64,000 bases of DNA, taken from Brachyspira sp. SAP_772 (GTDB taxonomy: Bacteria; Spirochaetota; Brachyspiria; Brachyspirales; Brachyspiraceae). Of this stretch, positions 1 to 64,000 are shown in pieces. Below the pieces are notes generated by a model. The model saw only the letters and a program-made list of their open reading frames with translations. It made no database searches and was not told the DNA's origin. The DNA lies in NCBI RefSeq assembly GCF_009755885.1, contig NZ_VYIX01000003.1:307204-371203 (forward strand). Reading direction: 5' to 3'. A program made the translations under genes and the position numbers. Positions within the stretch are counted from its first letter, which is position 1, and each line of letters opens with the position of its first letter.

Positions 1-1314
1 CAACTCACCAAACAAGGTTAAAGCCAAAGACTGAGGTATTGGTGTTGCAGTCATTAATAGATAATCAACATTATTTCCTTTTGACAATAATTTATTTCTC
101 TGATTAACTCCAAATCTCTGCTGTTCATCTACTATAGCATAAGAAAGATTTTTAAATATAACCTCATCATATAATATAGAGTGAGTTCCTACTAATATAT
201 GAGTTTTACCTTCTCTAAGTCTTTTTAATGTATATGCTCTTTCATTTTGACTGATAGAAGAAGTAAGTATATCAATTTTAATAACATCTTCTAAGTTAGC
301 ATTTTTTATTATTTTTTTAAAAGTATAATAATGCTGCAGTGCTAATATCTCTGTGGGGGCTAAGAAAGCTGTTTGAAAATTAGATTCTGTTGGTATTAAT
401 GCTGTTAGAAATGCAACAATAGTTTTTCCTGCCCCAACATCTCCCTGAAGAAGCCTAAATAATTGCCTATTAGAAAACATATCTTTTTTTATCTCTTCTA
501 TAGCGTTATTTTGGTCGTCTGTGAGGCTAAATCCTAAACTTAGTTTTACTCTCTCTAACAAATTACTGCTATTATACCTTTTTTCTTTTATAAGTATATT
601 TGGTCTTCTCTCGCTTAAATGTATATACTGAAAAGTTAAAAACTCTTCAAACACTAAACTCTCTCTCGCCTCATCTAATGCCTCAAAAGATGTAGGAAAA
701 TGCATCTCCATTATAGAGCTTACAAAACTTTTTAATCTGTACTTTTTTTTGATAACCTTTGGTATATCATATTGCATATTCTTTTCAAATTTTTCTAATT
801 CGCTAACAATTAAAGTTCTTAATTTTTTTTGAGAAAGCCCTTCTGTAAGCGGATATATAGGCACTATTTTTCCGTAAGATAAAGAATTGGAAGAAGGCTT
901 TTCAAACTCCACAAACCTGCATTGCACCTTTCCTCTCATATTGCGAATAAACTTTCCTGTGAGAAATAATTTAGCTCCCTTAGTTGCACCAGCAGGAATG
1001 CGTCCTCCATATATAGGAACTTCGCATAATGTGATGCCGTCTGTTACTATAATTAAAGGCTTCTTTCTAAACTGAAAAGTAAAACTCCCCACATCTATAA
1101 CTTCAACATACACCACGCAGTTTTTATCTGAACTTTTTAATGCTTCATTTATCTTTAATGTATTTCTTCTATCTTCATAAGTCCTTGGAAAAAATGTTAT
1201 TAAATCATAAAGTGTGAATATATTTTTTTTAGCAAGTGTTTCTGCGTATTTTGGTCCTACGCCTTTTACATATTTTATATCTGTAGTAAAAATCTCTTTA
1301 TTGTAGTCTTTCAT
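1..1314 (-). CDS. recG: ATP-dependent DNA helicase RecG (5' part, truncated by window edge)
   Basis: The first 438 codons of a gene running off the left edge, read from the ATG at 1314. RecG is a monomeric DNA translocase that remodels stalled forks and branches Holliday junctions. Visible parts are an N-terminal wedge/OB region, Walker A LQGDVGAGKT near residue 290, and a motif II region reading VDEQQRFGV near residue 392, where many RecG proteins have DEQHRFGV. The helicase motifs after motif III are missing because of the window edge. It is transcribed away from rpsF, with about 175 bases between the two starts. Identification is secure from the RecG-specific motif block. Confidence 0.93.
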   Translation of the reverse strand, partial: MKDYNKEIFTTDIKYVKGVGPKYAETLAKKNIFTLYDLITFFPRTYEDRRNTLKINEALKSSDKNCVVYVEVIDVGSFTFQFRKKPLIIVTDGITLCEVPIYGGRIPAGATKGAKLFLTGKFIRNMRGKVQCRFVEFEKPSSNSLSYGKIVPIYPLTEGLSQKKLRTLIVSELEKFEKNMQYDIPKVIKKKYRLKSFVSSIMEMHFPTSFEALDEARESLVFEEFLTFQYIHLSERRPNILIKEKRYNSSNLLERVKLSLGFSLTDDQNNAIEEIKKDMFSNRQLFRLLQGDVGAGKTIVAFLTALIPTESNFQTAFLAPTEILALQHYYTFKKIIKNANLEDVIKIDILTSSISQNERAYTLKRLREGKTHILVGTHSILYDEVIFKNLSYAIVDEQQRFGVNQRNKLLSKGNNVDYLLMTATPIPQSLALTLFGEL

Positions 1315-1388
1315 ATAACAACCATTTTATACTAATATATATTATTTCAGCATAAAATTCTATAATAAAATTTATATAAGAAAATTCA

Positions 1389-1416
1389 TTGACTTTTTAG
1401 CAAAAAAATATATAAT
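1389..1416 (+). promoter_or_regulatory. sigma70-type promoter for rpsF-ssb-rpsR
   Basis: TTGACT at 1389-1394 and TATAAT at 1411-1416 are separated by 16 bases and lie about 70 bases upstream of the rpsF start. No other good -35/-10 pair is seen in the recG-rpsF gap. Confidence 0.75.
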
Positions 1417-1488
1417 CGCTAGAATAAAAATAATATTAAATACTTCGCTTCATGAAAATATGAAGCCTTGTCCAAGGAGTTTACAAAA

Positions 1489-1821
1489 ATGAGAGAATAT
1501 GAAATTCTTTTCGTTACAGAGATAAATGACTCTGTACATCAAAAAGCAAAAGAACATGTCAAATCAATTCTTCAAAACTACAACTGTGAAATATTTAATG
1601 AATCAGATTATGGCATTCACAGACTAAGCTACCCTATTCGTAAAGTAAATGAGGGTAAATTCTATTTCTATCATTTCAAATGTGATGGTAAAAGCTTACA
1701 AACAATTGAAAAAGAATTAAGATATGAGCTTAGTATATTAAGATTTATAATAGTTCGTTTAGATGAAATTATGCAAAAAAAAGAAACTAAAAAAGAAGAA
1801 GCTAATAGTCAAGAAGCATAA
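1489..1821 (+). CDS. rpsF: 30S ribosomal protein S6
   Basis: Binds the 16S rRNA platform together with S18. The 110-residue product has the S6 ferredoxin-like pattern: REYEILFVTEI at the N terminus, then GIHRLSYPIRKVNEGKFYFYHF, then the helix ELRYELSILRFIIVRLDE, with a Lys/Glu-rich tail. The start chosen is the ATG at 1489 because AAGGAG lies about 10 bases upstream. A longer reading from TTG at 1468 would put the ribosome-binding site inside the gene. First gene of the conserved rpsF-ssb-rpsR cluster; ssb follows after 31 bases. Confidence 0.95.
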   Translation: MREYEILFVTEINDSVHQKAKEHVKSILQNYNCEIFNESDYGIHRLSYPIRKVNEGKFYFYHFKCDGKSLQTIEKELRYELSILRFIIVRLDEIMQKKETKKEEANSQEA

Positions 1822-1852
1822 TTAATCATTAATCTAAGAGGCTTAAATTATT

Positions 1853-2287
1853 ATGTCAGATGTAAATAACGTAACTTTAATAGGCAGACTTACTGCTGAT
1901 CCAATGCTTAAATATTTGCCAAGCGGTAGTGCTGTGGTAGAGTTTTCTATAGCAAATAATTATTATGTAAGCACTAAAAATGCTAATGAGGTTAACTATT
2001 TTGACGTAGTTGCTTTTGGTAAGACAGCAGAAACTATAAGCAAATATTTAACTAAAGGTAAACAAATAGCTATTAATGGATCTTTAAGACAGGATAGATG
2101 GCAAGATAAAGATACAAATACTACAAAATCAAGAATTAGAATCATAGTTAATAGTATGCAAATGCTAGGTGCTAATAGTCAATCAATGGATACTACTTAC
2201 ACTCCTTCTCCTTCTGTTGGAGTCGGCGGTATGTCTGATGGTATTGATATAGGTAGTTTTTCTGACGATGATGATGTACCATTTTAA
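1853..2287 (+). CDS. ssb: single-stranded DNA-binding protein
   Basis: Coats single-stranded DNA in replication, recombination and repair. The 144 residues comprise an OB fold over about 1-108 (NNVTLIGRLTADP, FDVVAFGKTAETISKYLTKGKQIAINGSL), a short low-complexity linker, and the acidic tail DDDDVPF that recruits partner proteins. Length is slightly below the E. coli protein because the linker is short. It sits between rpsF and rpsR, as in many bacteria, with gaps of 31 and 24 bases, so it is probably co-transcribed with them. Confidence 0.96.
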   Translation: MSDVNNVTLIGRLTADPMLKYLPSGSAVVEFSIANNYYVSTKNANEVNYFDVVAFGKTAETISKYLTKGKQIAINGSLRQDRWQDKDTNTTKSRIRIIVNSMQMLGANSQSMDTTYTPSPSVGVGGMSDGIDIGSFSDDDDVPF

Positions 2288-2311
2288 TTAAATATTTGAG
2301 GAGATAAAATA

Positions 2312-2653
2312 ATGGAATTAGAAAACACAGAAAATATAGAAAATACTTCTACTAATGAAGAAGAAAATAAAGCTAAAGCTGATAAAAAACAACATTTTAA
2401 TAAAGAAGCTAATGAAAAAGATGTAGCTAGCAGAAAAAAATTCTTTAAGAAAAAAATATGTTATTTCTGCAAAAACAATATTGATGTATTAGATTATAAA
2501 GATATAAAATTATTAAAGAAATACGTTAAAGAAAGCGGAAAAATTATACCTAAACGCTTAAACGGAACTTGCTCTAAACATCAAAGATTAGTTACTAAAG
2601 CTATAAAGAGAGCTAGAAATATTGCTCTTCTTCCTTATGAAACTAAATATTAA
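2312..2653 (+). CDS. rpsR: 30S ribosomal protein S18 with N-terminal extension
   Basis: The C-terminal 70 residues are typical S18: KKICYFCKNN, DYKDIKLLKKYVKESGKIIPKRLNGTCSKHQRLVTKAIKRARNIALLPY. It binds 16S rRNA next to S6. At 113 residues it is longer than the usual 75-90, because the first 40 or so residues form a charged Glu/Asn/Lys-rich extension of unknown role. GAGGAG lies 8-13 bases before the ATG. Last ribosomal gene of this small operon, followed by a terminator. Confidence 0.94.
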   Translation: MELENTENIENTSTNEEENKAKADKKQHFNKEANEKDVASRKKFFKKKICYFCKNNIDVLDYKDIKLLKKYVKESGKIIPKRLNGTCSKHQRLVTKAIKRARNIALLPYETKY

Positions 2654-2694
2654 TAATTAGTTTTATAAATTTGATAAACTAGTTGATAATAATA

Positions 2695-2731
2695 ACAGTC
2701 ATTATATTTTATATATGATGGCTGTTTTTTT
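2695..2731 (+). terminator. intrinsic terminator after rpsR
   Basis: An imperfect stem begins with ACAG at 2695 and closes with CTGT at 2725, with AT-rich inner pairing and a run of seven Ts after it. It lies about 40 bases past the rpsR stop. Confidence 0.7.
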
Positions 2732-2773
2732 ATTATAAATAAAATTAGTAAATTAATAAATTAGGATACATAA

Positions 2774-3361
2774 ATGAAAAATATTTTTATTATATCGTTT
2801 ACTGCACTATTACTGTTATTATCTTGCAATAAAAACTCTAACAAAAACATAGAATTAATAAATTGGGAAACTAATTATAATAGAGCATTAGAAAAAGCTG
2901 CAAAAGAAAATAAAGCTATAATGATAGATTTTTATACTGATTGGTGCACAATTTGTAAGATAATGGAGACAAATGTTTATTTAGATAAAAATGTTGCCTC
3001 TAATATTAACTATAACTTTGTGCCTTTAAAAATTAATGCTGAATATAATGATGAAAATATAAAATTTCTCACAAATAAATATAATATTAGTGCCTTTCCT
3101 ACTACAGTACTCATAAATACAAATGGTTTTATTATAAAAAAGATATTAGGCTATATTGATACAAATGATTTACTTGAAGAGATAACAAATATAGAAATAA
3201 AAAGAGAAAATATTAATAGAGAGTTTGCAAATAATAATCCTAGTATAGAGAAATTAAAAATATATATAGACTCAGAGTATTATAAAGAAGCAGCAGAGAT
3301 GTATGATGTACTTATAAAAGAAAACAAAATAGAAAAAAAGAAGACATACCAACATATTTAG
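2774..3361 (+). CDS. thioredoxin-fold lipoprotein, zero-frame product of a split gene
   Basis: The N terminus has a lipoprotein signal (MKNIFIISFTALLLLLSC, Cys18), so the product is probably membrane-anchored and periplasmic. Residues 30-140 form a thioredoxin-like domain with the redox motif WCTIC (Cys58, Cys61) and a cis-Pro region SAFPTT, most like the DsbD C-terminal or thioredoxin_7 type. The reading frame stops at 3361, but a well-conserved open frame continues in the -1 frame from 3340 to 3612. One extra A in the A7 run at 3333-3339, or a -1 ribosomal slip there, would give one protein of about 279 residues. Its substrate is unknown. Confidence 0.8.
   Translation: MKNIFIISFTALLLLLSCNKNSNKNIELINWETNYNRALEKAAKENKAIMIDFYTDWCTICKIMETNVYLDKNVASNINYNFVPLKINAEYNDENIKFLTNKYNISAFPTTVLINTNGFIIKKILGYIDTNDLLEEITNIEIKRENINREFANNNPSIEKLKIYIDSEYYKEAAEMYDVLIKENKIEKKKTYQHI
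3334..3340 (+). promoter_or_regulatory. A-AAA-AAG slippery heptamer in -1 frameshift phase
   Basis: Zero-frame codons are GAA AAA AAG, so the heptamer A AAA AAG is exactly in the X XXY YYZ phase known from the dnaX -1 frameshift. A -1 slip continues as GAA GAC ATA CCA into the long open frame ending at 3612. I see no strong stem downstream and no clear upstream Shine-Dalgarno stimulator, so a sequencing error, transcriptional slippage or a true mutation are also possible. Confidence 0.5.
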
Positions 3362-3612
3362 TAGATATAGGAACATTATTATTTTATAATGAACAGTTTG
3401 ACGAAGGCATTAATTATTTCAATGAAGTATTAAACAATTATAGTAATTCTCAAAAAGTATATGAAGCCATATATTTTAGCGGCATTTATAAAATAATTAA
3501 TGGAGATAGAGAAGAAGGAATAAACTACCTAAAGAGCTTTACCAACAGTATAACAAATAATGAGTTAAAAAATCAATATATAGAAGCTATTGAATATTAT
3601 GGAGAAGAATAA
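3340..3612 (+). CDS. C-terminal TPR-like part of the split thioredoxin lipoprotein (-1 frame)
   Basis: From 3340 the -1 frame encodes 90 residues (EDIPTYLVDIGTLLFYNEQF, then DEGINYFNEVLNNY, then REEGINYLKSF) that look like two tetratricopeptide-type helix pairs. It has no start codon or ribosome-binding site of its own and directly continues the helical end of the upstream frame (EYYKEAAEMYDVLIKENK). Treat it as the missing C terminus of the gene starting at 2774, joined by frameshifting or broken by a one-base deletion. Confidence 0.6.
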   Translation, partial: EDIPTYLVDIGTLLFYNEQFDEGINYFNEVLNNYSNSQKVYEAIYFSGIYKIINGDREEGINYLKSFTNSITNNELKNQYIEAIEYYGEE

Positions 3613-3973
3613 AGAAGTAAGGTTATAGTATAAAATTTTATATTTTTAAAATTTTAATGTTTTCAGGGCTTTGCCCTTTCGAAGCGTGCCCGTAGGGTAG
3701 CATTCCAGTTCTTTTGCCGATAGGCACCTACTCGGTATTGGTATAAAAGAAGCAAAAGAACTGCATTTATTAGCTTAAAACACAAGTATTATTTCATACT
3801 TAATACATATTCCTAAGATATTAGCTATAGTATATGCGTTTTCGCGAAGCGTGCCCGAATGGCAAAAACTTTTTGACGAAGTCCGCACAGCGAGAGCACA
3901 AAAAAGTTGATAATACTTTTAGGCAAATATAAAAATTGATAAAGTATAGTTACTTAAATACAAATTTAATTAT
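3613..3973. repeat. intergenic gap holding modular hairpin repeats
   Basis: No gene is seen in this 361-base gap between convergent genes. It is markedly more GC-rich than its surroundings in patches. One module includes GGGCTTTGCCC (3667-3677) and an inverted repeat AGTTCTTTTGC (3708-3718) / GCAAAAGAACT (3752-3762). A second module at about 3840-3910 has CGCGAAGCGTGCCCGAA and an AACTTTTT...AAAAAAGTT stem. Related modules occur near 25.2, 35.7-36.0 and 51.3 kb. Confidence 0.7.
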
Positions 3974-4717
3974 TTACTTTATTAAATTTGTATTATTATA
4001 ATTTATAGTAGTGAATGAATGAAGTCTTCCATCATTTCCGCTATAAACATTCAAATTAAGAGGGTCTATTTCCCATACTCTATCAACTACAAAGTTATAG
4101 TAATAAGGGCCTTGTTCTGCTCTTAAAGTTATAGTCCATAAATTGTTAGAATAAGTCATAGGATATCTTAAGCTGTCAAAACCTAATTTATCTGATGTAA
4201 ACATCACCTCTAATGCAGTATCATTGCTGTAGAAAAATGTTACTGTGCCGTCTGCATTATATATAGGATTTCGTTCATAAAAACCAATATCTTCAGCTAA
4301 TACAAAATAACTAACCTCTTGATTGTTGTTGTCATATTCTACGTTTGGATTTATAGGGTCATTAATCCACACACCATTAACTCTATATCTATATGAATAT
4401 TCTCCAGCCTTTAGAGGAGTTTGCCACAAATAATAAAATATACCATAAGAGTTTTTTATAAGAGGTATGCTATCTTCCCAATTATTAAAATCTCCAGAAA
4501 CTTCCACAGAATCATAATTTTCTGCAAAAGTAAATAATATACCGTCATCTACAACTCTAGGAGGTGTCACTTCTTGTATATTATAATATTTTAGTATCTC
4601 AGCATTTTGCATTCTAGCTTGATACTGTTCAATAGTCTCTTGAGTTCTATCGCCGCAAGATACAGCAGATATAAAAACTATAAATATAAAAATATAAAAA
4701 CAAATCTTTTTCATCAT
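3974..4717 (-). CDS. lipoprotein with two CBM48/E-set-like domains
   Basis: The lipoprotein signal ends at FISAVSC, so the product is likely exported and lipid-anchored. After a helical stretch come two related beta-sandwich units. The first reads VEVSGDFNNW, then AGEYSYRYRVNGVWINDPINPN; the second has LEVMFTSDKLGFDSLRYP, then GPYYYNFVVDRVWEIDPLNLN. This is the pattern of the carbohydrate-binding module 48 / AMPK glycogen-binding fold, but no catalytic domain follows. The start ATG at 4717 shares one base with the fliS stop (TGATG), so it is translationally coupled to fliS. Ligand unknown; a role at the envelope or flagellar filament is only inference. Confidence 0.75.
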   Translation of the reverse strand: MMKKICFYIFIFIVFISAVSCGDRTQETIEQYQARMQNAEILKYYNIQEVTPPRVVDDGILFTFAENYDSVEVSGDFNNWEDSIPLIKNSYGIFYYLWQTPLKAGEYSYRYRVNGVWINDPINPNVEYDNNNQEVSYFVLAEDIGFYERNPIYNADGTVTFFYSNDTALEVMFTSDKLGFDSLRYPMTYSNNLWTITLRAEQGPYYYNFVVDRVWEIDPLNLNVYSGNDGRLHSFTTINYNNTNLIK

Positions 4718-5244
4718 CAACCCGTAATATTTAATTTTGATGTAACAGCTTTATCATCTTTTTTTGTAAAGTTTTTATCATAACTTTTATTATTATTAGA
4801 AGTAGAATTATTTTGAGTAGTCTGATTATTCTCTTCTTTTGATGTATTACTTATAGTATTGTTAGAAGATGACATTTTTTGCTCAACACTCTCCCAAGCA
4901 CCTTTTAACTCTTGAAGATATTTTATAACTTCTAATATAGGCGGCTTAGTTTTAGATATATTTGCTTCTGTTAATCTTTGATTCATATAAGTATATATAG
5001 AAGCAAGTCTTTCAGCTATTTCTTTAGCATCATAGTTTAGAGAAGAGAGAAGTTCATATATAATCTCTTGAGCTTTCATTATATTATTATGAGCCTCTTC
5101 TGTGCCATGTTTTTTGTCCATAGCATTACAAGCATTCTCAAGAAACTTAATAGCACCGTCATAGAGCATAATAATCAGTCTATTTTGAGATGCTGTACTT
5201 ACATCGATTTTTTTATATTTTTCGTAACCTTTATTAGTAGACAA
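4717..5244 (-). CDS. fliS: flagellar export chaperone FliS
   Basis: FliS binds flagellin C termini in the cytoplasm and prevents early assembly. Residues 1-125 match the family: YKKIDVSTASQNRLIIMLYDGAIKFLENA, then the helix bundle to YLQELKGAWESVEQKM. The product of 175 residues carries an extra Asn/Ser/Lys-rich tail of about 45 residues. The start is TTG at 5244, preceded by a strong GGGGGGA; no in-frame ATG fits. The downstream lipoprotein overlaps by one base. A CCGATAA element upstream could be a flagellar sigma28 -10 box. Confidence 0.9.
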   Translation of the reverse strand: MSTNKGYEKYKKIDVSTASQNRLIIMLYDGAIKFLENACNAMDKKHGTEEAHNNIMKAQEIIYELLSSLNYDAKEIAERLASIYTYMNQRLTEANISKTKPPILEVIKYLQELKGAWESVEQKMSSSNNTISNTSKEENNQTTQNNSTSNNNKSYDKNFTKKDDKAVTSKLNITG

Positions 5245-5282
5245 TTAAATCCCCCCATAAATTAATATTTATTATAAAATTA

Positions 5283-5290
5283 TTATCGGA
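5283..5290 (-). promoter_or_regulatory. possible sigma28 (FliA) -10 element upstream of fliS
   Basis: On the minus strand TCCGATAA lies about 39 bases before the fliS start and matches the GCCGATAA -10 of FliA promoters at seven of eight positions. The expected TAAA-type -35 element is not convincing at the right spacing, so this is tentative. Confidence 0.35.
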
Positions 5291-5457
5291 AAATAGAAAA
5301 AAGCATAAAATATTTTTTACTATTTTTTATAAAAGATGCATACATATACTATATTATACCGAAACAAGCATAATTTGTCAAAAATGAGATTTAATTTTTA
5401 TGATATTTTTACATAAGTTGTTTTTTATATTAAATTAATAAAACTATTAAAAATAAT

Positions 5458-6927
5458 TTAATAGCTAAAAGATTGTAATTTATATATTGTTAAACCCATG
5501 TCCCCTGAAACTCTAAAAGAATATTTATCTGGATAATACCTAGTAGTAAATACCATCTCTCCGTTATTTATAAATATCTCTATAGCTGAAGTATCTATTA
5601 ATATTCTTATATTTTCTAACTTTTCTAAATAGGCACTTCTTTTGCCTCTGCCGCCTCCGATTTGTTTTCCTGTATCGCCTACAAACTCTAATATAAATTT
5701 ATTTTCTTTATATTTAATAGAAACACCTTCAGAAATTAATAGTTCAAAATTATTAGAACATTTTATACTGTCAATTAAAACTTCATAAGAGTTAACATCA
5801 TAAATTAAATTATCAGATAATGAAGAATAAGAACATTTATTTTCAAATATTTTTTTCTCTCTCAATTTTTCTAAACTTCTATGAGGTTTTTGATATAGTT
5901 TGCCATTTTTGAAACTTAATTCTCTTGCAACAGTTAAGCAATGCTGCCAGCCATAATGAACTGTTAAGTTTTTATGAGTCTCTTCAGTGTCAGGAACACC
6001 CATCCATCCTATAATAACTCTATTTCCATTTTCATCTAAAAAAGTCTGCGGAGCATAAAAGTCAAACCCTCTATCTAATACAGTAAAGCTTGTTGCTTCA
6101 ACATACTCTTTATTTTTGTAATCATCATTAATTAAAAAATATCCAGAGAGATAGATATTTTCGTAAACACTATCGATTTGATTTACACCCTGCGGACAAG
6201 TAATTAAAATATTTTGCCCATCTAAATTAAACAAATCAGGACACTCCCACATATAACCAAATCTCTCTTTAGTGCTAATAGTGCTTATATGTTTCCAATT
6301 TCTTTTATCTTTTGAAGAAAATACTAACACCTCTCCAATATCATTATCCCTATCAGCTCCATATTTTCTTGCCCCTTGAACCATATAATAAGAATCCCCC
6401 TCTCTCCACACTTTAGGGTCTCTTATATGATTGGTAATACCTTTAGGATAATCTTTCATCTCCATTAAGCATTCTTTTTCAGAGAAATTAATACCATCAT
6501 TTGAAACAATAAGCATAGTATTAGCCTCTCTTCCGCTTTCAATATAATCATGCTTCCCTAAAAGTTTTACATTGCCTGTATAATATATATATATCTTATC
6601 ATCTTCTATAAAAGCAGAGCCAGAATATACTCCATGACAATCATATTTTTGGTCTGGATATAATGAAACTCCAATATATTTATAATTGATTAAGTCTTTA
6701 GTTGTATAATGACCCCAAAACTTTAATCCGCCATTAGCACTAAAAGGGGAATATTGAAAAAATATATGATACTCCCCCTTAAAGTAGGATAAAGCATTAG
6801 GGTCATTAAGCCAACCTACAGGAGGCATTAAATGAAAATTTAATCTCCATTTTTTATTTTCTTTATTAATATATTCTATTTCTTTTTGTTTTATTGCCTC
6901 TTCAAATACTTTAGCAACCAAGTTCAT
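5458..6927 (-). CDS. scrB: sucrose-6-phosphate hydrolase (GH32)
   Basis: Cleaves sucrose-6-phosphate to glucose-6-phosphate and fructose in the cytoplasm. The 489 residues hold the GH32 five-blade propeller with nucleophile motif WLNDPNA (residues 39-45, Asp42), the RDP motif in HIRDPKVW, the acid/base motif MWECPDL, and a C-terminal beta-sandwich ending in ISAIEIFINNGE-type sequence. No signal peptide, so the substrate must enter phosphorylated, which fits the PTS gene 38 bases upstream. Transcribed after scrA in one operon controlled from the 8.4 kb intergenic region. Confidence 0.92.
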   Translation of the reverse strand: MNLVAKVFEEAIKQKEIEYINKENKKWRLNFHLMPPVGWLNDPNALSYFKGEYHIFFQYSPFSANGGLKFWGHYTTKDLINYKYIGVSLYPDQKYDCHGVYSGSAFIEDDKIYIYYTGNVKLLGKHDYIESGREANTMLIVSNDGINFSEKECLMEMKDYPKGITNHIRDPKVWREGDSYYMVQGARKYGADRDNDIGEVLVFSSKDKRNWKHISTISTKERFGYMWECPDLFNLDGQNILITCPQGVNQIDSVYENIYLSGYFLINDDYKNKEYVEATSFTVLDRGFDFYAPQTFLDENGNRVIIGWMGVPDTEETHKNLTVHYGWQHCLTVARELSFKNGKLYQKPHRSLEKLREKKIFENKCSYSSLSDNLIYDVNSYEVLIDSIKCSNNFELLISEGVSIKYKENKFILEFVGDTGKQIGGGRGKRSAYLEKLENIRILIDTSAIEIFINNGEMVFTTRYYPDKYSFRVSGDMGLTIYKLQSFSY

Positions 6928-6965
6928 TTAATTATCCTTAATATATTTACGCCTATTATATATTT

Positions 6966-8387
6966 TTACTCTTCATCTTCTTGCATATACTCATCAGGCA
7001 CACCAAAGAACCAAGTAATAGTGAAAGATAAAATAACAGTAATTAAAGCAACAGCAATATAACCTATTAATTGTTTACTATCATAAATATAAAGCAATAC
7101 CCCCGGTATACCAGTAACACCATTAGCAGTAGCCTGTAAGTTTAATAATCTAGCAATTAAACCTGTTATACCAGCAGCAATAGCACCGCAAACCATAGGC
7201 TTTATTCCATATCTTATATTGATACCAAATATAGCAGGCTCTGTTATACCAAGCCAAGCTGATAATGTAGCTCCATAACCCATAGCTTTTACAGTTTTTC
7301 TTCTAGTTTTTAATGTAACAGCCAAACAAGCAGCACCAGCAGCTAAATTAGCAACAGATAAAAGAGGATTGATTGGGTTTAGAGTGGTAGCAGCAAGAAA
7401 AGATATCTCTATTAAATTCATTATATGATGAACACCAGTAACAACTATAAATATTATTCCAAAACCTATTATAAATCCGCCAATTCCAAAAGGTAATGAT
7501 AAAGAGAAATTAATAGCTACTAATATCCACTGTTCAACTATATGGAAAATTGGTCCAATTACAGCTAAAGATAATATAAGCATTATAAGCAAAGTTAAAA
7601 AAGGAGTAGCTAGTATATCTATTATATTAGGTATAATTTTTCTTAAATTTAATTCCACTTTAGAGCCTATAATACCAGCGATTAGAGCAGGAAGTATGCT
7701 TCCTTGATAACCCACTATAGGTATAAAATTAAAAAGCATAATAGGTTTCACACCGCTGTCAGGGTTAGCAACCAAATATGCATTAGGCAAAGCAGGAGAA
7801 ACAAGCATTAATCCAAGTAATATACCCAATATAGGAGAGCCGCCAAATACTCTGAATGTTGACCAACATACCAAAGCAGGCAAAAATGCAAATGTTGTTT
7901 CTGTAAGAACACTCATAAATGTCATAACAGAAACGGGTATGTCTGCAACTTGTAAATTAAACATTCCTAAAAAACTGTCATTAATTAAAGCACCTTTAAG
8001 ACCCAAAAATAAACCTGTTGCAATCATAGCAGGCATTATAGGTACAAACACATCAGCAAATATACGAATAAACTTTCTAAAGCTGTTTTTTTCTGTAGAT
8101 TTCTTTGTTTCTTCTGTATTTTGTTTTGCTGCTCCCTCAACTCCTAAATTAACAACCTCAGCATAAACCTTATTTACAACACCAGTACCCAATATTATCT
8201 GATACTGCCCAGAATTAAAAAACACTCCCTTAACCCCATCTATCTTTTGTATATCTGAGTCTTTGATAGTCTCTCTGTTTTTTACTACTAATCTTAATCT
8301 AGTAGCACAGAAAGTAGCAGAGATAATATTATCTTTGTCTACTACTTTAATAATTTCTTCAGCGGTTTTTTTGTAATTGATAGCCAT
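6966..8387 (-). CDS. scrA: sucrose-type PTS transporter, EIIBC
   Basis: Phosphoenolpyruvate-dependent uptake and 6-phosphorylation of sucrose. Residues 1-90 are the EIIB domain with phospho-accepting Cys27 in TFCATRLRLVV; residues from about 105 form the multi-spanning EIIC domain of the glucose/sucrose class (VPIMPAMIATGLFLGLKGAL, GITEPAIFGINIRYGIKP). No EIIA domain is fused and none lies nearby, so an EIIA-Glc-type protein from elsewhere is probably needed. Sucrose specificity is inferred from the neighbouring scrB and regulator; trehalose or another disaccharide cannot be wholly excluded. Confidence 0.9.
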   Translation of the reverse strand: MAINYKKTAEEIIKVVDKDNIISATFCATRLRLVVKNRETIKDSDIQKIDGVKGVFFNSGQYQIILGTGVVNKVYAEVVNLGVEGAAKQNTEETKKSTEKNSFRKFIRIFADVFVPIMPAMIATGLFLGLKGALINDSFLGMFNLQVADIPVSVMTFMSVLTETTFAFLPALVCWSTFRVFGGSPILGILLGLMLVSPALPNAYLVANPDSGVKPIMLFNFIPIVGYQGSILPALIAGIIGSKVELNLRKIIPNIIDILATPFLTLLIMLILSLAVIGPIFHIVEQWILVAINFSLSLPFGIGGFIIGFGIIFIVVTGVHHIMNLIEISFLAATTLNPINPLLSVANLAAGAACLAVTLKTRRKTVKAMGYGATLSAWLGITEPAIFGINIRYGIKPMVCGAIAAGITGLIARLLNLQATANGVTGIPGVLLYIYDSKQLIGYIAVALITVILSFTITWFFGVPDEYMQEDEE

Positions 8388-8409
8388 AATAAAATCCTAT
8401 TAATATTTG

Positions 8410-8423
8410 TGTAATCGGTTACA
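8410..8423. promoter_or_regulatory. LacI/GalR-type operator in the scrA promoter
   Basis: TGTAATCGGTTACA has perfect 5-base arms TGTAA/TTACA around a near-palindromic CG centre, the form bound by LacI/GalR repressors. It lies just downstream of the scrA -10 box and 22 bases before the scrA start, so the regulator encoded at 8559 would block initiation here. Confidence 0.8.
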
Positions 8424-8427
8424 TATT

Positions 8428-8455
8428 ATTGTATCATCTTTTACTATTCTGTCAA
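8428..8455 (-). promoter_or_regulatory. scrA-scrB promoter
   Basis: On the minus strand TTGACA (8450-8455) and TACAAT (8428-8433) are 16 bases apart. The operator starts four bases downstream of the -10 box, where transcription would begin. Confidence 0.8.
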
Positions 8456-8495
8456 CCACAATTATAGAAATTTTATAAAAAATAAATCAATATAT

Positions 8496-8523
8496 TTGAT
8501 TTTTAATATAAAAGATATATACT
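8496..8523 (+). promoter_or_regulatory. possible promoter for the LacI-family regulator
   Basis: TTGATT (8496-8501) and TATACT (8518-8523) with a 16-base spacer, 35 bases before the regulator start. Plausible but weaker than the divergent scrA promoter. Confidence 0.5.
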
Positions 8524-8558
8524 CTCATAAAAACAACATATAAGAAGAGTATCATTTA

Positions 8559-9548
8559 ATGAAAACAGAAAATAAAAAAATAACAATGAAAGAAATAGCA
8601 GAACTTGCAGGAGTAACAAAGACTACAATATCAAGATATTATAACGGCGGATATGTAAAAAAAGAAACTAAAGAGAAAATAGCTAAAATAATAAAAAAAT
8701 ATAATTATGAACCTAATACTTTTGCAAGATTAAAAGCAAGAAGAAGCTACATGATAGGAATTATAGTACCAGCTTTAGATTCAATAATTACATCTAGGGT
8801 ACTAACTGGCTTAGAAAAAACTTTTAGAGAAAAAAATTATATGCCAATAATTATGAACACAAATCATGAAAACGAATTAGAACTTAAATATATAGAAAAA
8901 CTAAAAAGATTAAATGTTGATGGAATAGTATTAAGTGCCACATATATTACAGATGAACATAAGAAAATATTAAAAAAATTAGATATACCTGTTGTAATTT
9001 ATGGGCAAGAATATGCTGATGGTATAAGCATAATTAATGATGATTATAATGCGGGTATTGAGATAGGAGAATATATTGCTAAGAGAAATCATAAAAATAT
9101 AGGATTTATTAGTGTTGATAAAAAAGATGTTGCTATTGGAGTTAATAGAAAAAATGGCGTTATATGCGGTCTAAAAAAATATGGAATAAAAAATATAAAT
9201 ATTGAATTAGCAGATTTTTCTTATGATAGTGCCAAAATTGCAGCTAAAAATTTATTAAAAAACAAAAAATTGGATGCTATAATATGTTCTACAGATAGGC
9301 AAGCACATAGTGTTTATATGGTGGCAAAAGAAGTAGGGCTTAAAATTCCAGATGATATATCTGTAATATCTTTCGGAGGATATGAGATTGATGAAATAAT
9401 AGAGCCTGAACTCTCTACAATAAAATTTGATTCATTAAATGCTGGTGTATCTGCCGCTAATACTCTAATAAATTTAATTAATAATATAGAAGTAGAAAAA
9501 GTATTTTATGTTGATTACAAGTTTATAGAAGGCAAAAGTGTGAAATAA
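8559..9548 (+). CDS. scrR: LacI-family transcriptional repressor of the sucrose genes
   Basis: The N-terminal helix-turn-helix and hinge are typical: ITMKEIAELAGVTKTTISRYYNGG, then NYEPNTFARLKARRSYMIGIIVP. The rest is a periplasmic-binding-protein-like sensor domain (residues 60-329). It is divergent from scrA-scrB with a LacI-type operator in between, so it most likely represses these genes until a sugar or sugar phosphate binds. The effector is not evident from sequence; naming it scrR rests on context. Confidence 0.85.
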   Translation: MKTENKKITMKEIAELAGVTKTTISRYYNGGYVKKETKEKIAKIIKKYNYEPNTFARLKARRSYMIGIIVPALDSIITSRVLTGLEKTFREKNYMPIIMNTNHENELELKYIEKLKRLNVDGIVLSATYITDEHKKILKKLDIPVVIYGQEYADGISIINDDYNAGIEIGEYIAKRNHKNIGFISVDKKDVAIGVNRKNGVICGLKKYGIKNINIELADFSYDSAKIAAKNLLKNKKLDAIICSTDRQAHSVYMVAKEVGLKIPDDISVISFGGYEIDEIIEPELSTIKFDSLNAGVSAANTLINLINNIEVEKVFYVDYKFIEGKSVK

Positions 9549-9664
9549 GGCTTTATGTATACTCAAAATTTATAAAAAATTAGTTAGTTTTTTATGACTT
9601 AACTAAATGTCTATAGTATTTTTATAAAAACCAAAAAAGTTATTTTCAGCTAAAAATAATTGTA

Positions 9665-9895
9665 TTATTTTTGATCTTTTTTTTTAATAATTTTTATAAT
9701 AATAACACATACTAATATCGCTATTATAAAAGGCAAAGCAAAAATAAAAGAAATATTAGGCGAAGCAGAAGCCCCATCAAATTTAATGGCATAAAACATA
9801 TAACCATAATTAAAAGCCACAACAGTAACCATCATATAAGAAAATATATATGCTATAATTCTAATAGTTTTTATAATTCTTTCTTTGTTATTCAT
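9665..9895 (-). CDS. small two-helix membrane protein, unknown
   Basis: A 76-residue protein with two hydrophobic segments (about 10-32 and 46-67) and a Lys-rich end IIKIIKKKDQK, so probably an inner-membrane protein. The start has a weak AGAGA-type ribosome-binding site. Not recognised. It lies between the scrR gene and the rRNA terminator and reads in the same direction as the rRNA genes. Confidence 0.55.
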   Translation of the reverse strand: MNNKERIIKTIRIIAYIFSYMMVTVVAFNYGYMFYAIKFDGASASPNISFIFALPFIIAILVCVIIIKIIKKKDQK

Positions 9896-9942
9896 TTATC
9901 AATCTCTTTTAATATCTTATTAATAAGAAAAAGTTTAAATAT

Positions 9943-9973
9943 AAAAAATCCCAACAGAAAAATCTATTGGGAT
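9943..9973 (-). terminator. terminator of the 23S-5S rRNA transcript
   Basis: On the minus strand ATCCCAATAGA pairs with TGTTGGGAT and is followed by six Ts at 9943-9948. It lies just after the 3' end of 5S. Confidence 0.85.
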
Positions 9974-9989
9974 AAAAATATATAATATA

Positions 9990-10107
9990 TACCCGGCAAC
10001 GTTCTACTCTCCCGTAAAGCTACCCTTACAGTACCATCGACGATGAAAGGCTTAACTGCCGTGTTCGGAATGGGAACGGGTGTATCACTTTCTCTATGGT
10101 CACCGAA
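9990..10107 (-). rRNA. rrf: 5S ribosomal RNA
   Basis: The minus strand reads GGTGACCATAGAGAAAGTG, then CACCCGTTCCCATTCCGAAC, then GGGAGAGTAG, the conserved 5S helices and loops. It follows the 23S gene by about 120 bases in the same transcript. Ends are estimated to within a few bases. Confidence 0.93.
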
Positions 10108-10149
10108 ATAATATTAGCAAATTAAAGAACAACTTATTGATGATATTGC

Positions 10150-10171
10150 CAGATATATAGGAGCGTAGATT
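10150..10171 (-). repeat. 23S-5S spacer element complementary to the rRNA leader
   Basis: This 22-base stretch is the inverted copy (21 of 22 bases) of 13431-13452 in the 23S leader. In the transcript the two can pair and enclose the whole 23S, outside the usual processing stem. The shared segment ATTGATGATA also lies nearby on both sides. Confidence 0.7.
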
Positions 10172-10225
10172 GTCTCATTCTTGTTATATGTTTTCTTTTT
10201 GTTTGTTAAGAAGAAAACGATAATA

Positions 10226-13214
<2,989 letters not shown>

Positions 13215-13219
13215 TATTA

Positions 13220-13515
13220 TCCTTTTCTTCTTATCTCTAAGCTTCTAAGTTTAATACGTCTTGAATGAGACTTCTTAGCTAATTAAAGCTGTTTCTTCTA
13301 ATTCTTTAGTAACGTCCGCTTAATTGTTTCTACTCTAAGACACACAATCTAATTGTGTTTTCTTTTTTATCAAGTGAAGATTTTTATAATCGCTGACTTT
13401 CCGCTTCTTAATTGGAAAATACTTTATAAAAATCTACGCTCTTATATATCTGTCAAAGATCATCTTTTGTTTCTCATTGATGTTTTTTATTTATCATCAA
13501 TGTTTTATTAGTATA
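13220..13515 (-). ncRNA. 23S rRNA leader region
   Basis: A gene-free leader between the rRNA promoter and 23S. It holds the outer complementary element (13431-13452), an inverted repeat AGATTTTTATAA/TTATAAAAATCT around 13380-13437, a hairpin ACACAATTAGATTGTGT near 13341, and the upstream arm of the processing stem. It replaces what would be 16S and spacer in a linked rrn operon. Confidence 0.65.
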
Positions 13516-13537
13516 GCATGCAGCCAAAAAAACGCAA
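13510..13537 (-). promoter_or_regulatory. rRNA promoter for 23S-5S
   Basis: On the minus strand TTGCGT (13532-13537), a 16-base spacer and an extended TGC-TATACT -10 box (13510-13515) stand about 290 bases before the 23S 5' end. This is the best promoter in the gap and implies that 23S-5S is transcribed on its own. Confidence 0.65.
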
Positions 13538-13745
13538 TACTATTTTTGCCGTTAAATACAAAATTTTTTCATTTTTTTCTTAAAAAAGCCTATATATTAT
13601 ACATTTTATACATATTTTTAAACCCAAATTCAAAAAATTAAATTAAATTAAAATTAAAACAAAATATTAACCCAAAAATTCGCTTTTTTTTACGAAAAAA
13701 CTTATAATTGTATTATTATTTTTAACTAATTTTTGAGAGTTTGAT

Positions 13746-16229
13746 ATGAATATACCCGAAGAAAATGGAATAAAAAATCTTACACCAAATACTACTATAT
13801 ATCATGAAGGTGAAAAAATTAAAAACATTTCTATTGTAACTAAAGGTGAAATTGATGTTTATATATCTTCTAGAGATTTAATCGGCATAGAAGATGAAGA
13901 AGAAATCATGAAATATAGCTGTAAACTTTTTTCTATACCTAGAAATATTATGATTGGAATTGGATCATTTATATACGATTCTAATTATATATTTTCTTTC
14001 AAATCTAAAAATAATAATGAAATATATACAATTAATATTCCTGATATAGAATATATAAAAACATTTTTTAACAGCAATAAAACATATATGACAAATATGT
14101 ATCATTCGCTTGCTTATCTTATAATGAAAACTTATGATGAGTATATTAAAATAAAAAAAATTAATGATGAGATTAGAATAATAACTACAAATCTTGGTGT
14201 TATGTATTTTAATTTAAATGCTAAAAACAGAAATATTAAATCTGAATTGTTTCTAAAAACAAAAGAAATTTTTGAATATGCTACAAATGATGGCTTTAAT
14301 TTCCCTATTGATTTTGACTCTGATTTTATAAAAGAAGACCATGAAAAGATATATAATAATAAAAATAAAATCATTGAAAAAAATGAAAAATTAGAATTTG
14401 AAATTGAATATATAAAAAGATTTTTAACTATGCCTAAAGAAATTAAATCTTCTTTCTTTGGGTATGATGTTAATATGACTTTATCTGCTACTGCTATATT
14501 ATACGAAACTTTAAAAGATATAGCTTATATGCTTAAATCTGAATTTATAAGCACTATGGAAAATATAGCTTTTCTATATTCAAATAATCAAGAATCTTTA
14601 TTTAGTGAATATTCTAAAATGGCTTTTGAATTAGAAAAACAAGGTAAAAGTTATGAAGTATGGGCTAGATATTCTAGATATATAGCAAATACTACAAAAG
14701 ATATATGCAAAAAAATTAAAAATAAATATGACTATGATTTAAATATAGACATAGATGAATTAGAAAATAGTATAAAAAAACTTACAGAAAATATAAACTC
14801 AAACAATGATGAAACTAGCGAAGAAAATAATGTTCAAGTAATTATGGGTGTGGAAGATATTCCTGAAGAAATTAAAAACCCTAGCAAAAAAATAATAGAA
14901 ATAGCAGGAATACCTGAGGATAGAGCTTCTACATTCTTCAAATCTTTAAATGCATTCAAAAAATTAAAAGATAAATTTAGCACTGAAGATGATGCTAGAA
15001 AAATTAGAAGAAGTGTTACAAATGTATTCTTTGAAGTTTATAAAGAAATAGCTAAAAAATACATCATAAACAATGAAAAAAGTAAATTACTCTCTATGTT
15101 CCTAAACTTCGGATATATGGACGATCAATTACTTACACCAAATCAAATTGTTGATCTCTATGAAGTGAAAGACAAAACATCTACTAAAAGAATTAATGTA
15201 TATTATATAGACGAATGGCTTCAAAAAATTTATGATAAAGAAGAACCTCCTTCTGTTAATGGTTTTGGTCAAGACTATAGAGAAGCTTTGAGAGAAATGA
15301 AAAAAAGAGGAACTATCAGCGACCAAGAATTAGAAGAGCATTGGGAAAGCCCTCTTAAAAGACTTGAATACGAAATAGAAAATATGATTGAAACTACTCA
15401 TAGATTATGTTATGGTCAAATAAGTGTTTACTTCCCTATTCTTCATAAAGATATGATTATTAAAGATTTCAAAGACTCTTTAATAAAAAGAGAGACTATG
15501 GAAAACACTTTAAACTCTATATTAGAAATAGATTTTTCTGCATTCTACAGAGAAGTTTTATATAAAAATAAAGATTTAAACATTGAAAAAGAACTTGTTA
15601 TGCAGGAAGTATTGCCAAACATTATATTAATGCCTACATACGGTTCTCGTGCTATAATGTGGGAAGAGCTTTCAAGCAGACAAAAAAATAGTACAGCAAG
15701 ATTCCTACTTCCCATATTTACATCAGAAGATTTAGAAGGTTTAACTCTACCTATGATGGGTGCTTTTAGATGGGAGCTTTGTAAAACTATGCTTGGACCT
15801 GCTTGGAATGATATTACTCAAATGTCTATTACTTCAGAGTACAGCGATTATATTCAGTTCTACAAGAAAAACAGAAATCTCTCTGATGATGCTAAAGAAA
15901 AATTAAAAGTACAAATAAAAAAATGCAGAAACAATTTGAGAGAAGTATTTGTTTCAGATTATGTTATATGGATTAAATACGAAAGCAAGGGTATTATGCG
16001 TTTAAACAGAGTGGCAAGAGGTATTCTATACAGACAAGTTCCTTTTGCTAAAAACATAAGAGATGAGCTTGAAAAGCAGCCTATGTTTGCTGATATGGCT
16101 AATAGATTTAAAAACATAAGAAATAAAAAAGCTACTGAATTAGAAAATAGATATTTCAAATTCACTAAAACAGGTAATCCTTTGCCTGAAGAGCTGCAAA
16201 ATCATATAGATTTTTATAAGAAAATGTAA
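13746..16229 (+). CDS. large cytoplasmic protein with N-terminal cNMP-binding-like domain
   Basis: An 827-residue protein. Residues 8-110 resemble a cyclic-nucleotide-binding beta-barrel (NGIKNLTPNTTIYHEGEKIKNISIVTKGEIDVYI), though the usual phosphate-binding cassette motif is not clear. The rest is mostly helical and charged, without membrane segments or a recognised catalytic motif; the C-terminal half (about 450-827) is more conserved in appearance, with Trp/Tyr-rich stretches such as YGSRAIMWEELSSRQ and LPMMGAFRWELCKTMLGPAWND. I recall such proteins as a spirochaete family of unknown role. It is followed by its own gap and a separate promoter for the aminotransferase. Confidence 0.6.
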   Translation: MNIPEENGIKNLTPNTTIYHEGEKIKNISIVTKGEIDVYISSRDLIGIEDEEEIMKYSCKLFSIPRNIMIGIGSFIYDSNYIFSFKSKNNNEIYTINIPDIEYIKTFFNSNKTYMTNMYHSLAYLIMKTYDEYIKIKKINDEIRIITTNLGVMYFNLNAKNRNIKSELFLKTKEIFEYATNDGFNFPIDFDSDFIKEDHEKIYNNKNKIIEKNEKLEFEIEYIKRFLTMPKEIKSSFFGYDVNMTLSATAILYETLKDIAYMLKSEFISTMENIAFLYSNNQESLFSEYSKMAFELEKQGKSYEVWARYSRYIANTTKDICKKIKNKYDYDLNIDIDELENSIKKLTENINSNNDETSEENNVQVIMGVEDIPEEIKNPSKKIIEIAGIPEDRASTFFKSLNAFKKLKDKFSTEDDARKIRRSVTNVFFEVYKEIAKKYIINNEKSKLLSMFLNFGYMDDQLLTPNQIVDLYEVKDKTSTKRINVYYIDEWLQKIYDKEEPPSVNGFGQDYREALREMKKRGTISDQELEEHWESPLKRLEYEIENMIETTHRLCYGQISVYFPILHKDMIIKDFKDSLIKRETMENTLNSILEIDFSAFYREVLYKNKDLNIEKELVMQEVLPNIILMPTYGSRAIMWEELSSRQKNSTARFLLPIFTSEDLEGLTLPMMGAFRWELCKTMLGPAWNDITQMSITSEYSDYIQFYKKNRNLSDDAKEKLKVQIKKCRNNLREVFVSDYVIWIKYESKGIMRLNRVARGILYRQVPFAKNIRDELEKQPMFADMANRFKNIRNKKATELENRYFKFTKTGNPLPEELQNHIDFYKKM

Positions 16230-16240
16230 CTATTGTAAAA

Positions 16241-16269
16241 TTGACAAAAAAAGCAATTTTATATATAAT
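16241..16269 (+). promoter_or_regulatory. promoter for the aminotransferase
   Basis: TTGACA at 16241-16246 and TATAAT at 16264-16269 with a 17-base spacer, 60 bases before the start codon. Confidence 0.75.
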
Positions 16270-16329
16270 ATTACTCTATATAATATTTTTTCAAAAAATT
16301 TAATTTCTATTTTTTATGGAGATAAGAAA

Positions 16330-17463
16330 ATGCAGCTTAACAAAAATATATTAGAAGTACCATATTCACTAATAAGAGGACTCACAGAAAAAGCAGAAAA
16401 AAAAGAAGGCAGTATAATGCTTACAATAGGAGAACCAGATTTACAGCCTCCAAAAGAATTAATTGATTATGGATGCGAATATGCTCAAACTCATGCTCTT
16501 CCATACACTCAATCTGGCGGAAGCGAACATTTAAGAGATTTGGTTGCTAAGCATTATAATAAATATTATGGTTCGAATGTTAATGCAAACAACATCACTA
16601 TGCATATTGGTTCTATGGAAGGTATATCATCTATATTTAGAACTATATTAAACATTGATGATGAAGTAATAATACCTACTCCATTTTTCTCACCATATGA
16701 ACAGGCAGTAAAATTATCTTATGGTAAAGTGGTATTTTTAGACACAAGAGAAGACAATCTTGTATTAAAGCCAGAAAAGATAGAAAAAGTTATAACAAAT
16801 AAAACAAAAGCAATTCTTTTTAGTAACCCCGGAAACCCATCTGGATATATGCTAAAAAAAGAAGAGGTAGATGAACTTGTAAAATATTTTGAGAAAAAAG
16901 ATATATTTGTTATAGCCGATGAAATATATTCTGCTATATCATTTTATCATTTTACATCATTTGCTTCTTATCCTTCTATTAAAGATAAAGTGATAGTATT
17001 AAATGGTTTTTCAAAGTCACATTCTATGACTGGTTGGCGAATAGGATACAGCATTACTCCAGAAGATGTGAGAAAATATTTAGTTAATGCTAGTTTTAAT
17101 AATGTGGGCAGTATGGTTAGTTTATCTTGTGCTATTGCTGAGTATGCTTTAGAAAAATATCCTATGATAGAAAGCTTTAGAGATATTTATAAAGAGAGGG
17201 CTTTTACTATGTCAAAAGAATTAACAGATTTAGGTTTTGATGTAATAGAGCCTAGGGGAGCTTTTTATTTATTTGTAGGATACAGTAAATTTTCTAAAGA
17301 GCCTTCGCTTGATTTTTCTATGAGACTACTAGATGAAACAGGTGTTGCTGTTGTACCCGGTATTGCTTTTGGAAGTGAAAATTATTTTAGAATAGCTCTA
17401 ACTCAGGATATACCTGTATTAAAAGAGGCTGTTAAGAGAATAAAAGATTTTTTAAATAAATAA
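16330..17463 (+). CDS. pyridoxal-phosphate aminotransferase, class I/II
   Basis: A cytosolic PLP enzyme of the aspartate aminotransferase fold, 377 residues. Visible motifs are MLTIGEPDLQPP at the N terminus, FSNPGNPSGYM, ADEIYSAISF and the Schiff-base lysine in NGFSKSHSMTGWRIGY (Lys229), then FRIALTQD near the C terminus. It probably moves amino groups between amino acids and 2-oxo acids; the substrate (aspartate, aromatic or branched) cannot be read from sequence. GGAG lies about 8 bases before the start. It is a single-gene unit with its own promoter and a strong terminator. Confidence 0.88.
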   Translation: MQLNKNILEVPYSLIRGLTEKAEKKEGSIMLTIGEPDLQPPKELIDYGCEYAQTHALPYTQSGGSEHLRDLVAKHYNKYYGSNVNANNITMHIGSMEGISSIFRTILNIDDEVIIPTPFFSPYEQAVKLSYGKVVFLDTREDNLVLKPEKIEKVITNKTKAILFSNPGNPSGYMLKKEEVDELVKYFEKKDIFVIADEIYSAISFYHFTSFASYPSIKDKVIVLNGFSKSHSMTGWRIGYSITPEDVRKYLVNASFNNVGSMVSLSCAIAEYALEKYPMIESFRDIYKERAFTMSKELTDLGFDVIEPRGAFYLFVGYSKFSKEPSLDFSMRLLDETGVAVVPGIAFGSENYFRIALTQDIPVLKEAVKRIKDFLNK

Positions 17464-17496
17464 AATATTAAATAAAATAATAAAAAATAATATAAT

Positions 17497-17522
17497 GGGG
17501 CTTTTTTAGCCCCTTGTTTTTT
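17497..17522 (+). terminator. terminator after the aminotransferase
   Basis: GGGGCT, a loop of five Ts, AGCCCC, then a T-rich run ending at 17522. Strong intrinsic form. Confidence 0.9.
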
Positions 17523-17636
17523 GGATAGTGTTTTAATTTTTTATCAATAAATATGGTTATATATATTTAAAAAATAACTATTATATTGCTTATTATTTTT
17601 TATATTTAAAAATATGTTATAAAAATATATTAAATT

Positions 17637-17664
17637 TTGACAAAATAATTAGTTTGTTTATAAT
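17637..17664 (+). promoter_or_regulatory. lon: consensus promoter for lon
   Basis: TTGACA (17637-17642) and TATAAT (17659-17664) separated by 16 bases, 27 bases before the lon start. No heat-shock inverted repeat such as CIRCE was seen. Confidence 0.85.
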
Positions 17665-17691
17665 GTAAAAACATATTTTGGAGAAAATAAA

Positions 17692-20223
17692 ATGAGTGAA
17701 AACAATGAAAATAAAAATGATAATATAGAAAACAATGAAAATAAAATTGAAAACGAAACTATTGAAACAACTCAAGAAAACAATTCTGATAATGTTGTAT
17801 CAATAGTTGAAGATAAACTTCCATCAAGACTAATAATAATACCTGTGATGGGAAAGCCATTATTTCCAGGACTTTATGCACCATTTCCAATACCAGCTTC
17901 TCAGGCTAATGCTGTAAATAAAGCTATTGCAGAAAATGATGGTTTTTTAGGACTTAATTTATATATACAAGATGAACCAAGAGACATAAAAAAAACAAGC
18001 ATAGATGAAATATATAAAGTAGGCGTTGTTGTAAAAGTATTTAAAAAACTTAATCTTCCAGACGGCGGGCTTAATCTTCTTATTAATTCAATTAAAAGAT
18101 ATAAAATAATTAGATACATTTCTACAGACCCTGTAATTAGAGCAGAGCCATTATATATACCAGACATAATGACAACAAACAACGATAAAGAAGCAAAAGA
18201 AATAAAAGCATATACAAGAGCTTTACTTTCTGAGGTAAAATCATTAAGCGAGAGCAATCCGCTTTTTACAGAAGAGATGCGTCTTACTATGGTGAATGTT
18301 GATGATCCTGGTAAATTAGCAGATTTTGTTACTTCTATGATAAACGTAGAAAGAGCTAATCAGCAGGAAATATTAGAGACTTTTGATGTGCAGGAGAGAT
18401 TAGAAAAAGTTTTACTTCTTTTGCAAAAAGAGAGAGAAATAACAAAAATTCAGCAAAAAATTCAAGGAAGCATTAACTCTAAAATACAAAAACAGCAAAG
18501 AGATTATTTCTTAAAAGAGCAATTAAAAGAGATAAAAAAAGAATTAGGATATGACACTGACCCAAAACAAAAAGATATAGATAAATATAAAAAAGAGTTA
18601 AAAGAATTAAAAATTGTAGATGAAGTAAGAGAGAGAATGGAGCAAGAAATAGAAAAGATTTCAACAATAGATACACATTCTCCAGAGTATACTGTGTCAA
18701 AAAATTATCTTGATACATTGTTTGCATTGCCTTGGAACAAAGAAAATAAAGAGAGAGAAGACATTACAAAAAGCAAAAAAATATTAGATAGAGACCATTA
18801 TGGTTTGGAAGATGTAAAAGAGAGAATATACGAATTTTTGGCAGTGAGAAAACTAAATCCAGAGAAAAAATCTTCAATACTATGTTTTGTAGGCCCTCCG
18901 GGAGTTGGTAAAACATCAATAGGAAAAAGCATTGCTGAGGCATTAGACAGACCATTCTTTAGATTCTCACTAGGCGGTATGAGAGATGAAGCAGAAATTA
19001 AAGGACACAGAAGAACATATATTGGTGCTATGCCCGGTAAAATAATTGAGGCTCTAAAAATTGTTAAATCTAAAAACCCAGTTTTAATGCTTGATGAAAT
19101 AGATAAATTAGGTGCGAGCTTTCAGGGAGACCCTTCCAGTGCATTGCTTGAAGTATTAGACCCAGAGCAGAACTCTTCTTTTAGAGACCATTATCTTGAT
19201 TTGCCTTTTGATTTATCTAATATTTTGTTTATTACAACAGCAAACACATTAGACACTATTCCAAGACCTTTGCTTGATAGAATGGAAGTAATTAGACTAT
19301 CAGGCTACATCATGGAAGAGAAACTAAAAATTGCTGCAAAATATATAATACCAAGACAATTAAAAGCACATGGTTTGATTGCTAAAAATGTTAAGTTTAC
19401 AAACAAGGCAATAGCAGATATAGTTAATGGTTATGCTAGAGAAGCGGGTGTTCGTAACTTCGAGAGAATGATAGAGAAAATATGCAGAAAAATTGCTGCT
19501 GATGTAGTGTCAAGCAACAAAGAAAATTATAACATAATGGTAGATTCTAAAGATTTAGAAAAGTACTTAAAAAAGCCAATATTCACAGAAGACTTTACAG
19601 AAAAAGATTTAAAACCGGGAAATGCAATAGGTTTAGCTTGGACTTCTATGGGCGGGGCTACTTTAACTATAGAATCTATAAAAGTACAAGAGAAAAAAGA
19701 TGCTGGTAATATAAACATAACAGGTCAGCTTGGGGAAGTGATGACAGAGAGTGTGCAGATTGCCTATAGCTATGTAAAAAGTGTTGCTAAAAATTATGGT
19801 GTTGATGAGAATTATTTTAATGATGCTATAATACACTTGCACATACCAGAAGGTGCTACTCCAAAAGACGGTCCTTCTGCTGGTATTACTTTAGCTACTG
19901 CTTTATTATCACTTGCTATGAATAAAGTTATTAGAAATGACACTGCTATGACAGGCGAGCTTTCTCTCAATGGAAAAGTGCTTCCTATCGGAGGTCTTAA
20001 AGAAAAAACTATAGCTGCTAAGAGATTAGGCTTTATTAAGCATATTATAATACCTTTTGAAAATAAAAGAGATTTAGATGAAATACCTGATAAAGTTAAA
20101 AGCTCTCTTATTTTTCACCCTGTAAAAGATGTAGAAGAGGTGTTTGATTTTATGTTTAAATTAAATAAGTCTAATAAAAAAACTGATAAAGCATCAAGTA
20201 AATCCCAAAAAGCAAAAAAATAA
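17692..20223 (+). CDS. lon: ATP-dependent protease Lon
   Basis: Hexameric cytosolic AAA+ serine protease that removes damaged and regulatory proteins. The 843 residues comprise a low-complexity Asn/Glu-rich head of about 45 residues, the LON substrate-binding domain (LPSRLIIIPVMGKPLFPG onward), a coiled region (QRDYFLKEQLKEIKKELG), the AAA module with Walker A GPPGVGKTS and Walker B VLMLDEIDKLG, and the protease domain with catalytic Ser729 in PKDGPSAG and Lys772 in GGLKEKTIAA. Length is normal. It is flanked by its own promoter and a terminator. Confidence 0.97.
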   Translation: MSENNENKNDNIENNENKIENETIETTQENNSDNVVSIVEDKLPSRLIIIPVMGKPLFPGLYAPFPIPASQANAVNKAIAENDGFLGLNLYIQDEPRDIKKTSIDEIYKVGVVVKVFKKLNLPDGGLNLLINSIKRYKIIRYISTDPVIRAEPLYIPDIMTTNNDKEAKEIKAYTRALLSEVKSLSESNPLFTEEMRLTMVNVDDPGKLADFVTSMINVERANQQEILETFDVQERLEKVLLLLQKEREITKIQQKIQGSINSKIQKQQRDYFLKEQLKEIKKELGYDTDPKQKDIDKYKKELKELKIVDEVRERMEQEIEKISTIDTHSPEYTVSKNYLDTLFALPWNKENKEREDITKSKKILDRDHYGLEDVKERIYEFLAVRKLNPEKKSSILCFVGPPGVGKTSIGKSIAEALDRPFFRFSLGGMRDEAEIKGHRRTYIGAMPGKIIEALKIVKSKNPVLMLDEIDKLGASFQGDPSSALLEVLDPEQNSSFRDHYLDLPFDLSNILFITTANTLDTIPRPLLDRMEVIRLSGYIMEEKLKIAAKYIIPRQLKAHGLIAKNVKFTNKAIADIVNGYAREAGVRNFERMIEKICRKIAADVVSSNKENYNIMVDSKDLEKYLKKPIFTEDFTEKDLKPGNAIGLAWTSMGGATLTIESIKVQEKKDAGNINITGQLGEVMTESVQIAYSYVKSVAKNYGVDENYFNDAIIHLHIPEGATPKDGPSAGITLATALLSLAMNKVIRNDTAMTGELSLNGKVLPIGGLKEKTIAAKRLGFIKHIIIPFENKRDLDEIPDKVKSSLIFHPVKDVEEVFDFMFKLNKSNKKTDKASSKSQKAKK

Positions 20224-20245
20224 TCATTAAAATATTTATATTTAA

Positions 20246-20280
20246 AAGGTTTGAACTTAAAAGTTTGAGCCTTTTTTGTT
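20246..20280 (+). terminator. terminator after lon
   Basis: AAGGTTTGAACTT and AAGTTTGAGCCTT form a 13-pair stem with three G-U pairs, followed by six Ts. Confidence 0.8.
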
Positions 20281-20353
20281 ATTGATTTTATTTATTATTA
20301 ATTTAGAATAGATAAATTGTATATAAAAAATAATAATCTATTACAGTAAAATT

Positions 20354-21802
20354 ATGAAACAAAAAATAATAGCTCATAAGTTGAAAACAGATAAAAAATT
20401 AATATCTATACTTAAAAAGTTGCCTAACAATTATTGGGACTTTAAAAATGAAAATACAAAAGAATATACACATAGTATACACAGCTATCCAGCTGTAATG
20501 GTGTCCCCTATAAGCAGAAATATTATTAATATAGTTAATAAAGTTATGAAAGTTGATTCTTTATTCGATCCATTTTCTGGCTCAGGTACAGTTCTTGTGG
20601 AAGGTATGCTTGCTAATATTAAAACAGTGTATGGAAATGATATTAATCCTCTTGCTATACTTATTTCAAATGTAAAAACAAATAAACTTAATATACATGA
20701 GCTTAAAAAAGAAGTTTCTATTTTATTAGAAGATATTAATTATGATTATAATGAAAATATAGATTTTTATGAAAGAGCAGATGAGTATTGTAAGAAAAAG
20801 CTTCAACTTGATATTACATCAAAAAATGGTTGGGGAGATAATGCACCAAAATATCTTAGAGAATATATAAACTTAAATAAAATTAATTTTGAAGTACCTA
20901 ATTTTAAAAACATTGGCTATTGGTTTAAACCGAGAGTAATATTGCAGCTTCAAATGATTAAAAACCATATTTTAACAATAAAAAATAAAAATATAAGAAA
21001 TTTTGTATTCGTAGCATTTAGTGAATTAGTTAGGCTTGTATCTAATCGTAGAAACGGAGAGTTTAAAATGTTTAGAATGCTATCTGTAAAAGTTGAAAAT
21101 TTTACGCCAAATGTACTAAAAGAATTCAATGTTATTTTAGAGAATAATGTAAAAAAAATGCATAGTTTTGTTGAAGCTTGTTTAAAAAATAATAGTATTT
21201 CAGAAGTCAAAATATTTTTTAATAATGTTATAGACTTATTTGATATTCCTGATTTATCTATTGATTTAGTAATTACATCTCCTCCTTATGGAGACAGTAG
21301 AACAACAGTTGCTTATGGAGAATATAGTAGATTATCCCTTCAATGGTTAGATTTGTTTGAACTTTCTGAAAGAGAAATAATGATGATTGATAAAACATTG
21401 ATGGGTGGAACTAAGTTTAGAAATGGATTTGAATTTTCAATTCCAAGTAAAACTTTAAATAAATCATTAGAATTTATTAAAAATATTGATTTAGAGCGTG
21501 CTGGTGATGTATATAGCTTTTATTTAGATTTAGAAAAAGCAATATCTTCCATTGCACAAAAAACTAAAAAAGGGGGCTATCAATTTTGGGTTGTAGGTAA
21601 TAGAACTGTAAAAGGAGAACTTTTAAAAACAGATAAAATAATAATAGAAATTGCTAGTCAATATAATATGGATTATGTTTATACAATCGATAGAAATATA
21701 ATTAACAAATCTATGCCTTCATTAAACTCTCCAACAAATGTAGTTGGTAAAAAATCAAAAACTATGTGTAATGAACATATTGTTATACTAAGAAAACAAT
21801 AA
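20354..21802 (+). CDS. type II DNA methyltransferase, probably N4-cytosine
   Basis: Modification enzyme of the local restriction-modification system. AdoMet-binding motif I reads FDPFSGSGTVLVEG at about residues 73-86, and the catalytic motif IV reads TSPPYGDS at residues 308-315; the SPPY form is typical of cytosine-N4 (some adenine-N6) enzymes. About 220 residues lie between them, including KMFRMLSVKVENF-type sequence that may be the target recognition part. Motif I before IV differs from the usual IV-then-I order of many m4C enzymes. It converges with the nuclease gene, whose stop is four bases away. Confidence 0.85.
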   Translation: MKQKIIAHKLKTDKKLISILKKLPNNYWDFKNENTKEYTHSIHSYPAVMVSPISRNIINIVNKVMKVDSLFDPFSGSGTVLVEGMLANIKTVYGNDINPLAILISNVKTNKLNIHELKKEVSILLEDINYDYNENIDFYERADEYCKKKLQLDITSKNGWGDNAPKYLREYINLNKINFEVPNFKNIGYWFKPRVILQLQMIKNHILTIKNKNIRNFVFVAFSELVRLVSNRRNGEFKMFRMLSVKVENFTPNVLKEFNVILENNVKKMHSFVEACLKNNSISEVKIFFNNVIDLFDIPDLSIDLVITSPPYGDSRTTVAYGEYSRLSLQWLDLFELSEREIMMIDKTLMGGTKFRNGFEFSIPSKTLNKSLEFIKNIDLERAGDVYSFYLDLEKAISSIAQKTKKGGYQFWVVGNRTVKGELLKTDKIIIEIASQYNMDYVYTIDRNIINKSMPSLNSPTNVVGKKSKTMCNEHIVILRKQ

Positions 21803-21805
21803 TGT

Positions 21806-22537
21806 TTAAACTATTCTTTTATTTATTCTAAATAGTAAAGGTTGATCAATTTCTTTTATTCTAAATCCTGTTCCATGATCATGAGTTTGTCCATTTTTTA
21901 GACCTCCATGATATTGACCTATGCGTAAATCTACATAAATATTTCCTTGTTCAAGTAGAGAAATAAAAGATTGATAATTAAATCCTGATAATTCATAAGC
22001 TTCTACAAACTTAAATTCTTCACCATTTTCAGTAATTTTAGATTGTGCTTTTACATAGACTAATTTATTTTTATACTTTTTTTCAAATGCTTGTTTTAAT
22101 ACATCTTTTGTCCAATACGCATGTTCTTCATTATTACCATCAATAATTGAAATTTTATCATTACTACACAATATTTTTAATTTATTTCCAGTATTACCAA
22201 TATTTACAAAATCATAAGCTGAAAGAGTTGAATGAAGTACTTTTTCAGTATTATCATAAGCACTGCTAGAATAACCAAATTTTTCTCTTAATATATTTAT
22301 AGCTCCTTTAGGTTCTGGAGTTTTTGTAAAAATTGTAAGCATGCTATTTGAATTAATGCGACAAGACTTTAATTCATAATCACCAAAGTCAGGAGAATTA
22401 CTATTGTTTTCAGGAATTTCAAGTAAATCTTCAAGAGTTTTTCCAATCCCTGTTGGACCTTTACGATGACTAGAAATCCAACTCATATCAACTATTTTTT
22501 TAAATTTTTCTATAAATTCATCTAATGTATAAATCAT
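21806..22537 (-). CDS. MvaI/BcnI-family restriction endonuclease
   Basis: A 243-residue nuclease. The N-terminal block SSHRKGPTGIGKTLEDLLEIPENN followed by SPDFGDYELKSCR is the signature of the MvaI/BcnI family; the putative metal-binding residues are Glu36, Asp50, Glu55 and Lys57 (PD-(D/E)xK form). That family cuts CC(S or W)GG-type sites as monomers, so a related target is inferred but not proven. Its start overlaps the controller gene stop by four bases (ATGA), so it is expressed from the controller promoter and the methyltransferase separately. Confidence 0.88.
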   Translation of the reverse strand: MIYTLDEFIEKFKKIVDMSWISSHRKGPTGIGKTLEDLLEIPENNSNSPDFGDYELKSCRINSNSMLTIFTKTPEPKGAINILREKFGYSSSAYDNTEKVLHSTLSAYDFVNIGNTGNKLKILCSNDKISIIDGNNEEHAYWTKDVLKQAFEKKYKNKLVYVKAQSKITENGEEFKFVEAYELSGFNYQSFISLLEQGNIYVDLRIGQYHGGLKNGQTHDHGTGFRIKEIDQPLLFRINKRIV

Positions 22538-22761
22538 AACTTATTTTTATTCTCCATTAATAATTTATAAGGTTCAATTTTTATAGCATCAGCAATTTTT
22601 TGAACACTTTCAAGTGATACATTTCTTTGAAAACATTCAATATCGCTTATATATGTACGATGTAAATTACATAACTCAGCAAATTTTTCTTGAGATAATC
22701 CTAATTTTGTACGGTAATATTTTACATTTGTACCAAATATCATTATTATATTCATAAACAT
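22534..22761 (-). CDS. R-M controller (C) protein, HTH-XRE
   Basis: A 75-residue single-domain helix-turn-helix protein: NVKYYRTKLGLSQEKFAELCNLHRTYISDIECFQRNVSLESVQKIADAIKI. C proteins of this type activate and later limit their own and the nuclease gene, delaying cutting until DNA is methylated. The start at ATG 22761 has AAGGAA six bases upstream. A C-box-like double operator stands 32 bases upstream, and the nuclease gene is overlapped downstream, the usual C-R order. Confidence 0.88.
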   Translation of the reverse strand: MFMNIIMIFGTNVKYYRTKLGLSQEKFAELCNLHRTYISDIECFQRNVSLESVQKIADAIKIEPYKLLMENKNKL

Positions 22762-22793
22762 ATATTCCTTTTCATAATTATAGTTTTTTGAAT

Positions 22794-22816
22794 ACTTTAA
22801 GTCTACAGACTATAGT
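22794..22816 (-). promoter_or_regulatory. C-box: two operator palindromes for the controller protein
   Basis: On the minus strand two near-palindromes, ACTATAGT and ACTTAAAGT, are joined through a central CTGTAG so that the core reads AGTC-TGTA-GACT. This matches the known C-box plan of paired GACT/AGTC sites with a central TGTA. It is nested in a larger inverted repeat (22784-22826) with arms TTTTTTGAATACT/AGTATTCAAAAAA. Confidence 0.78.
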
Positions 22817-22875
22817 ATTCAAAAAATTTTATATTGTAACAAAAAATAAATAAAAACTTTATTGGTTTTTAAAGC

Positions 22876-22904
22876 TTGAAATTGTGATAATTTTTTTATA
22901 TAAT
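22876..22904 (+). promoter_or_regulatory. purA: purA promoter
   Basis: TTGAAA (22876-22881), a 17-base spacer and TATAAT (22899-22904), giving a 5' untranslated region of about 55 bases. Confidence 0.7.
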
Positions 22905-22966
22905 ATGCTTCGTGTGTTTTTTATAAAAAAAGTTTTTGCACATATTTTTGTTAGGAGGAAATATTT

Positions 22967-24250
22967 ATGGCTTCAGTTATTATTGTCGGTACACAATGGG
23001 GTGACGAAGGCAAAGGAAAGATTGTTGATTATCTTGCTAATAAGGCTCAGTATGTAGTTCGTTCTCAAGGTGGAAGTAATGCAGGACACACCGTTGTTGT
23101 TGATAATGTAAAATATAAATTAAGGCTGCTTCCTTCTGGAATACTTCATAAAGACAAAGTATGCATTATAGGTAATGGCGTTGTAATAGAGCCTAAAGTA
23201 TTTTTAGGTGAGATTGACGGTCTTATAGAGAAAAAAGTTAATATGTCTAATTTGAAAATATCTAATAGAGCTCATGTTCTTATGCCTTATCATAAAATAT
23301 TAGATGAACTTCAAGAAGAGGATTTAGGTGAAAACAAGCTCGGTACTACTAAAAACGGAATAGGTCCTTGTTATATGGATAAAGCAAGCCGTTTGGGTAT
23401 AAGAATAGTTGATCTAATGAATAAAGAAGTATTTGCTAAAAAATTAAAGTTTAATGTTGAACTTAAAAATAAACTTCTTAAAAAGCTTTATAATCATGAA
23501 GGAATTAATTACGAAGAGTTATTAAAAGAATATTTAGAATATGCTGAGAGATTAAGACCTTATGTTGCTGACACTACTACAATATTAAATAAAGCAATAA
23601 AAGAGAAGAAGAACATATTATTTGAAGGTGCTCAGGCTACAATGCTTGATTTAGACCATGGAACTTACCCATTTGTAACATCATCATACCCAGCTGCGGG
23701 AGGTGCATGTACTGGTTCTGGTGTTGGACCTAGAAAGATAGATAATGTTGTAGGTGTTGTTAAGGCTTATTCTACAAGAGTTGGAGAGGGACCTTTTCCT
23801 TCAGAGCTTTTTGACGATGTTGGTCAGTTTATAAGAGACAAGGGCGGCGAATACGGCACTGTTACAGGAAGACCGAGAAGATGCGGCTGGCTTGATGCTT
23901 GTGTTATAAAATATGCTTCATACATCAATGGACTTGATTCTGTAGCTATTACTAGACTTGATATATTAGATGATTTGGATAAGTTAAAAATATGCGTTGC
24001 CTACAAATATAACGGCGAAATATTAGAAGATTATCCAGCCGACTTGGATATACTTTCAAAAGTTGAACCTGTATACGAAGAGTTTGATGGCTGGAAAACA
24101 AGCACTACAAACATTAGAGAATATGATAAGCTTCCAGAAAATGCTAAAAAATACTTAAAAAGATTAAGCGAAGTAATTGACACAGAAATATCTATAGTGT
24201 CAGTTGGAGCTGGAAGAGATGAAACTATCATAATTAAAGATATTTTTTAA
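22967..24250 (+). CDS. purA: adenylosuccinate synthetase
   Basis: Joins IMP and aspartate using GTP, the first committed step to AMP. The 427 residues begin ASVIIVGTQWGDEGKGKIVDYLA, the GTP-binding and catalytic loop, and include GGSNAGHTVV, TTKNGIGPCYMDKASR, YPFVTSSYPAAGG and RPRRCGWLDACV, all family hallmarks. A strong GGAGGAA sits 7 bases upstream. Single-gene unit between the R-M locus and the Rpn-like nuclease gene. Confidence 0.97.
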   Translation: MASVIIVGTQWGDEGKGKIVDYLANKAQYVVRSQGGSNAGHTVVVDNVKYKLRLLPSGILHKDKVCIIGNGVVIEPKVFLGEIDGLIEKKVNMSNLKISNRAHVLMPYHKILDELQEEDLGENKLGTTKNGIGPCYMDKASRLGIRIVDLMNKEVFAKKLKFNVELKNKLLKKLYNHEGINYEELLKEYLEYAERLRPYVADTTTILNKAIKEKKNILFEGAQATMLDLDHGTYPFVTSSYPAAGGACTGSGVGPRKIDNVVGVVKAYSTRVGEGPFPSELFDDVGQFIRDKGGEYGTVTGRPRRCGWLDACVIKYASYINGLDSVAITRLDILDDLDKLKICVAYKYNGEILEDYPADLDILSKVEPVYEEFDGWKTSTTNIREYDKLPENAKKYLKRLSEVIDTEISIVSVGAGRDETIIIKDIF

Positions 24251-24324
24251 AATATATTTTTTAATTGAATATTAACTTTTACAGTGTTTTTGACTTTTAG
24301 CTTCTATTTTGCTATAATATATTT

Positions 24325-25197
24325 ATGAATGATTTTAATATCACTGTAGATACATTAAACAAAAAGAATGATTGTTTTGTAAGGTATCTTTTTTCAAATC
24401 TTGGAAACGAGAAAATAGTATTAAACTTCGTTAATGCTGTGATGGATAATTTGAACTTCAAGACTTTTGAAACTTTAGAGATACTAAATCCATTTAATTT
24501 ACAAAAATATCTTAATTCAAAAGAAAGCGTAGTGGATATAAAATGCACAGCCGACACGGGCGAAGTTGTTATAATAGAGATACAATTACAAGGCAATGAA
24601 ACTTTTATTAAAAGAACGTTATTTTATTGGGCAAGTAATTATAGTTTGAACCTAAATAAAGGAGATGATTATAATAAACTTCTCCCTGTTATAAGCATAA
24701 ATATTTTAGACTTTGTTTTATTTGACGGCATAGAAGACTGTTATAGCTGTTATATATTAAAAGAATTGAAGCATAATAAAATACTTACAGACCATTGTCA
24801 ATTTCATTTTTTGGAGTTGCCGAAATTTAATCATGATAAGCAACTAAACAAAGACTTAAATAGTTGGTACAAATTTTTTATTGGAGGCGAGAGAATGTCA
24901 AACCTAATAAAAGAAAACACAATATTTGATGAAGTAGATAAGAAATGTAAATCATTTATATCAGAGAATCCGCTACTTGATGTATATAAGATAAAGGAAG
25001 CAGAAGAATATTTTCAAAGAGAAACACTCCATAGAGAATTGGAGAAAGGTATAGAGAAAGGAATAGAAAAAGGTAGAGAAGAAGGTAAAAAATATAGCAC
25101 ATTGATAATAGCTAAATCTATGAAAGAAGACGGAGCAGATTTTCAGTTAATATCGAAATACACAGGCTTGAGTGTAGAAGAGATAGAGCGCCTTTAA
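24325..25197 (+). CDS. Rpn-family PD-(D/E)XK nuclease (recombination-promoting/putative transposase)
   Basis: A 290-residue protein of the PDDEXK_2/Rpn group. The N-terminal nuclease core contains DCFVRYLFSNLGNEKIVLNFVNAVM and the active-site strand VVDIKCTADTGEVVIIEIQLQGN (Asp, Glu-x-Gln form), followed by ETFIKRTLFYWASNY. The C terminus is a Lys/Glu helix with repeated EKGIEKG units and a small helical end YTGLSVEEIERL. Rpn proteins nick DNA and stimulate RecA-independent recombination. No inverted repeats of an insertion sequence border it, so it is a stand-alone gene. Dispersed repeats follow it. Confidence 0.83.
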   Translation: MNDFNITVDTLNKKNDCFVRYLFSNLGNEKIVLNFVNAVMDNLNFKTFETLEILNPFNLQKYLNSKESVVDIKCTADTGEVVIIEIQLQGNETFIKRTLFYWASNYSLNLNKGDDYNKLLPVISINILDFVLFDGIEDCYSCYILKELKHNKILTDHCQFHFLELPKFNHDKQLNKDLNSWYKFFIGGERMSNLIKENTIFDEVDKKCKSFISENPLLDVYKIKEAEEYFQRETLHRELEKGIEKGIEKGREEGKKYSTLIIAKSMKEDGADFQLISKYTGLSVEEIERL

Positions 25198-25577
25198 TTT
25201 TATCAAAAATATTTTTTTAGTTTTTTATTTGCAGGGCTTTGCCCCGCACCCCAGTTCTTTTGTTGGCACAAAGAACCAAAAAGACTGCATTTAATAAAAT
25301 CTAGCTTTTTATGCATAGATTAAAATATAGATATTTTTTAGTTTTATATATTTCAAAGATATAAAGTTATAAACACTTGCACTTTCGCTAAACATAGATA
25401 AAGGGTTTAATTTGCACTTTTTGCAACTTTTTGCGGCGGGAAAAAGTTGAATAAAAAACTTATTATAGATAGTGATAATTTTTAAGTTTATTAAGAAGTA
25501 TATTTAGAGGAATAAAAACGGCAATAAACAAGGGAGGCAATCAAGCCCCCCTTGTTTTTTAAATGTTTAGTACTCTA
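25198..25577. repeat. intergenic gap with hairpin repeat modules
   Basis: No gene in this 380-base gap between convergent genes. Module one at 25230-25295 has GCAGGGCTTTGCCCCGC and a GTTCTTT/AAAGAAC hairpin (25254-25276). Module two at 25411-25456 has the perfect stem CAACTTTTT (25424-25432) / AAAAAGTTG (25441-25449) with loop GCGGCGGG, and is identical to 35719-35764. A terminator hairpin ends the gap. Confidence 0.75.
25528..25560. terminator. bidirectional terminator between Rpn gene and vsp
   Basis: ACAAGGGAGGC and GCCCCCCTTGT form an 11-base stem with one mismatch and loop AATCAA, with a T-run on the plus side and a T-rich tract on the minus side. It probably serves vsp on the minus strand and stops rightward reading too. 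Confidence 0.75.
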
Positions 25578-26681
25578 TTATAGAGCAGGTAAATACCAAG
25601 TAATACCAGTAGTAGTTTCAAAATATACTGGGCTTAAACCAGCACTAACAGAGCCGCCTTGATATTCTTTAGCAATATTACCGTTTACATCCATCTCAAA
25701 ATACCATTCCAAATCTTTAACAGGAGTAACATAAATCTCTGCATAAGCTCCCCAAGTTAATGCATGAGTCATTACTTCTTCACCACCTGCAGTAGCTTTC
25801 TGTTTATAACCATATAGAGTATAACCTAAAGAAGGCTCAAACCAGAAACTAACAATATCGCTATTAGCATATAATGCTAAAACAGGTTTGATTGCAAACT
25901 CATATGGGCTTACATCATATGTATCAGATTGTTTTGCATTATCTGCTATACCTGTTATATTAGCTTCAGCTTTATATTCTCTAATAGCACTACCTTTTAA
26001 AGCTGTGTGATATTCTACTCTAACATATGGATTAACACCAACATCTCCTACTTGAGTATTTAAGAAATAGAATCTAGCTTGTAAACCAAAAGCTTCAGAA
26101 ACTGTTTTTCCTCCAGTTGCAGTATTTTCATGTGTATTATTTCTGTAATAAGCATATAATCTTATAGCGTTGAAAGCATCTATTCCTGTATAATATCTTA
26201 ATTGAATATTATCGAAAGCTACACCTGTATATTTAGTATTAGCTATATATTTATCACTTACAGCTACCTGTATAGGAGCAGATATTCTTAAATTGTTATT
26301 TAAAGCATTAATCATTAATACTGGAGTGTGAACTTGTAAGTTTTTATCAATATAAGTAAAGTTATAACCAACACCAACACCTATCATCTCAGAAGTATAG
26401 CCTATACCAGCAGAAAGTGTAGGCATGAAAGCTGTAGTAGTAGTACCATTAGTCTTAGCTGAATTAATAATATTATTTAAATATCCTGTGTTAGCTCTAA
26501 GACCAAATGTACCTTTGATTGTGCCGTTACCAAGAACAAAACCTAATTGGTCCATTCTTGCTCTAAATTGATTACCATGTACAAGGAAGTCAATCCAAGA
26601 ATCACCTTTACCGTACATACCAAACACTGATGCACTAGCCACGGTTAATACAACCATAGCAGTTAATAAAACCTTTTTCAT
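25578..26681 (-). CDS. Vsp-family variable surface protein (outer membrane)
   Basis: A 367-residue exported protein with a cleavable signal peptide (MKKVLLTAMVVLTVASASVFG) and a body of alternating hydrophobic beta strands (GTIKGTFGLRANTGY, GIGYTSEMIGVGVGYNFTYID, AYAEIYVTPVKDLEWYFEMDVNG) that end in the aromatic GITWYLPAL, as in outer-membrane barrels. The sequence is of the Brachyspira Vsp/39-kDa antigen type, recalled from the GDSWIDFLVHGNQFRARMDQ stretch. It stands alone here rather than in a tandem vsp cluster and has a strong promoter and a 100-base leader. Function beyond surface exposure unknown. Confidence 0.85.
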   Translation of the reverse strand: MKKVLLTAMVVLTVASASVFGMYGKGDSWIDFLVHGNQFRARMDQLGFVLGNGTIKGTFGLRANTGYLNNIINSAKTNGTTTTAFMPTLSAGIGYTSEMIGVGVGYNFTYIDKNLQVHTPVLMINALNNNLRISAPIQVAVSDKYIANTKYTGVAFDNIQLRYYTGIDAFNAIRLYAYYRNNTHENTATGGKTVSEAFGLQARFYFLNTQVGDVGVNPYVRVEYHTALKGSAIREYKAEANITGIADNAKQSDTYDVSPYEFAIKPVLALYANSDIVSFWFEPSLGYTLYGYKQKATAGGEEVMTHALTWGAYAEIYVTPVKDLEWYFEMDVNGNIAKEYQGGSVSAGLSPVYFETTTGITWYLPAL

Positions 26682-26787
26682 CTTTTTTTCTCCTAAATTT
26701 TTTTATAGTTATACCCATTAGGGCATTAACTTCTAAAAACAAATGAGAATGCTCCCTCTCTACAAGAAGCACCTACTCATAGCTTTA

Positions 26788-26815
26788 ACTATACGAATTT
26801 TTAGAAAAATGTCAA
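26788..26815 (-). promoter_or_regulatory. vsp promoter
   Basis: On the minus strand TTGACA (26810-26815), 16 bases, TATAGT (26788-26793). The leader of about 100 bases has a hairpin with ATGAG/CTCAT arms and a GGAG ribosome-binding site just before the start. Confidence 0.8.
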
Positions 26816-26952
26816 TATGATTTTTGATAAATTTAGGACAAAACTCTTAATTTGTCTATAAAAAACAACAAAAAATGTATTTTGTAAAATATTTTTTTAA
26901 AATTTCACAAATTAACATAATACATAACAAACTTAAAACATAAAAAATTATA

Positions 26953-26978
26953 AAAAAATAAGGGGCTTTTAAACCCCT
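26953..26978 (-). terminator. terminator of the TRAP transporter operon
   Basis: On the minus strand AGGGG, loop TTTAAAAG, CCCCT, then a T-run at 26953-26958. It lies 25 bases past the permease stop. The rest of the gap 26682-27003 holds the vsp promoter and no gene. Confidence 0.85.
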
Positions 26979-27003
26979 CATTTTATTTTACAATAATTAT
27001 TTT

Positions 27004-28974
27004 TTAAGCAATAGCCTTTTTCTTTCTCGTTAATATTTGTAATATGATAAGAACAGCTATCAACCCTATTCCTATTATATCACTGTAAAACTCAGGATAT
27101 ATACATAAAAGACCAGCCACTATAAATAAAAATCTCTCAAATACATTACATTTTTTAAATACATATCCCTCAAGTCCAGCAGATACACCAAACATACCAA
27201 TAAGCGAAGTAATAAGTATAGGTATCACCTCAACAAAAGTAGTATTAATCATAAGTATTTGCGGATTAAATATAAACATATAAGGTATAATAAAAGCCCC
27301 TATAGAAAGCTTCGTAGCCTCAAACCCCGTTTTAAGCGGATCCGACTTAGCAATAGCAGCCCCAGCCATAGCAGCCAAAGCAACAGGAGGCGTAACATCG
27401 GCTATGATACCAAAATAAAATACAAACATGTGAGCCGCCAAAGGTTCAAATCCAAGCCCTATTATAGCACCAGCTGCAATAGTAGAAGTAATTAAATAAT
27501 TCGCAGTTGTAGGTACACCCATACCCAGTATAATAGAACTAATCATAGTAAGCATAAGAAGAAATATAGCTATACCCCCAGATATAGATATAAGACCCGC
27601 ACCAATTTTTAAGCCCAAACCTGTTAATGTAATAACACCTATTATAATGCCCGCCATAGCACAAGCAACAGCAACACTTATAATGTTTCTTGCCCCATTA
27701 ACAAATACATCTATCAAGTCATTAAAAGTAAAACTTCTCTCTCTCTTAAGAATTATATCAACTATAGAGTTAATAATAGCAACTAACCCAGCAGCAATTA
27801 TTCCCATAAGCCCAGCATATATAGCAGTTTTACCAAGCACAAAGAAGTATATTATAGTAGCAAGCGGAATAACCAAATAACCCTTCTTCATTAAAAGCTC
27901 GCCAATCTTTGGAAGAGAATCCTTTGATAAACCTTTAAGCCCAGTTTTTTTAGCCTCCAAATGCACCATTATAAATATACCAGTAAAATAAAGTATAGCA
28001 GGTATAATAGCAGCCTTAGCAACCTCTTTATAAGGTATACCCAAACTCTCAGCCATTAAAAAAGAAGCCGCACCCATTATAGGAGGCATAAGCTGCCCGC
28101 CCGTAGAAGCAGAAGCCTCAACAGCCCCCGCAAACTCTGGCCTATATCCCAACGACTTCATCATAGGTATAGTAAAACTTCCAGTACCCACAGTATTAGA
28201 AACAGAACTTCCAGAAACAGTACCAAACATAGCACTAGTAAGTACAGCAACCTTTGCAGGACCTCCGTCATAACTTCCTGCTATAGCATTACATATGTCT
28301 ATAAAAAACTGCCCTATTCCTGTCTTATCAAGTAAAGCACCAAAAAATATAAACAAAAATATAAATGTAGCAGAAGCCCCAATAGGAGTACCCATTATAC
28401 CTTCAGTGTTATAATATAAATGTGAAACAAGTCTTTGTATAGAATATCCTCTATGATTTAAAAATCCGGGTGCATATGCTCCAAATAAAGCATAAACTAT
28501 AAAAACTAATGATATTATAAGTATAGGGGTACCCACTATTCTTCTGCAAGCTTCAAACAAAATTAATATACCTATTATACCTATAATAATATCAGTAGTA
28601 TTATATATACCTGCCCTTCTTACCAAGCTGTCAAAATTAATAGTAATATACAGCCAAGAACAAGCCCCAACTATTGCAATTATCACATCATACCAAGGAA
28701 GTTTATCTTTAGGCATATCCTTCTTCATAGGAAAAAGTAAATATGCAAGTGCCATAACAAAAGCTAAATGTGTAGCCCTCACCACCTGAGCAGTTATCTT
28801 ACCAGACAAAATAGAATAAAGCTGAAACAAACAAAAAGCCACAGATATAATTATAATTAAATACTTTTTCCAATCTTTAAATCTTCTGTATCTCGATTCG
28901 CTGTCATATTTGCTCATATAATCATCTAACTCTTCTGCCGTTACATGTATAATATCATGATTATTATGTTTCAT
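27004..28974 (-). CDS. TRAP transporter fused permease (4TM/12TM, TAXI type)
   Basis: The 656-residue membrane protein joins a small DctQ-like N-terminal part (4 segments, residues 35-170) to a DctM-like large subunit (GILILFEACRRIVGTPIL onward, with SGSSVSNTVGTGSFTIPMMKSLGY and GMGVPTTANYLITSTIAAGAIIGLG). It imports a small organic anion or amino acid with Na+ or H+. Its start overlaps the DUF1850 gene by four bases, and the TAXI binding protein is upstream, the normal TRAP-TAXI arrangement. The substrate is not evident. Confidence 0.92.
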   Translation of the reverse strand: MKHNNHDIIHVTAEELDDYMSKYDSESRYRRFKDWKKYLIIIISVAFCLFQLYSILSGKITAQVVRATHLAFVMALAYLLFPMKKDMPKDKLPWYDVIIAIVGACSWLYITINFDSLVRRAGIYNTTDIIIGIIGILILFEACRRIVGTPILIISLVFIVYALFGAYAPGFLNHRGYSIQRLVSHLYYNTEGIMGTPIGASATFIFLFIFFGALLDKTGIGQFFIDICNAIAGSYDGGPAKVAVLTSAMFGTVSGSSVSNTVGTGSFTIPMMKSLGYRPEFAGAVEASASTGGQLMPPIMGAASFLMAESLGIPYKEVAKAAIIPAILYFTGIFIMVHLEAKKTGLKGLSKDSLPKIGELLMKKGYLVIPLATIIYFFVLGKTAIYAGLMGIIAAGLVAIINSIVDIILKRERSFTFNDLIDVFVNGARNIISVAVACAMAGIIIGVITLTGLGLKIGAGLISISGGIAIFLLMLTMISSIILGMGVPTTANYLITSTIAAGAIIGLGFEPLAAHMFVFYFGIIADVTPPVALAAMAGAAIAKSDPLKTGFEATKLSIGAFIIPYMFIFNPQILMINTTFVEVIPILITSLIGMFGVSAGLEGYVFKKCNVFERFLFIVAGLLCIYPEFYSDIIGIGLIAVLIILQILTRKKKAIA

Positions 28975-29471
28975 TTACGCCTCCTTATCATATTTTTTAT
29001 TAAATCAATCAAACCTACTTTTATGTATTTTATCTTTATATTAGTCTGAGGTTTAAACAAACTTTTAAGCATTATTTCTTTGTCATCTATAGTTATGCTA
29101 TGCTCAGCAATAATGCCTACAAATAAATAAAAATCTTTAATGATTCTATTTATATTATTTATTTCTATATTATCATCTCTAATAATAATATTTTCATTAT
29201 TTTCAGGTTCAGCTATACCAGCACCGTAAGAAACGAAAGTTGTTTTATTTAATACTATATTATAATCTTCATCTATAATATAATAATCTCTCACCCTTCC
29301 CTTATTAACCGAATGCGTGTATGAAATTACAAATTCTTTTTTTTCTAAATGATATATATATTTATTATTATTATCTTTTACGCTTTCTAATACTAATCTA
29401 GGAAATATAGGAATAATAAAAATAGTAATAAAAAGCAGTAAAGATAATAATACTATAATAATTTTCTTCAT
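28971..29471 (-). CDS. DUF1850 protein of the TRAP-TAXI operon
   Basis: A 166-residue protein with one N-terminal membrane anchor or signal (IIIVLLSLLLFITIFIIPIFP) and the DUF1850 pattern ISYTHSVNKGRVRDYYIID, then TFVSYGAGIAEP. Such proteins are regularly encoded between TAXI binding proteins and fused permeases; their role is unknown, perhaps an accessory subunit. It overlaps the permease gene by four bases and follows the binding protein after 25 bases. Confidence 0.85.
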   Translation of the reverse strand: MKKIIIVLLSLLLFITIFIIPIFPRLVLESVKDNNNKYIYHLEKKEFVISYTHSVNKGRVRDYYIIDEDYNIVLNKTTFVSYGAGIAEPENNENIIIRDDNIEINNINRIIKDFYLFVGIIAEHSITIDDKEIMLKSLFKPQTNIKIKYIKVGLIDLIKNMIRRRK

Positions 29472-29496
29472 ATAAAATAATATTAGTAATTATATA

Positions 29497-30444
29497 TTAT
29501 TTTACTTGATATCCTAATTCTTGATAATATTTTAAAGCACCGGGATGGAAAGGTATAGATATTCCTTCATAAGCTTGAGCAACATTTAATTCCTCACCTT
29601 TAGCATGAGCTGTTATTAAATCTTCTTGTTTGTCAAATAAAGTTTTTAACATACTATAAACAACGTCTTCAGGTATATTGTTATTAACAGCTATTGTAGC
29701 TTTTACAGCAACAGCTCTAGTATCAGTAGTAACACCTTTATAAGTATTAGCAGGTATATACACTTCTGTATAATAATTATATTTCTTCATTATATTAGCA
29801 ATCTCAACTTCATCTAAACCAATCATTACTATATCAGTAGATAATGATAATTCTTGTAAAGCAGCATTAGGAATTCCTGCAACTATAAAACAAGCATCTA
29901 ATGTACCATTTTGCAAACCATCGCTAGATTCTTTAAAAGAAAGACTTGATTTTTGTATATCATCAAAAGTTAAACCATAAGCTTCTAATATTTGTTTAGC
30001 ATTAAATTCAACACCGCTTCCAGCATCACCAACAGATACTCTCTTACCTTTCATACTTGCTATATTAGTAATTCCGCTTGATTTAGTAGCAGCTATTTGA
30101 ACGATTTCAGGGTATAATGTAAGCATTGCAGAAAAATTAGTTAAAACCTCTCCAGCAAAAATATCACTTCCATTATAAGCATAATACATAACATCGTTTT
30201 GAACCAAAGCTAAATCTGCTTCATGCATATCTAAAAGTCTTAAATTTTCAGCAGAAGCACCAGTAGACTGAGCAGTAACATTCATAGCCTCTATATTGCT
30301 GTTCCATATATTAGCGATAGCTCCTCCAAATGAATAATATGTGCCGCTAGTTCCTCCTGTAGCAAAGATGTAATTCTTATTATTACTCTTGCTGCAGCTA
30401 ATTAATAATAATAAACTAAACATAATAATAATATTTTTTTTCAT
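29497..30444 (-). CDS. TAXI-family TRAP solute-binding lipoprotein
   Basis: The 315-residue product begins MKKNIIIMFSLLLLISCSKSN, a lipoprotein signal, and carries the family block YIFATGGTSGTYYSFGGAIANIW, then GASAENLRLLDMHEADLALVQNDVMYYAYNG and VGDAGSGVEFNAKQILEAYG. It delivers substrate (often glutamate or related) to the fused permease. The ATG at 30444 is chosen over an upstream alternative start at 30462 because AAGGGGA lies 9 bases before it. First gene of a three-gene operon. Confidence 0.92.
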   Translation of the reverse strand: MKKNIIIMFSLLLLISCSKSNNKNYIFATGGTSGTYYSFGGAIANIWNSNIEAMNVTAQSTGASAENLRLLDMHEADLALVQNDVMYYAYNGSDIFAGEVLTNFSAMLTLYPEIVQIAATKSSGITNIASMKGKRVSVGDAGSGVEFNAKQILEAYGLTFDDIQKSSLSFKESSDGLQNGTLDACFIVAGIPNAALQELSLSTDIVMIGLDEVEIANIMKKYNYYTEVYIPANTYKGVTTDTRAVAVKATIAVNNNIPEDVVYSMLKTLFDKQEDLITAHAKGEELNVAQAYEGISIPFHPGALKYYQELGYQVK

Positions 30445-30475
30445 AACAATTCCCCTTAACATAAGTTATTTGACT

Positions 30476-30503
30476 ATAATATAATTTATTGCCAAAAAGT
30501 CAA
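30476..30503 (-). promoter_or_regulatory. promoter of the TRAP-TAXI operon
   Basis: On the minus strand TTGACT (30498-30503), 16 bases, TATTAT (30476-30481), about 32 bases before the lipoprotein start. Confidence 0.7.
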
Positions 30504-30676
30504 TATTACTATTCATAATAATAAAGTATTTTTATATAAATTTTAAATACAATAATTCACATATTAAAATATATTGTTAGTACAATAAAACTTTATTTAA
30601 TATTATTATAATACATATAAAGCCTTTTAATAAAAAAATTTTTTGTTAAAAAATTAAAAAAAAATACAAAATAAAT

Positions 30677-30705
30677 TTGACTTTATTTTTCAATATACCT
30701 ATACT
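30677..30705 (+). promoter_or_regulatory. promoter of the CoA-disulfide reductase gene
   Basis: TTGACT (30677-30682), 17 bases, TATACT (30700-30705), 34 bases before the ATG at 30740. Confidence 0.7.
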
Positions 30706-30739
30706 ATGTACATATAAAAATAAAAATGGGAGATTATTC

Positions 30740-32434
30740 ATGAAAAAAATACTAATAGTTGGCGGAGTAGCTGGCGGAGCTTCTGCAGCTGCTAGACTTA
30801 GAAGATTAAACGAAGAGGATAAAATCATATTATTTGAAAAGGGTCCTCATGTTTCCTTTTCCAACTGTTCTCTTCCTTATTATGTCGGAGGCCTCATACC
30901 AAATGAGGAAACTTTGCTTTTAATGTCTCCCGAAAAGTTTTTGAAGCAGTTTAATGTAGATGCTAGAATTAATAGCGAGGTTATAGCAATAGACAGAGAG
31001 AAAAAAGAAGTTACAGTGGTAAGCGAGGGAAAAGAATATAAAGAAAGCTACGATAAACTGATATTATCTATGGGTGCTAAGCCTATAGTTCCTCCGATTA
31101 AAGGAATTGAAAAAGTTAACGTTTTCACTGTGAGAAATGTTGTTGATATAGCTAAGATACATTCTTTCTTAGGCGGCAAGAAAAATGCTAAGGTTGCTGT
31201 TATAGGCGGCGGTTTTATTGGTATAGAAATGGCTGAAAACATTAAAGAAGCTGGTCATGATGTAACTATTATAGAAGCTTTACCTCAAATTATGAAGCCT
31301 TTCGATTATGATATGGTTCAGCTTCTTCATAAAGAAATTATTGATAATGGTGTTAATCTAATAGTAGAAGATAAGGTTGATAGTTTTGAAGAGAATACTG
31401 TTGTACTTGCTTCCGGCAAAAAAATAGAGGCTGATGCTGTTGTACTTGCTATAGGTGTTGCTCCTGAAACTGATATTGCTGTTAAGGCTGGTATTGAACT
31501 TGGTAAAACTAAATCTATTAAAGTTGATGCTAATTATAGAACTAATGATAAAGATATTTATGCTATAGGGGACGTTATAGAGATTTACGGAGCTTTATGT
31601 AAAGATTATTATAGACTTGCTTTAGCTGGTCCTGCTCAAAAACAAGCTCGTGCTGTAGCTGACCATATAAATGGAAGAACTGTTGACAACAGAGGATATA
31701 TCGGCTCTTCTGTAATTAAAGTATTTGGTCTCAATGGTGCTTCTACTGGTCTTTCTGAAGGCTATATTAAAGCTATGAATCTAAACATTAATTATGACAC
31801 TGTAGACATTATACCTTTTGATAGTGTTTCTATTATGCCTAGTGCTAGACTTTTACATTTCAAGTTAATATACGAAGTTCCTAGCGGTAAAGTATTGGGT
31901 GCTCAGGCTATTGGTAGAGGAAATGTTGATAAGAGAATAGATGTTATTGCTACATTAATAAAATTTGGTGGTACTATTTACGACTTGAAAGATTTAGAAT
32001 TATGTTATGCTCCTTCTTTTGGTACTGCTAAAGACGTTGTTAACTTCGCTGGTTATGTTGCTTCTAACCTTATGAATGGTGATTTCAAACAAGTACATTA
32101 TAGTGATGTAAGAAATATTTTAGAAAAAGACCCTGAGGCTTATTTCTTGGATGTAAGACTTAAAGAAGATTTTGATGCTGGTCATTTAGAAAAAGCTGTT
32201 AATATACCTCTTGGTGCTTTAAGAAGTAGATTTGATGAAGTACCTAAAGACAGAACTGTTTATATTACATGTAAAACCGGATTAACTAGCTATACTGCTT
32301 GTAGAATATTAATGAATTTAGGATTCACCAATGTAGTTAATGTTTCTGGTGGATTCATAGGTTTATCACAGTATGAATACTACAATGATAAATTCTATAA
32401 CAGAAAACCGATACTAACTAAATATTTTGCATAA
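30740..32434 (+). CDS. CoA-disulfide reductase with C-terminal rhodanese domain
   Basis: A 564-residue FAD/NAD(P)H enzyme of the single-cysteine disulfide reductase family. Residues 1-40 hold the FAD Rossmann motif ILIVGGVAGGASAAARLRR; the redox cysteine is Cys43 in SFSNCSLPYYVGG, and the NAD(P) site is KVAVIGGGFIGIEMAEN. From about residue 460 a rhodanese domain ends with a thiol at Cys511 in YITCKTGLTSYTA. Such fusions reduce CoA disulfide or polysulfides and help against oxidative stress in anaerobes. ATG 30740 follows GGGAGA; a longer reading from 30677 overlaps the promoter. Confidence 0.88.
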   Translation: MKKILIVGGVAGGASAAARLRRLNEEDKIILFEKGPHVSFSNCSLPYYVGGLIPNEETLLLMSPEKFLKQFNVDARINSEVIAIDREKKEVTVVSEGKEYKESYDKLILSMGAKPIVPPIKGIEKVNVFTVRNVVDIAKIHSFLGGKKNAKVAVIGGGFIGIEMAENIKEAGHDVTIIEALPQIMKPFDYDMVQLLHKEIIDNGVNLIVEDKVDSFEENTVVLASGKKIEADAVVLAIGVAPETDIAVKAGIELGKTKSIKVDANYRTNDKDIYAIGDVIEIYGALCKDYYRLALAGPAQKQARAVADHINGRTVDNRGYIGSSVIKVFGLNGASTGLSEGYIKAMNLNINYDTVDIIPFDSVSIMPSARLLHFKLIYEVPSGKVLGAQAIGRGNVDKRIDVIATLIKFGGTIYDLKDLELCYAPSFGTAKDVVNFAGYVASNLMNGDFKQVHYSDVRNILEKDPEAYFLDVRLKEDFDAGHLEKAVNIPLGALRSRFDEVPKDRTVYITCKTGLTSYTACRILMNLGFTNVVNVSGGFIGLSQYEYYNDKFYNRKPILTKYFA

Positions 32435-32452
32435 CTTCTTATATTGTTGTAT

Positions 32453-32483
32453 ATGGGAGGCTGTTCTAGCCTCTCATTTTTTT
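32453..32483 (+). terminator. terminator after the CoA-disulfide reductase
   Basis: GGGAGGCT, loop GTTCT, AGCCTCTC, then seven Ts. Confidence 0.88.
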
Positions 32484-32609
32484 GCATATCCAAACATTTA
32501 TTGTTACTATATATAATAATATTCTTATTTTTACATAAATAAAAATATTTTTTATGTAGTTTACGGTAACATTTTTAAAAAATATTATGTATTTTTATGT
32601 AATAAATTT

Positions 32610-32650
32610 GACCTTTTAAATATAAATGATATCTTTAAATATAAAAGGTC
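32610..32650. repeat. inverted repeat overlapping the LRR gene promoter region
   Basis: GACCTTTTA (from 32610) and TAAAAGGTC (to 32650) are perfect 9-base arms around an AT-rich centre containing TAAATATAAA on both sides. A TTGACC -35-like sequence overlaps the left arm, so it could be an operator or a hairpin in the leader of the gene at 32726. Confidence 0.45.
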
Positions 32651-32725
32651 TTATAAAAAAGAGTACATATACAACAATAAGTTCCAATATATAAAAAACA
32701 ACAATATTAAGAGGTTTATGCAAAA

Positions 32726-33760
32726 ATGAAAAAAATAATAATATTTATTTTAATTGCAGCTTTAATGCTTTTCTCATGTAAAAACAATTCAACAAATGTA
32801 GACACTTCATCAGATAATAATGGAAGCAACACAGGCGAAAATAATAACAACAATAATAATGGAAATAATGGTGAAGATAATAATAATGGTTCTACTGTAA
32901 CTCAAGAAGAACTTGACAAATATGCAATAGATATAGATTCTGCAACAACAGAAAAAGTAAAAGAAGCTTTAAATCAATACTATCAAGATAAAGGCGAATA
33001 CAAACTAATTCTTAAAGGTACTTCTACAAAAACTTACAATGGTAGAAAAAATGGGGATACTATTGCTGGAATGGTGCAAAATACTAGAATTAAAAATGTA
33101 ATAGTATCTGCAGAAAATGTAATATTTGAAAATAATAAAATTCCAGATTATTTATTTGGAGGAGAACAAAACTATAATACAAGCATAGTAAAAATAACTA
33201 TACCAGATACTATAACTGAAATAGGAAAAGATGCATTTAATTGCCATATATTAACAAATCTAAATATACCTAAAAATTTAGTTACAGTTGGAAGTAATGC
33301 TATTTATGGAATACAAATGAAAAAATTAGAATTGCCTGAAAAATTATCATATATAGATGATAAAGGTTTTTATGCATCTCAAGAAATTGAAGAAATATAT
33401 ATACCAGATTCAGTAACTCATATGGGAGTAAGTGCATTCGGATCTTGTACAAAATTAAAAAAAATACATATTCCAAACAATTTAGAGGTTTTAAGCGACT
33501 CTGTATTTGAAAATGGATATTCATTAGAAAGTGTAATTATACCTGTTTCTATTAAAGAAATAAAAAATTATGCATTTTATTATTCAAGAGCTTTAACAAC
33601 TGTAACATTTTTATCATCTACTCCTCCAACTCTTGGAAGGGGAGTTTTCTCAGGAACTAAATTAACAACTATTTATGTACCAAAAGGCAGTAAAGCAGAA
33701 TACGAAAAACTAATATCTTATAATCTTATACCAAATACTGCTACAGTAATAGAAAAGTAG
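32726..33760 (+). CDS. BspA-type leucine-rich-repeat lipoprotein
   Basis: A 344-residue lipoprotein: signal MKKIIIFILIAALMLFSC, then an Asn/Gly-rich spacer (20-60), a short helix domain, and from about residue 110 LRR_5 repeats of the BspA type (DTITEIGKDAFNCHILTNLNIPKN, DSVTHMGVSAFGSCTKLKKIHIPNN and so on). Such proteins are surface-exposed and often mediate binding to host or other bacteria. The end YVPKGSKAEYEKLISYNLIP is the usual BspA cap. Ligand unknown. Stand-alone gene; no clear terminator follows before the convergent RNase gene. Confidence 0.88.
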   Translation: MKKIIIFILIAALMLFSCKNNSTNVDTSSDNNGSNTGENNNNNNNGNNGEDNNNGSTVTQEELDKYAIDIDSATTEKVKEALNQYYQDKGEYKLILKGTSTKTYNGRKNGDTIAGMVQNTRIKNVIVSAENVIFENNKIPDYLFGGEQNYNTSIVKITIPDTITEIGKDAFNCHILTNLNIPKNLVTVGSNAIYGIQMKKLELPEKLSYIDDKGFYASQEIEEIYIPDSVTHMGVSAFGSCTKLKKIHIPNNLEVLSDSVFENGYSLESVIIPVSIKEIKNYAFYYSRALTTVTFLSSTPPTLGRGVFSGTKLTTIYVPKGSKAEYEKLISYNLIPNTATVIEK

Positions 33761-33834
33761 AATTAATTACCATTTAATAATGAAGAAAGAAATCATATTC
33801 TTTTTTCATTATTAATTTTTTAAGTTATAATTTT

Positions 33835-35565
33835 TTAAAGAGAAAAATATATCTTTCCAGTTTCTATATTCGCTTTCACAACAGAAATCTTAACCCTATC
33901 CCCAAGCTCATACATCTTAACTTTATCAATATAGATACTTTGCATATCCTCATAAAATCTATAATTCGCACCAACATAAGTAGATTCAATAAAGCCTTCT
34001 ATATCAAGCCCCTCTATCTCAACTGTAATACCGTTTCTTGAAAGCAAACTAATAAAGCCGTAATATTCATCTCCAAGCCTATCTTTCATATACCTTGCCG
34101 CTTTTATTTGTCTTAAATTCCTCTCTGCCTTTTTTGATGTTCTGTCAAGCAAAGTACATTCATCTGCTACAATCTTGTATTTGTTATCATCATTAATATA
34201 TGTTTTTTTGTCTATAATATAATCTTTTACTATTCTATGTATTGTTAAATCAACATACCTCCTTATAGGCGAAGTAAAGTAAGTGTAATAATCAAAACCC
34301 AAACCAAAATGACTTTTATTAACAACACTATATGATGATGGCGTCATAGAACGCATTAAAACACCTGTAAGAAGTTTCTCTTCTGCCTTCCCTTTTATCT
34401 TTTCTAAAAAGTCAATTAAATCATAATTATCTTCATCTAACTTTTTTAATTCATAGCCTTTATTATGTGCTAATATTTTAAAATTATTAAATCTATAATT
34501 ATCAGGTGCACCATGATAGCGATATATTACTCCTTCATAATCTTTTAACTTCTTTGCTATTTCACTATTAGCCAAAAGCATTAAAGATTCTATTATAAGC
34601 ATAGACTCCTTTTTCTCTTCAGCATAAAACTCTATAGGAATACCATTCTCATCTAATACTATATTAATATCATCATTCTCAAACTCTACACCCTTGCTTC
34701 TTTTTTTATGCAATATATTTTTTAATTCCAAAGCATTGTTGATAAGCTCTATAAGCCAATCTTCATCATTAGCTTTTTTATTTATAATATCTTCTACGTA
34801 ATTGTAAGATAATTTTCTATCTGAGTTTATAATGCTTTTAACAACATCGCTTTCTAAAATATTTCCATCTTTATCTATAACACAAATTAAACTCAAAGTA
34901 AATCTATCAACTTTTTCATTGAGTGAAATTATTCCATTTGAAAGAATCTCTGGAAACATGTTATATACTTTATCTATTAAGTAAGTAGAGTTTCCTCTTT
35001 TTTTTGCTTCTATGTCAAGAGGAGAATCAGCCTCTATAAAATGGCTAACATCAGAAATGTGAACATATATTTTATAATTATCATCTACCCTTTCTATACT
35101 AAAAGCATCATCTAAGTCTTTTGAATGCTCTGAGTCTATTGTAACAGTTTTTAAACTCCTCAAATCAACCCTATCAGCAATATTATTAAAATCAGCATTG
35201 TTATTAATATTTTCTGCTAGCTTTAATAAATCATCAGAAAAGTTTAATTTAATATTATAAGCATCTGCTATTATCTCTGAATCTAATTTAGCATTATCTA
35301 TATTAATATTTATTTTTTTAGCATGAACAGGAGTTTTTACAGCTTCTTTGTTGGCACTATTTGGGTTTATAAATAAATGCCCAGCTTTAGTTACCCTAAG
35401 TAAGTTGCTATCAGTTTTTTGTATATATCCGTCGCTGATTGCTTTTCTTATTAAATTAGTAAGAGAAGTTTTTTCTAATGGAGTTTTGGCATTAAATTTT
35501 ATAAATACATTATAGTCCATTTGGTTTTTAGACAATTTTGCTATAAGTTCTTCTATGGTTTTCAT
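33835..35565 (-). CDS. RNase II/R-family 3'-5' exoribonuclease, short form
   Basis: Degrades RNA processively from the 3' end. The 576-residue protein has an N-terminal winged-helix region (1-65), then goes almost directly to the RNB catalytic domain (DLRSLKTVTIDSEHSKDLDDAFSIERV, with metal-binding Asp144, Asp150, Asp152 and Asp153; then HISDVSHFIEADSPLDIEAKKRGNSTYLID) and a C-terminal S1 domain (YYGFISLLSRNGITVEIEGLDIEGFI). The two cold-shock domains found in most RNase R are absent or reduced, and it is about 200 residues shorter. It starts at 35565 next to a repeat-rich gap. Confidence 0.88.
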   Translation of the reverse strand: MKTIEELIAKLSKNQMDYNVFIKFNAKTPLEKTSLTNLIRKAISDGYIQKTDSNLLRVTKAGHLFINPNSANKEAVKTPVHAKKININIDNAKLDSEIIADAYNIKLNFSDDLLKLAENINNNADFNNIADRVDLRSLKTVTIDSEHSKDLDDAFSIERVDDNYKIYVHISDVSHFIEADSPLDIEAKKRGNSTYLIDKVYNMFPEILSNGIISLNEKVDRFTLSLICVIDKDGNILESDVVKSIINSDRKLSYNYVEDIINKKANDEDWLIELINNALELKNILHKKRSKGVEFENDDINIVLDENGIPIEFYAEEKKESMLIIESLMLLANSEIAKKLKDYEGVIYRYHGAPDNYRFNNFKILAHNKGYELKKLDEDNYDLIDFLEKIKGKAEEKLLTGVLMRSMTPSSYSVVNKSHFGLGFDYYTYFTSPIRRYVDLTIHRIVKDYIIDKKTYINDDNKYKIVADECTLLDRTSKKAERNLRQIKAARYMKDRLGDEYYGFISLLSRNGITVEIEGLDIEGFIESTYVGANYRFYEDMQSIYIDKVKMYELGDRVKISVVKANIETGKIYFSL

Positions 35566-36134
35566 AAATACTCTCTAAAAAATAATAATAAATTATACTA
35601 AAGTGATTGCATTTTGTCAATTTTCAGTTTTTGAAATTATAATTTACTAATAATAAGTTTATAAAAACGAGCTAATGAATATTTATAGCATTTTATTTTT
35701 AGTTATGATTTATTTTTATTTGCACTTTTTGCAACTTTTTGCGGCGGGAAAAAGTTGAATAAAACAAAAACTTGCATGACAAAATATAGCTGTTTAACTA
35801 TACTAAAAAATTTAAGTTTTTATTTGTGGGGACTAGCCCCCACACCCCCACTTCTTTTATTGGTATAAAAGAAGCAAAAGAACTGCATTTTCATAAAGTA
35901 TAGACATAAACATATAGTGTCATTATATATATTTTTTTAGATATAAAATTTGAATACTTGCACTTTCGCGAAGCGTGCCCGAAGGGCGAAAACTTTGACG
36001 AAGTCTGCACAGCGACTGTAGGAAGTGCCTGTGGTGCGAAGGCGGGAAAAAGAACAATAATTTTTTACTTAAAATTTTTCAACATAGACTAAGAATTTCG
36101 TATTTAAATTTATTATTTGTAGTGATTTTATATA
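35566..36134. repeat. intergenic gap with three hairpin repeat modules
   Basis: No gene is seen in these 569 bases. Module 35719-35764 is identical to 25411-25456 and has the CAACTTTTT/AAAAAGTTG stem. Module 35821-35890 has GGGGACTAGCCCCC and a perfect stem CTTCTTTTAT/ATAAAAGAAG (35851-35874), then CAAAAGAACTGCA shared with 3.75 kb. Module 35955-36060 has CGCGAAGCGTGCCCGAAGGGCG, GACGAAGTCTGCACAGCGAC and AAGGCGGGAAAAAGAAC, a longer version of the 3.84 kb copy. Confidence 0.78.
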
Positions 36135-38993
36135 CTATTCGTTTGTAACTAGCTTCTCTTCGCTGCCGTTTACAGCACCGTCTTTATCAACCTTCACTGT
36201 AAATATCTTAGATACGCCCTTCTCTTCCGCTGTAATTCCATAATAAGCATCGGCTATAGTAGCAGATACCTCATCATGCGTGATAATTAAGAATTGAGTT
36301 TTATCAGATAAACCCTTAACCATATTCTTGTATCTTATAATGTTCGCTCCGTCTAAAGCAGCATCCACCTCATCAAGTATACAAAATGGACTAGGTCTAT
36401 ACAAAAATATAGCAAATACCAAAGCAAGCCCTGTCATAGTAAGCTCACCTCCAGAATATGACACTATGTTTTCCATTTTCTTGCCCGGCGGCTGTGCAAA
36501 TATATCAATAGGACTGTTTAATAAATCTTCTTCGTTTTGTATTTTTAAGCCTGCATTACCGCCGCCAAATAATATCTTAAATGTCTCAGAGAATTTTTTG
36601 TTTATTTCATTAAATGTTTTAAGAAAATCTTCCCCTGCCTTTTTGTTGGCATCGGCTATTATTTTTAATATCTCTTCTTTTGATTTCTCCAAATCCTCTT
36701 TTTGTTTGCTTAAAAACTCGAATCTATTTTTTGCCTCTTGATATTCATCGAGTGCCATCTCATTAATATGACCTAAATTCTTAATCTTGTCATTAATAGT
36801 GTTCAGCTTGTTTCTAAAAACTTCTTCATCAATTAAGCCTTCAGTAACAGCCTCATATTCTTTCAAATTAATGGCATTAGTTTCATAGAAATTATTATAT
36901 ATATCATTTATCTTGTCTTTTGTCTGATTAATTCTCTCGCTTATTCTTGTAATATTCTCGTTTGTTTCGTTTAACTTTTTTATATGCTTAGAATGATTAA
37001 CGTCAAAGTTAGATAAAGCAGATTCAGCTTTTTTTATTTCGCTTGCCTTTAATCTTGCCTCACTCTCCATTTTTGTTTTTTTCTTTTCTAATTCTTTAAA
37101 ATTATTTATATTATCTTTAAGCTCTTTATCTAATAATTTATAATCTTCTTCTTGTTTTTGTATCTTATCATTTAATGTTGCAAACTCTTCTTCTACAATG
37201 GCTATGCTTTTTATTATCATATCCTTTCTATCTTCAGAAGCTTTCTTATTGGTTTCATATTTTGCTTTTGCTATTGTGAGTGTAGTAAGGTTAGAATTTG
37301 ACAAATTAATATTTTCGGTTGCTTTTTTTATTTCATTGTTGAGCTCTTCTATTCTTTCAATATTGCTTTGAATAGAAGATTCCAAAGAAGCTATCTCTTT
37401 ATCTATAGCCTCTTTTTGCATATAAGTACCCTCTTTATCAAACAATAAATCAACAAACGGGTCTTTTATTTTAGTGTATTCCTTAAAAATATCTTGTAAA
37501 AGCAAAGCATCTCTTTTTTCTGTATCAAGCATCTCTTTTAAGTTTCTTACAAATGATGATAAAGAATTAAAACTAAGTTCATTGAGATTATCCAAAACCC
37601 CATCTTCTTCAAACTCTTTTATGGTGTTCATTTTGGTGTTGATAGAACCAAGTAAGTTATTAAAACCTATATCAATATCAGCCTCATGCTTTCCTATATT
37701 CTGATAAAAACTATTACCCATTATATCTTTTTTCTTTTCATCAATCTCGGTAATTATTTTATTTATCACTTCAAGCTGTCTTTCTCTGGCATCGGCTATT
37801 TTTAAAGTATTGCTTTGATTGTTTTGTGTGAGTATTGCTATTTCATCGTTGCAGCTGGCTATTTTATTTTGCTCGCTTGCAATGTTGCTCTCTTCTACCT
37901 CTTGCTCTTTTAATGCTAATTCTATATTTTCTAATATGTTTTTTATGTCTTTATCTAATTCTAATATTTGATTTTTATCTTCTTCTATTCTTTTAGCCAA
38001 AGTATTTTTTCTGTTTATAGTCTCTTCTTTTTCTTTAAACTTATTTTCTAATTGTATTTTTAACTGACTAGACATTTTATCTATATGGCTAAGCTCTGTT
38101 ACTATTAATGACACCTGCTTATCAAGCTCTATAGATAAAGTTCTTGTCTCTTCAAATTTTAATAATTCCTGTTGTTTTTGATTATCCAAGTCTTCTAGGT
38201 TCTTTTCAAGTTCCTGCTTTTTATTATTAAGCTCTTCAAGATTTTTATTATAATCCTCTAAAGTGATTTTTGCCTTTTTAATCTGATTAACATTTATGCT
38301 TATGCTTATCTTTTTCTTATCATCTATAAGCGAATAATATTTTTCTGTGCGTGCCGCTTGGTCTTTTAATGACTTATAATTTTTCTCAGCATTCTTTATA
38401 TCTATCTTAACATTATCAAGGTTTCTCTCAGAATCTTCAAGTTTTTTTGTAGCCTCTCTTCTTCTCTCAAGATATTTACTGATACCCGCAGCATTTTCTA
38501 TTATAGTTCTTCTCTCTTCAGGCTTTTGTTTGGCAATCTCTGAAACTGTTCCTTGTTTAATTACAGAATAGGCATTTTTACCTAATCCTGTATCAAGAAA
38601 CATATCCACTATATCTTTAAGTCTCACCTGCTCATCATTAATATAATATTCTGATAAACCCTTTCTATAATACTTCCTTGTAACTATTATCTCATCTTTA
38701 TCATATTTTTTTATCCATCTTGAAGTATTATCTAAAGTTAAAGCTACTTGAGCCAAAGAAGACGGCTTTCTAGTGTCTGTACCATGAAATATAACACTCT
38801 CAAGACCTTTAGAACTGTCTATTCTTAATCTGCTAGCAGACTGCTCACCCATTACCCACAAAAAGGCCTCTACTATATTACTCTTTCCTATACCATTAGG
38901 TCCAAGCACTACAGTAACACCTTCATTAAACTCTATATTAGTTTCTATGGCAAATGATTTGAATCCGTGCAAATTAAGATTCTTTATATACAT
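36135..38993 (-). CDS. smc: SMC chromosome-segregation ATPase, short form
   Basis: Condenses and separates chromosomes with ScpA/ScpB. The 952 residues have an N-terminal head (MYIKNLNLHGFKSFA, Walker A GPNGIGKSN at 31-39, Q-loop region), two long coiled coils, and a C-terminal head with signature SYSGGELTMTGLALVFAIF and Walker B PFCILDEVDAALDGAN. Typical SMC has about 1150-1200 residues; here the middle (roughly 410-540) does not look like the usual Gly-rich hinge domain, so hinge and coils appear reduced. Start ATG at 38993 is clear. Confidence 0.92.
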   Translation of the reverse strand: MYIKNLNLHGFKSFAIETNIEFNEGVTVVLGPNGIGKSNIVEAFLWVMGEQSASRLRIDSSKGLESVIFHGTDTRKPSSLAQVALTLDNTSRWIKKYDKDEIIVTRKYYRKGLSEYYINDEQVRLKDIVDMFLDTGLGKNAYSVIKQGTVSEIAKQKPEERRTIIENAAGISKYLERRREATKKLEDSERNLDNVKIDIKNAEKNYKSLKDQAARTEKYYSLIDDKKKISISINVNQIKKAKITLEDYNKNLEELNNKKQELEKNLEDLDNQKQQELLKFEETRTLSIELDKQVSLIVTELSHIDKMSSQLKIQLENKFKEKEETINRKNTLAKRIEEDKNQILELDKDIKNILENIELALKEQEVEESNIASEQNKIASCNDEIAILTQNNQSNTLKIADARERQLEVINKIITEIDEKKKDIMGNSFYQNIGKHEADIDIGFNNLLGSINTKMNTIKEFEEDGVLDNLNELSFNSLSSFVRNLKEMLDTEKRDALLLQDIFKEYTKIKDPFVDLLFDKEGTYMQKEAIDKEIASLESSIQSNIERIEELNNEIKKATENINLSNSNLTTLTIAKAKYETNKKASEDRKDMIIKSIAIVEEEFATLNDKIQKQEEDYKLLDKELKDNINNFKELEKKKTKMESEARLKASEIKKAESALSNFDVNHSKHIKKLNETNENITRISERINQTKDKINDIYNNFYETNAINLKEYEAVTEGLIDEEVFRNKLNTINDKIKNLGHINEMALDEYQEAKNRFEFLSKQKEDLEKSKEEILKIIADANKKAGEDFLKTFNEINKKFSETFKILFGGGNAGLKIQNEEDLLNSPIDIFAQPPGKKMENIVSYSGGELTMTGLALVFAIFLYRPSPFCILDEVDAALDGANIIRYKNMVKGLSDKTQFLIITHDEVSATIADAYYGITAEEKGVSKIFTVKVDKDGAVNGSEEKLVTNE

Positions 38994-39133
38994 CTTCTTT
39001 CCTGTCTCTATTACTAATTATTTACAACTTTGCAATAATTATCGTCATCTACAATAATTAATTACAGTATAAATATTAAAACATTATACAATCGTATTAA
39101 AAAAAAGCAATGAATTTATAATTATAATAATCT

Positions 39134-39574
39134 TTACTGTTCTTGTAATTTTTTTCTAGATACTATAATGCCATAACCTGTAATTTGTAATTCTATGTTA
39201 TCATTAAGCACAATAGTAAAAAACTTATCTTCTCTAGTTACAGAAGTTATTTTTGAAAAAGGATACTCATTATCTATTACTTTAACCATGCTTCTATGTA
39301 TACAGCTTCTTGGTATACCATTTGGGTTATTTTCTAAATTGTCTATTTTAATGCTTTTCCAAAGTCCGCTTTGATAAAATATAATATTAAACCCCAATTT
39401 AGTATTAACTTCATACCCACCGCCATTTTGATACAGACTAACAGTATCTACACTATCACCCTCTAAATTAAGATTAATAAAATTTTTAGCCTGAAGCGGT
39501 AAAGAAGCCTCTGTAATGTTTTGGCTGTATAGAAATGAATACAAGAGTATAAAAAATAATAAAACTTTCTTCAT
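39134..39574 (-). CDS. secreted PepSY-like protein
   Basis: A 146-residue exported protein: signal peptide MKKVLLFFILLYSFLYSQN, then the pattern of the PepSY_like/BLIP-like fold (ASLPLQAKNFINLNLEGDSVDTVSLYQNGGGYEVNTKLG, then GLWKSIKIDN). Probably periplasmic; function unknown. The region directly upstream of the start is a 45-base TATTA microsatellite flanked by short inverted arms, so expression could vary with repeat number. Confidence 0.65.
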   Translation of the reverse strand: MKKVLLFFILLYSFLYSQNITEASLPLQAKNFINLNLEGDSVDTVSLYQNGGGYEVNTKLGFNIIFYQSGLWKSIKIDNLENNPNGIPRSCIHRSMVKVIDNEYPFSKITSVTREDKFFTIVLNDNIELQITGYGIIVSRKKLQEQ

Positions 39575-39605
39575 ATTAATAAAAAAGCGAATATATGTTA
39601 TTTTA

Positions 39606-39650
39606 TATTATATTATATTATATTATATTATATTATATTATATTATATTA
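39606..39650. repeat. TATTA pentanucleotide microsatellite
   Basis: Nine perfect TATTA units between the PepSY-like gene and rpsT, about 32 bases upstream of the PepSY-like start. The tract is flanked by CGAATATAT (39588-39596) and ATATATTCG (about 39650-39658), which are inverted copies. Confidence 0.95.
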
Positions 39651-39692
39651 TATATTCGTATTTTATCTATTTTAATTTAATATATATTATAT

Positions 39693-39726
39693 AAAAATTA
39701 AGGCTACAGCAAAAAGCCATAGCCTC
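39693..39726 (-). terminator. terminator after rpsT
   Basis: On the minus strand AGGCTA and TAGCCT with inner pairing GGC/GCT and loop of Ts, then a TTAATTTTT tail. Confidence 0.8.
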
Positions 39727-39761
39727 AATATGAACACACAACTTGAGAATTATCTTAAAAA

Positions 39762-40025
39762 TTATTTCAAAGCGTTAATTTTTTTCATCATCTCTGACTT
39801 TTTAACATTAGCTCTATTACTATGAATAACAGATTTTCTAGCAGCTTTATCTAAAGCACTAGCATATTTGTTATATTCAGCTATAGAAGCATTTTTATCA
39901 TTAGCATCTATAGATTTTAATACTTTCTTTTTCTGAGTATTTAAAAAGCTTTTAATTTTTCTGTTGTAAAGATTTCTAGTAGCGTTCTGTCTTAATCTTT
40001 TAGAAGCTGATCTTATATTAGGCAT
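39762..40025 (-). CDS. rpsT: 30S ribosomal protein S20
   Basis: Binds 16S rRNA at the bottom of the body of the 30S subunit. The 87-residue, highly basic, helical protein has the family start PNIRSASKRLRQNATRNLYNRKIKS and end SVIHSNRANVKKSEMMKKINAL. Transcribed alone, downstream of tRNA-Asp on the same strand, and ended by a terminator. Confidence 0.95.
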   Translation of the reverse strand: MPNIRSASKRLRQNATRNLYNRKIKSFLNTQKKKVLKSIDANDKNASIAEYNKYASALDKAARKSVIHSNRANVKKSEMMKKINALK

Positions 40026-40061
40026 TCATTGTACTCCAGTGAAGTTAGTTAAAATAAAAAT

Positions 40062-40136
40062 CGGAGTTAACGGGGCTCGAACCCGCGACCTCCTGCGTGA
40101 CAGGCAGGCGCTCTAACCAAACTGAGCTACAACTCC
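40062..40136 (-). tRNA. tRNA-Asp (anticodon GTC)
   Basis: Minus-strand cloverleaf: acceptor GGAGTTG with TAACTCC (one G-U), D-arm GCTCAGTTTGGTTAGAGC, anticodon arm CCTGC-CTGTCAC-GCAGG with GTC, and T-arm GCGGGTTCGAGCCCCGT. Discriminator G at 40062; the CCA end is not encoded. About 36 bases before rpsT, so the two may share a transcript. Confidence 0.96.
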
Positions 40137-40265
40137 AAAAACTTTTTAAGTGTATTCATTATACTACAATTATATTTTTTGTCAAGTGCAAAATTGCTTT
40201 TTTATAAACAATTTAAAAATATTTAAAATAAACTATTTTAAAAATAAATAATTACTAAGATTTTT

Positions 40266-40294
40266 TTGATTTTTTATACTTTTAACTATATAAT
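40266..40294 (+). promoter_or_regulatory. gpmA: gpmA promoter
   Basis: TTGATT (40266-40271), 17 bases, TATAAT (40289-40294), 33 bases before the ATG. Confidence 0.65.
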
Positions 40295-40327
40295 AATCAA
40301 AAATACACTTTTATGAGGAGTTTATTA

Positions 40328-41074
40328 ATGACTAAAGTTGTTCTAATAAGACATGGAGAAAGTGTTTGGAATAAAGAAAACCTTTTTACTGGTTGGGCTG
40401 ATGTTACTTTATCAGAAAAAGGTATTGAAGAAGCTAAAGCTGGCGGAGTAGAACTTAAAAAAGCTGGTTTTACTTTTGACAAAGCTTATACTTCTACACT
40501 TACTCGTGCAATCAAAACTTTAAACTTAGTATTAGAAGAAATGGGACTTTTATGGATACCTGTAGAAAAATGTTGGCAACTTAATGAAAGACATTACGGT
40601 GCTTTACAGGGATTAAATAAATCTCAAACTGCTGAAAAATATGGTGAGGACCAAGTAAAAATATGGAGAAGAAGCTATGATACTCCGCCTCCTGCTTTAG
40701 AAAAATCTGATGAAAGATATCCCGGTAATGACCCTCGCTACAAAAACTTATCTGAAAAAGAACTTCCTTTAACTGAATGTTTAAAAGACACTGTTGCAAG
40801 AGTTGTTCCTTTCTGGGAAAATGTTATACTTCCAGATATTAAAGCTGGTAAAAAAATAATAATCGCTGCTCATGGTAACAGTTTAAGAGCATTAGTTAAA
40901 TATTTAGACAATATTTCTGATGAAGACATTACAGAGCTTAATATACCTACTGGAATGCCTTTAGTTTATGAACTTGATGATAACTTCAAAGCTGTTAATA
41001 AACAATATTTAGGCGACCCTGAAGCTGTTAAAAAAGCTATGGAAGCTGTGGCGAATCAAGGCAAGAAAAAGTAA
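40328..41074 (+). CDS. gpmA: 2,3-bisphosphoglycerate-dependent phosphoglycerate mutase
   Basis: Interconverts 3- and 2-phosphoglycerate in glycolysis. The 248 residues begin [25 protein letters not shown], with phospho-His9, and include [34 protein letters not shown] and the second catalytic His in [17 protein letters not shown] 40328 is chosen because GAGGAG lies 10 bases upstream; the ATG at 40313 would overlap that site. Single-gene unit with promoter and terminator. Confidence 0.96.
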
Positions 41075-41099
41075 TAAATATTAAAATTCATATATTTAA

Positions 41100-41127
41100 A
41101 GGAAGTCTTAAAAGGCTTCCTTTTTTT
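41100..41127 (+). terminator. terminator after gpmA
   Basis: AGGAAGTC, loop TTAAAA, GGCTTCCT, then seven Ts. Confidence 0.88.
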
Positions 41128-41286
41128 AATAAAAAAATTTTTTTCTATTAAAAAAATCATATATTTAAAATACAAAATATCTACTAAACAGATAAATAAT
41201 TAATTTAATCTATTATTGATTTTTTGGTGTATAACATATAATATAAAATTAAAAAAATTGATAATAATTAATAATAAGGAAAATTA

Positions 41287-42201
41287 ATGAAATACCCTGA
41301 ATTTTTTACTCCGTTTGTATTTCCAGAGAACATACCAATATTAGGTGCTATTAGATGGTATGGGCTTATGTATATAGTAGGAATTGTAGTTTCTTGTTTG
41401 ATACTTTCTCATTTACAAAAAAAAGGCTGGATTAAATTTAACAACTCAAAAGACGGCGGACCTTATGATATGGTTTTTTATGCCGCTATTGGTGCTATAG
41501 TTGGTGCTAGGGTTGGATACTTTTTACTTTATTCACCTTCATCTTTTTTAAGGCCTTGGGAAATATTAGGGTTTAACCTTGATAATGGAATCACTTTTTT
41601 AGGTTTTGCTGGAATGTCTTTTCATGGAGGACTTATAGGAATGATTATTGGAGGATATGTGTTTAGCAAAAAGTATAAATATGACTTTTTAACTATAGCA
41701 GACCATGCCACACTTCCTTCTAGTTTCGCCTTATTTTTTGGAAGAATAGGAAACTTTATGAATGCAGAGCTTTATGGAAGAGTTACTAACTCATCTCTTG
41801 GAATGATATTTCCAAATTATGATGCTGTTGGAGGATACGAAAAATGGAAGGAATTGATACCTGCAATTAGACCGTATACAGAATTAAGATACCCTTCACA
41901 ATTATATGAAGCATTTCTTGAAGGTTTAGTACTTGCTTTGGTGTCTTATATAATCTTAGCACTAAGCCAAAAAAATAAGAATATAAGAAAAGGTACAAGG
42001 CTATTTGTGTGGATATTTTTATATGGACTTTTTAGAGCTATAATAGAGCAGTTTTTTAGGGATGTTACAGAATGGACTATAGGACCTATTACATCTGGGG
42101 CAATATATTCTATAATAATGATGATAGTATCTTTAATAATGCTTATATATATTTACACAAAAAAGCCAAATACAAAAACATTAAAACAAAAAAATAAATA
42201 A
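41287..42201 (+). CDS. lgt: prolipoprotein diacylglyceryl transferase
   Basis: Inner-membrane enzyme that attaches diacylglycerol to the lipobox cysteine of prolipoproteins. The 304 residues have seven or so membrane segments and the signature HGGLIGMIIGG, then FFGRIGNFMNAELYGRVTN, then RYPSQLYEAFLEGL. The many lipoproteins in this window would be its substrates. It precedes tgt by 25 bases and is likely co-transcribed with tgt and the TPR gene. Confidence 0.95.
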   Translation: MKYPEFFTPFVFPENIPILGAIRWYGLMYIVGIVVSCLILSHLQKKGWIKFNNSKDGGPYDMVFYAAIGAIVGARVGYFLLYSPSSFLRPWEILGFNLDNGITFLGFAGMSFHGGLIGMIIGGYVFSKKYKYDFLTIADHATLPSSFALFFGRIGNFMNAELYGRVTNSSLGMIFPNYDAVGGYEKWKELIPAIRPYTELRYPSQLYEAFLEGLVLALVSYIILALSQKNKNIRKGTRLFVWIFLYGLFRAIIEQFFRDVTEWTIGPITSGAIYSIIMMIVSLIMLIYIYTKKPNTKTLKQKNK

Positions 42202-42217
42202 TTAGAATATTAAATAA

Positions 42218-43351
<1,134 letters not shown>

Positions 43352-43390
43352 TAATAATGATTTTTTAAAGAAGGAGGAAAATATTATATT

Positions 43391-44212
43391 ATGGCAAAAG
43401 ATTATAGTGAATATATAAAAAAATATAATGAAGAGATAAACAATAATCCTAATGATATAAACGCCCTCACTTCTTTAGCAAGAATATATGTAAAAGAAAA
43501 TAAATTAAATGAGGCTGAAAAATATTATAATAAAATATTAGAAAACAACTCTGATAACACTGAAGCTTTGTATATTATAGGTTTTATTAATATGCAAAAA
43601 AATAATTATAAAAAAGCTATAGACAATTTTATTAAATTAATAGAGCTTGGCATAGATAATGCTTTTGTATATGAATATTTATCTATAATGGATAATAATA
43701 ACAGAGAAACATTTTTAAATAAAGCAATAGAAAAACATAATAAAAACAAATTAAAGAGAAAAGATTATGAAAGAGTTTCATATATGGCTTATCAAAGCTA
43801 TAAATGGAAAATGTATGACTTTGCTCTATATTATGCTGAACTTGCATATTCAATAAAACAAACTAATGATATTATAAATCTACTTGGATGCATATGTTTT
43901 TATAGAGGAGAATATGACAAAGCTCTTTCATATTTTCACGAACTTAATTTTAATTGCAACAAAACAAATATATATGCATTATGTAATATATCTTCTTGTT
44001 ATAGAAAGAAAAATAGTAATAATATGGCTATAAAATATTTAGATAAAGCAAAAGCATTAGATGATAATAATAAATTAATATATTTTAACATAGGAACAAT
44101 ATACGATAAGCTTGGAAATAGAAAATCAGCTTTAGAAAATTTTAATAAAGCTATAGAAATTGATTCAAATTATACTGAAGCAATAGATGCCAAAAACTTA
44201 ATATCTATATAA
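43391..44212 (+). CDS. TPR-repeat protein
   Basis: A 273-residue soluble protein built of tetratricopeptide repeats: NPNDINALTSLARIYVKENKLNEAEKYYNKILE near the start and NKLIYFNIGTIYDKLGNRKSALENFNKAIEID near the end, about six to seven repeats in all. No signal peptide. Probably a protein-protein scaffold; partner unknown. GGAGGAAAA precedes the start after tgt (39-base gap), so it is likely in the same operon. Confidence 0.85.
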   Translation: MAKDYSEYIKKYNEEINNNPNDINALTSLARIYVKENKLNEAEKYYNKILENNSDNTEALYIIGFINMQKNNYKKAIDNFIKLIELGIDNAFVYEYLSIMDNNNRETFLNKAIEKHNKNKLKRKDYERVSYMAYQSYKWKMYDFALYYAELAYSIKQTNDIINLLGCICFYRGEYDKALSYFHELNFNCNKTNIYALCNISSCYRKKNSNNMAIKYLDKAKALDDNNKLIYFNIGTIYDKLGNRKSALENFNKAIEIDSNYTEAIDAKNLISI

Positions 44213-44260
44213 TTTTTAATAAAAATTTAATAAAAAAATAAAAAATTCATATAATATCTA

Positions 44261-44288
44261 TTGACATTTTTGTAAATAGTATTACAAT
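44261..44288 (+). promoter_or_regulatory. promoter of the His-leader/binding-protein cluster
   Basis: TTGACA (44261-44266), 16 bases, TACAAT (44283-44288). Transcription would start near 44295, about 26 bases before the first leader ORF, so the leader lies in the 5' mRNA of the first binding-protein gene. Confidence 0.8.
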
Positions 44289-44320
44289 ATATAGTAAGAA
44301 AATCAAGTTAGGAGATAAAA

Positions 44321-44395
44321 ATGAATAAGATGTATTTTTCTACTCTTCAATTATCAAAAACCTTTTCTCCTAAATTCCATCATCACCATCAATAA
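44321..44395 (+). CDS. leader peptide 1 ending in four histidines
   Basis: A 24-codon ORF, too short for ordinary gene finders, with GGAG 6 bases before its ATG. The peptide begins MNKMYFSTLQ and ends SPKFHHHHQ; the His codons are CAT CAT CAC CAT at 44378-44389, one codon before the stop. Just before them TTCTCCTAAATT (44365-44376) is complementary over 12 bases (one G-U) to the ribosome-binding site of the binding-protein gene 110 bases downstream, and over 8 bases to its own. It resembles hisL-type leader peptides, so it is probably a sensor of charged tRNA-His. Function is inferred. Confidence 0.8.
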   Translation: MNKMYFSTLQLSKTFSPKFHHHHQ

Positions 44396-44485
44396 TAATC
44401 ATTTCTTTTATAAACAACTATAAATTTAAAAATATTATTTTTTTTATTACGTTTATATAGATTAATTTTAAAAAAACAATTATTT

Positions 44486-44497
44486 AATTTAGGAGGA
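44486..44497 (+). promoter_or_regulatory. ribosome-binding site of binding protein 1, pairable with leader 1
   Basis: AATTTAGGAGGA contains AGGAGG 8 bases before the ATG at 44505. It can form 12 continuous pairs with 44365-44376 inside leader ORF 1 (one G-U), which would hide the site when no ribosome sits on the leader's His codons. Confidence 0.7.
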
Positions 44498-44504
44498 TAA
44501 AACT

Positions 44505-45308
44505 ATGAAACGTATATTAATTCTATTTTCTATGATTATTTTTGCTATATCTTGTTCAAAAACAGAAACGCAAAATGCAGCTGCAACAGACAACTCTTTA
44601 CAAAAAGTAAAAGACAGCGGTAAACTTATATTAGGTTTGGACGATACTTTTGCCCCTATGGGTTTTAGAGATGAGGCTGGAAATATAGTTGGTTTTGATA
44701 TAGATTTAGCTCAGGAAGTTGCTAATCGCTTGGGAGTAAAATTAGAAGTTAAACCTATAGATTGGGCAAGCGGTATATTAAGCTTAAACAAGGGGGATGT
44801 TGATGTTTTATGGAATGGCTTTACAATTAATGAAACTAGAAAAGAGCAAGTTAATTTCTCTAAGCCATATCTTAACAACAGACTTATAGTAGTAAAAGCT
44901 TCTGACAGAACAGACATTAACAGCAAAGAAGATTTGAAAGGAAAAGTTTTAGGAGTACAGGTTGGAAGCAATCAAGAGGCATTAGAAGCTGATCCTATAA
45001 GCAAAGAAGCTAAAGAGGTTAGACCTTATGATGTTAATGTTAATGCATTTTTAGATTTACAAGCTAAGAGAATAGATGTTGTTGTAATAGATGAAATAGC
45101 AGCACGTTATTATATAGCTGAAAATAATGTTAATTTTGAAGTTGTAGAAAACAGCCCATTAACTGAAGAACTTTATGGCATAGGTTTTAGAAAAAATGAT
45201 ATAGAATTATTAAATGCTGTTGACAAAGCTTTAGATGATATGAGAGCTGATGGAAAAGCAGCAGAGATTTCTACTAAATGGTTTGGTAAAGACATAGTTG
45301 TAAAATAA
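44505..45308 (+). CDS. amino-acid ABC transporter binding lipoprotein 1
   Basis: A 267-residue family-3 solute-binding protein: lipoprotein signal MKRILILFSMIIFAISC, then LILGLDDTFAPMGFRDEAGNIVGFDIDLAQEVANRLG, GDVDVLWNGFTINETRKEQVNFSKPY and VDVVVIDEIAARYYI. It captures a polar amino acid for an ABC importer; no permease or ATPase gene is nearby, so these must be elsewhere. Histidine is suggested by the His-rich leader upstream, but the binding residues do not prove it. First of three paralogues in a row; the other two are about 60 percent alike by eye. Confidence 0.9.
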   Translation: MKRILILFSMIIFAISCSKTETQNAAATDNSLQKVKDSGKLILGLDDTFAPMGFRDEAGNIVGFDIDLAQEVANRLGVKLEVKPIDWASGILSLNKGDVDVLWNGFTINETRKEQVNFSKPYLNNRLIVVKASDRTDINSKEDLKGKVLGVQVGSNQEALEADPISKEAKEVRPYDVNVNAFLDLQAKRIDVVVIDEIAARYYIAENNVNFEVVENSPLTEELYGIGFRKNDIELLNAVDKALDDMRADGKAAEISTKWFGKDIVVK

Positions 45309-45318
45309 ACAAAAAATT

Positions 45319-45345
45319 AATGGGGGCAAATATAAAGCCTCCATT
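45319..45345 (+). terminator. hairpin after binding protein 1 (weak terminator or mRNA stabiliser)
   Basis: AATGGGGGC, loop AAATATAAA, GCCTCCATT form nine pairs with one G-U. Only ATAAATAAAT follows, not a T-run, so some transcription may pass into unit 2. Confidence 0.55.
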
Positions 45346-45419
45346 ATAAATAAATAATAAAAAAATAAATAATTAAAACAAACAAATAAACAAACAAAAA
45401 TAAAAAAAGGAGATTAAAA

Positions 45420-45491
45420 ATGAATAACAGCAAATTCTTTTTCAAAGTTCAATTCTTAAACCAATATTCTCCTTACCATCATCATCATTAA
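45420..45491 (+). CDS. leader peptide 2 ending in four histidines
   Basis: A 23-codon ORF with AAAGGAG 7 bases before the ATG. The peptide begins MNNSKFFFKV and ends QYSPYHHHH, with four CAT codons (45477-45488) right before the stop. Like leader 1 it has an anti-Shine-Dalgarno just before the His run, TTCTCCT at 45467-45473, that matches AGGAGAA in the ribosome-binding site of the next gene (45584-45590) over 7 bases. The shared SP-x-His plan with leader 1 supports a real, duplicated regulatory ORF. Confidence 0.78.
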   Translation: MNNSKFFFKVQFLNQYSPYHHHH

Positions 45492-45596
45492 TAATTTCTT
45501 TTTATTATAAAACTTCAATTTTAAAACAACATTATATTTAATATTAATTAACTTAAAAAAGTTTATTTAAAAATTTAAAAAACAGGAGAAAATACT

Positions 45597-46433
45597 ATGA
45601 AACGTTTAATAACTTTATTCTTTATATTTATTTTTGCAATTATTTTTACTATATCTTGCTCAACAAAAACAGATACACAGAATGCCGCAGAAACTTCAGC
45701 ATCAACAGATAATTCTCTACAAAAAATAAAAGAGCGCGGAAAACTTGTATTAGGTTTAGACGACACTTTTGCCCCTATGGGTTTTAGAGATGAAGAGGGA
45801 AACATAGTTGGTTTTGATATAGACTTAGCTAAGGAGGTAGCTAACCGCCTCGGGGTGGAGTTGGTAGCTAAACCTATAGATTGGTCTAGCGTTGTATTGA
45901 GCTTAAAAAAAGGTGATGTTGATGTGGTATGGAATGGGTTTGCTATTAGTGAAAGCAGAAAAGAGCAAGTTAATTTCTCTAAACCATATCTTAATAACAG
46001 ACTTATGATAGTTAAATATGCAGGAAGAGATGATATTAAAACTAAAGATGATTTAAAAGGAAAAGTATTAGGTGTTCAAACAGGAAGCAGCAATTATGAA
46101 TCATTAGAAGCTGACCCTATAAGCAAAGAAACTAAAGAGATTAGACAGTATGATGTTTATGCTAATGCTTTTTTAGATTTAGAGGCTCAAAGAATTGATG
46201 CTGTAATAGTTGATGAAATAGTAGCTCGTTATTATATATCTAAAGAAAATGCTAATTTTGAGATATTAGAAGAATACCCTATTACATCTAAATATTTCGG
46301 AGTGGGAGTAAAAAAAGAAAATATGGCATTATTGAATGCTATTGATAAAACTTTAGATGAGATGAGAGCCGATGGAAAGGCTTCAGAAATAGCTACTAAA
46401 TGGTTTGGTAAAGATGTATTTATAAAAGGATAA
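45597..46433 (+). CDS. amino-acid ABC transporter binding lipoprotein 2
   Basis: A 278-residue paralogue of binding protein 1: signal ending TISC, then LVLGLDDTFAPMGFRDEEGNIVGFDIDLAKEVANRLG, GDVDVVWNGFAISESRKEQVNFSKPY, and AVIVDEIVARYYI. Same probable role, high-affinity uptake of a polar amino acid for an importer encoded elsewhere. The leader ORF 2 precedes it by 105 bases. Small changes along the ligand-contact segments compared with protein 1 could alter specificity. Confidence 0.9.
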   Translation: MKRLITLFFIFIFAIIFTISCSTKTDTQNAAETSASTDNSLQKIKERGKLVLGLDDTFAPMGFRDEEGNIVGFDIDLAKEVANRLGVELVAKPIDWSSVVLSLKKGDVDVVWNGFAISESRKEQVNFSKPYLNNRLMIVKYAGRDDIKTKDDLKGKVLGVQTGSSNYESLEADPISKETKEIRQYDVYANAFLDLEAQRIDAVIVDEIVARYYISKENANFEILEEYPITSKYFGVGVKKENMALLNAIDKTLDEMRADGKASEIATKWFGKDVFIKG

Positions 46434-46485
46434 TTAATTTAATAGGGATATAATAGTCAAATTAAAAATAAATAGGAGTTAAAAA

Positions 46486-46536
46486 ATGAATAATAACTTT
46501 TACATGGTTGAATTATTAAAAGAATATCATCATTAG
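46486..46536 (+). CDS. leader peptide 3 ending in two histidines
   Basis: A 16-codon ORF with TAGGAG 7 bases before the ATG. The peptide reads MNNNFYMVELLKEYHH; two CAT codons (46528-46533) precede the TAG stop. It keeps the start MNN, the ribosome-binding site and the His end, but has no TCTCCT segment, so it lacks the anti-Shine-Dalgarno of leaders 1 and 2. A TATAAT at 46449-46454 might be a -10 box but no good -35 is seen. It may be a decaying or differently working copy. Confidence 0.65.
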   Translation: MNNNFYMVELLKEYHH

Positions 46537-46632
46537 TTAATAATTTATAACATTTTTACACTATATATTATTAATTATAAAAAACTTTATTAAACAAATT
46601 TTATTAAACAAATTAAAAACAGGAGAAAAACA

Positions 46633-47448
46633 ATGAAACGTATAATAACTTTATTCTTTATATTTATTTTTGCTATATCTTGCTCAACAAAAACAGATAC
46701 ACAAAATACAGGAGAAGCAGATAATTCTCTACAAAAAGTAAAAGAAGCAGGTAAATTAGTATTAGGTTTAGATGATGCCTTTGCACCTATGAGTTTTATA
46801 GATGAAAATGAAGAGATTGTTGGCTTTGATATTGATTTAGCTAAGGAGGTTACTAAGATTATGGGGGTAGAGTTAGAAACTAAGCCAGTAGATTGGGCTA
46901 GTTCTATATTGAGCTTAAAAAAAGGAGATATTGATGTAATATGGAGCGGATTTGCTGTTAATGAAAGCAGAAAAAAACAAGTTAATTTTTCTAAACCATA
47001 TCTTTATAATAGACTTATGGTAGCAATATATGCAGGCAGAGATGATATTAAAAGCAAAGAGGATTTAAAGGGAAAAGTAGTAGGAGTACAAACAGGAAGC
47101 AGTAATTATGAAATATTATTAAATGACCCTATAAGCAAAGAACTTAAAGAGATTAGACAGTATGATACTTATGTTAATGCTTTTTTAGATTTAGAGGCTC
47201 AAAGAATAGATGCTGTAGTAGCAGGCGAGACAACAATTCGTTATTATATAGCTAAAGAAAATGCTAATTTTGAGTTATTAGAAGAGGAACCTCTTACATC
47301 TCAATATGTTAGCGTTGGTCTTAGAAAAGGAGATATGGAATTATTGAATGCTATTGATAGTGCTTTAGATACTATTAGAACAAATGGAAAAGCTTCAGAA
47401 ATAGCTACTAAATGGTTCGGTCAAGATATAATTGTAAGAGTAGATTAA
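46633..47448 (+). CDS. amino-acid ABC transporter binding lipoprotein 3
   Basis: A 271-residue third paralogue: signal ending AISC, then LVLGLDDAFAPMSFIDENEEIVGFDIDLAKEVTKIMG, GDIDVIWSGFAVNESRKKQVNFSKPY, and DAVVAGETTIRYYI. Where proteins 1 and 2 have LDDTFAPMGF, WNGF and VDEI, this one has LDDAFAPMSF, WSGF and AGET, so its ligand may differ. AGGAGA lies 7 bases before the start. Its signal and early sequence are closer to protein 2, suggesting that 2 and 3 arose by the later duplication. Confidence 0.9.
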   Translation: MKRIITLFFIFIFAISCSTKTDTQNTGEADNSLQKVKEAGKLVLGLDDAFAPMSFIDENEEIVGFDIDLAKEVTKIMGVELETKPVDWASSILSLKKGDIDVIWSGFAVNESRKKQVNFSKPYLYNRLMVAIYAGRDDIKSKEDLKGKVVGVQTGSSNYEILLNDPISKELKEIRQYDTYVNAFLDLEAQRIDAVVAGETTIRYYIAKENANFELLEEEPLTSQYVSVGLRKGDMELLNAIDSALDTIRTNGKASEIATKWFGQDIIVRVD

Positions 47449-47449
47449 T

Positions 47450-47486
47450 AAAAAATTAGAACAGAGGTTTTATACCTCTGTTCTAA
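47450..47486 (-). terminator. terminator of the decarboxylase operon
   Basis: A perfect 12-base stem TTAGAACAGAGG/CCTCTGTTCTAA with loop of seven; on the minus strand it is followed by a run of Ts (47450-47455). On the plus strand it lies just after binding protein 3 and may also slow transcription there. Confidence 0.9.
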
Positions 47487-47516
47487 AAAAATTAATTTAT
47501 ATAATAAAACGATATA

Positions 47517-48650
47517 TCAATTATGGAAAAAAGTAAGAAGTATTCCTACTGTAATAGCACCAGAAATTATACCAGAAATATTAACAGCCATAGCATGAAG
47601 CAGCAAACAGTTAGAAGAGCTATTTTCCTGTCCATATATATGAGCACCCCAAGCAGGCACTGGGAAAGCACTAAGTCCAGCTGAACCTATTATAGGATTA
47701 ACCTTTCCGCCTGTAAGTACATTGATAATCTTAGCAACTAAAACACCTATTATAGTATTTAATATTAATGATATAAAGCCAAATACAAATATTAATATAG
47801 TGCTTATAGATATAAAATTATCAGCAGAAGCAGATGAACCTATAGCTATACCAATAAGCATAGTAAGAATACCTGTTAAAGATTTTTGTATTGTAACTGA
47901 AAAATTCTTAATAATATCAGATTCTCTTAAAATACTTCCAAAAAGAAGTGCCGCTATAAGCGGGAATGAATTAGCTAAAAATATACCGCAAAGAGCCATA
48001 GCAATTACGGCAAATATAATCTTTTCTCCCCTTGAAACATGTCTTAAATATGACATAGATATAGTTCTTTCTTTTTTTGTAGTTAAAAACTTAGTAACGC
48101 CAATCTGCAATATAGGTAAAAGCTCCATATAAAGATATGATGCCATCACAATAGGAGCAAAATATCTAGCATCAGTTACTAAAGCAGTCATATACATAGC
48201 TAAAGAACCATCAGCAGCCCCTATAATAGAAGCAGCAGCAGCCACATCAGAGCCAATTAAATTGCTAATCATAAAAAATACAACAAATATACCAATCTGC
48301 GAACTAGCCCCTATAAAAAAGTTTTTAGGGTCAGCAAGAACTAGACCTAAATCTATCATAGTTCCAACAGCGAAAAATACAAGCACAGAATAAACCCCGC
48401 TACTAGCCCCATTATATATCATACCCAAAAAACCAGTTATAACATCTTCAGTTATTTTTGGCAAAGGCATATTAGCAGCTAGTATTGCAACGCCCATAGG
48501 CAAAAGAAGTAAAGGTTTCTTATTATAATATATAGACATATAAATTAAATAAGCACCTATCAATATCATTATTATCTGCGAAAAAGACGGCGGATAAAAA
48601 CCTGCAAATAAATAGTTAAAATCCAACCCTAAAGAATTATTCATATTCAC
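47517..48650 (-). CDS. Na+-pumping decarboxylase beta subunit
   Basis: A 377-residue integral membrane protein of the OadB/MmdB/GcdB family: SLGLDFNYLFAGFYPPSFSQIIMILIGAYLIYMSI, then the SNLIGSDVAAAASIIGAADGSLAMYMTALV region and the C-terminal NPIIGSAGLSAFPVPAWGAHIYGQE. It couples decarboxylation of the carboxybiotin carrier to Na+ export. Last of four co-directional genes. Whether the complex acts on methylmalonyl-CoA or oxaloacetate depends on the first gene, which looks CoA-ester type. Confidence 0.93.
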   Translation of the reverse strand: MNMNNSLGLDFNYLFAGFYPPSFSQIIMILIGAYLIYMSIYYNKKPLLLLPMGVAILAANMPLPKITEDVITGFLGMIYNGASSGVYSVLVFFAVGTMIDLGLVLADPKNFFIGASSQIGIFVVFFMISNLIGSDVAAAASIIGAADGSLAMYMTALVTDARYFAPIVMASYLYMELLPILQIGVTKFLTTKKERTISMSYLRHVSRGEKIIFAVIAMALCGIFLANSFPLIAALLFGSILRESDIIKNFSVTIQKSLTGILTMLIGIAIGSSASADNFISISTILIFVFGFISLILNTIIGVLVAKIINVLTGGKVNPIIGSAGLSAFPVPAWGAHIYGQENSSSNCLLLHAMAVNISGIISGAITVGILLTFFHN

Positions 48651-48664
48651 CTCTCGAAATTATA

Positions 48665-49087
48665 TCACTTAATTTGCAATATCACTTGACCTTCTACAAC
48701 AGATGAACCTTTTTCAACATGTATAGATATAACCTCTCCAGAAGCAGGAGCTGTAAGTTCATTTTCCATCTTCATAGCTTCTAATACAGCAACAACCTGA
48801 CCCTCTGTTACCTTATCTCCTATAGCAACATTAAATGATAATATAGTGCCGGGCATAGTAGCTTTTACTGATATAGCATTCTCATCTATAGCAGCAGCTT
48901 TTGGAGCAGCAGGTGCTGGTGCTGTACTTGGTGCAGAAGCTTTTGTATTAGCTGCCTGATTATTTACAACATTATTAACAGCAGCAGATAAAACTTTATT
49001 TGAAGCAACAGATTCATTTCTTATCTCCTCAACAGATACATCATAACTTTTTCCATTAACAGTTACTTTATAATTTTTAATCATCAT
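48665..49087 (-). CDS. biotin carboxyl carrier protein of the decarboxylase
   Basis: A 140-residue carrier. Residues 70-140 are the biotinyl domain with the biotinylated lysine in EAMKMENE (Lys106); an Ala/Pro-rich linker (45-70) precedes it. It carries CO2 from the carboxyltransferase to the membrane beta subunit. Gap to the beta gene is 14 bases, and to the delta/gamma gene 40 bases, so all four genes are one operon. Confidence 0.93.
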   Translation of the reverse strand: MMIKNYKVTVNGKSYDVSVEEIRNESVASNKVLSAAVNNVVNNQAANTKASAPSTAPAPAAPKAAAIDENAISVKATMPGTILSFNVAIGDKVTEGQVVAVLEAMKMENELTAPASGEVISIHVEKGSSVVEGQVILQIK

Positions 49088-49127
49088 TTATCTCCTAAAT
49101 TATTTTTTTATTTTCTCTTGTTTTATT

Positions 49128-49433
49128 TTATTTTATTCTGTCAGCCATACCCCATACAGGAGTTTTAGACTCTTTTATTGAAGTTATTACAAATTTAGAA
49201 TTACCGCTATAAGCAGTGATACAAGCAGTGATAGCCGCTACAAGCTCACTGTCATCTAATAAATCCTCTTCTTTAGTTTTACTCTCTTCTACAACCTTGC
49301 TAATCTCTTCTTCTTTCTTTATGTTTCTAGGCTTAAAAATGATACCTAAAACTAAAGCCAAAACATAGAAAACTAAAGCAACAATTAAAACAGATATTAT
49401 ACCAAATATTGTAATAGCAGCATTATGATCCAT
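49128..49433 (-). CDS. OadG-like small membrane subunit of the decarboxylase
   Basis: A 101-residue protein with one N-terminal membrane segment (ITIFGIISVLIVALVFYVLALVLGIIF) and a charged tail with SELVAAITACITAYSGNSKFVITSIKE, the OadG/MmdD pattern. It links the carboxyltransferase to the membrane and helps assembly. Placed between the carboxyltransferase and the carrier gene, the usual order. Confidence 0.9.
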   Translation of the reverse strand: MDHNAAITIFGIISVLIVALVFYVLALVLGIIFKPRNIKKEEEISKVVEESKTKEEDLLDDSELVAAITACITAYSGNSKFVITSIKESKTPVWGMADRIK

Positions 49434-49474
49434 AATTTTTTACTCCTTTATTTATTAGAATTACAATACAAAAA

Positions 49475-51019
49475 TCACAAAGGTATATTACCATGTTTGC
49501 GAGGAAGTCTAGTTTCTCTTTTGCTTACCAATAAATGAAGTGCATTAATGAGATAGCTTCTAGTATATTCTGGCTCTATTACATCATCAACATATCCTCT
49601 AACAGCAGCTCTGTAAGGATTAGCAAACTCTTTTTTGTATTCTTCTATCTTTTCAGCTCTCATTTTCTTAGGGTCTTCAGCTTTGTCTATTTCTTTTTTA
49701 AATATAATGTTCGCTGCACCGTCAGGACCCATAACAGCAATCTCAGCAGAAGGCCAAGCATAAACCATATCAGCACCCAAATGCTTAGAACACATAGCTA
49801 TATAAGCTCCTCCATAAGACTTTCTTATAATAAGAGTAATCTTTGGAGCAGTAGCCTCAGAATAAGCATATAAAAGTTTAGCACCATGTCTAATAACTCC
49901 ATTATGCTCCTGACCTACACCGGGTAAATATCCTGCAGTATCAACCAATGTAACCAAAGGAATATTAAAACTATCACAGAAACGAATGAAACGAGCAGCC
50001 TTGTCAGCAGCATTAATATCAAGTACGCCTGCCATAGAATTAGGCTGATTAGCTATTATACCAACAGATTTTCCGTCAAGACGAGCAAAACATATCACTA
50101 TATTAGTAGCAAATAAAGGCTGAAGCTCAAAGAACTCTCCATTATCAACTACTCTTTTTATAATCTCTTTTATATCATAAGGTTTATTAGGACTGTCTGG
50201 TAGTATGTTTGATAATTCTTCATCATTTCTATTAGGGTCATCATTAGTATTTTCTAAAGGAACATCTTCCAAATTATTTTGAGGTATATAAGAAAGTAAT
50301 TTTTTAACACCTTCTAAAGTAGAAATCTCATCTGGGAACATTAAAGAAGCAACACCAGAAGTTTTGCTATGAACAAAAGCTCCTCCAAGCTCTTCTGCAG
50401 AAACCTGTTCACCTGTTACAGCCTTTACAACCTGAGGACCAGTAATAAACATATTAGCAGTCTTATCAGTCATAAGTATAAAGTCCATCAAAGCAGGAGA
50501 ATAAACAGCACCGCCCGCACAAGGTCCCATTATTACACATATTTGAGGTATAACTCCAGAAGCCTGTACATTTCTATAGAAAATATCTCCATAGCCTCTT
50601 AATGAATCAATACCTTCTTGTATTCTAGCTCCGCCTGAATCATTAATACCAATACAAGGGCATCCCAATTTAATTGCCATATCTTGTACTTTACAAATTT
50701 TAGCAGCATGCATTTGACCTAATGAACCGCCTATCACAGTAAAATCTTGAGCATATACACATACTTGTCTCCCGTTAATTTTACCATATCCTGTAACTAC
50801 ACCTTCGCCTGCTACTTTATTTTTTTCCATACCAAAATCACTGCATCTATGTTCTATAAAAGCATCAATCTCGCAGAATGTGCCTTCATCTAAAAGATGC
50901 AATATACGTTCTCTCGCTGTTAATTTACCCTTAGCATGACGTTCTTCTATTTTTTCTTTACCGCCAGCTTCTTCTATCTTTTCTTTTCTTTTCTTAAGTT
51001 CATTTATTTTTTCTTGCAT
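49475..51019 (-). CDS. carboxyltransferase subunit, methylmalonyl-CoA decarboxylase type
   Basis: A 514-residue acyl-CoA carboxyltransferase: ERHAKGKLTARERILHLLDEGTFCEIDAFIEHRC, GGSLGQMHAAKICKVQDMAIKLGCPCIGINDSGGARIQEG, then the C-terminal half with FVDTAGYLPGVGQEHNGVIRHGAKLLYAYSEATAPKIT and RKSYGGAYIAMCSKHLGADMVYAWPSAEIAVMGP. These are the oxyanion-hole blocks of MmdA/PccB. With the beta and gamma subunits it probably decarboxylates methylmalonyl-CoA and exports Na+. First gene of the operon. Confidence 0.92.
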   Translation of the reverse strand: MQEKINELKKRKEKIEEAGGKEKIEERHAKGKLTARERILHLLDEGTFCEIDAFIEHRCSDFGMEKNKVAGEGVVTGYGKINGRQVCVYAQDFTVIGGSLGQMHAAKICKVQDMAIKLGCPCIGINDSGGARIQEGIDSLRGYGDIFYRNVQASGVIPQICVIMGPCAGGAVYSPALMDFILMTDKTANMFITGPQVVKAVTGEQVSAEELGGAFVHSKTSGVASLMFPDEISTLEGVKKLLSYIPQNNLEDVPLENTNDDPNRNDEELSNILPDSPNKPYDIKEIIKRVVDNGEFFELQPLFATNIVICFARLDGKSVGIIANQPNSMAGVLDINAADKAARFIRFCDSFNIPLVTLVDTAGYLPGVGQEHNGVIRHGAKLLYAYSEATAPKITLIIRKSYGGAYIAMCSKHLGADMVYAWPSAEIAVMGPDGAANIIFKKEIDKAEDPKKMRAEKIEEYKKEFANPYRAAVRGYVDDVIEPEYTRSYLINALHLLVSKRETRLPRKHGNIPL

Positions 51020-51375
51020 ATTTGAAACCTTTTATTTGTATTATTTAATTGTGTTTTTATTAAAAGTTAATTCTGCTAAATTAAAACATATAACTAATTA
51101 GTATTTATTGCAATCATATTTTATCATTTTTGTATATTTTAACAAATTAGTCGAAAGTTTAATTTTTAATTGCAGTAAAAAATATAACAAATATCGTCAA
51201 AATTATAAAAATCAGTAAAATTAAAATGGTGTGATAAAAATTAATATAATAAAATCATTAATAAGTATATAGAAATTTAGTATAACTAGCACTTTTTGGT
51301 TCTTTTTGCGGCTGGAAAAAGAACAATAAAAAAAATCACAAAACTCAATTTATTACATATTATATTCTAAATTAT
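51020..51375. repeat. intergenic gap with a short hairpin repeat
   Basis: No gene in these 356 bases. The right part (51288-51330) carries the stem GTTCTTTTT (51299-51307) / AAAAAGAAC (51316-51324) with loop GCGGCTGG, the same design as the CAACTTTTT/AAAAAGTTG stems at 25.4 and 35.7 kb but with paired base changes. The left part is AT-rich leader of the carboxyltransferase gene with a possible TTGTTA/TAAAAT promoter. Confidence 0.65.
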
Positions 51376-52941
51376 TTATAAAGAACTTTCATCAACCTCT
51401 GTTGCCTGAAGGCGTGTTTTTAATTTGTCTATAACGTTGCCTTCTACTGCCTTTTGGAATTGTATTGCTACATCTTTATTTTTGGTAAATCTTGGTATCG
51501 CACTTGCTATTAAAGCTGATATTCTTTTATCAGATTGGACCATATCATAAATATGCTCTGGAATGGCCACTATTAATGTAGCACCTTTGCTTTCTATTGG
51601 GTTTCCTTGCGATAACAAAGAATATATTGTTGGGCTTTCTGTTTCAACATATGAAAGTATTTTGTTGTAGAATATATGCCTTTTATCATTTGGGCTAAGA
51701 GGCACATCATATGCTGGTTTAGGAGCGTTATTATTTTCTTTAGGTTTTGCAATATTATCGTTATTAAGTCCATAATCTTCATTAGCGTCAGAAACAGCCT
51801 GAACATTGTTTGAAGATATAATGTCCACAGGGCGAATTAAATTATCTGTATCAAGAAGCAAAAGCATACGCATCTCAAATATCACTCTCGCATTAGAAGC
51901 ATTTCTTATACGCTCTTCTACATTTAATATATAATCAAGAATACGCTCAATTTCATCATCGCTATAATTGTTGGCAAAAGTCTTTAAATCATCTCTCTCA
52001 TTTTCTGTTATCTCTAATAATTTAATATCATCAATACCGCTCTTTATCATTAGCACAACACGCATATAATCAATTAAATTATTAATAAATGTTCTCGGAT
52101 CAACAGACTCTTCAAACAGCTTTTTAACAAATTGAAAATAAATTTTTTTGTCTTTTGAAATCATTACATCAAAAAACTCTTTAACAAAAGAAAAATTATT
52201 ACCACCAACCACAGCTATAACATCAGCACTAGTAATATGTTTCTTGTCTGCAGTATAGGCTATCATCTTCTCTAATATTGTTTCACTATCACGAACAGAA
52301 CCCCTAGCCTGCTTTGCTATCAAAAATATAGCCTCATCATCATAAGCAATATTTTCTTTGTCTAATATACTTTTAAGAATCTTCTCTAAATCTTCTATAC
52401 CCAAAGACTTAAAAATATACTGCTGACAGCGGCTTCTAATTGTTGGGAGTACCCTATCTGCTTCAGTGGTAGCAAGAATAAACACAACATGAGCAGGAGG
52501 CTCTTCTAATGTTTTAAGTAAAGCATTAAAAGCTTCGTTTGTAATCTGATGAACCTCATCTATAATATATACTTTATACTTACCAGCAACAGGTGATATG
52601 CGCACATTTTCTATTATTGTTCTTATGTTTTCTATACCTCTGTTGCTAGCACCGTCTATTTCAATAACATCTAAAGGAGTGCCGTTTTCTATTTGCGTAC
52701 AAGAAGGGCAAACTCCGCAAGGTTTATCTGTGGGACCATTAACACAGTTTAAGGCTTTAGCTATAATTCTTGCAAGAGATGTCTTACCAACCCCATGAGC
52801 CCCAGAAAAAAGATAGGCATGTGCTATTTTTTTTTGTGCTATACTTTTAGATATTGTTTTGGTAATATGTTCCTGCCCTATTACCTCTTCAAAAGTTTGA
52901 GGACGATATTTTCTTGCTATTACTTTATAGTTTTCTGCCAT
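51376..52941 (-). CDS. dnaX: DNA polymerase III tau (gamma/tau) subunit
   Basis: Clamp-loader ATPase of the replicative polymerase. The 521 residues start with YKVIARKYRPQTFEEVIGQEHI, Walker A GAHGVGKTS at 47-55, zinc cysteines Cys66, Cys75, Cys78 and Cys81, Walker B VYIIDEVHQI and the sensor RSRCQQYIFK. A shorter linker and C-terminal domain follow. I looked for the E. coli-type slippery A-AAA-AAG in this gene and did not find an obvious one. A repeat-bearing gap follows it. Confidence 0.94.
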   Translation of the reverse strand: MAENYKVIARKYRPQTFEEVIGQEHITKTISKSIAQKKIAHAYLFSGAHGVGKTSLARIIAKALNCVNGPTDKPCGVCPSCTQIENGTPLDVIEIDGASNRGIENIRTIIENVRISPVAGKYKVYIIDEVHQITNEAFNALLKTLEEPPAHVVFILATTEADRVLPTIRSRCQQYIFKSLGIEDLEKILKSILDKENIAYDDEAIFLIAKQARGSVRDSETILEKMIAYTADKKHITSADVIAVVGGNNFSFVKEFFDVMISKDKKIYFQFVKKLFEESVDPRTFINNLIDYMRVVLMIKSGIDDIKLLEITENERDDLKTFANNYSDDEIERILDYILNVEERIRNASNARVIFEMRMLLLLDTDNLIRPVDIISSNNVQAVSDANEDYGLNNDNIAKPKENNNAPKPAYDVPLSPNDKRHIFYNKILSYVETESPTIYSLLSQGNPIESKGATLIVAIPEHIYDMVQSDKRISALIASAIPRFTKNKDVAIQFQKAVEGNVIDKLKTRLQATEVDESSL

Positions 52942-53015
52942 GTTAGTAGTATTCCATTATATTATTTATGCTTTATTTAAAATTATTTTAACAGACTATA
53001 TTTATTTGTCAATTT

Positions 53016-53606
53016 TTATTTATGCCCAAGCCATTTACATTCTGTTATATGCATATCTGAAAATACTGCTCTAAAAGATGAAGCTCCAGGACTGCAAGCA
53101 TATATTCCAAAAGGTATTTCTTCATCTGCTTTAAACAAATGAAATATACGCATCTGATGATAATCTTTATTGTCTAAACTATATTCAATATAAAAATCTT
53201 TTTCTCTTCTGCTTAATCTAAACCATATATCTTTTATAGACGCATCTATATCTGTAGTAGCCCAATCAGAATATCCATTATTTGTAACAACACTTCCCAA
53301 ACGCTGATAATTTTCATTCTCATATTCTACAGAAGCCTTAAACCAATTTTCACTGTCTATATATATTGCAACTCCTGCTTGATCAAAAAGATGATTAGTT
53401 TCAAATTTTACGTTTACCACAAAAGAAAAATATTTATCACTTGTTTTTGTTTGAAGTACAGGAGAATTATCATTTTGAAAGCCATAATATGTTCTCTGCC
53501 AAAGGTCTGTATTAGGCTCTGTATATATTTCTATCTTTTCATCATCAATTGATACTTTATTTGGTTTTCTAATCCAAAATAATTCTTCTTTTAAAAAACT
53601 TTTCAT
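53016..53606 (-). CDS. DUF1349 (concanavalin-like) protein
   Basis: A 196-residue cytosolic protein with the DUF1349 jelly-roll pattern: WIRKPNKVSIDDEKIEIYTEPNTDLWQRTYYGF, then FDQAGVAIYIDSENWFKASVEYEN, DIWFRLSRREKDFYIEYSLDNKDYHQMRIFHL and GIYACSPGASSFRAVFSDMHI. Similar proteins are proposed to bind or process carbohydrates, but the function is not established. It lies 74 bases upstream of dnaX and 48 after the Smr gene, so it may be in one transcript with them. Confidence 0.82.
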   Translation of the reverse strand: MKSFLKEELFWIRKPNKVSIDDEKIEIYTEPNTDLWQRTYYGFQNDNSPVLQTKTSDKYFSFVVNVKFETNHLFDQAGVAIYIDSENWFKASVEYENENYQRLGSVVTNNGYSDWATTDIDASIKDIWFRLSRREKDFYIEYSLDNKDYHQMRIFHLFKADEEIPFGIYACSPGASSFRAVFSDMHITECKWLGHK

Positions 53607-53654
53607 TTTATAATTCCTTTTATAAAAAATATATCATAATTTTATATCATTTAA

Positions 53655-54245
53655 TTATAAATTCAAATAAATTATTTTAGCCCCAGAGCCTCCTAATTCC
53701 CTTGGAGCATCTGCAGCATATTTTATATATGGCTTACCCTCTGTGAGAATATAGTATTCGATCGTGTTTTTTAATACAGGAACATTATTTTCGCTTCCAA
53801 AACCTTTGCCATGTATTATAAGTATTGGGCTTATTTTATTTTTTCTACATTCACCTATAAAATGTTTTACTTCAATTAAAGCTCTATTAGCAGTAAACCC
53901 GTGCAAATCTATTTTTTCTTTTGGAACTACATTTTTTAAATTCGGCTTAAATTTGATATTCTTTTTTGGAAGCTCTTTTTTTGAATGATTAGTACAATCA
54001 AGATTTTCAACAGTATTTATAAATAAAAGTCTATCTTCTTCACTTATAATATATTCTTTGCTATTATCTTGCGGCTTTTCTTTATCTTTTTTTCTATTTA
54101 TTGAATGATTAGAAGTATTTTCTTTTTTATTACTTACATTTTCTATCGTTTTATTTTCTTCACAACTTTCTTCATAATCTGGAGGAAAATATCCATGCTC
54201 TAGATAAAATTTAAATAGCGTCTCATTATCATATTTTCTAGACAT
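53655..54245 (-). CDS. Smr-domain protein
   Basis: A 196-residue protein. The first 100 residues are charged and low-complexity (Lys/Glu/Asn). From about residue 110 comes the Smr nuclease-like domain: KIDLHGFTANRALIEVKHFIGECRKNKISPILIIHGKGFGSENNVPVLKNTIEYYIL, with the DLHG and HGKG motifs. Smr domains occur in MutS2 and as stand-alone putative nicking or RNA-cleaving enzymes. It follows rho by 12 bases. Confidence 0.87.
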   Translation of the reverse strand: MSRKYDNETLFKFYLEHGYFPPDYEESCEENKTIENVSNKKENTSNHSINRKKDKEKPQDNSKEYIISEEDRLLFINTVENLDCTNHSKKELPKKNIKFKPNLKNVVPKEKIDLHGFTANRALIEVKHFIGECRKNKISPILIIHGKGFGSENNVPVLKNTIEYYILTEGKPYIKYAADAPRELGGSGAKIIYLNL

Positions 54246-54257
54246 GATACTAAAACC

Positions 54258-55727
54258 TCATGAGTTTAATAGTTTCAAAAACTCCGAATTATCTTTAGTA
54301 TTTTTCATTTTAGCTATCATTTTTTCAATAAAGTCGTATTCATCAATATTAATACCTTGACCTTGAACGCTTCTAACAAGATTCATCTTAGCAAGCTCTT
54401 CCTCATTAAGAAGTAAATCATCTCTTCTAGTAGAAGAAGAATCAATATCAATAGCAGGGAATATTCTTCTATTAGCAAACTTCCTCTCTAAATGAAGCTC
54501 CATATTACCAGTACCCTTAAACTCCTCATAAATATAATCATCCATCTTACTTCCAGTATCAACTAAAGCAGAAGCGATTATTGTAAGAGAACCGCCCTCT
54601 TCTATATTACGAGCAGCACCGAAGAATTTTTTAGGTTTATGAAGTGCATTAGAATCCACACCTCCTGTTAATACCTTACCGCTTGCAGGAACAACTAAGT
54701 TATAAGCTCTTGAAAGTCTTGTTATAGAATCTAATATAATTACAACATCATGCTTATTTTCAACTAATCTCTTAGCCTTCTCTAATACCATCTCTGAAAC
54801 TTGACAATGCTTTTCTGGAAGTTCATCAAAAGTAGAAGCAATAACCTCAGCCTCTGGAACTTGTCTTTTCATGTCAGTAACCTCTTCAGGACGTTCATCT
54901 ATAAGAAGTATGAATAATTTTATATCAGGATAATTTCTGCATATAGCATTAGCAATCTCTTGAAGCATCATAGTTTTACCAGCTTTAGGAGGTGCTACTA
55001 TTAAGCCCCTTTGACCTTTACCTATAGGAGATACTAAGTTTATAATACGAGTAGAAATTTTATTTGGAGCATACTCTAAATTAATTCTTTCATTAGGAAA
55101 TATTGGGGTTAATTTATCAAATAGAGGTCTTCTGTGTAAATTGTCAGGCTTCTCACCATTAACAGACTCTATTCTAAGCAAAGCAAAAAACTTCTCGCCT
55201 GCATTATCTTTAGGAGGTCTCACCTCTCCGCTAATAACGTCCCCTGTTCTAAGTCCGAAAAGTCTAATTTGTGCAGGAGAAATATATATGTCATCAGAAC
55301 CTACTAAATAATTTGTGTTTTTAGAACGTAAGAAACCAAATCCGTCTTGCAAAGTTTCTAATGTACCCTCAGCAACAACCTTACCTTCTAAGTTAATATG
55401 AGATTTTACTATTAGATGCATTAATTCTTGTCTTCTTAAATTAGAATTAGTATCTTTTTTAATGCCATAGTTCTCAGCAAAATCTATTAACTCATCAAAA
55501 GTTAGAACGCTTAATTGACTAATATAAAGTACATCAAAAGGTCTTTGAATTTTATTATTCTCTTCTTTATTATTTTCATCATTATCATTAACAGCAGGAA
55601 TTTCTTCTTTTTCTTCTTCCTGAGTCTTAGCAACTACCTTTCTAACAACTTTTCTTACTTTTCTCACCTTTTTCAAAGGCACAACATTTTCATCATTAGA
55701 AAACTCTAAATTGTTATCTTCAGACAT
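54258..55727 (-). CDS. rho: transcription termination factor Rho
   Basis: Hexameric RNA translocase ending transcription. The 489 residues open with a basic and acidic low-complexity insert ([24 protein letters not shown] to about residue 62), then the Rho N-terminal helical region, the RNA-binding cold-shock domain ([22 protein letters not shown]), and the ATPase with P-loop [12 protein letters not shown] and [14 protein letters not shown]. Shortly upstream lies an inverted repeat that may fold the leader. The Smr gene follows after 12 bases. Confidence 0.96.
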
Positions 55728-55755
55728 AAGTAACCCCCATAAACCTTATATGTAA

Positions 55756-55779
55756 GTTATAGTCATTAGAAACTATAAC
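55756..55779 (-). repeat. inverted repeat in the rho leader
   Basis: GTTATAGT (55756-55763) and ACTATAAC (55772-55779) are perfect 8-base arms with an 8-base loop, 29 bases before the rho start. No T-run follows on the minus strand. Might fold in the rho mRNA leader or mark the end of the ribosomal operon. Confidence 0.5.
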
Positions 55780-55862
55780 CAACACATAAAATTTACTTTT
55801 GTTTATATATAATTAGATTAATAAATGATTTATTATTATTTTAAATTATCAATAATTATTTT

Positions 55863-56252
55863 TTATTTTGCTTCAGTTTTATTAGCAGATGAGCTATCAG
55901 AATCGCATAACATTACAATACACATATCAGCTCCGTCACCAAATCTTTTATATGATAAGATTTTTCTTACAAATCCGCCATTTTTATTAGCATACTTAGG
56001 AGCAATGTCTTTAAAAAGTTTAGCTAGTATTGCTTTATCTTTTACATATTTAGAAACCAATCTTCTATTATGAACATTATCAACTTTAGCTCTATAAATT
56101 AATTTATCAGCTAATTGTTTTAAAGCTCTACCTTTCTCTTTAGTAGTTTCAATTTTCTCATATTTGAAAAGAGAAGTTATCATATTGTTAAACATAGCCT
56201 TTTTGTGGGCAGTAGTTTTATTAAATTTTTTAACAGTAACTCTATGTCTCAT
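55863..56252 (-). CDS. rplQ: 50S ribosomal protein L17
   Basis: Last gene of the alpha operon. The 129 residues open MRHRVTVKKFNKTTAHKKAMFNNMITSLFKYEKIETTKEKGRAL and include RRLVSKYVKDKAILAKLFKDIAPKYANKNGGFVRKI, followed by a short Ser/Glu tail. It starts 18 bases after rpoA, the normal order rpsD-rpoA-rplQ. L17 sits near the exit tunnel of the 50S subunit. Confidence 0.96.
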   Translation of the reverse strand: MRHRVTVKKFNKTTAHKKAMFNNMITSLFKYEKIETTKEKGRALKQLADKLIYRAKVDNVHNRRLVSKYVKDKAILAKLFKDIAPKYANKNGGFVRKILSYKRFGDGADMCIVMLCDSDSSSANKTEAK

Positions 56253-56270
56253 ACATTATCCTTAATTTTA

Positions 56271-57248
56271 TTAGCCTCTCATACCAAGATGAGCATTATA
56301 TTCTGCAAGCTTTTCTTTAATTTCTTCTATAATCATTTCATTAGCACCATTTAATCTTAACAAATCAGCATCAGTTTTAAGAGCAACTTTATCTAAAGTT
56401 TTAAGATCAGAAGATATTAAGAAATTAGCAGTTCTAACAGAAAACTCAACTTCCTCAACATGTTTATCTTTTAAAGAATCAAGTACAGAATCTTTAGGAG
56501 TTTCTTCTATTTTTTCATCATCTCCATTAGCCTCTTCAGGAAGCATAAAAGGAGTAAGATTATCTCTAAGTAATTTAGCTGCCCAAGATAGAGCTTTTTC
56601 AGGGGCAATATTACCTTTAGTTTCTATTTCTAAAGTAAGCTTACCATAATAATTTATACGCTGACCCACTCTAACATCATCAACAGCAAATTTCACATTT
56701 ACTATAGGAGAATATATAGCATCTATAGCTATAGCATTCACATCTTCAAGCAACTCCATATTTACTTCAGCAGGCACATAATTATAACCTGATTCTATCT
56801 GAACATCCATTTCAAAAGTATAACCTTCAGCTATAGTAGCAATATGATGTTCCGGATTAAATACATTTACATCAGCATCAGCAACAGCAAAGTCACCAGC
56901 AGTAACTGTACAAGGACCTTCTTTTTTTATATGTATAGTTTTAGCATCAACATTCTCTGGAAGAGCTACCACAACATTTTTAAGATGCATAATCATCACT
57001 ATTGTGTCTTCTTTCATACCGGGAACATTTTCAAACTCATTAGTAACGCCATCTATTTTGATAGCAGTAATAGCATATCCAGGTATAGATGATAATAATA
57101 CTCTTCTTAGAGCATTTCCAATAGTAGTGGCATATCCTCTCTCAAAAGGCTGTGCTACAAATTTACCATAATTAGGAGTTAAATCTCTAGCTTCAAATGT
57201 AACTCTATGCGGATGTCTAATAGATTCTAATATTTCTTTTAATGCCAT
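56271..57248 (-). CDS. rpoA: RNA polymerase alpha subunit
   Basis: Dimer scaffold of RNA polymerase. The 325 residues have an N-terminal assembly domain (FEARDLTPNYGKFVAQPFERGYATTIGNALRRVLLSSIPGYAITAIKIDGV) and a shorter C-terminal DNA- and activator-binding domain (SVRTANFLISSDLKTLDKVALKTDADLLRLNG). ATG 57248 is chosen: AAGGGG lies 10 bases upstream, whereas a longer reading from TTG at 57269 would swallow that site. Between rpsD and rplQ. Confidence 0.96.
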   Translation of the reverse strand: MALKEILESIRHPHRVTFEARDLTPNYGKFVAQPFERGYATTIGNALRRVLLSSIPGYAITAIKIDGVTNEFENVPGMKEDTIVMIMHLKNVVVALPENVDAKTIHIKKEGPCTVTAGDFAVADADVNVFNPEHHIATIAEGYTFEMDVQIESGYNYVPAEVNMELLEDVNAIAIDAIYSPIVNVKFAVDDVRVGQRINYYGKLTLEIETKGNIAPEKALSWAAKLLRDNLTPFMLPEEANGDDEKIEETPKDSVLDSLKDKHVEEVEFSVRTANFLISSDLKTLDKVALKTDADLLRLNGANEMIIEEIKEKLAEYNAHLGMRG

Positions 57249-57278
57249 TCTTTCAATACCCCTTATCAAAGAGTTCCA

Positions 57279-57905
57279 TTACTTAGAATAATACTCAATA
57301 ATGAGCTGTTCGTTAATAGGATACTCTATATGCTCTCTTATTGGTAATGTTACTATCTCACCTTGTTTAGCAGATAAATCTAAACTCAACCAAGCAGGAA
57401 CATATTCACTTTTTAAACCATCAAGAATTTCTTTCACCTGTGAAATAGCATTTCCTCTCTGAGAGAAAGAAACCTTATCTCCAACTTTCATACTATAAGA
57501 AGGTACAGACATAGTTTTTCCATTAACATTAATAAAACCATGTTGTACAAATTGTCTAGCCTGAGCTCTGCTTCTAGCAAGACCAAGTCTATAAACTACG
57601 TTATCAAGACGAAGCTCTAATAATCTAAGCAAGTTTTCACCTGTAACCCCTGCTACACGGTTTGCTTCATGGTAGTAGTTTCTGAATTGTTTTTCTAAAA
57701 CGCCGTAAATACGTTTAACTTTTTGTTTTTCTCTCATCTGAATACCGTATTCTGATAATTGTTTCATTTTACGGTTAGTAGGACCCGGAACTTCTCTCTT
57801 TTTTGTTATAGCACATTTAGCCGTAAGACATCTGTCGCCTTTAAGCATAAGTTTCATTTTTTCACGACGGCATAATCTGCAACTTGCATCTCTATATCTA
57901 GCCAT
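57279..57905 (-). CDS. rpsD: 30S ribosomal protein S4
   Basis: Primary 16S-binding assembly protein and translation-fidelity factor. The 208 residues begin ARYRDASCRLCRREKMKLMLKGDRC with a C-x2-C/C-x4-C zinc site, and hold the S4 RNA-binding domain LRLDNVVYRLGLARSRAQARQFVQHGFINVNGK. The zinc-binding form is found in many thermophile and anaerobe lineages. Gaps are 21 bases to rpsK and 30 to rpoA. Confidence 0.97.
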   Translation of the reverse strand: MARYRDASCRLCRREKMKLMLKGDRCLTAKCAITKKREVPGPTNRKMKQLSEYGIQMREKQKVKRIYGVLEKQFRNYYHEANRVAGVTGENLLRLLELRLDNVVYRLGLARSRAQARQFVQHGFINVNGKTMSVPSYSMKVGDKVSFSQRGNAISQVKEILDGLKSEYVPAWLSLDLSAKQGEIVTLPIREHIEYPINEQLIIEYYSK

Positions 57906-57926
57906 AATTATTTATCTCCCAATTAA

Positions 57927-58337
57927 TTATATTCTTCTTCTTTTTTGAGGACGGCAACCATTATGAGGCATTGGTGTAACATCCTTAATAAGTTTTACTT
58001 TTAATCCTGCAGCTTCTACTGCTCTGATTGAGCTTTCTCTACCCATACCAGGACCTTTTACATAAACTTCTACTTCTCTTACACCCATCTCATAAGCTTT
58101 TTTAGATGCCTTCTCACTAGCAACCTGTGCAGCAAATGGAGTAGATTTCTTACTACTTTTATATTCTCCATCTAAACCTGCACTAGCCCAAGATAAAGTA
58201 TCACCGTTTCTATCAGTGATAGTAACTATTGTATTATTAAAGCTAGCTTTTATATGCACTATACCAAAAGCTTCTACTTTTCTATCTTTTTTTATTTTTT
58301 TATCTTTTAGTGTTTTTTTACCTTTTTGAGTAGCCAC
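57927..58337 (-). CDS. rpsK: 30S ribosomal protein S11
   Basis: Platform protein near the mRNA exit. The 136 residues open with a Lys-rich stretch and continue [48 protein letters not shown], ending with [17 protein letters not shown]-type sequence, the conserved C terminus. It lies in the order rpsM-rpsK-rpsD, 22 bases after rpsM. Confidence 0.97.
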
Positions 58338-58359
58338 TATTCTCCCCCATTAGTTATTT

Positions 58360-58749
58360 TTACTTCTTACCTGGTGCTTTTTTCTTACCAGCTATAGCTT
58401 TTCTAGCTCCGCCGCCTCTAGCGTTACGAGAGTTAGTTCTTGTTCTTTGTCCGCGTACTGGAAGTCTTTTTATATGACGCATTCCACGATATGAGTGAAT
58501 ATCTTTTAAACGTTTAATATTATTAAAAAGCTCTGTACGCAAATCTCCTTCCACTTTAGTTGTTGCTTCTATTGCATCTCTTAAAGCTGTAATTTGAGCA
58601 TCTGTAAGGTCTTTAGCTTTTATAGAATAATCTATATTAGCCTTATCACAAATTACATGTGCTAAAGTACGTCCTATACCATATATATCTGTTAGGGCGA
58701 TTTCTATTCTTTTATTATTTCTTATTTCAACACCCATTAAACGTGCCAT
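58360..58749 (-). CDS. rpsM: 30S ribosomal protein S13
   Basis: Head protein contacting the P-site tRNA and L5. The 129 residues include ARLMGVEIRNNKRIEIALTDIYGIGRTLAHVICDKANID and the C-terminal SYRGMRHIKRLPVRGQRTRTNSRNARGG. The end is Lys/Gly-rich. First alpha-operon gene here, following rpmJ after 22 bases. Confidence 0.97.
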   Translation of the reverse strand: MARLMGVEIRNNKRIEIALTDIYGIGRTLAHVICDKANIDYSIKAKDLTDAQITALRDAIEATTKVEGDLRTELFNNIKRLKDIHSYRGMRHIKRLPVRGQRTRTNSRNARGGGARKAIAGKKKAPGKK

Positions 58750-58771
58750 ACTAATTATCTCCTTAAATTAA

Positions 58772-58888
58772 TTACTTCTGTTTTTGTTTATGTCTTGGGT
58801 TTTTCTTACATATGACTCTAACTACGCCTTTTCTTCTTACTATTTGACAGTCATTACAACGTTTTTTTACCGAACTTTTTACTTTCAT
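58772..58888 (-). CDS. rpmJ: 50S ribosomal protein L36
   Basis: A 38-codon gene below the usual size limit of gene finders. The product begins [20 protein letters not shown] and ends [11 protein letters not shown]; the zinc ribbon is the full set C-x2-C-x12-C-x4-H. It lies 20 bases after infA and 22 before rpsM, the standard place. Confidence 0.95.
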
Positions 58889-58908
58889 ATTAAATGTTCT
58901 CCATTATT

Positions 58909-59127
58909 TTACTTATAACGATAAATTATTCTACCCTTTGTTAAATCGTAGGGCGACATTTCTATAGTTACTTTATCTCCGGGAAGTATACGAATAAAGT
59001 TCATACGCATCTTTCCAGAAATATGTGCCAATATCTTATGACCATTCTCTAACTCTACTCTAAAAGTAGCATTAGGAAGAGGCTCTACTACTGTACCTTC
59101 TACCTCTATATTTTCTTTTTCTGCCAT
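58909..59127 (-). CDS. infA: translation initiation factor IF-1
   Basis: Small OB-fold factor that binds the A site of the 30S subunit. The 72 residues read [20 protein letters not shown], then [51 protein letters not shown]. It follows secY directly (5 bases); adk and map, often between them in other bacteria, are absent. Confidence 0.97.
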
Positions 59128-59132
59128 ATTAA

Positions 59133-60473
59133 TTACCTTCTCACCTTAGACTTCTTCAATATACCATCATAGTTATGCATCTGTAAGTAAGACTCTATTT
59201 GCTTTAATAACTCAACAGCAACACTTACACTAATCATTACAGATGTACCGCCCATCAAATAAACTAAAGAATTATTAGTTCCTTTGAAAGGAGCAAACAC
59301 AGGAATCTTAGACATTAAATCTGGGAACACAGCAATAGCAGCCAAGAATAATGAACCGCCTATTGTTATTCTGCTTAATACTGTTCTTAAATATTCAGCA
59401 GTTTGTGTGCCGGGTCTGTAACCGGGGATAAATCCGCCTTGTTTTTTAAGATTCTCTGCTATGTCATCTGGATTAAATTGTACAGATGTATAAACATAGG
59501 CAAACATAATAACCAAAAGACAATAAAGAATTATATAAGCCCAGCTTCCATAAGAGAAAAATCTAAGCAAAGCGTCCAACCATCTCCATTGAACACCTCT
59601 TGTTAAACTAGCAATCTGTGCAGGAATAGCCATCAAAGCTGATGCAAATATTATAGGGATAACTCCAGATGGGTTAATTTTGAAAGGTATATGAGTTGAT
59701 TGTGCACCAAAAACCTTTCTTCCTACAACTCTCTTAGCATATTGAACAGGTATTCTTCTCTGTCCGCTCTCTTCATAAACTACGCAGAATATTACTATAG
59801 CAAATATTATAAAGAAAAGAACTATTACTAATGAGTTTAGATAATCAGTGTCTTTTTTCTGTATAACATCATAGAATCCTGCAGGAATACGAGCAACAAT
59901 ACCAGCAAATATTATTACAGATATACCATTACCAAGGCCGCGTTCTGTAATTTGGTCACCTAGCCACATTAAGAACATGGTACCAGTAGTAGCTGTAATT
60001 ACTACGAGAAGTATAAAACCCAAACCGGGTCTCATAAATATCATAGCACCTTCATTTATACTTTGAATCCAGCTAGCCATAGCTGCAGATTGAACCACAC
60101 AAAGACCAAGTGTTAGATATCTAACATATTGGTTAATTTTTTTACGACCGCTCTCACCTTCTTTTTGCATTCTCTCAAGTGCAGGTATAACAACACCTAA
60201 AAGCTGCATGATGATAGAAGCGGATATATAAGGCATAATTCCAAGTGCTAATATAGAAAATCTAAATAAAGCACCGCCAGAAAATAAGTCCATAATAGTT
60301 AAAAGACCGCCGCCGCCTTGAGCTGATGATAAAAAGCCCAAAAGAGCAGTTGGGTCTATGCCTGGAGTTGGAATATGACTGCCTATTCTATATACCAAAA
60401 TAGCAAGAACTGTAAACAGTATCCTGCTTCTTAATTCTGGTACTCTAAATATATTAGTTAATGACTTAAACAT
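59133..60473 (-). CDS. secY: protein translocase subunit SecY
   Basis: Channel of the Sec translocon. The 446 residues have ten membrane segments, with [33 protein letters not shown] at the start, [44 protein letters not shown], and the plug/cytosolic loops [33 protein letters not shown]. Co-transcribed after rplO (12 bases). Adequate length for bacterial SecY. Confidence 0.97.
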
Positions 60474-60485
60474 TTATAAACAACC

Positions 60486-60965
60486 TTACTTCTTTTCTCT
60501 AATATATTTTTTGCGTTCATGTATTATAACTTTACCGCCAGATTTCTCAATCTTTTCTATAGCTTTTTTGCTAGCAAGATCAACGGTAATAGTGATAGCA
60601 CTTTTTACTTCACCCATTGAAAGAAGTTTTATATAATCTTTAGTAGAAGACAAATAACCTAATTTAACTAAAGCCTCTCTAGATATTTCATTAGAACCTA
60701 AAGAATCCAAATCACCAACATTGATAATATCTACAGACTTTTTGAAAGCAGCATTAGTGAAACCGCTTTTAGGAATTCTTCTATGTAAAGGCATCTGTCC
60801 GCCTTCAAAACCAGCTCTTCTGCTGTAACCTGCACGAGACTGAGCACCTTTATCACCTCTTCCTGCAGTACAACCCCAACCAGAACCTTGTCCGCGTCCT
60901 ACTCTATGACGATTTTTGCTCGATCCTTTTGGAGCTCTTAATATTTTTGTATTTTCCTGTGCCAT
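60486..60965 (-). CDS. rplO: 50S ribosomal protein L15
   Basis: Assembly protein of the 50S core. The 159 residues contain APKGSSKNRHRVGRGQGSGWGCTAGRGDKGAQSRAGYSRRAGFEGGQMPLHRRIPKSGF, the Gly/Arg-rich extended N-terminal part, and a globular end. Between rpmD (10 bases) and secY (12 bases). Confidence 0.96.
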   Translation of the reverse strand: MAQENTKILRAPKGSSKNRHRVGRGQGSGWGCTAGRGDKGAQSRAGYSRRAGFEGGQMPLHRRIPKSGFTNAAFKKSVDIINVGDLDSLGSNEISREALVKLGYLSSTKDYIKLLSMGEVKSAITITVDLASKKAIEKIEKSGGKVIIHERKKYIREKK

Positions 60966-60975
60966 TCTCTAGCCC

Positions 60976-61155
60976 TCACTTATACTCTACTTTTAAAAGA
61001 TGTGATATTTTATTAATCATTCCATTTATTTGAGGAGTTGCTTCATGTTCTACAACTCTTCTTCTCTTTTTGAAACCTAAAGCTACAACAGTATCTCTTT
61101 GAGACTTTTCATAGCCTATAGGAGATTTAACTAATGTTATTACAACTTTAGCCAT
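60976..61155 (-). CDS. rpmD: 50S ribosomal protein L30
   Basis: A 59-residue protein, just below the usual cutoff: [20 protein letters not shown], then [18 protein letters not shown] and a C-terminal [16 protein letters not shown]. These are the L30 hallmarks (VTLVKSxIG, LGLxKxxxxV). Its ATG shares one base with the rpsE stop (TAATG), and rplO follows after 10 bases. Confidence 0.95.
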
Positions 61156-61667
61156 TATTCAGCCCTCCCATAAATCTGGTCAACAGTAAGTCCTCTTTTG
61201 TTAGCCATGTCTTGAACTGTTTGTAAAGATTTTAAACCTTCAAAAGTAGCTTTAGCTAAGTTCATAGAATTGTTATTACCTAAAGATTTTGAAAGAATAT
61301 TTTTTACACCAGCTAACTCTAATACAGCACGTGCAGGACCGCCTGAAATAACTCCTGTACCTTTAGAAGCTGGTTTCATTATTATTCTGCTGCTTCTAAA
61401 TACACCAACTGTATTATGAGGAATAGTTTCACCTTTAAGGTTCACTTCTATCATATTCTTTTTAGCCTGTTCTATAGCTTTTCTTATAGCATCAGGTACT
61501 TCGTTTGCTTTACCGTAACCTAAACCAACATGTCCGTTTTTATCACCTAAAACCATTAAAGCTGCAAATCTAAAGCGTCTTCCACCTTTCATAACTTTAG
61601 CTACTCTGTTTAGAGTTATTAGACGCTCTTCAAACATACTTTTTTCTTCGTTATTATCGTGTGCCAA
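61155..61667 (-). CDS. rpsE: 30S ribosomal protein S5
   Basis: Fidelity and mRNA-unwinding protein of the 30S body. The 170 residues include [63 protein letters not shown] and the domain-2 [41 protein letters not shown]. Overlaps rpmD by one base; follows rplR after 11 bases. Confidence 0.97.
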
Positions 61668-61678
61668 GGTTATACTCC

Positions 61679-62035
61679 TTAAAATTTCAATCCTGCTTCA
61701 CGAGCACCGTCAGCTAAGGATTTTATTTTTCCATGATATATATAGCCGTTTCTATCAAACACTACTTCACTAATATTTTTTTCTTTTGCTCTAGTAGCTA
61801 ATACTTTACCTATCTCTTTAGCTACATCTACGTTTTTACCGCTTTTTAAATCTTTCTCTTGAGAAGATGCTGATACTAAAGTTATACCTTTACTATCATC
61901 TATTATTTGAGCAGATACATATTTAAGACTCTTATAAACTGTAAGTCTAGGACGCTTTGAACTTCCTTCTATTTTTATACGTATACTTCTCTTTCTTCTT
62001 TCGCGTTGAGCTTTAATTTTTTCTCTTAAACTCAT
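61679..62035 (-). CDS. rplR: 50S ribosomal protein L18
   Basis: Binds 5S rRNA with L5. The 118 residues have the basic tail [48 protein letters not shown] and end [36 protein letters not shown], the typical L18 end. Between rplF and rpsE. Confidence 0.97.
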
Positions 62036-62047
62036 ATAGCTTACCCC

Positions 62048-62620
62048 TTACTTAGCAGCTTTTTTACTTTCTTTCATTTTAACATACTCGCCTTCAAATC
62101 TTACACCCTTACCTTTATATGGCTCAACAGGTCTTTTCTTTTTAATATTCATAGCGAGTTCGCCTACTTTCTCTTTATCATTACCTTCTATAATGATTTT
62201 AGTGTCTTTTTCTACTGTTACTTTTATGCCTTCAGGAATTTTCATCTTAACATCACTAGAGAAACCTAATTGTAATGTTAAAGTATCTCCCTGAACATTA
62301 GAACGATAACCTGTACCTTCTAATTGTAATACTTTTTTATAACCAGTATTAACACCTTCAATCATATTAGAAACAAGTTTCCAAACTAAACCTAATTTAG
62401 CAGAATACTTAGCTTTATTTTCTTTTATAGCTTTTTCATCAGTGCTATCAATCTTAGGAGGTTTAACCCAAAGAGAATTATTTTCAAGTTCAAGTATTAT
62501 ATAATCAAAAAACTCTCTTGTCAACTCCCCTCTTTTACCTTTTACGACTACTTTATGGCCGTCGATTTTTACTTCAACGCCTTGAGGAATCGCTATAGGC
62601 TTATTTGATAATCTACTCAT
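62048..62620 (-). CDS. rplF: 50S ribosomal protein L6
   Basis: Two-domain protein near the factor-binding site. The 190 residues include SNKPIAIPQGVEVKIDGHKVVVKGKRGELTREF and the C-terminal repeat LQLGFSSDVKMKIPEGIKVTVEKDTKIIIEGNDKEKVGELAMNIKKKRPVEPYKGKGVRFEGE. An insert of about 10 residues (SLWVKPPKIDSTDEKAIKENKAKY) makes it slightly longer than usual. Follows rpsH by 25 bases. Confidence 0.97.
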   Translation of the reverse strand: MSRLSNKPIAIPQGVEVKIDGHKVVVKGKRGELTREFFDYIILELENNSLWVKPPKIDSTDEKAIKENKAKYSAKLGLVWKLVSNMIEGVNTGYKKVLQLEGTGYRSNVQGDTLTLQLGFSSDVKMKIPEGIKVTVEKDTKIIIEGNDKEKVGELAMNIKKKRPVEPYKGKGVRFEGEYVKMKESKKAAK

Positions 62621-62645
62621 TGTAAATACCCTCTCTCAATTTATA

Positions 62646-63047
62646 TTACCATACATAACATAAAACTTCGCCGCCAACTTTCTCTTTTCTAGCTTCTTTA
62701 TCAGTCATAACGCCTTTGCTAGTAGAGATTACAGATATACCGAAACCATTTTTTACTTGAGGAATAGTATCTACTGATGTATAAACTCTAAGACCTGGAG
62801 TTGATACTCTTTGAATACCTTCTATAACAGAATTTCCCTCATAATATTTCAAATCTATTTCTATGCGGAAGAAATTTTTATCTTTTACTTCTACTTTTTT
62901 GAAGTCATTAATATACCCTTCTTTTTTCAAAATTGCAAGTATATTTTCCATTTTTGTAGAAAAAGGTATAGTTACACTCTCTTTTTTTGCTCTACAACCA
63001 TTTCTAATCACAGTTAAAGCATCTGCTATTGGATCATGTACGCTCAT
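62646..63047 (-). CDS. rpsH: 30S ribosomal protein S8
   Basis: Central-domain 16S-binding protein and, in E. coli, regulator of this operon. The 133 residues include VHDPIADALTVIRNGCRAKKESVTIPFSTKMENILAILKKEGYI and the C-terminal GISVISTSKGVMTDKEARKEKVGGEVLCYVW. Follows rpsN by 18 bases. Confidence 0.97.
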   Translation of the reverse strand: MSVHDPIADALTVIRNGCRAKKESVTIPFSTKMENILAILKKEGYINDFKKVEVKDKNFFRIEIDLKYYEGNSVIEGIQRVSTPGLRVYTSVDTIPQVKNGFGISVISTSKGVMTDKEARKEKVGGEVLCYVW

Positions 63048-63065
63048 TTATATACTCTCCTTAAA

Positions 63066-63251
63066 TTACCAACTAGACTTAGTTACGCCCGGAATTAAAC
63101 CTTTATTTGCTAAATCTCTAAAACAGATTCTACACATTTTATACTGTCTTATATAAGCACGAGGTCTTCCACATATAGGGCAGCGATTATATTGTCTTGT
63201 TTTATATTTTTGTTTTTTTGTAGCTTTAACTTTAAGTGCCAATCTAGCCAT
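63066..63251 (-). CDS. rpsN: 30S ribosomal protein S14, zinc-binding type
   Basis: A 61-residue, type-Z S14: [50 protein letters not shown], with C-x2-C and C-x2-C zinc ligands. Its ATG shares one base with the rplE stop, so it is coupled. Head protein of the 30S subunit. Confidence 0.96.
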
Positions 63252-63814
63252 TATTTATTCTCCTGACTTTTAGGTGCAGCACGAAATGGCAAACCTATAC
63301 GTTCTAATAAAGTGCGAGCCATATCGTCATTATCTGCAGTTGTTACTATTGTTATATTTAATCCCTTAACAGCATCTGTTTTGTCGAAACTTATTTCTGG
63401 GAATATAATATGCTCTTTTATACCTAAATTGTAATTACCTCTTCCGTCAAAACCTCTTCTAGGAATACCTTGGAAGTCTCTTACTCTTGGTAAAGCTATA
63501 AATATTAACCTTTCCAAGAAGTCATACATTCTCTCTCCTCTCAAAGTTACTCTACAACCTATAGGCATACCCTGTCTTAATTTGAAGTTAGCTATAGACT
63601 TTTTAGCTCTAGTGATAACAGCTCTCTGACCTGCTATTTGAGTAAGTTCTTCTACAGCAGAATCAACATATTTTTTATCTGTTACAGCCTGAGTAATACC
63701 CATATTGATAATAATTTTCTCTATTTTAGGTATAGCCATAGAGGAGCTTAAATTCATCTCTTTTAATAAAGACTGTCTTATTTCTTTTTCATATCTATCT
63801 TTCAATACTGACAT
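63251..63814 (-). CDS. rplE: 50S ribosomal protein L5
   Basis: Contacts 5S rRNA and the P-site tRNA. The 187 residues include [37 protein letters not shown] and the typical [39 protein letters not shown] and [18 protein letters not shown]. Overlaps rpsN by one base; 16 bases after rplX. Confidence 0.97.
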
Positions 63815-63830
63815 ATTTAATAACTCCTAC

Positions 63831-64000
63831 TTACTTATCAAGAACTTCGCCTGATTTTTTAGCATATCTTTTTAATTTTCCATCAACTTCTTTTCTTCCA
63901 ACCCTAGTAGTTTTACCGCCTTTGTCAACCAACATAAGATTAGATATATGTATAGAAGCCTCTTTCTCAACTATACCGCCTTTTTGATTCTCTTGACTTT
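63831..64000 (-). CDS. rplX: 50S ribosomal protein L24 (C-terminal part, truncated by window edge)
   Basis: The last 56 codons of a gene entering from the right edge: [20 protein letters not shown], then [23 protein letters not shown]. The end block (EAPIHxSNVxLxD, GKKxRxxKKxGE-like) is typical of L24, an assembly initiator of the 50S subunit. It precedes rplE, as in the spc operon. Confidence 0.93.

What the first reader, a model, noticed from the sequence alone, without database searches (positions are those of the whole stretch)
44321..46536. Three histidine-codon leader peptides, each in front of a solute-binding lipoprotein gene
Three mini-ORFs at 44321-44395, 45420-45491 and 46486-46536 each have their own GGAG-type ribosome-binding site, begin MN, and end in His codon runs (four, four and two) within one codon of the stop. 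Each stands directly before one of three paralogous amino-acid-binding lipoprotein genes. The plan mimics hisL leader peptides but in front of transporter genes, and is repeated three times. It suggests histidine-responsive control of histidine (or related) uptake. I know of no described case of this arrangement in spirochaetes; that is recollection, not a search.
Basis: partly seen in the sequence, partly recalled or inferred. Interest (0 to 1): 0.9.

Follow-up and report, generated by a model that had tools for sequence, protein, structure and literature searches.

The report
Histidine-sensing leader switches in Brachyspira
In histidine-requiring Brachyspira, tiny histidine-rich reading frames stand before genes for a probable histidine-capturing protein, and they look like built-in switches that let each gene be translated only when histidine runs short.

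Summary
Three mini-ORFs with GGAG Shine-Dalgarno (SD) sites end in 4, 4 and 2 His codons next to the stop, each about 100 nt before one of three paralogous binding-lipoprotein genes. They are not chance: in 26 Brachyspira genomes an SD-ATG-HisHisHis pattern, filtered for an open frame, gives 10 hits, 9 of them at this locus. All four assembled genomes of the B. pilosicoli group keep them. That group lacks hisD and hisG; the prototrophic species keep a leader here with fewer His codons and no switch. The nearest natural solved structure to the binding protein is a pneumococcal protein crystallised with histidine.

The codons just before the His run (TCT CCT AAA) are complementary to the SD of the downstream gene, and no terminator lies between. 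In all nine intact units the model hides the SD when no ribosome is on the leader and exposes it when one stalls on the His codons. No control gene behaves so. I read this as histidine-controlled translational attenuation, repeated along one transcript. The window's third leader has lost the complement and most of its His codons, so is probably constitutive. No experiment exists. The kind is known; layout, host and triplication seem new.

The parts
44261..44288 (+). sigma-70-type promoter (TTGACA-16-TACAAT), the only strong one before the three units
   Evidence: 11 of 12 matches; kept at the same place before leader 1 in the other genomes that have a leader
44310..44314 (+). Shine-Dalgarno site of leader 1
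44321..44395 (+). leader peptide ORF 1, 24 codons, SPKF-HHHH-Q at the end
44365..44376 (+). anti-SD stretch TTCTCCTAAATT in leader 1, complementary over 12 bases (one G-U) to 44486-44497
   Evidence: TCTCCTAAA invariant in the four species
44378..44389 (+). four His codons of leader 1
44486..44497 (+). Shine-Dalgarno region of binding-protein gene 1 (AATTTAGGAGGA), partner of the anti-SD
44505..45308 (+). amino-acid-binding lipoprotein gene 1 (HisX-like, probable histidine-binding protein)
45408..45412 (+). Shine-Dalgarno site of leader 2
45420..45491 (+). leader peptide ORF 2, 23 codons, SPY-HHHH at the end
45467..45473 (+). anti-SD stretch TTCTCCT in leader 2, complementary to 45584-45590
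45477..45488 (+). four His codons of leader 2
45584..45590 (+). Shine-Dalgarno region of binding-protein gene 2 (AGGAGAA)
45597..46433 (+). amino-acid-binding lipoprotein gene 2, paralogue of gene 1
46474..46478 (+). Shine-Dalgarno site of leader 3
46486..46536 (+). leader peptide ORF 3, 16 codons, two His codons, no anti-SD: a decayed unit
46621..46625 (+). Shine-Dalgarno site of binding-protein gene 3, predicted mostly free
   Evidence: 0.76 unpaired
46633..47448 (+). amino-acid-binding lipoprotein gene 3, paralogue

Best explanation
A histidine-responsive translational attenuator that acts by ribosome occlusion, present in two working copies plus one decayed copy in this window. Shown from sequence: one promoter drives leader 1, and leaders 2 and 3 have no strong one of their own, so the units are probably co-transcribed. 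Each intact leader ORF carries, directly before its His codons, the codons TCT CCT (usually AAA next), which are complementary to the SD of the binding-protein gene about 100 nt downstream. Inferred: with histidine plentiful, ribosomes run off the leader, the anti-SD pairs with the downstream SD, and the binding protein is little translated. When histidyl-tRNA is short, the ribosome stalls on the His codons with the anti-SD inside its footprint, the SD is freed, and the histidine-binding protein is made. The His run of 4-6 codons also spaces the stop codon from the anti-SD, so that in all four unit-1 leaders and in G011 unit 2 a ribosome at the stop has largely uncovered the anti-SD. No alternative hairpin or terminator is needed.
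For: Leaders kept in four species, with frames open, while spacer lengths vary freely (109-113; 105-133). Codon changes in the leaders are 11 amino-acid-changing to 1 silent, against 61 to 104 in the downstream genes (Fisher p 0.0002), so the peptide is not conserved as a protein while TCTCCTAAA and CATCAT are. SD-anti-SD duplexes of -9.5 to -15.1 kcal/mol lie in the best 0-3.6% of background windows in all nine intact units. Folding with a ribosome at each codon: SD unpaired 0.00-0.08 without a ribosome, rising to about 0.3-0.7 with a ribosome over the anti-SD and first His codons (G011 unit 2: 0.26 at the first His, 0.4-0.6 at the later ones), back to 0.00-0.15 at the stop in all unit-1 leaders and G011 unit 2. 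Among 47 genes with an SD, all nine intact units, and none of the other 38, combine a hidden SD (below 0.1) with a gain of 0.3 or more on masking. No terminator between leader and gene. hisD absent in all five genomes of the group and in two others, present in 19 of 26; hisG likewise absent in the group. Nearest natural protein of known structure by sequence is 4OHN, crystallised with histidine, sharing the DxTFxPMGF, PIDW and WNG motifs. In prototrophs the orthologous gene lies beside the ATPase gene of an amino-acid ABC transporter. Loss of anti-SD and His codons together in the window's leader 3.
Against: Purely computational; no expression or ribosome data. TCT and CCT are the commonest Ser and Pro codons here, so given the peptide SPK the complementarity is not exceptional (synonymous-recoding p 0.24-0.35); only peptide-shuffled controls are (p 0.003-0.07). 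The only coordinated change between anti-SD and SD (TTC codon plus C to T in G000/G012) is one event. The leader's own SD can pair with the same anti-SD, so the balance of structures in the cell is uncertain. In unit 2 of three species a ribosome at the stop codon still leaves the SD partly free in the model. The same kind of leader in prototrophic species shows no such switch. Histidine specificity of the binding protein is inferred from similarity.
Confidence: 0.7

Rival explanations
1. Classical transcription attenuation as in hisL: the stalled ribosome favours an antiterminator and lets transcription pass a terminator before the binding-protein gene.
For: His-run leader close behind a promoter; His attenuators with terminators are known before his operons in Proteobacteria and some Firmicutes (PMC9413887).
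Against: No intrinsic terminator between leader and gene; no Rfam His-leader match; units 2 and 3 lie inside the presumed transcript and each has its own leader, which a block on transcription at the front would not need. Rho-dependent termination is not excluded.
Confidence: 0.1
2. The stalled ribosome on the leader mainly protects the mRNA from decay (a 5' stabiliser), and SD pairing is secondary.
For: Leader 1 starts within about 35 nt of the predicted transcript start; would also fit the prototroph leaders, which lack the anti-SD switch.
Against: Does not explain the anti-SD beside the His codons, or separate leaders before genes 2 and 3 deep in the transcript.
Confidence: 0.1
3. The mini-ORFs make functional His-rich micropeptides (for example metal-binding) rather than sensing leaders.
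For: C-terminal His runs can bind metals (general knowledge); the N-terminal codons of leader 1 are well kept.
Against: 11 amino-acid-changing to 1 silent codon change, unlike the downstream genes; leader 3 decays or vanishes with its gene intact; relatives outside the group have few His.
Confidence: 0.04
4. Spurious ORFs: CAT repeats by slippage in a spacer without function.
For: Leader 3 has decayed in the window, and unit 3 lacks a leader in two species.
Against: Near-uniqueness in 26 genomes, open frames and in-frame run changes in four species and three paralogues, switch behaviour not seen in controls.
Confidence: 0.03

Closest known systems
hisL / His leader attenuator of enterobacteria (Rfam RF00514) and His attenuators before his operons in Bacillus cereus, Peptostreptococcaceae and Erysipelotrichales (PMC9413887)
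   Same: short leader ORF ending in consecutive His codons, sensing charged tRNA-His by ribosome stalling
   Different: here no terminator or antiterminator, the target is a binding-protein gene, and SD occlusion is the predicted output; no Rfam match
Actinobacterial LEU element before leuA (PMC1262725)
   Same: the regulatory codon region of a leader ORF pairs with the SD of the downstream gene
   Different: there the Leu codons themselves pair, within a pseudoknot; its authors report that mutating the Leu codons did not affect regulation and suspect a binding protein. Here the pairing codons precede the His run
Translational attenuators of antibiotic-resistance genes (ermC type; from general knowledge)
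   Same: a stalled leader ribosome frees the SD of the downstream gene
   Different: there a drug-dependent stall refolds alternative hairpins; here codon starvation and direct covering of the anti-SD
HisXYZ* histidine ABC transporters under HisR or His T-box control in Firmicutes (PMC9413887)
   Same: histidine-controlled histidine uptake genes, including in auxotrophs
   Different: protein repressor or T-box there, leader peptide here; here three binding proteins in a row, with the probable permease and ATPase elsewhere in the genome

Membership tests
hisL-type transcription attenuator | leader ORF with a run of His codons and its own SD | tested here: met
hisL-type transcription attenuator | intrinsic terminator and antiterminator between leader and gene | tested here: not met
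   none between the leaders and genes; no Rfam match
T-box riboswitch | T-box covariance model match upstream of the gene | tested here: not met
   no match at E up to 1 in 44200-46700
Leader-peptide translational attenuator | translated leader ORF upstream of the gene | tested here: inconclusive
   ORF, SD and frame conserved; translation itself not measured
Leader-peptide translational attenuator | SD of the target sequestered by leader RNA | tested here: met
   in silico only: for units 1 and 2 of the window; not met for unit 3
Leader-peptide translational attenuator | ribosome stall at the regulatory codons frees the SD | tested here: met
   in silico only:
Leader-peptide translational attenuator | expression rises when the sensed amino acid is short and depends on the leader codons | not testable with these tools
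   needs reporter or profiling experiments
Histidine-binding protein of an ABC importer (HisX-like) | fold and sequence of a polar amino-acid-binding protein | tested here: met
Histidine-binding protein of an ABC importer (HisX-like) | binds histidine | not testable with these tools
   inferred from similarity to 4OHN, histidine-bound; fold scores of other amino-acid binders are tied; below the HisJ model cut-off, so not an enterobacterial HisJ

The most novel reading that the evidence does not exclude
A minimal amino-acid sensor with no terminator and no alternative hairpin: the repressing anti-SD is written into sense codons directly before the sensing codons, so the stalled ribosome itself removes the block. 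The unit is duplicated with its gene and repeated along one transcript, so that each of several paralogues is controlled separately, in a spirochaete lineage that lacks histidine biosynthesis.
Probability: 0.5. Interest if true: 0.7.

Novelty: new variant of a known kind. Interest (0 to 1): 0.6.

Why it matters
It would be a compact, portable way of sensing an amino acid at the level of translation, and the first leader-peptide control that I know of in spirochaetes. It ties the absence of histidine synthesis in the B. pilosicoli group to a controlled, amplified uptake system, and gives natural variants (intact, decayed, absent) that make the mechanism directly testable.

Tried and rejected
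Terminator search and Rfam: nothing. His-run leaders before relatives of the binding protein in other bacteria, including Treponema: none convincing. His-run pattern across 296 genomes of the phylum: many matches, of which those read through were in-gene or out of frame; not filtered exhaustively, so uninformative. Trp-run pattern in the genus: noise. SD-ATG-TCTCCT pattern in the four genomes for other such switches: the most suggestive conserved hit is the start of an ordinary membrane-protein gene; the rest were not followed. A leader-SD to leader-tail helix as the common mechanism in the prototrophic species: own pairs are no better than pairs swapped between groups. Synonymous-recoding test of the anti-SD: not significant. 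His leader before hisG-hisD in prototrophs: none seen. The units in G013 could not be read because a contig ends inside the cluster.

Full report
What is there. They stand 109, 105 and 96 nt before three paralogous binding-lipoprotein genes. One strong promoter (44261-44288) precedes leader 1; none of comparable strength precedes leaders 2 and 3, and no intrinsic terminator lies between any leader and its gene. No Rfam family matches.

Not chance. The window lies in a Brachyspira genome (G000). In 26 genomes of the genus, SD-ATG-(30-60 nt)-three His codons, filtered for one open frame, gives 10 hits, 9 at this locus in G000, G011, G012 and G014. One of these, G012, is B. pilosicoli PC5538III-hc. 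Seventeen further genomes have a leader ORF at the same place behind the same promoter, with 1-3 His codons near the end; three others (G001, G003, G019) have the gene without such a leader. His in the last 8 codons: 41/80 in the pilosicoli group and 30/136 in the others, expected 0.75 and 1.3 (not corrected for relatedness).

Who has it. hisD and hisG are missing from the group with long His runs, including G013, whose cluster is cut by a contig end. hisD is present in all seventeen genomes with the weaker leader. Two more genomes lack hisD, of which G019 has no such leader and G023 is incomplete and had only a more distant relative of the gene. The 2010 genome paper of B. pilosicoli already noted the lack of histidine genes and the three extra binding proteins (PMC2897892); it does not mention leaders. 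The tree of the binding proteins puts the three copies together within the group, so the leader with His run and SPK codons predates the duplications and has since decayed or vanished before copy 3 in three of four species.

What the genes do. Family models place the proteins among polar amino-acid-binding proteins, below the cut-offs of the enterobacterial HisJ, ArgT and cystine models. The best natural match of known structure by sequence is 4OHN, crystallised with histidine, sharing DxTFxPMGF, PIDW and WNG, which differ in the Gln/Arg-type ancestor listed first. In the prototrophs an ATPase gene of an amino-acid ABC transporter ends directly before the promoter and leader, and its closest counterpart found in the window's genome sits with its permease elsewhere.

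How it probably works. In all nine intact leaders of the group the codons before the His run are TCT CCT, complementary to the SD of the gene behind. In folding with a ribosome placed on each codon, the SD is hidden without a ribosome (unpaired 0.00-0.08), opens to about 0.3-0.7 with a ribosome over the anti-SD and first His codons (later His codons in G011 unit 2), and closes again at the stop codon in all unit-1 leaders and G011 unit 2. Of 47 genes with an SD tested alike, only these nine units combine a hidden SD with a large gain on masking. The window's unit 3, without the anti-SD, is open at all times (0.76). The prototroph leaders show no such switch. The leaders vary in amino acid more than in silent positions, opposite to the genes behind them, which speaks against a working micropeptide.

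Limits. Complementarity is not stronger than codon usage would give for the peptide SPK, there is only one coordinated SD/anti-SD change, the leader SD competes for the same anti-SD, and the four species are close. How the leader acts in the prototrophs is unknown. No expression data exist here.

Place among known things. Leader peptides with His codons are known before his operons, with terminators, and some attenuators are said to hide the ribosome-binding site instead (PMC9413887). In the actinobacterial LEU element the codon run itself pairs with the SD, though its authors doubt attenuation (PMC1262725). From memory, not checked here, His attenuators before other histidine transporter families have been predicted in gamma-proteobacteria. 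So the kind is known. The layout with the anti-SD directly before the sensing codons, the serial repeats, and the spirochaete host are what I could find no precedent for in the papers held.

Noticed in passing
L049, L038, L034, L050 and other prototroph loci, leader ends: Leaders of prototrophic Brachyspira end in a CAT ACC ACC-like stretch (His-Thr-Thr) with C-ending codons that look unusual for so AT-rich a genome; it can pair with the leader SD in some species. Its role is unexplained.
   Followed up: partly
window 45322-45348: A G+C-rich hairpin (AATGGGGGC...GCCTCCATT) without a T run between binding-protein gene 1 and leader 2, kept in the relatives; perhaps a processing or stabilising element.
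   Followed up: no
window 44448-44460 and 44502-44514: The spacer before gene 1 (TACGTTTATATAG) can pair with CTATGAAACGTA around the gene's start codon in all four species; it would form a pseudoknot with the anti-SD pairing or compete with it.
   Followed up: partly
L088: A permease and ATPase pair of the polar amino-acid type stands without a binding protein in the window's genome; the ATPase C-terminus matches the one directly upstream of the leader in prototrophic species, so it is probably the partner of the three binding proteins.
   Followed up: partly
L031 and L032, unit 3: The third binding-protein gene has lost its leader altogether in two species, leaving a 67-base gap behind gene 2; its expression is probably no longer histidine-controlled.
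   Followed up: partly
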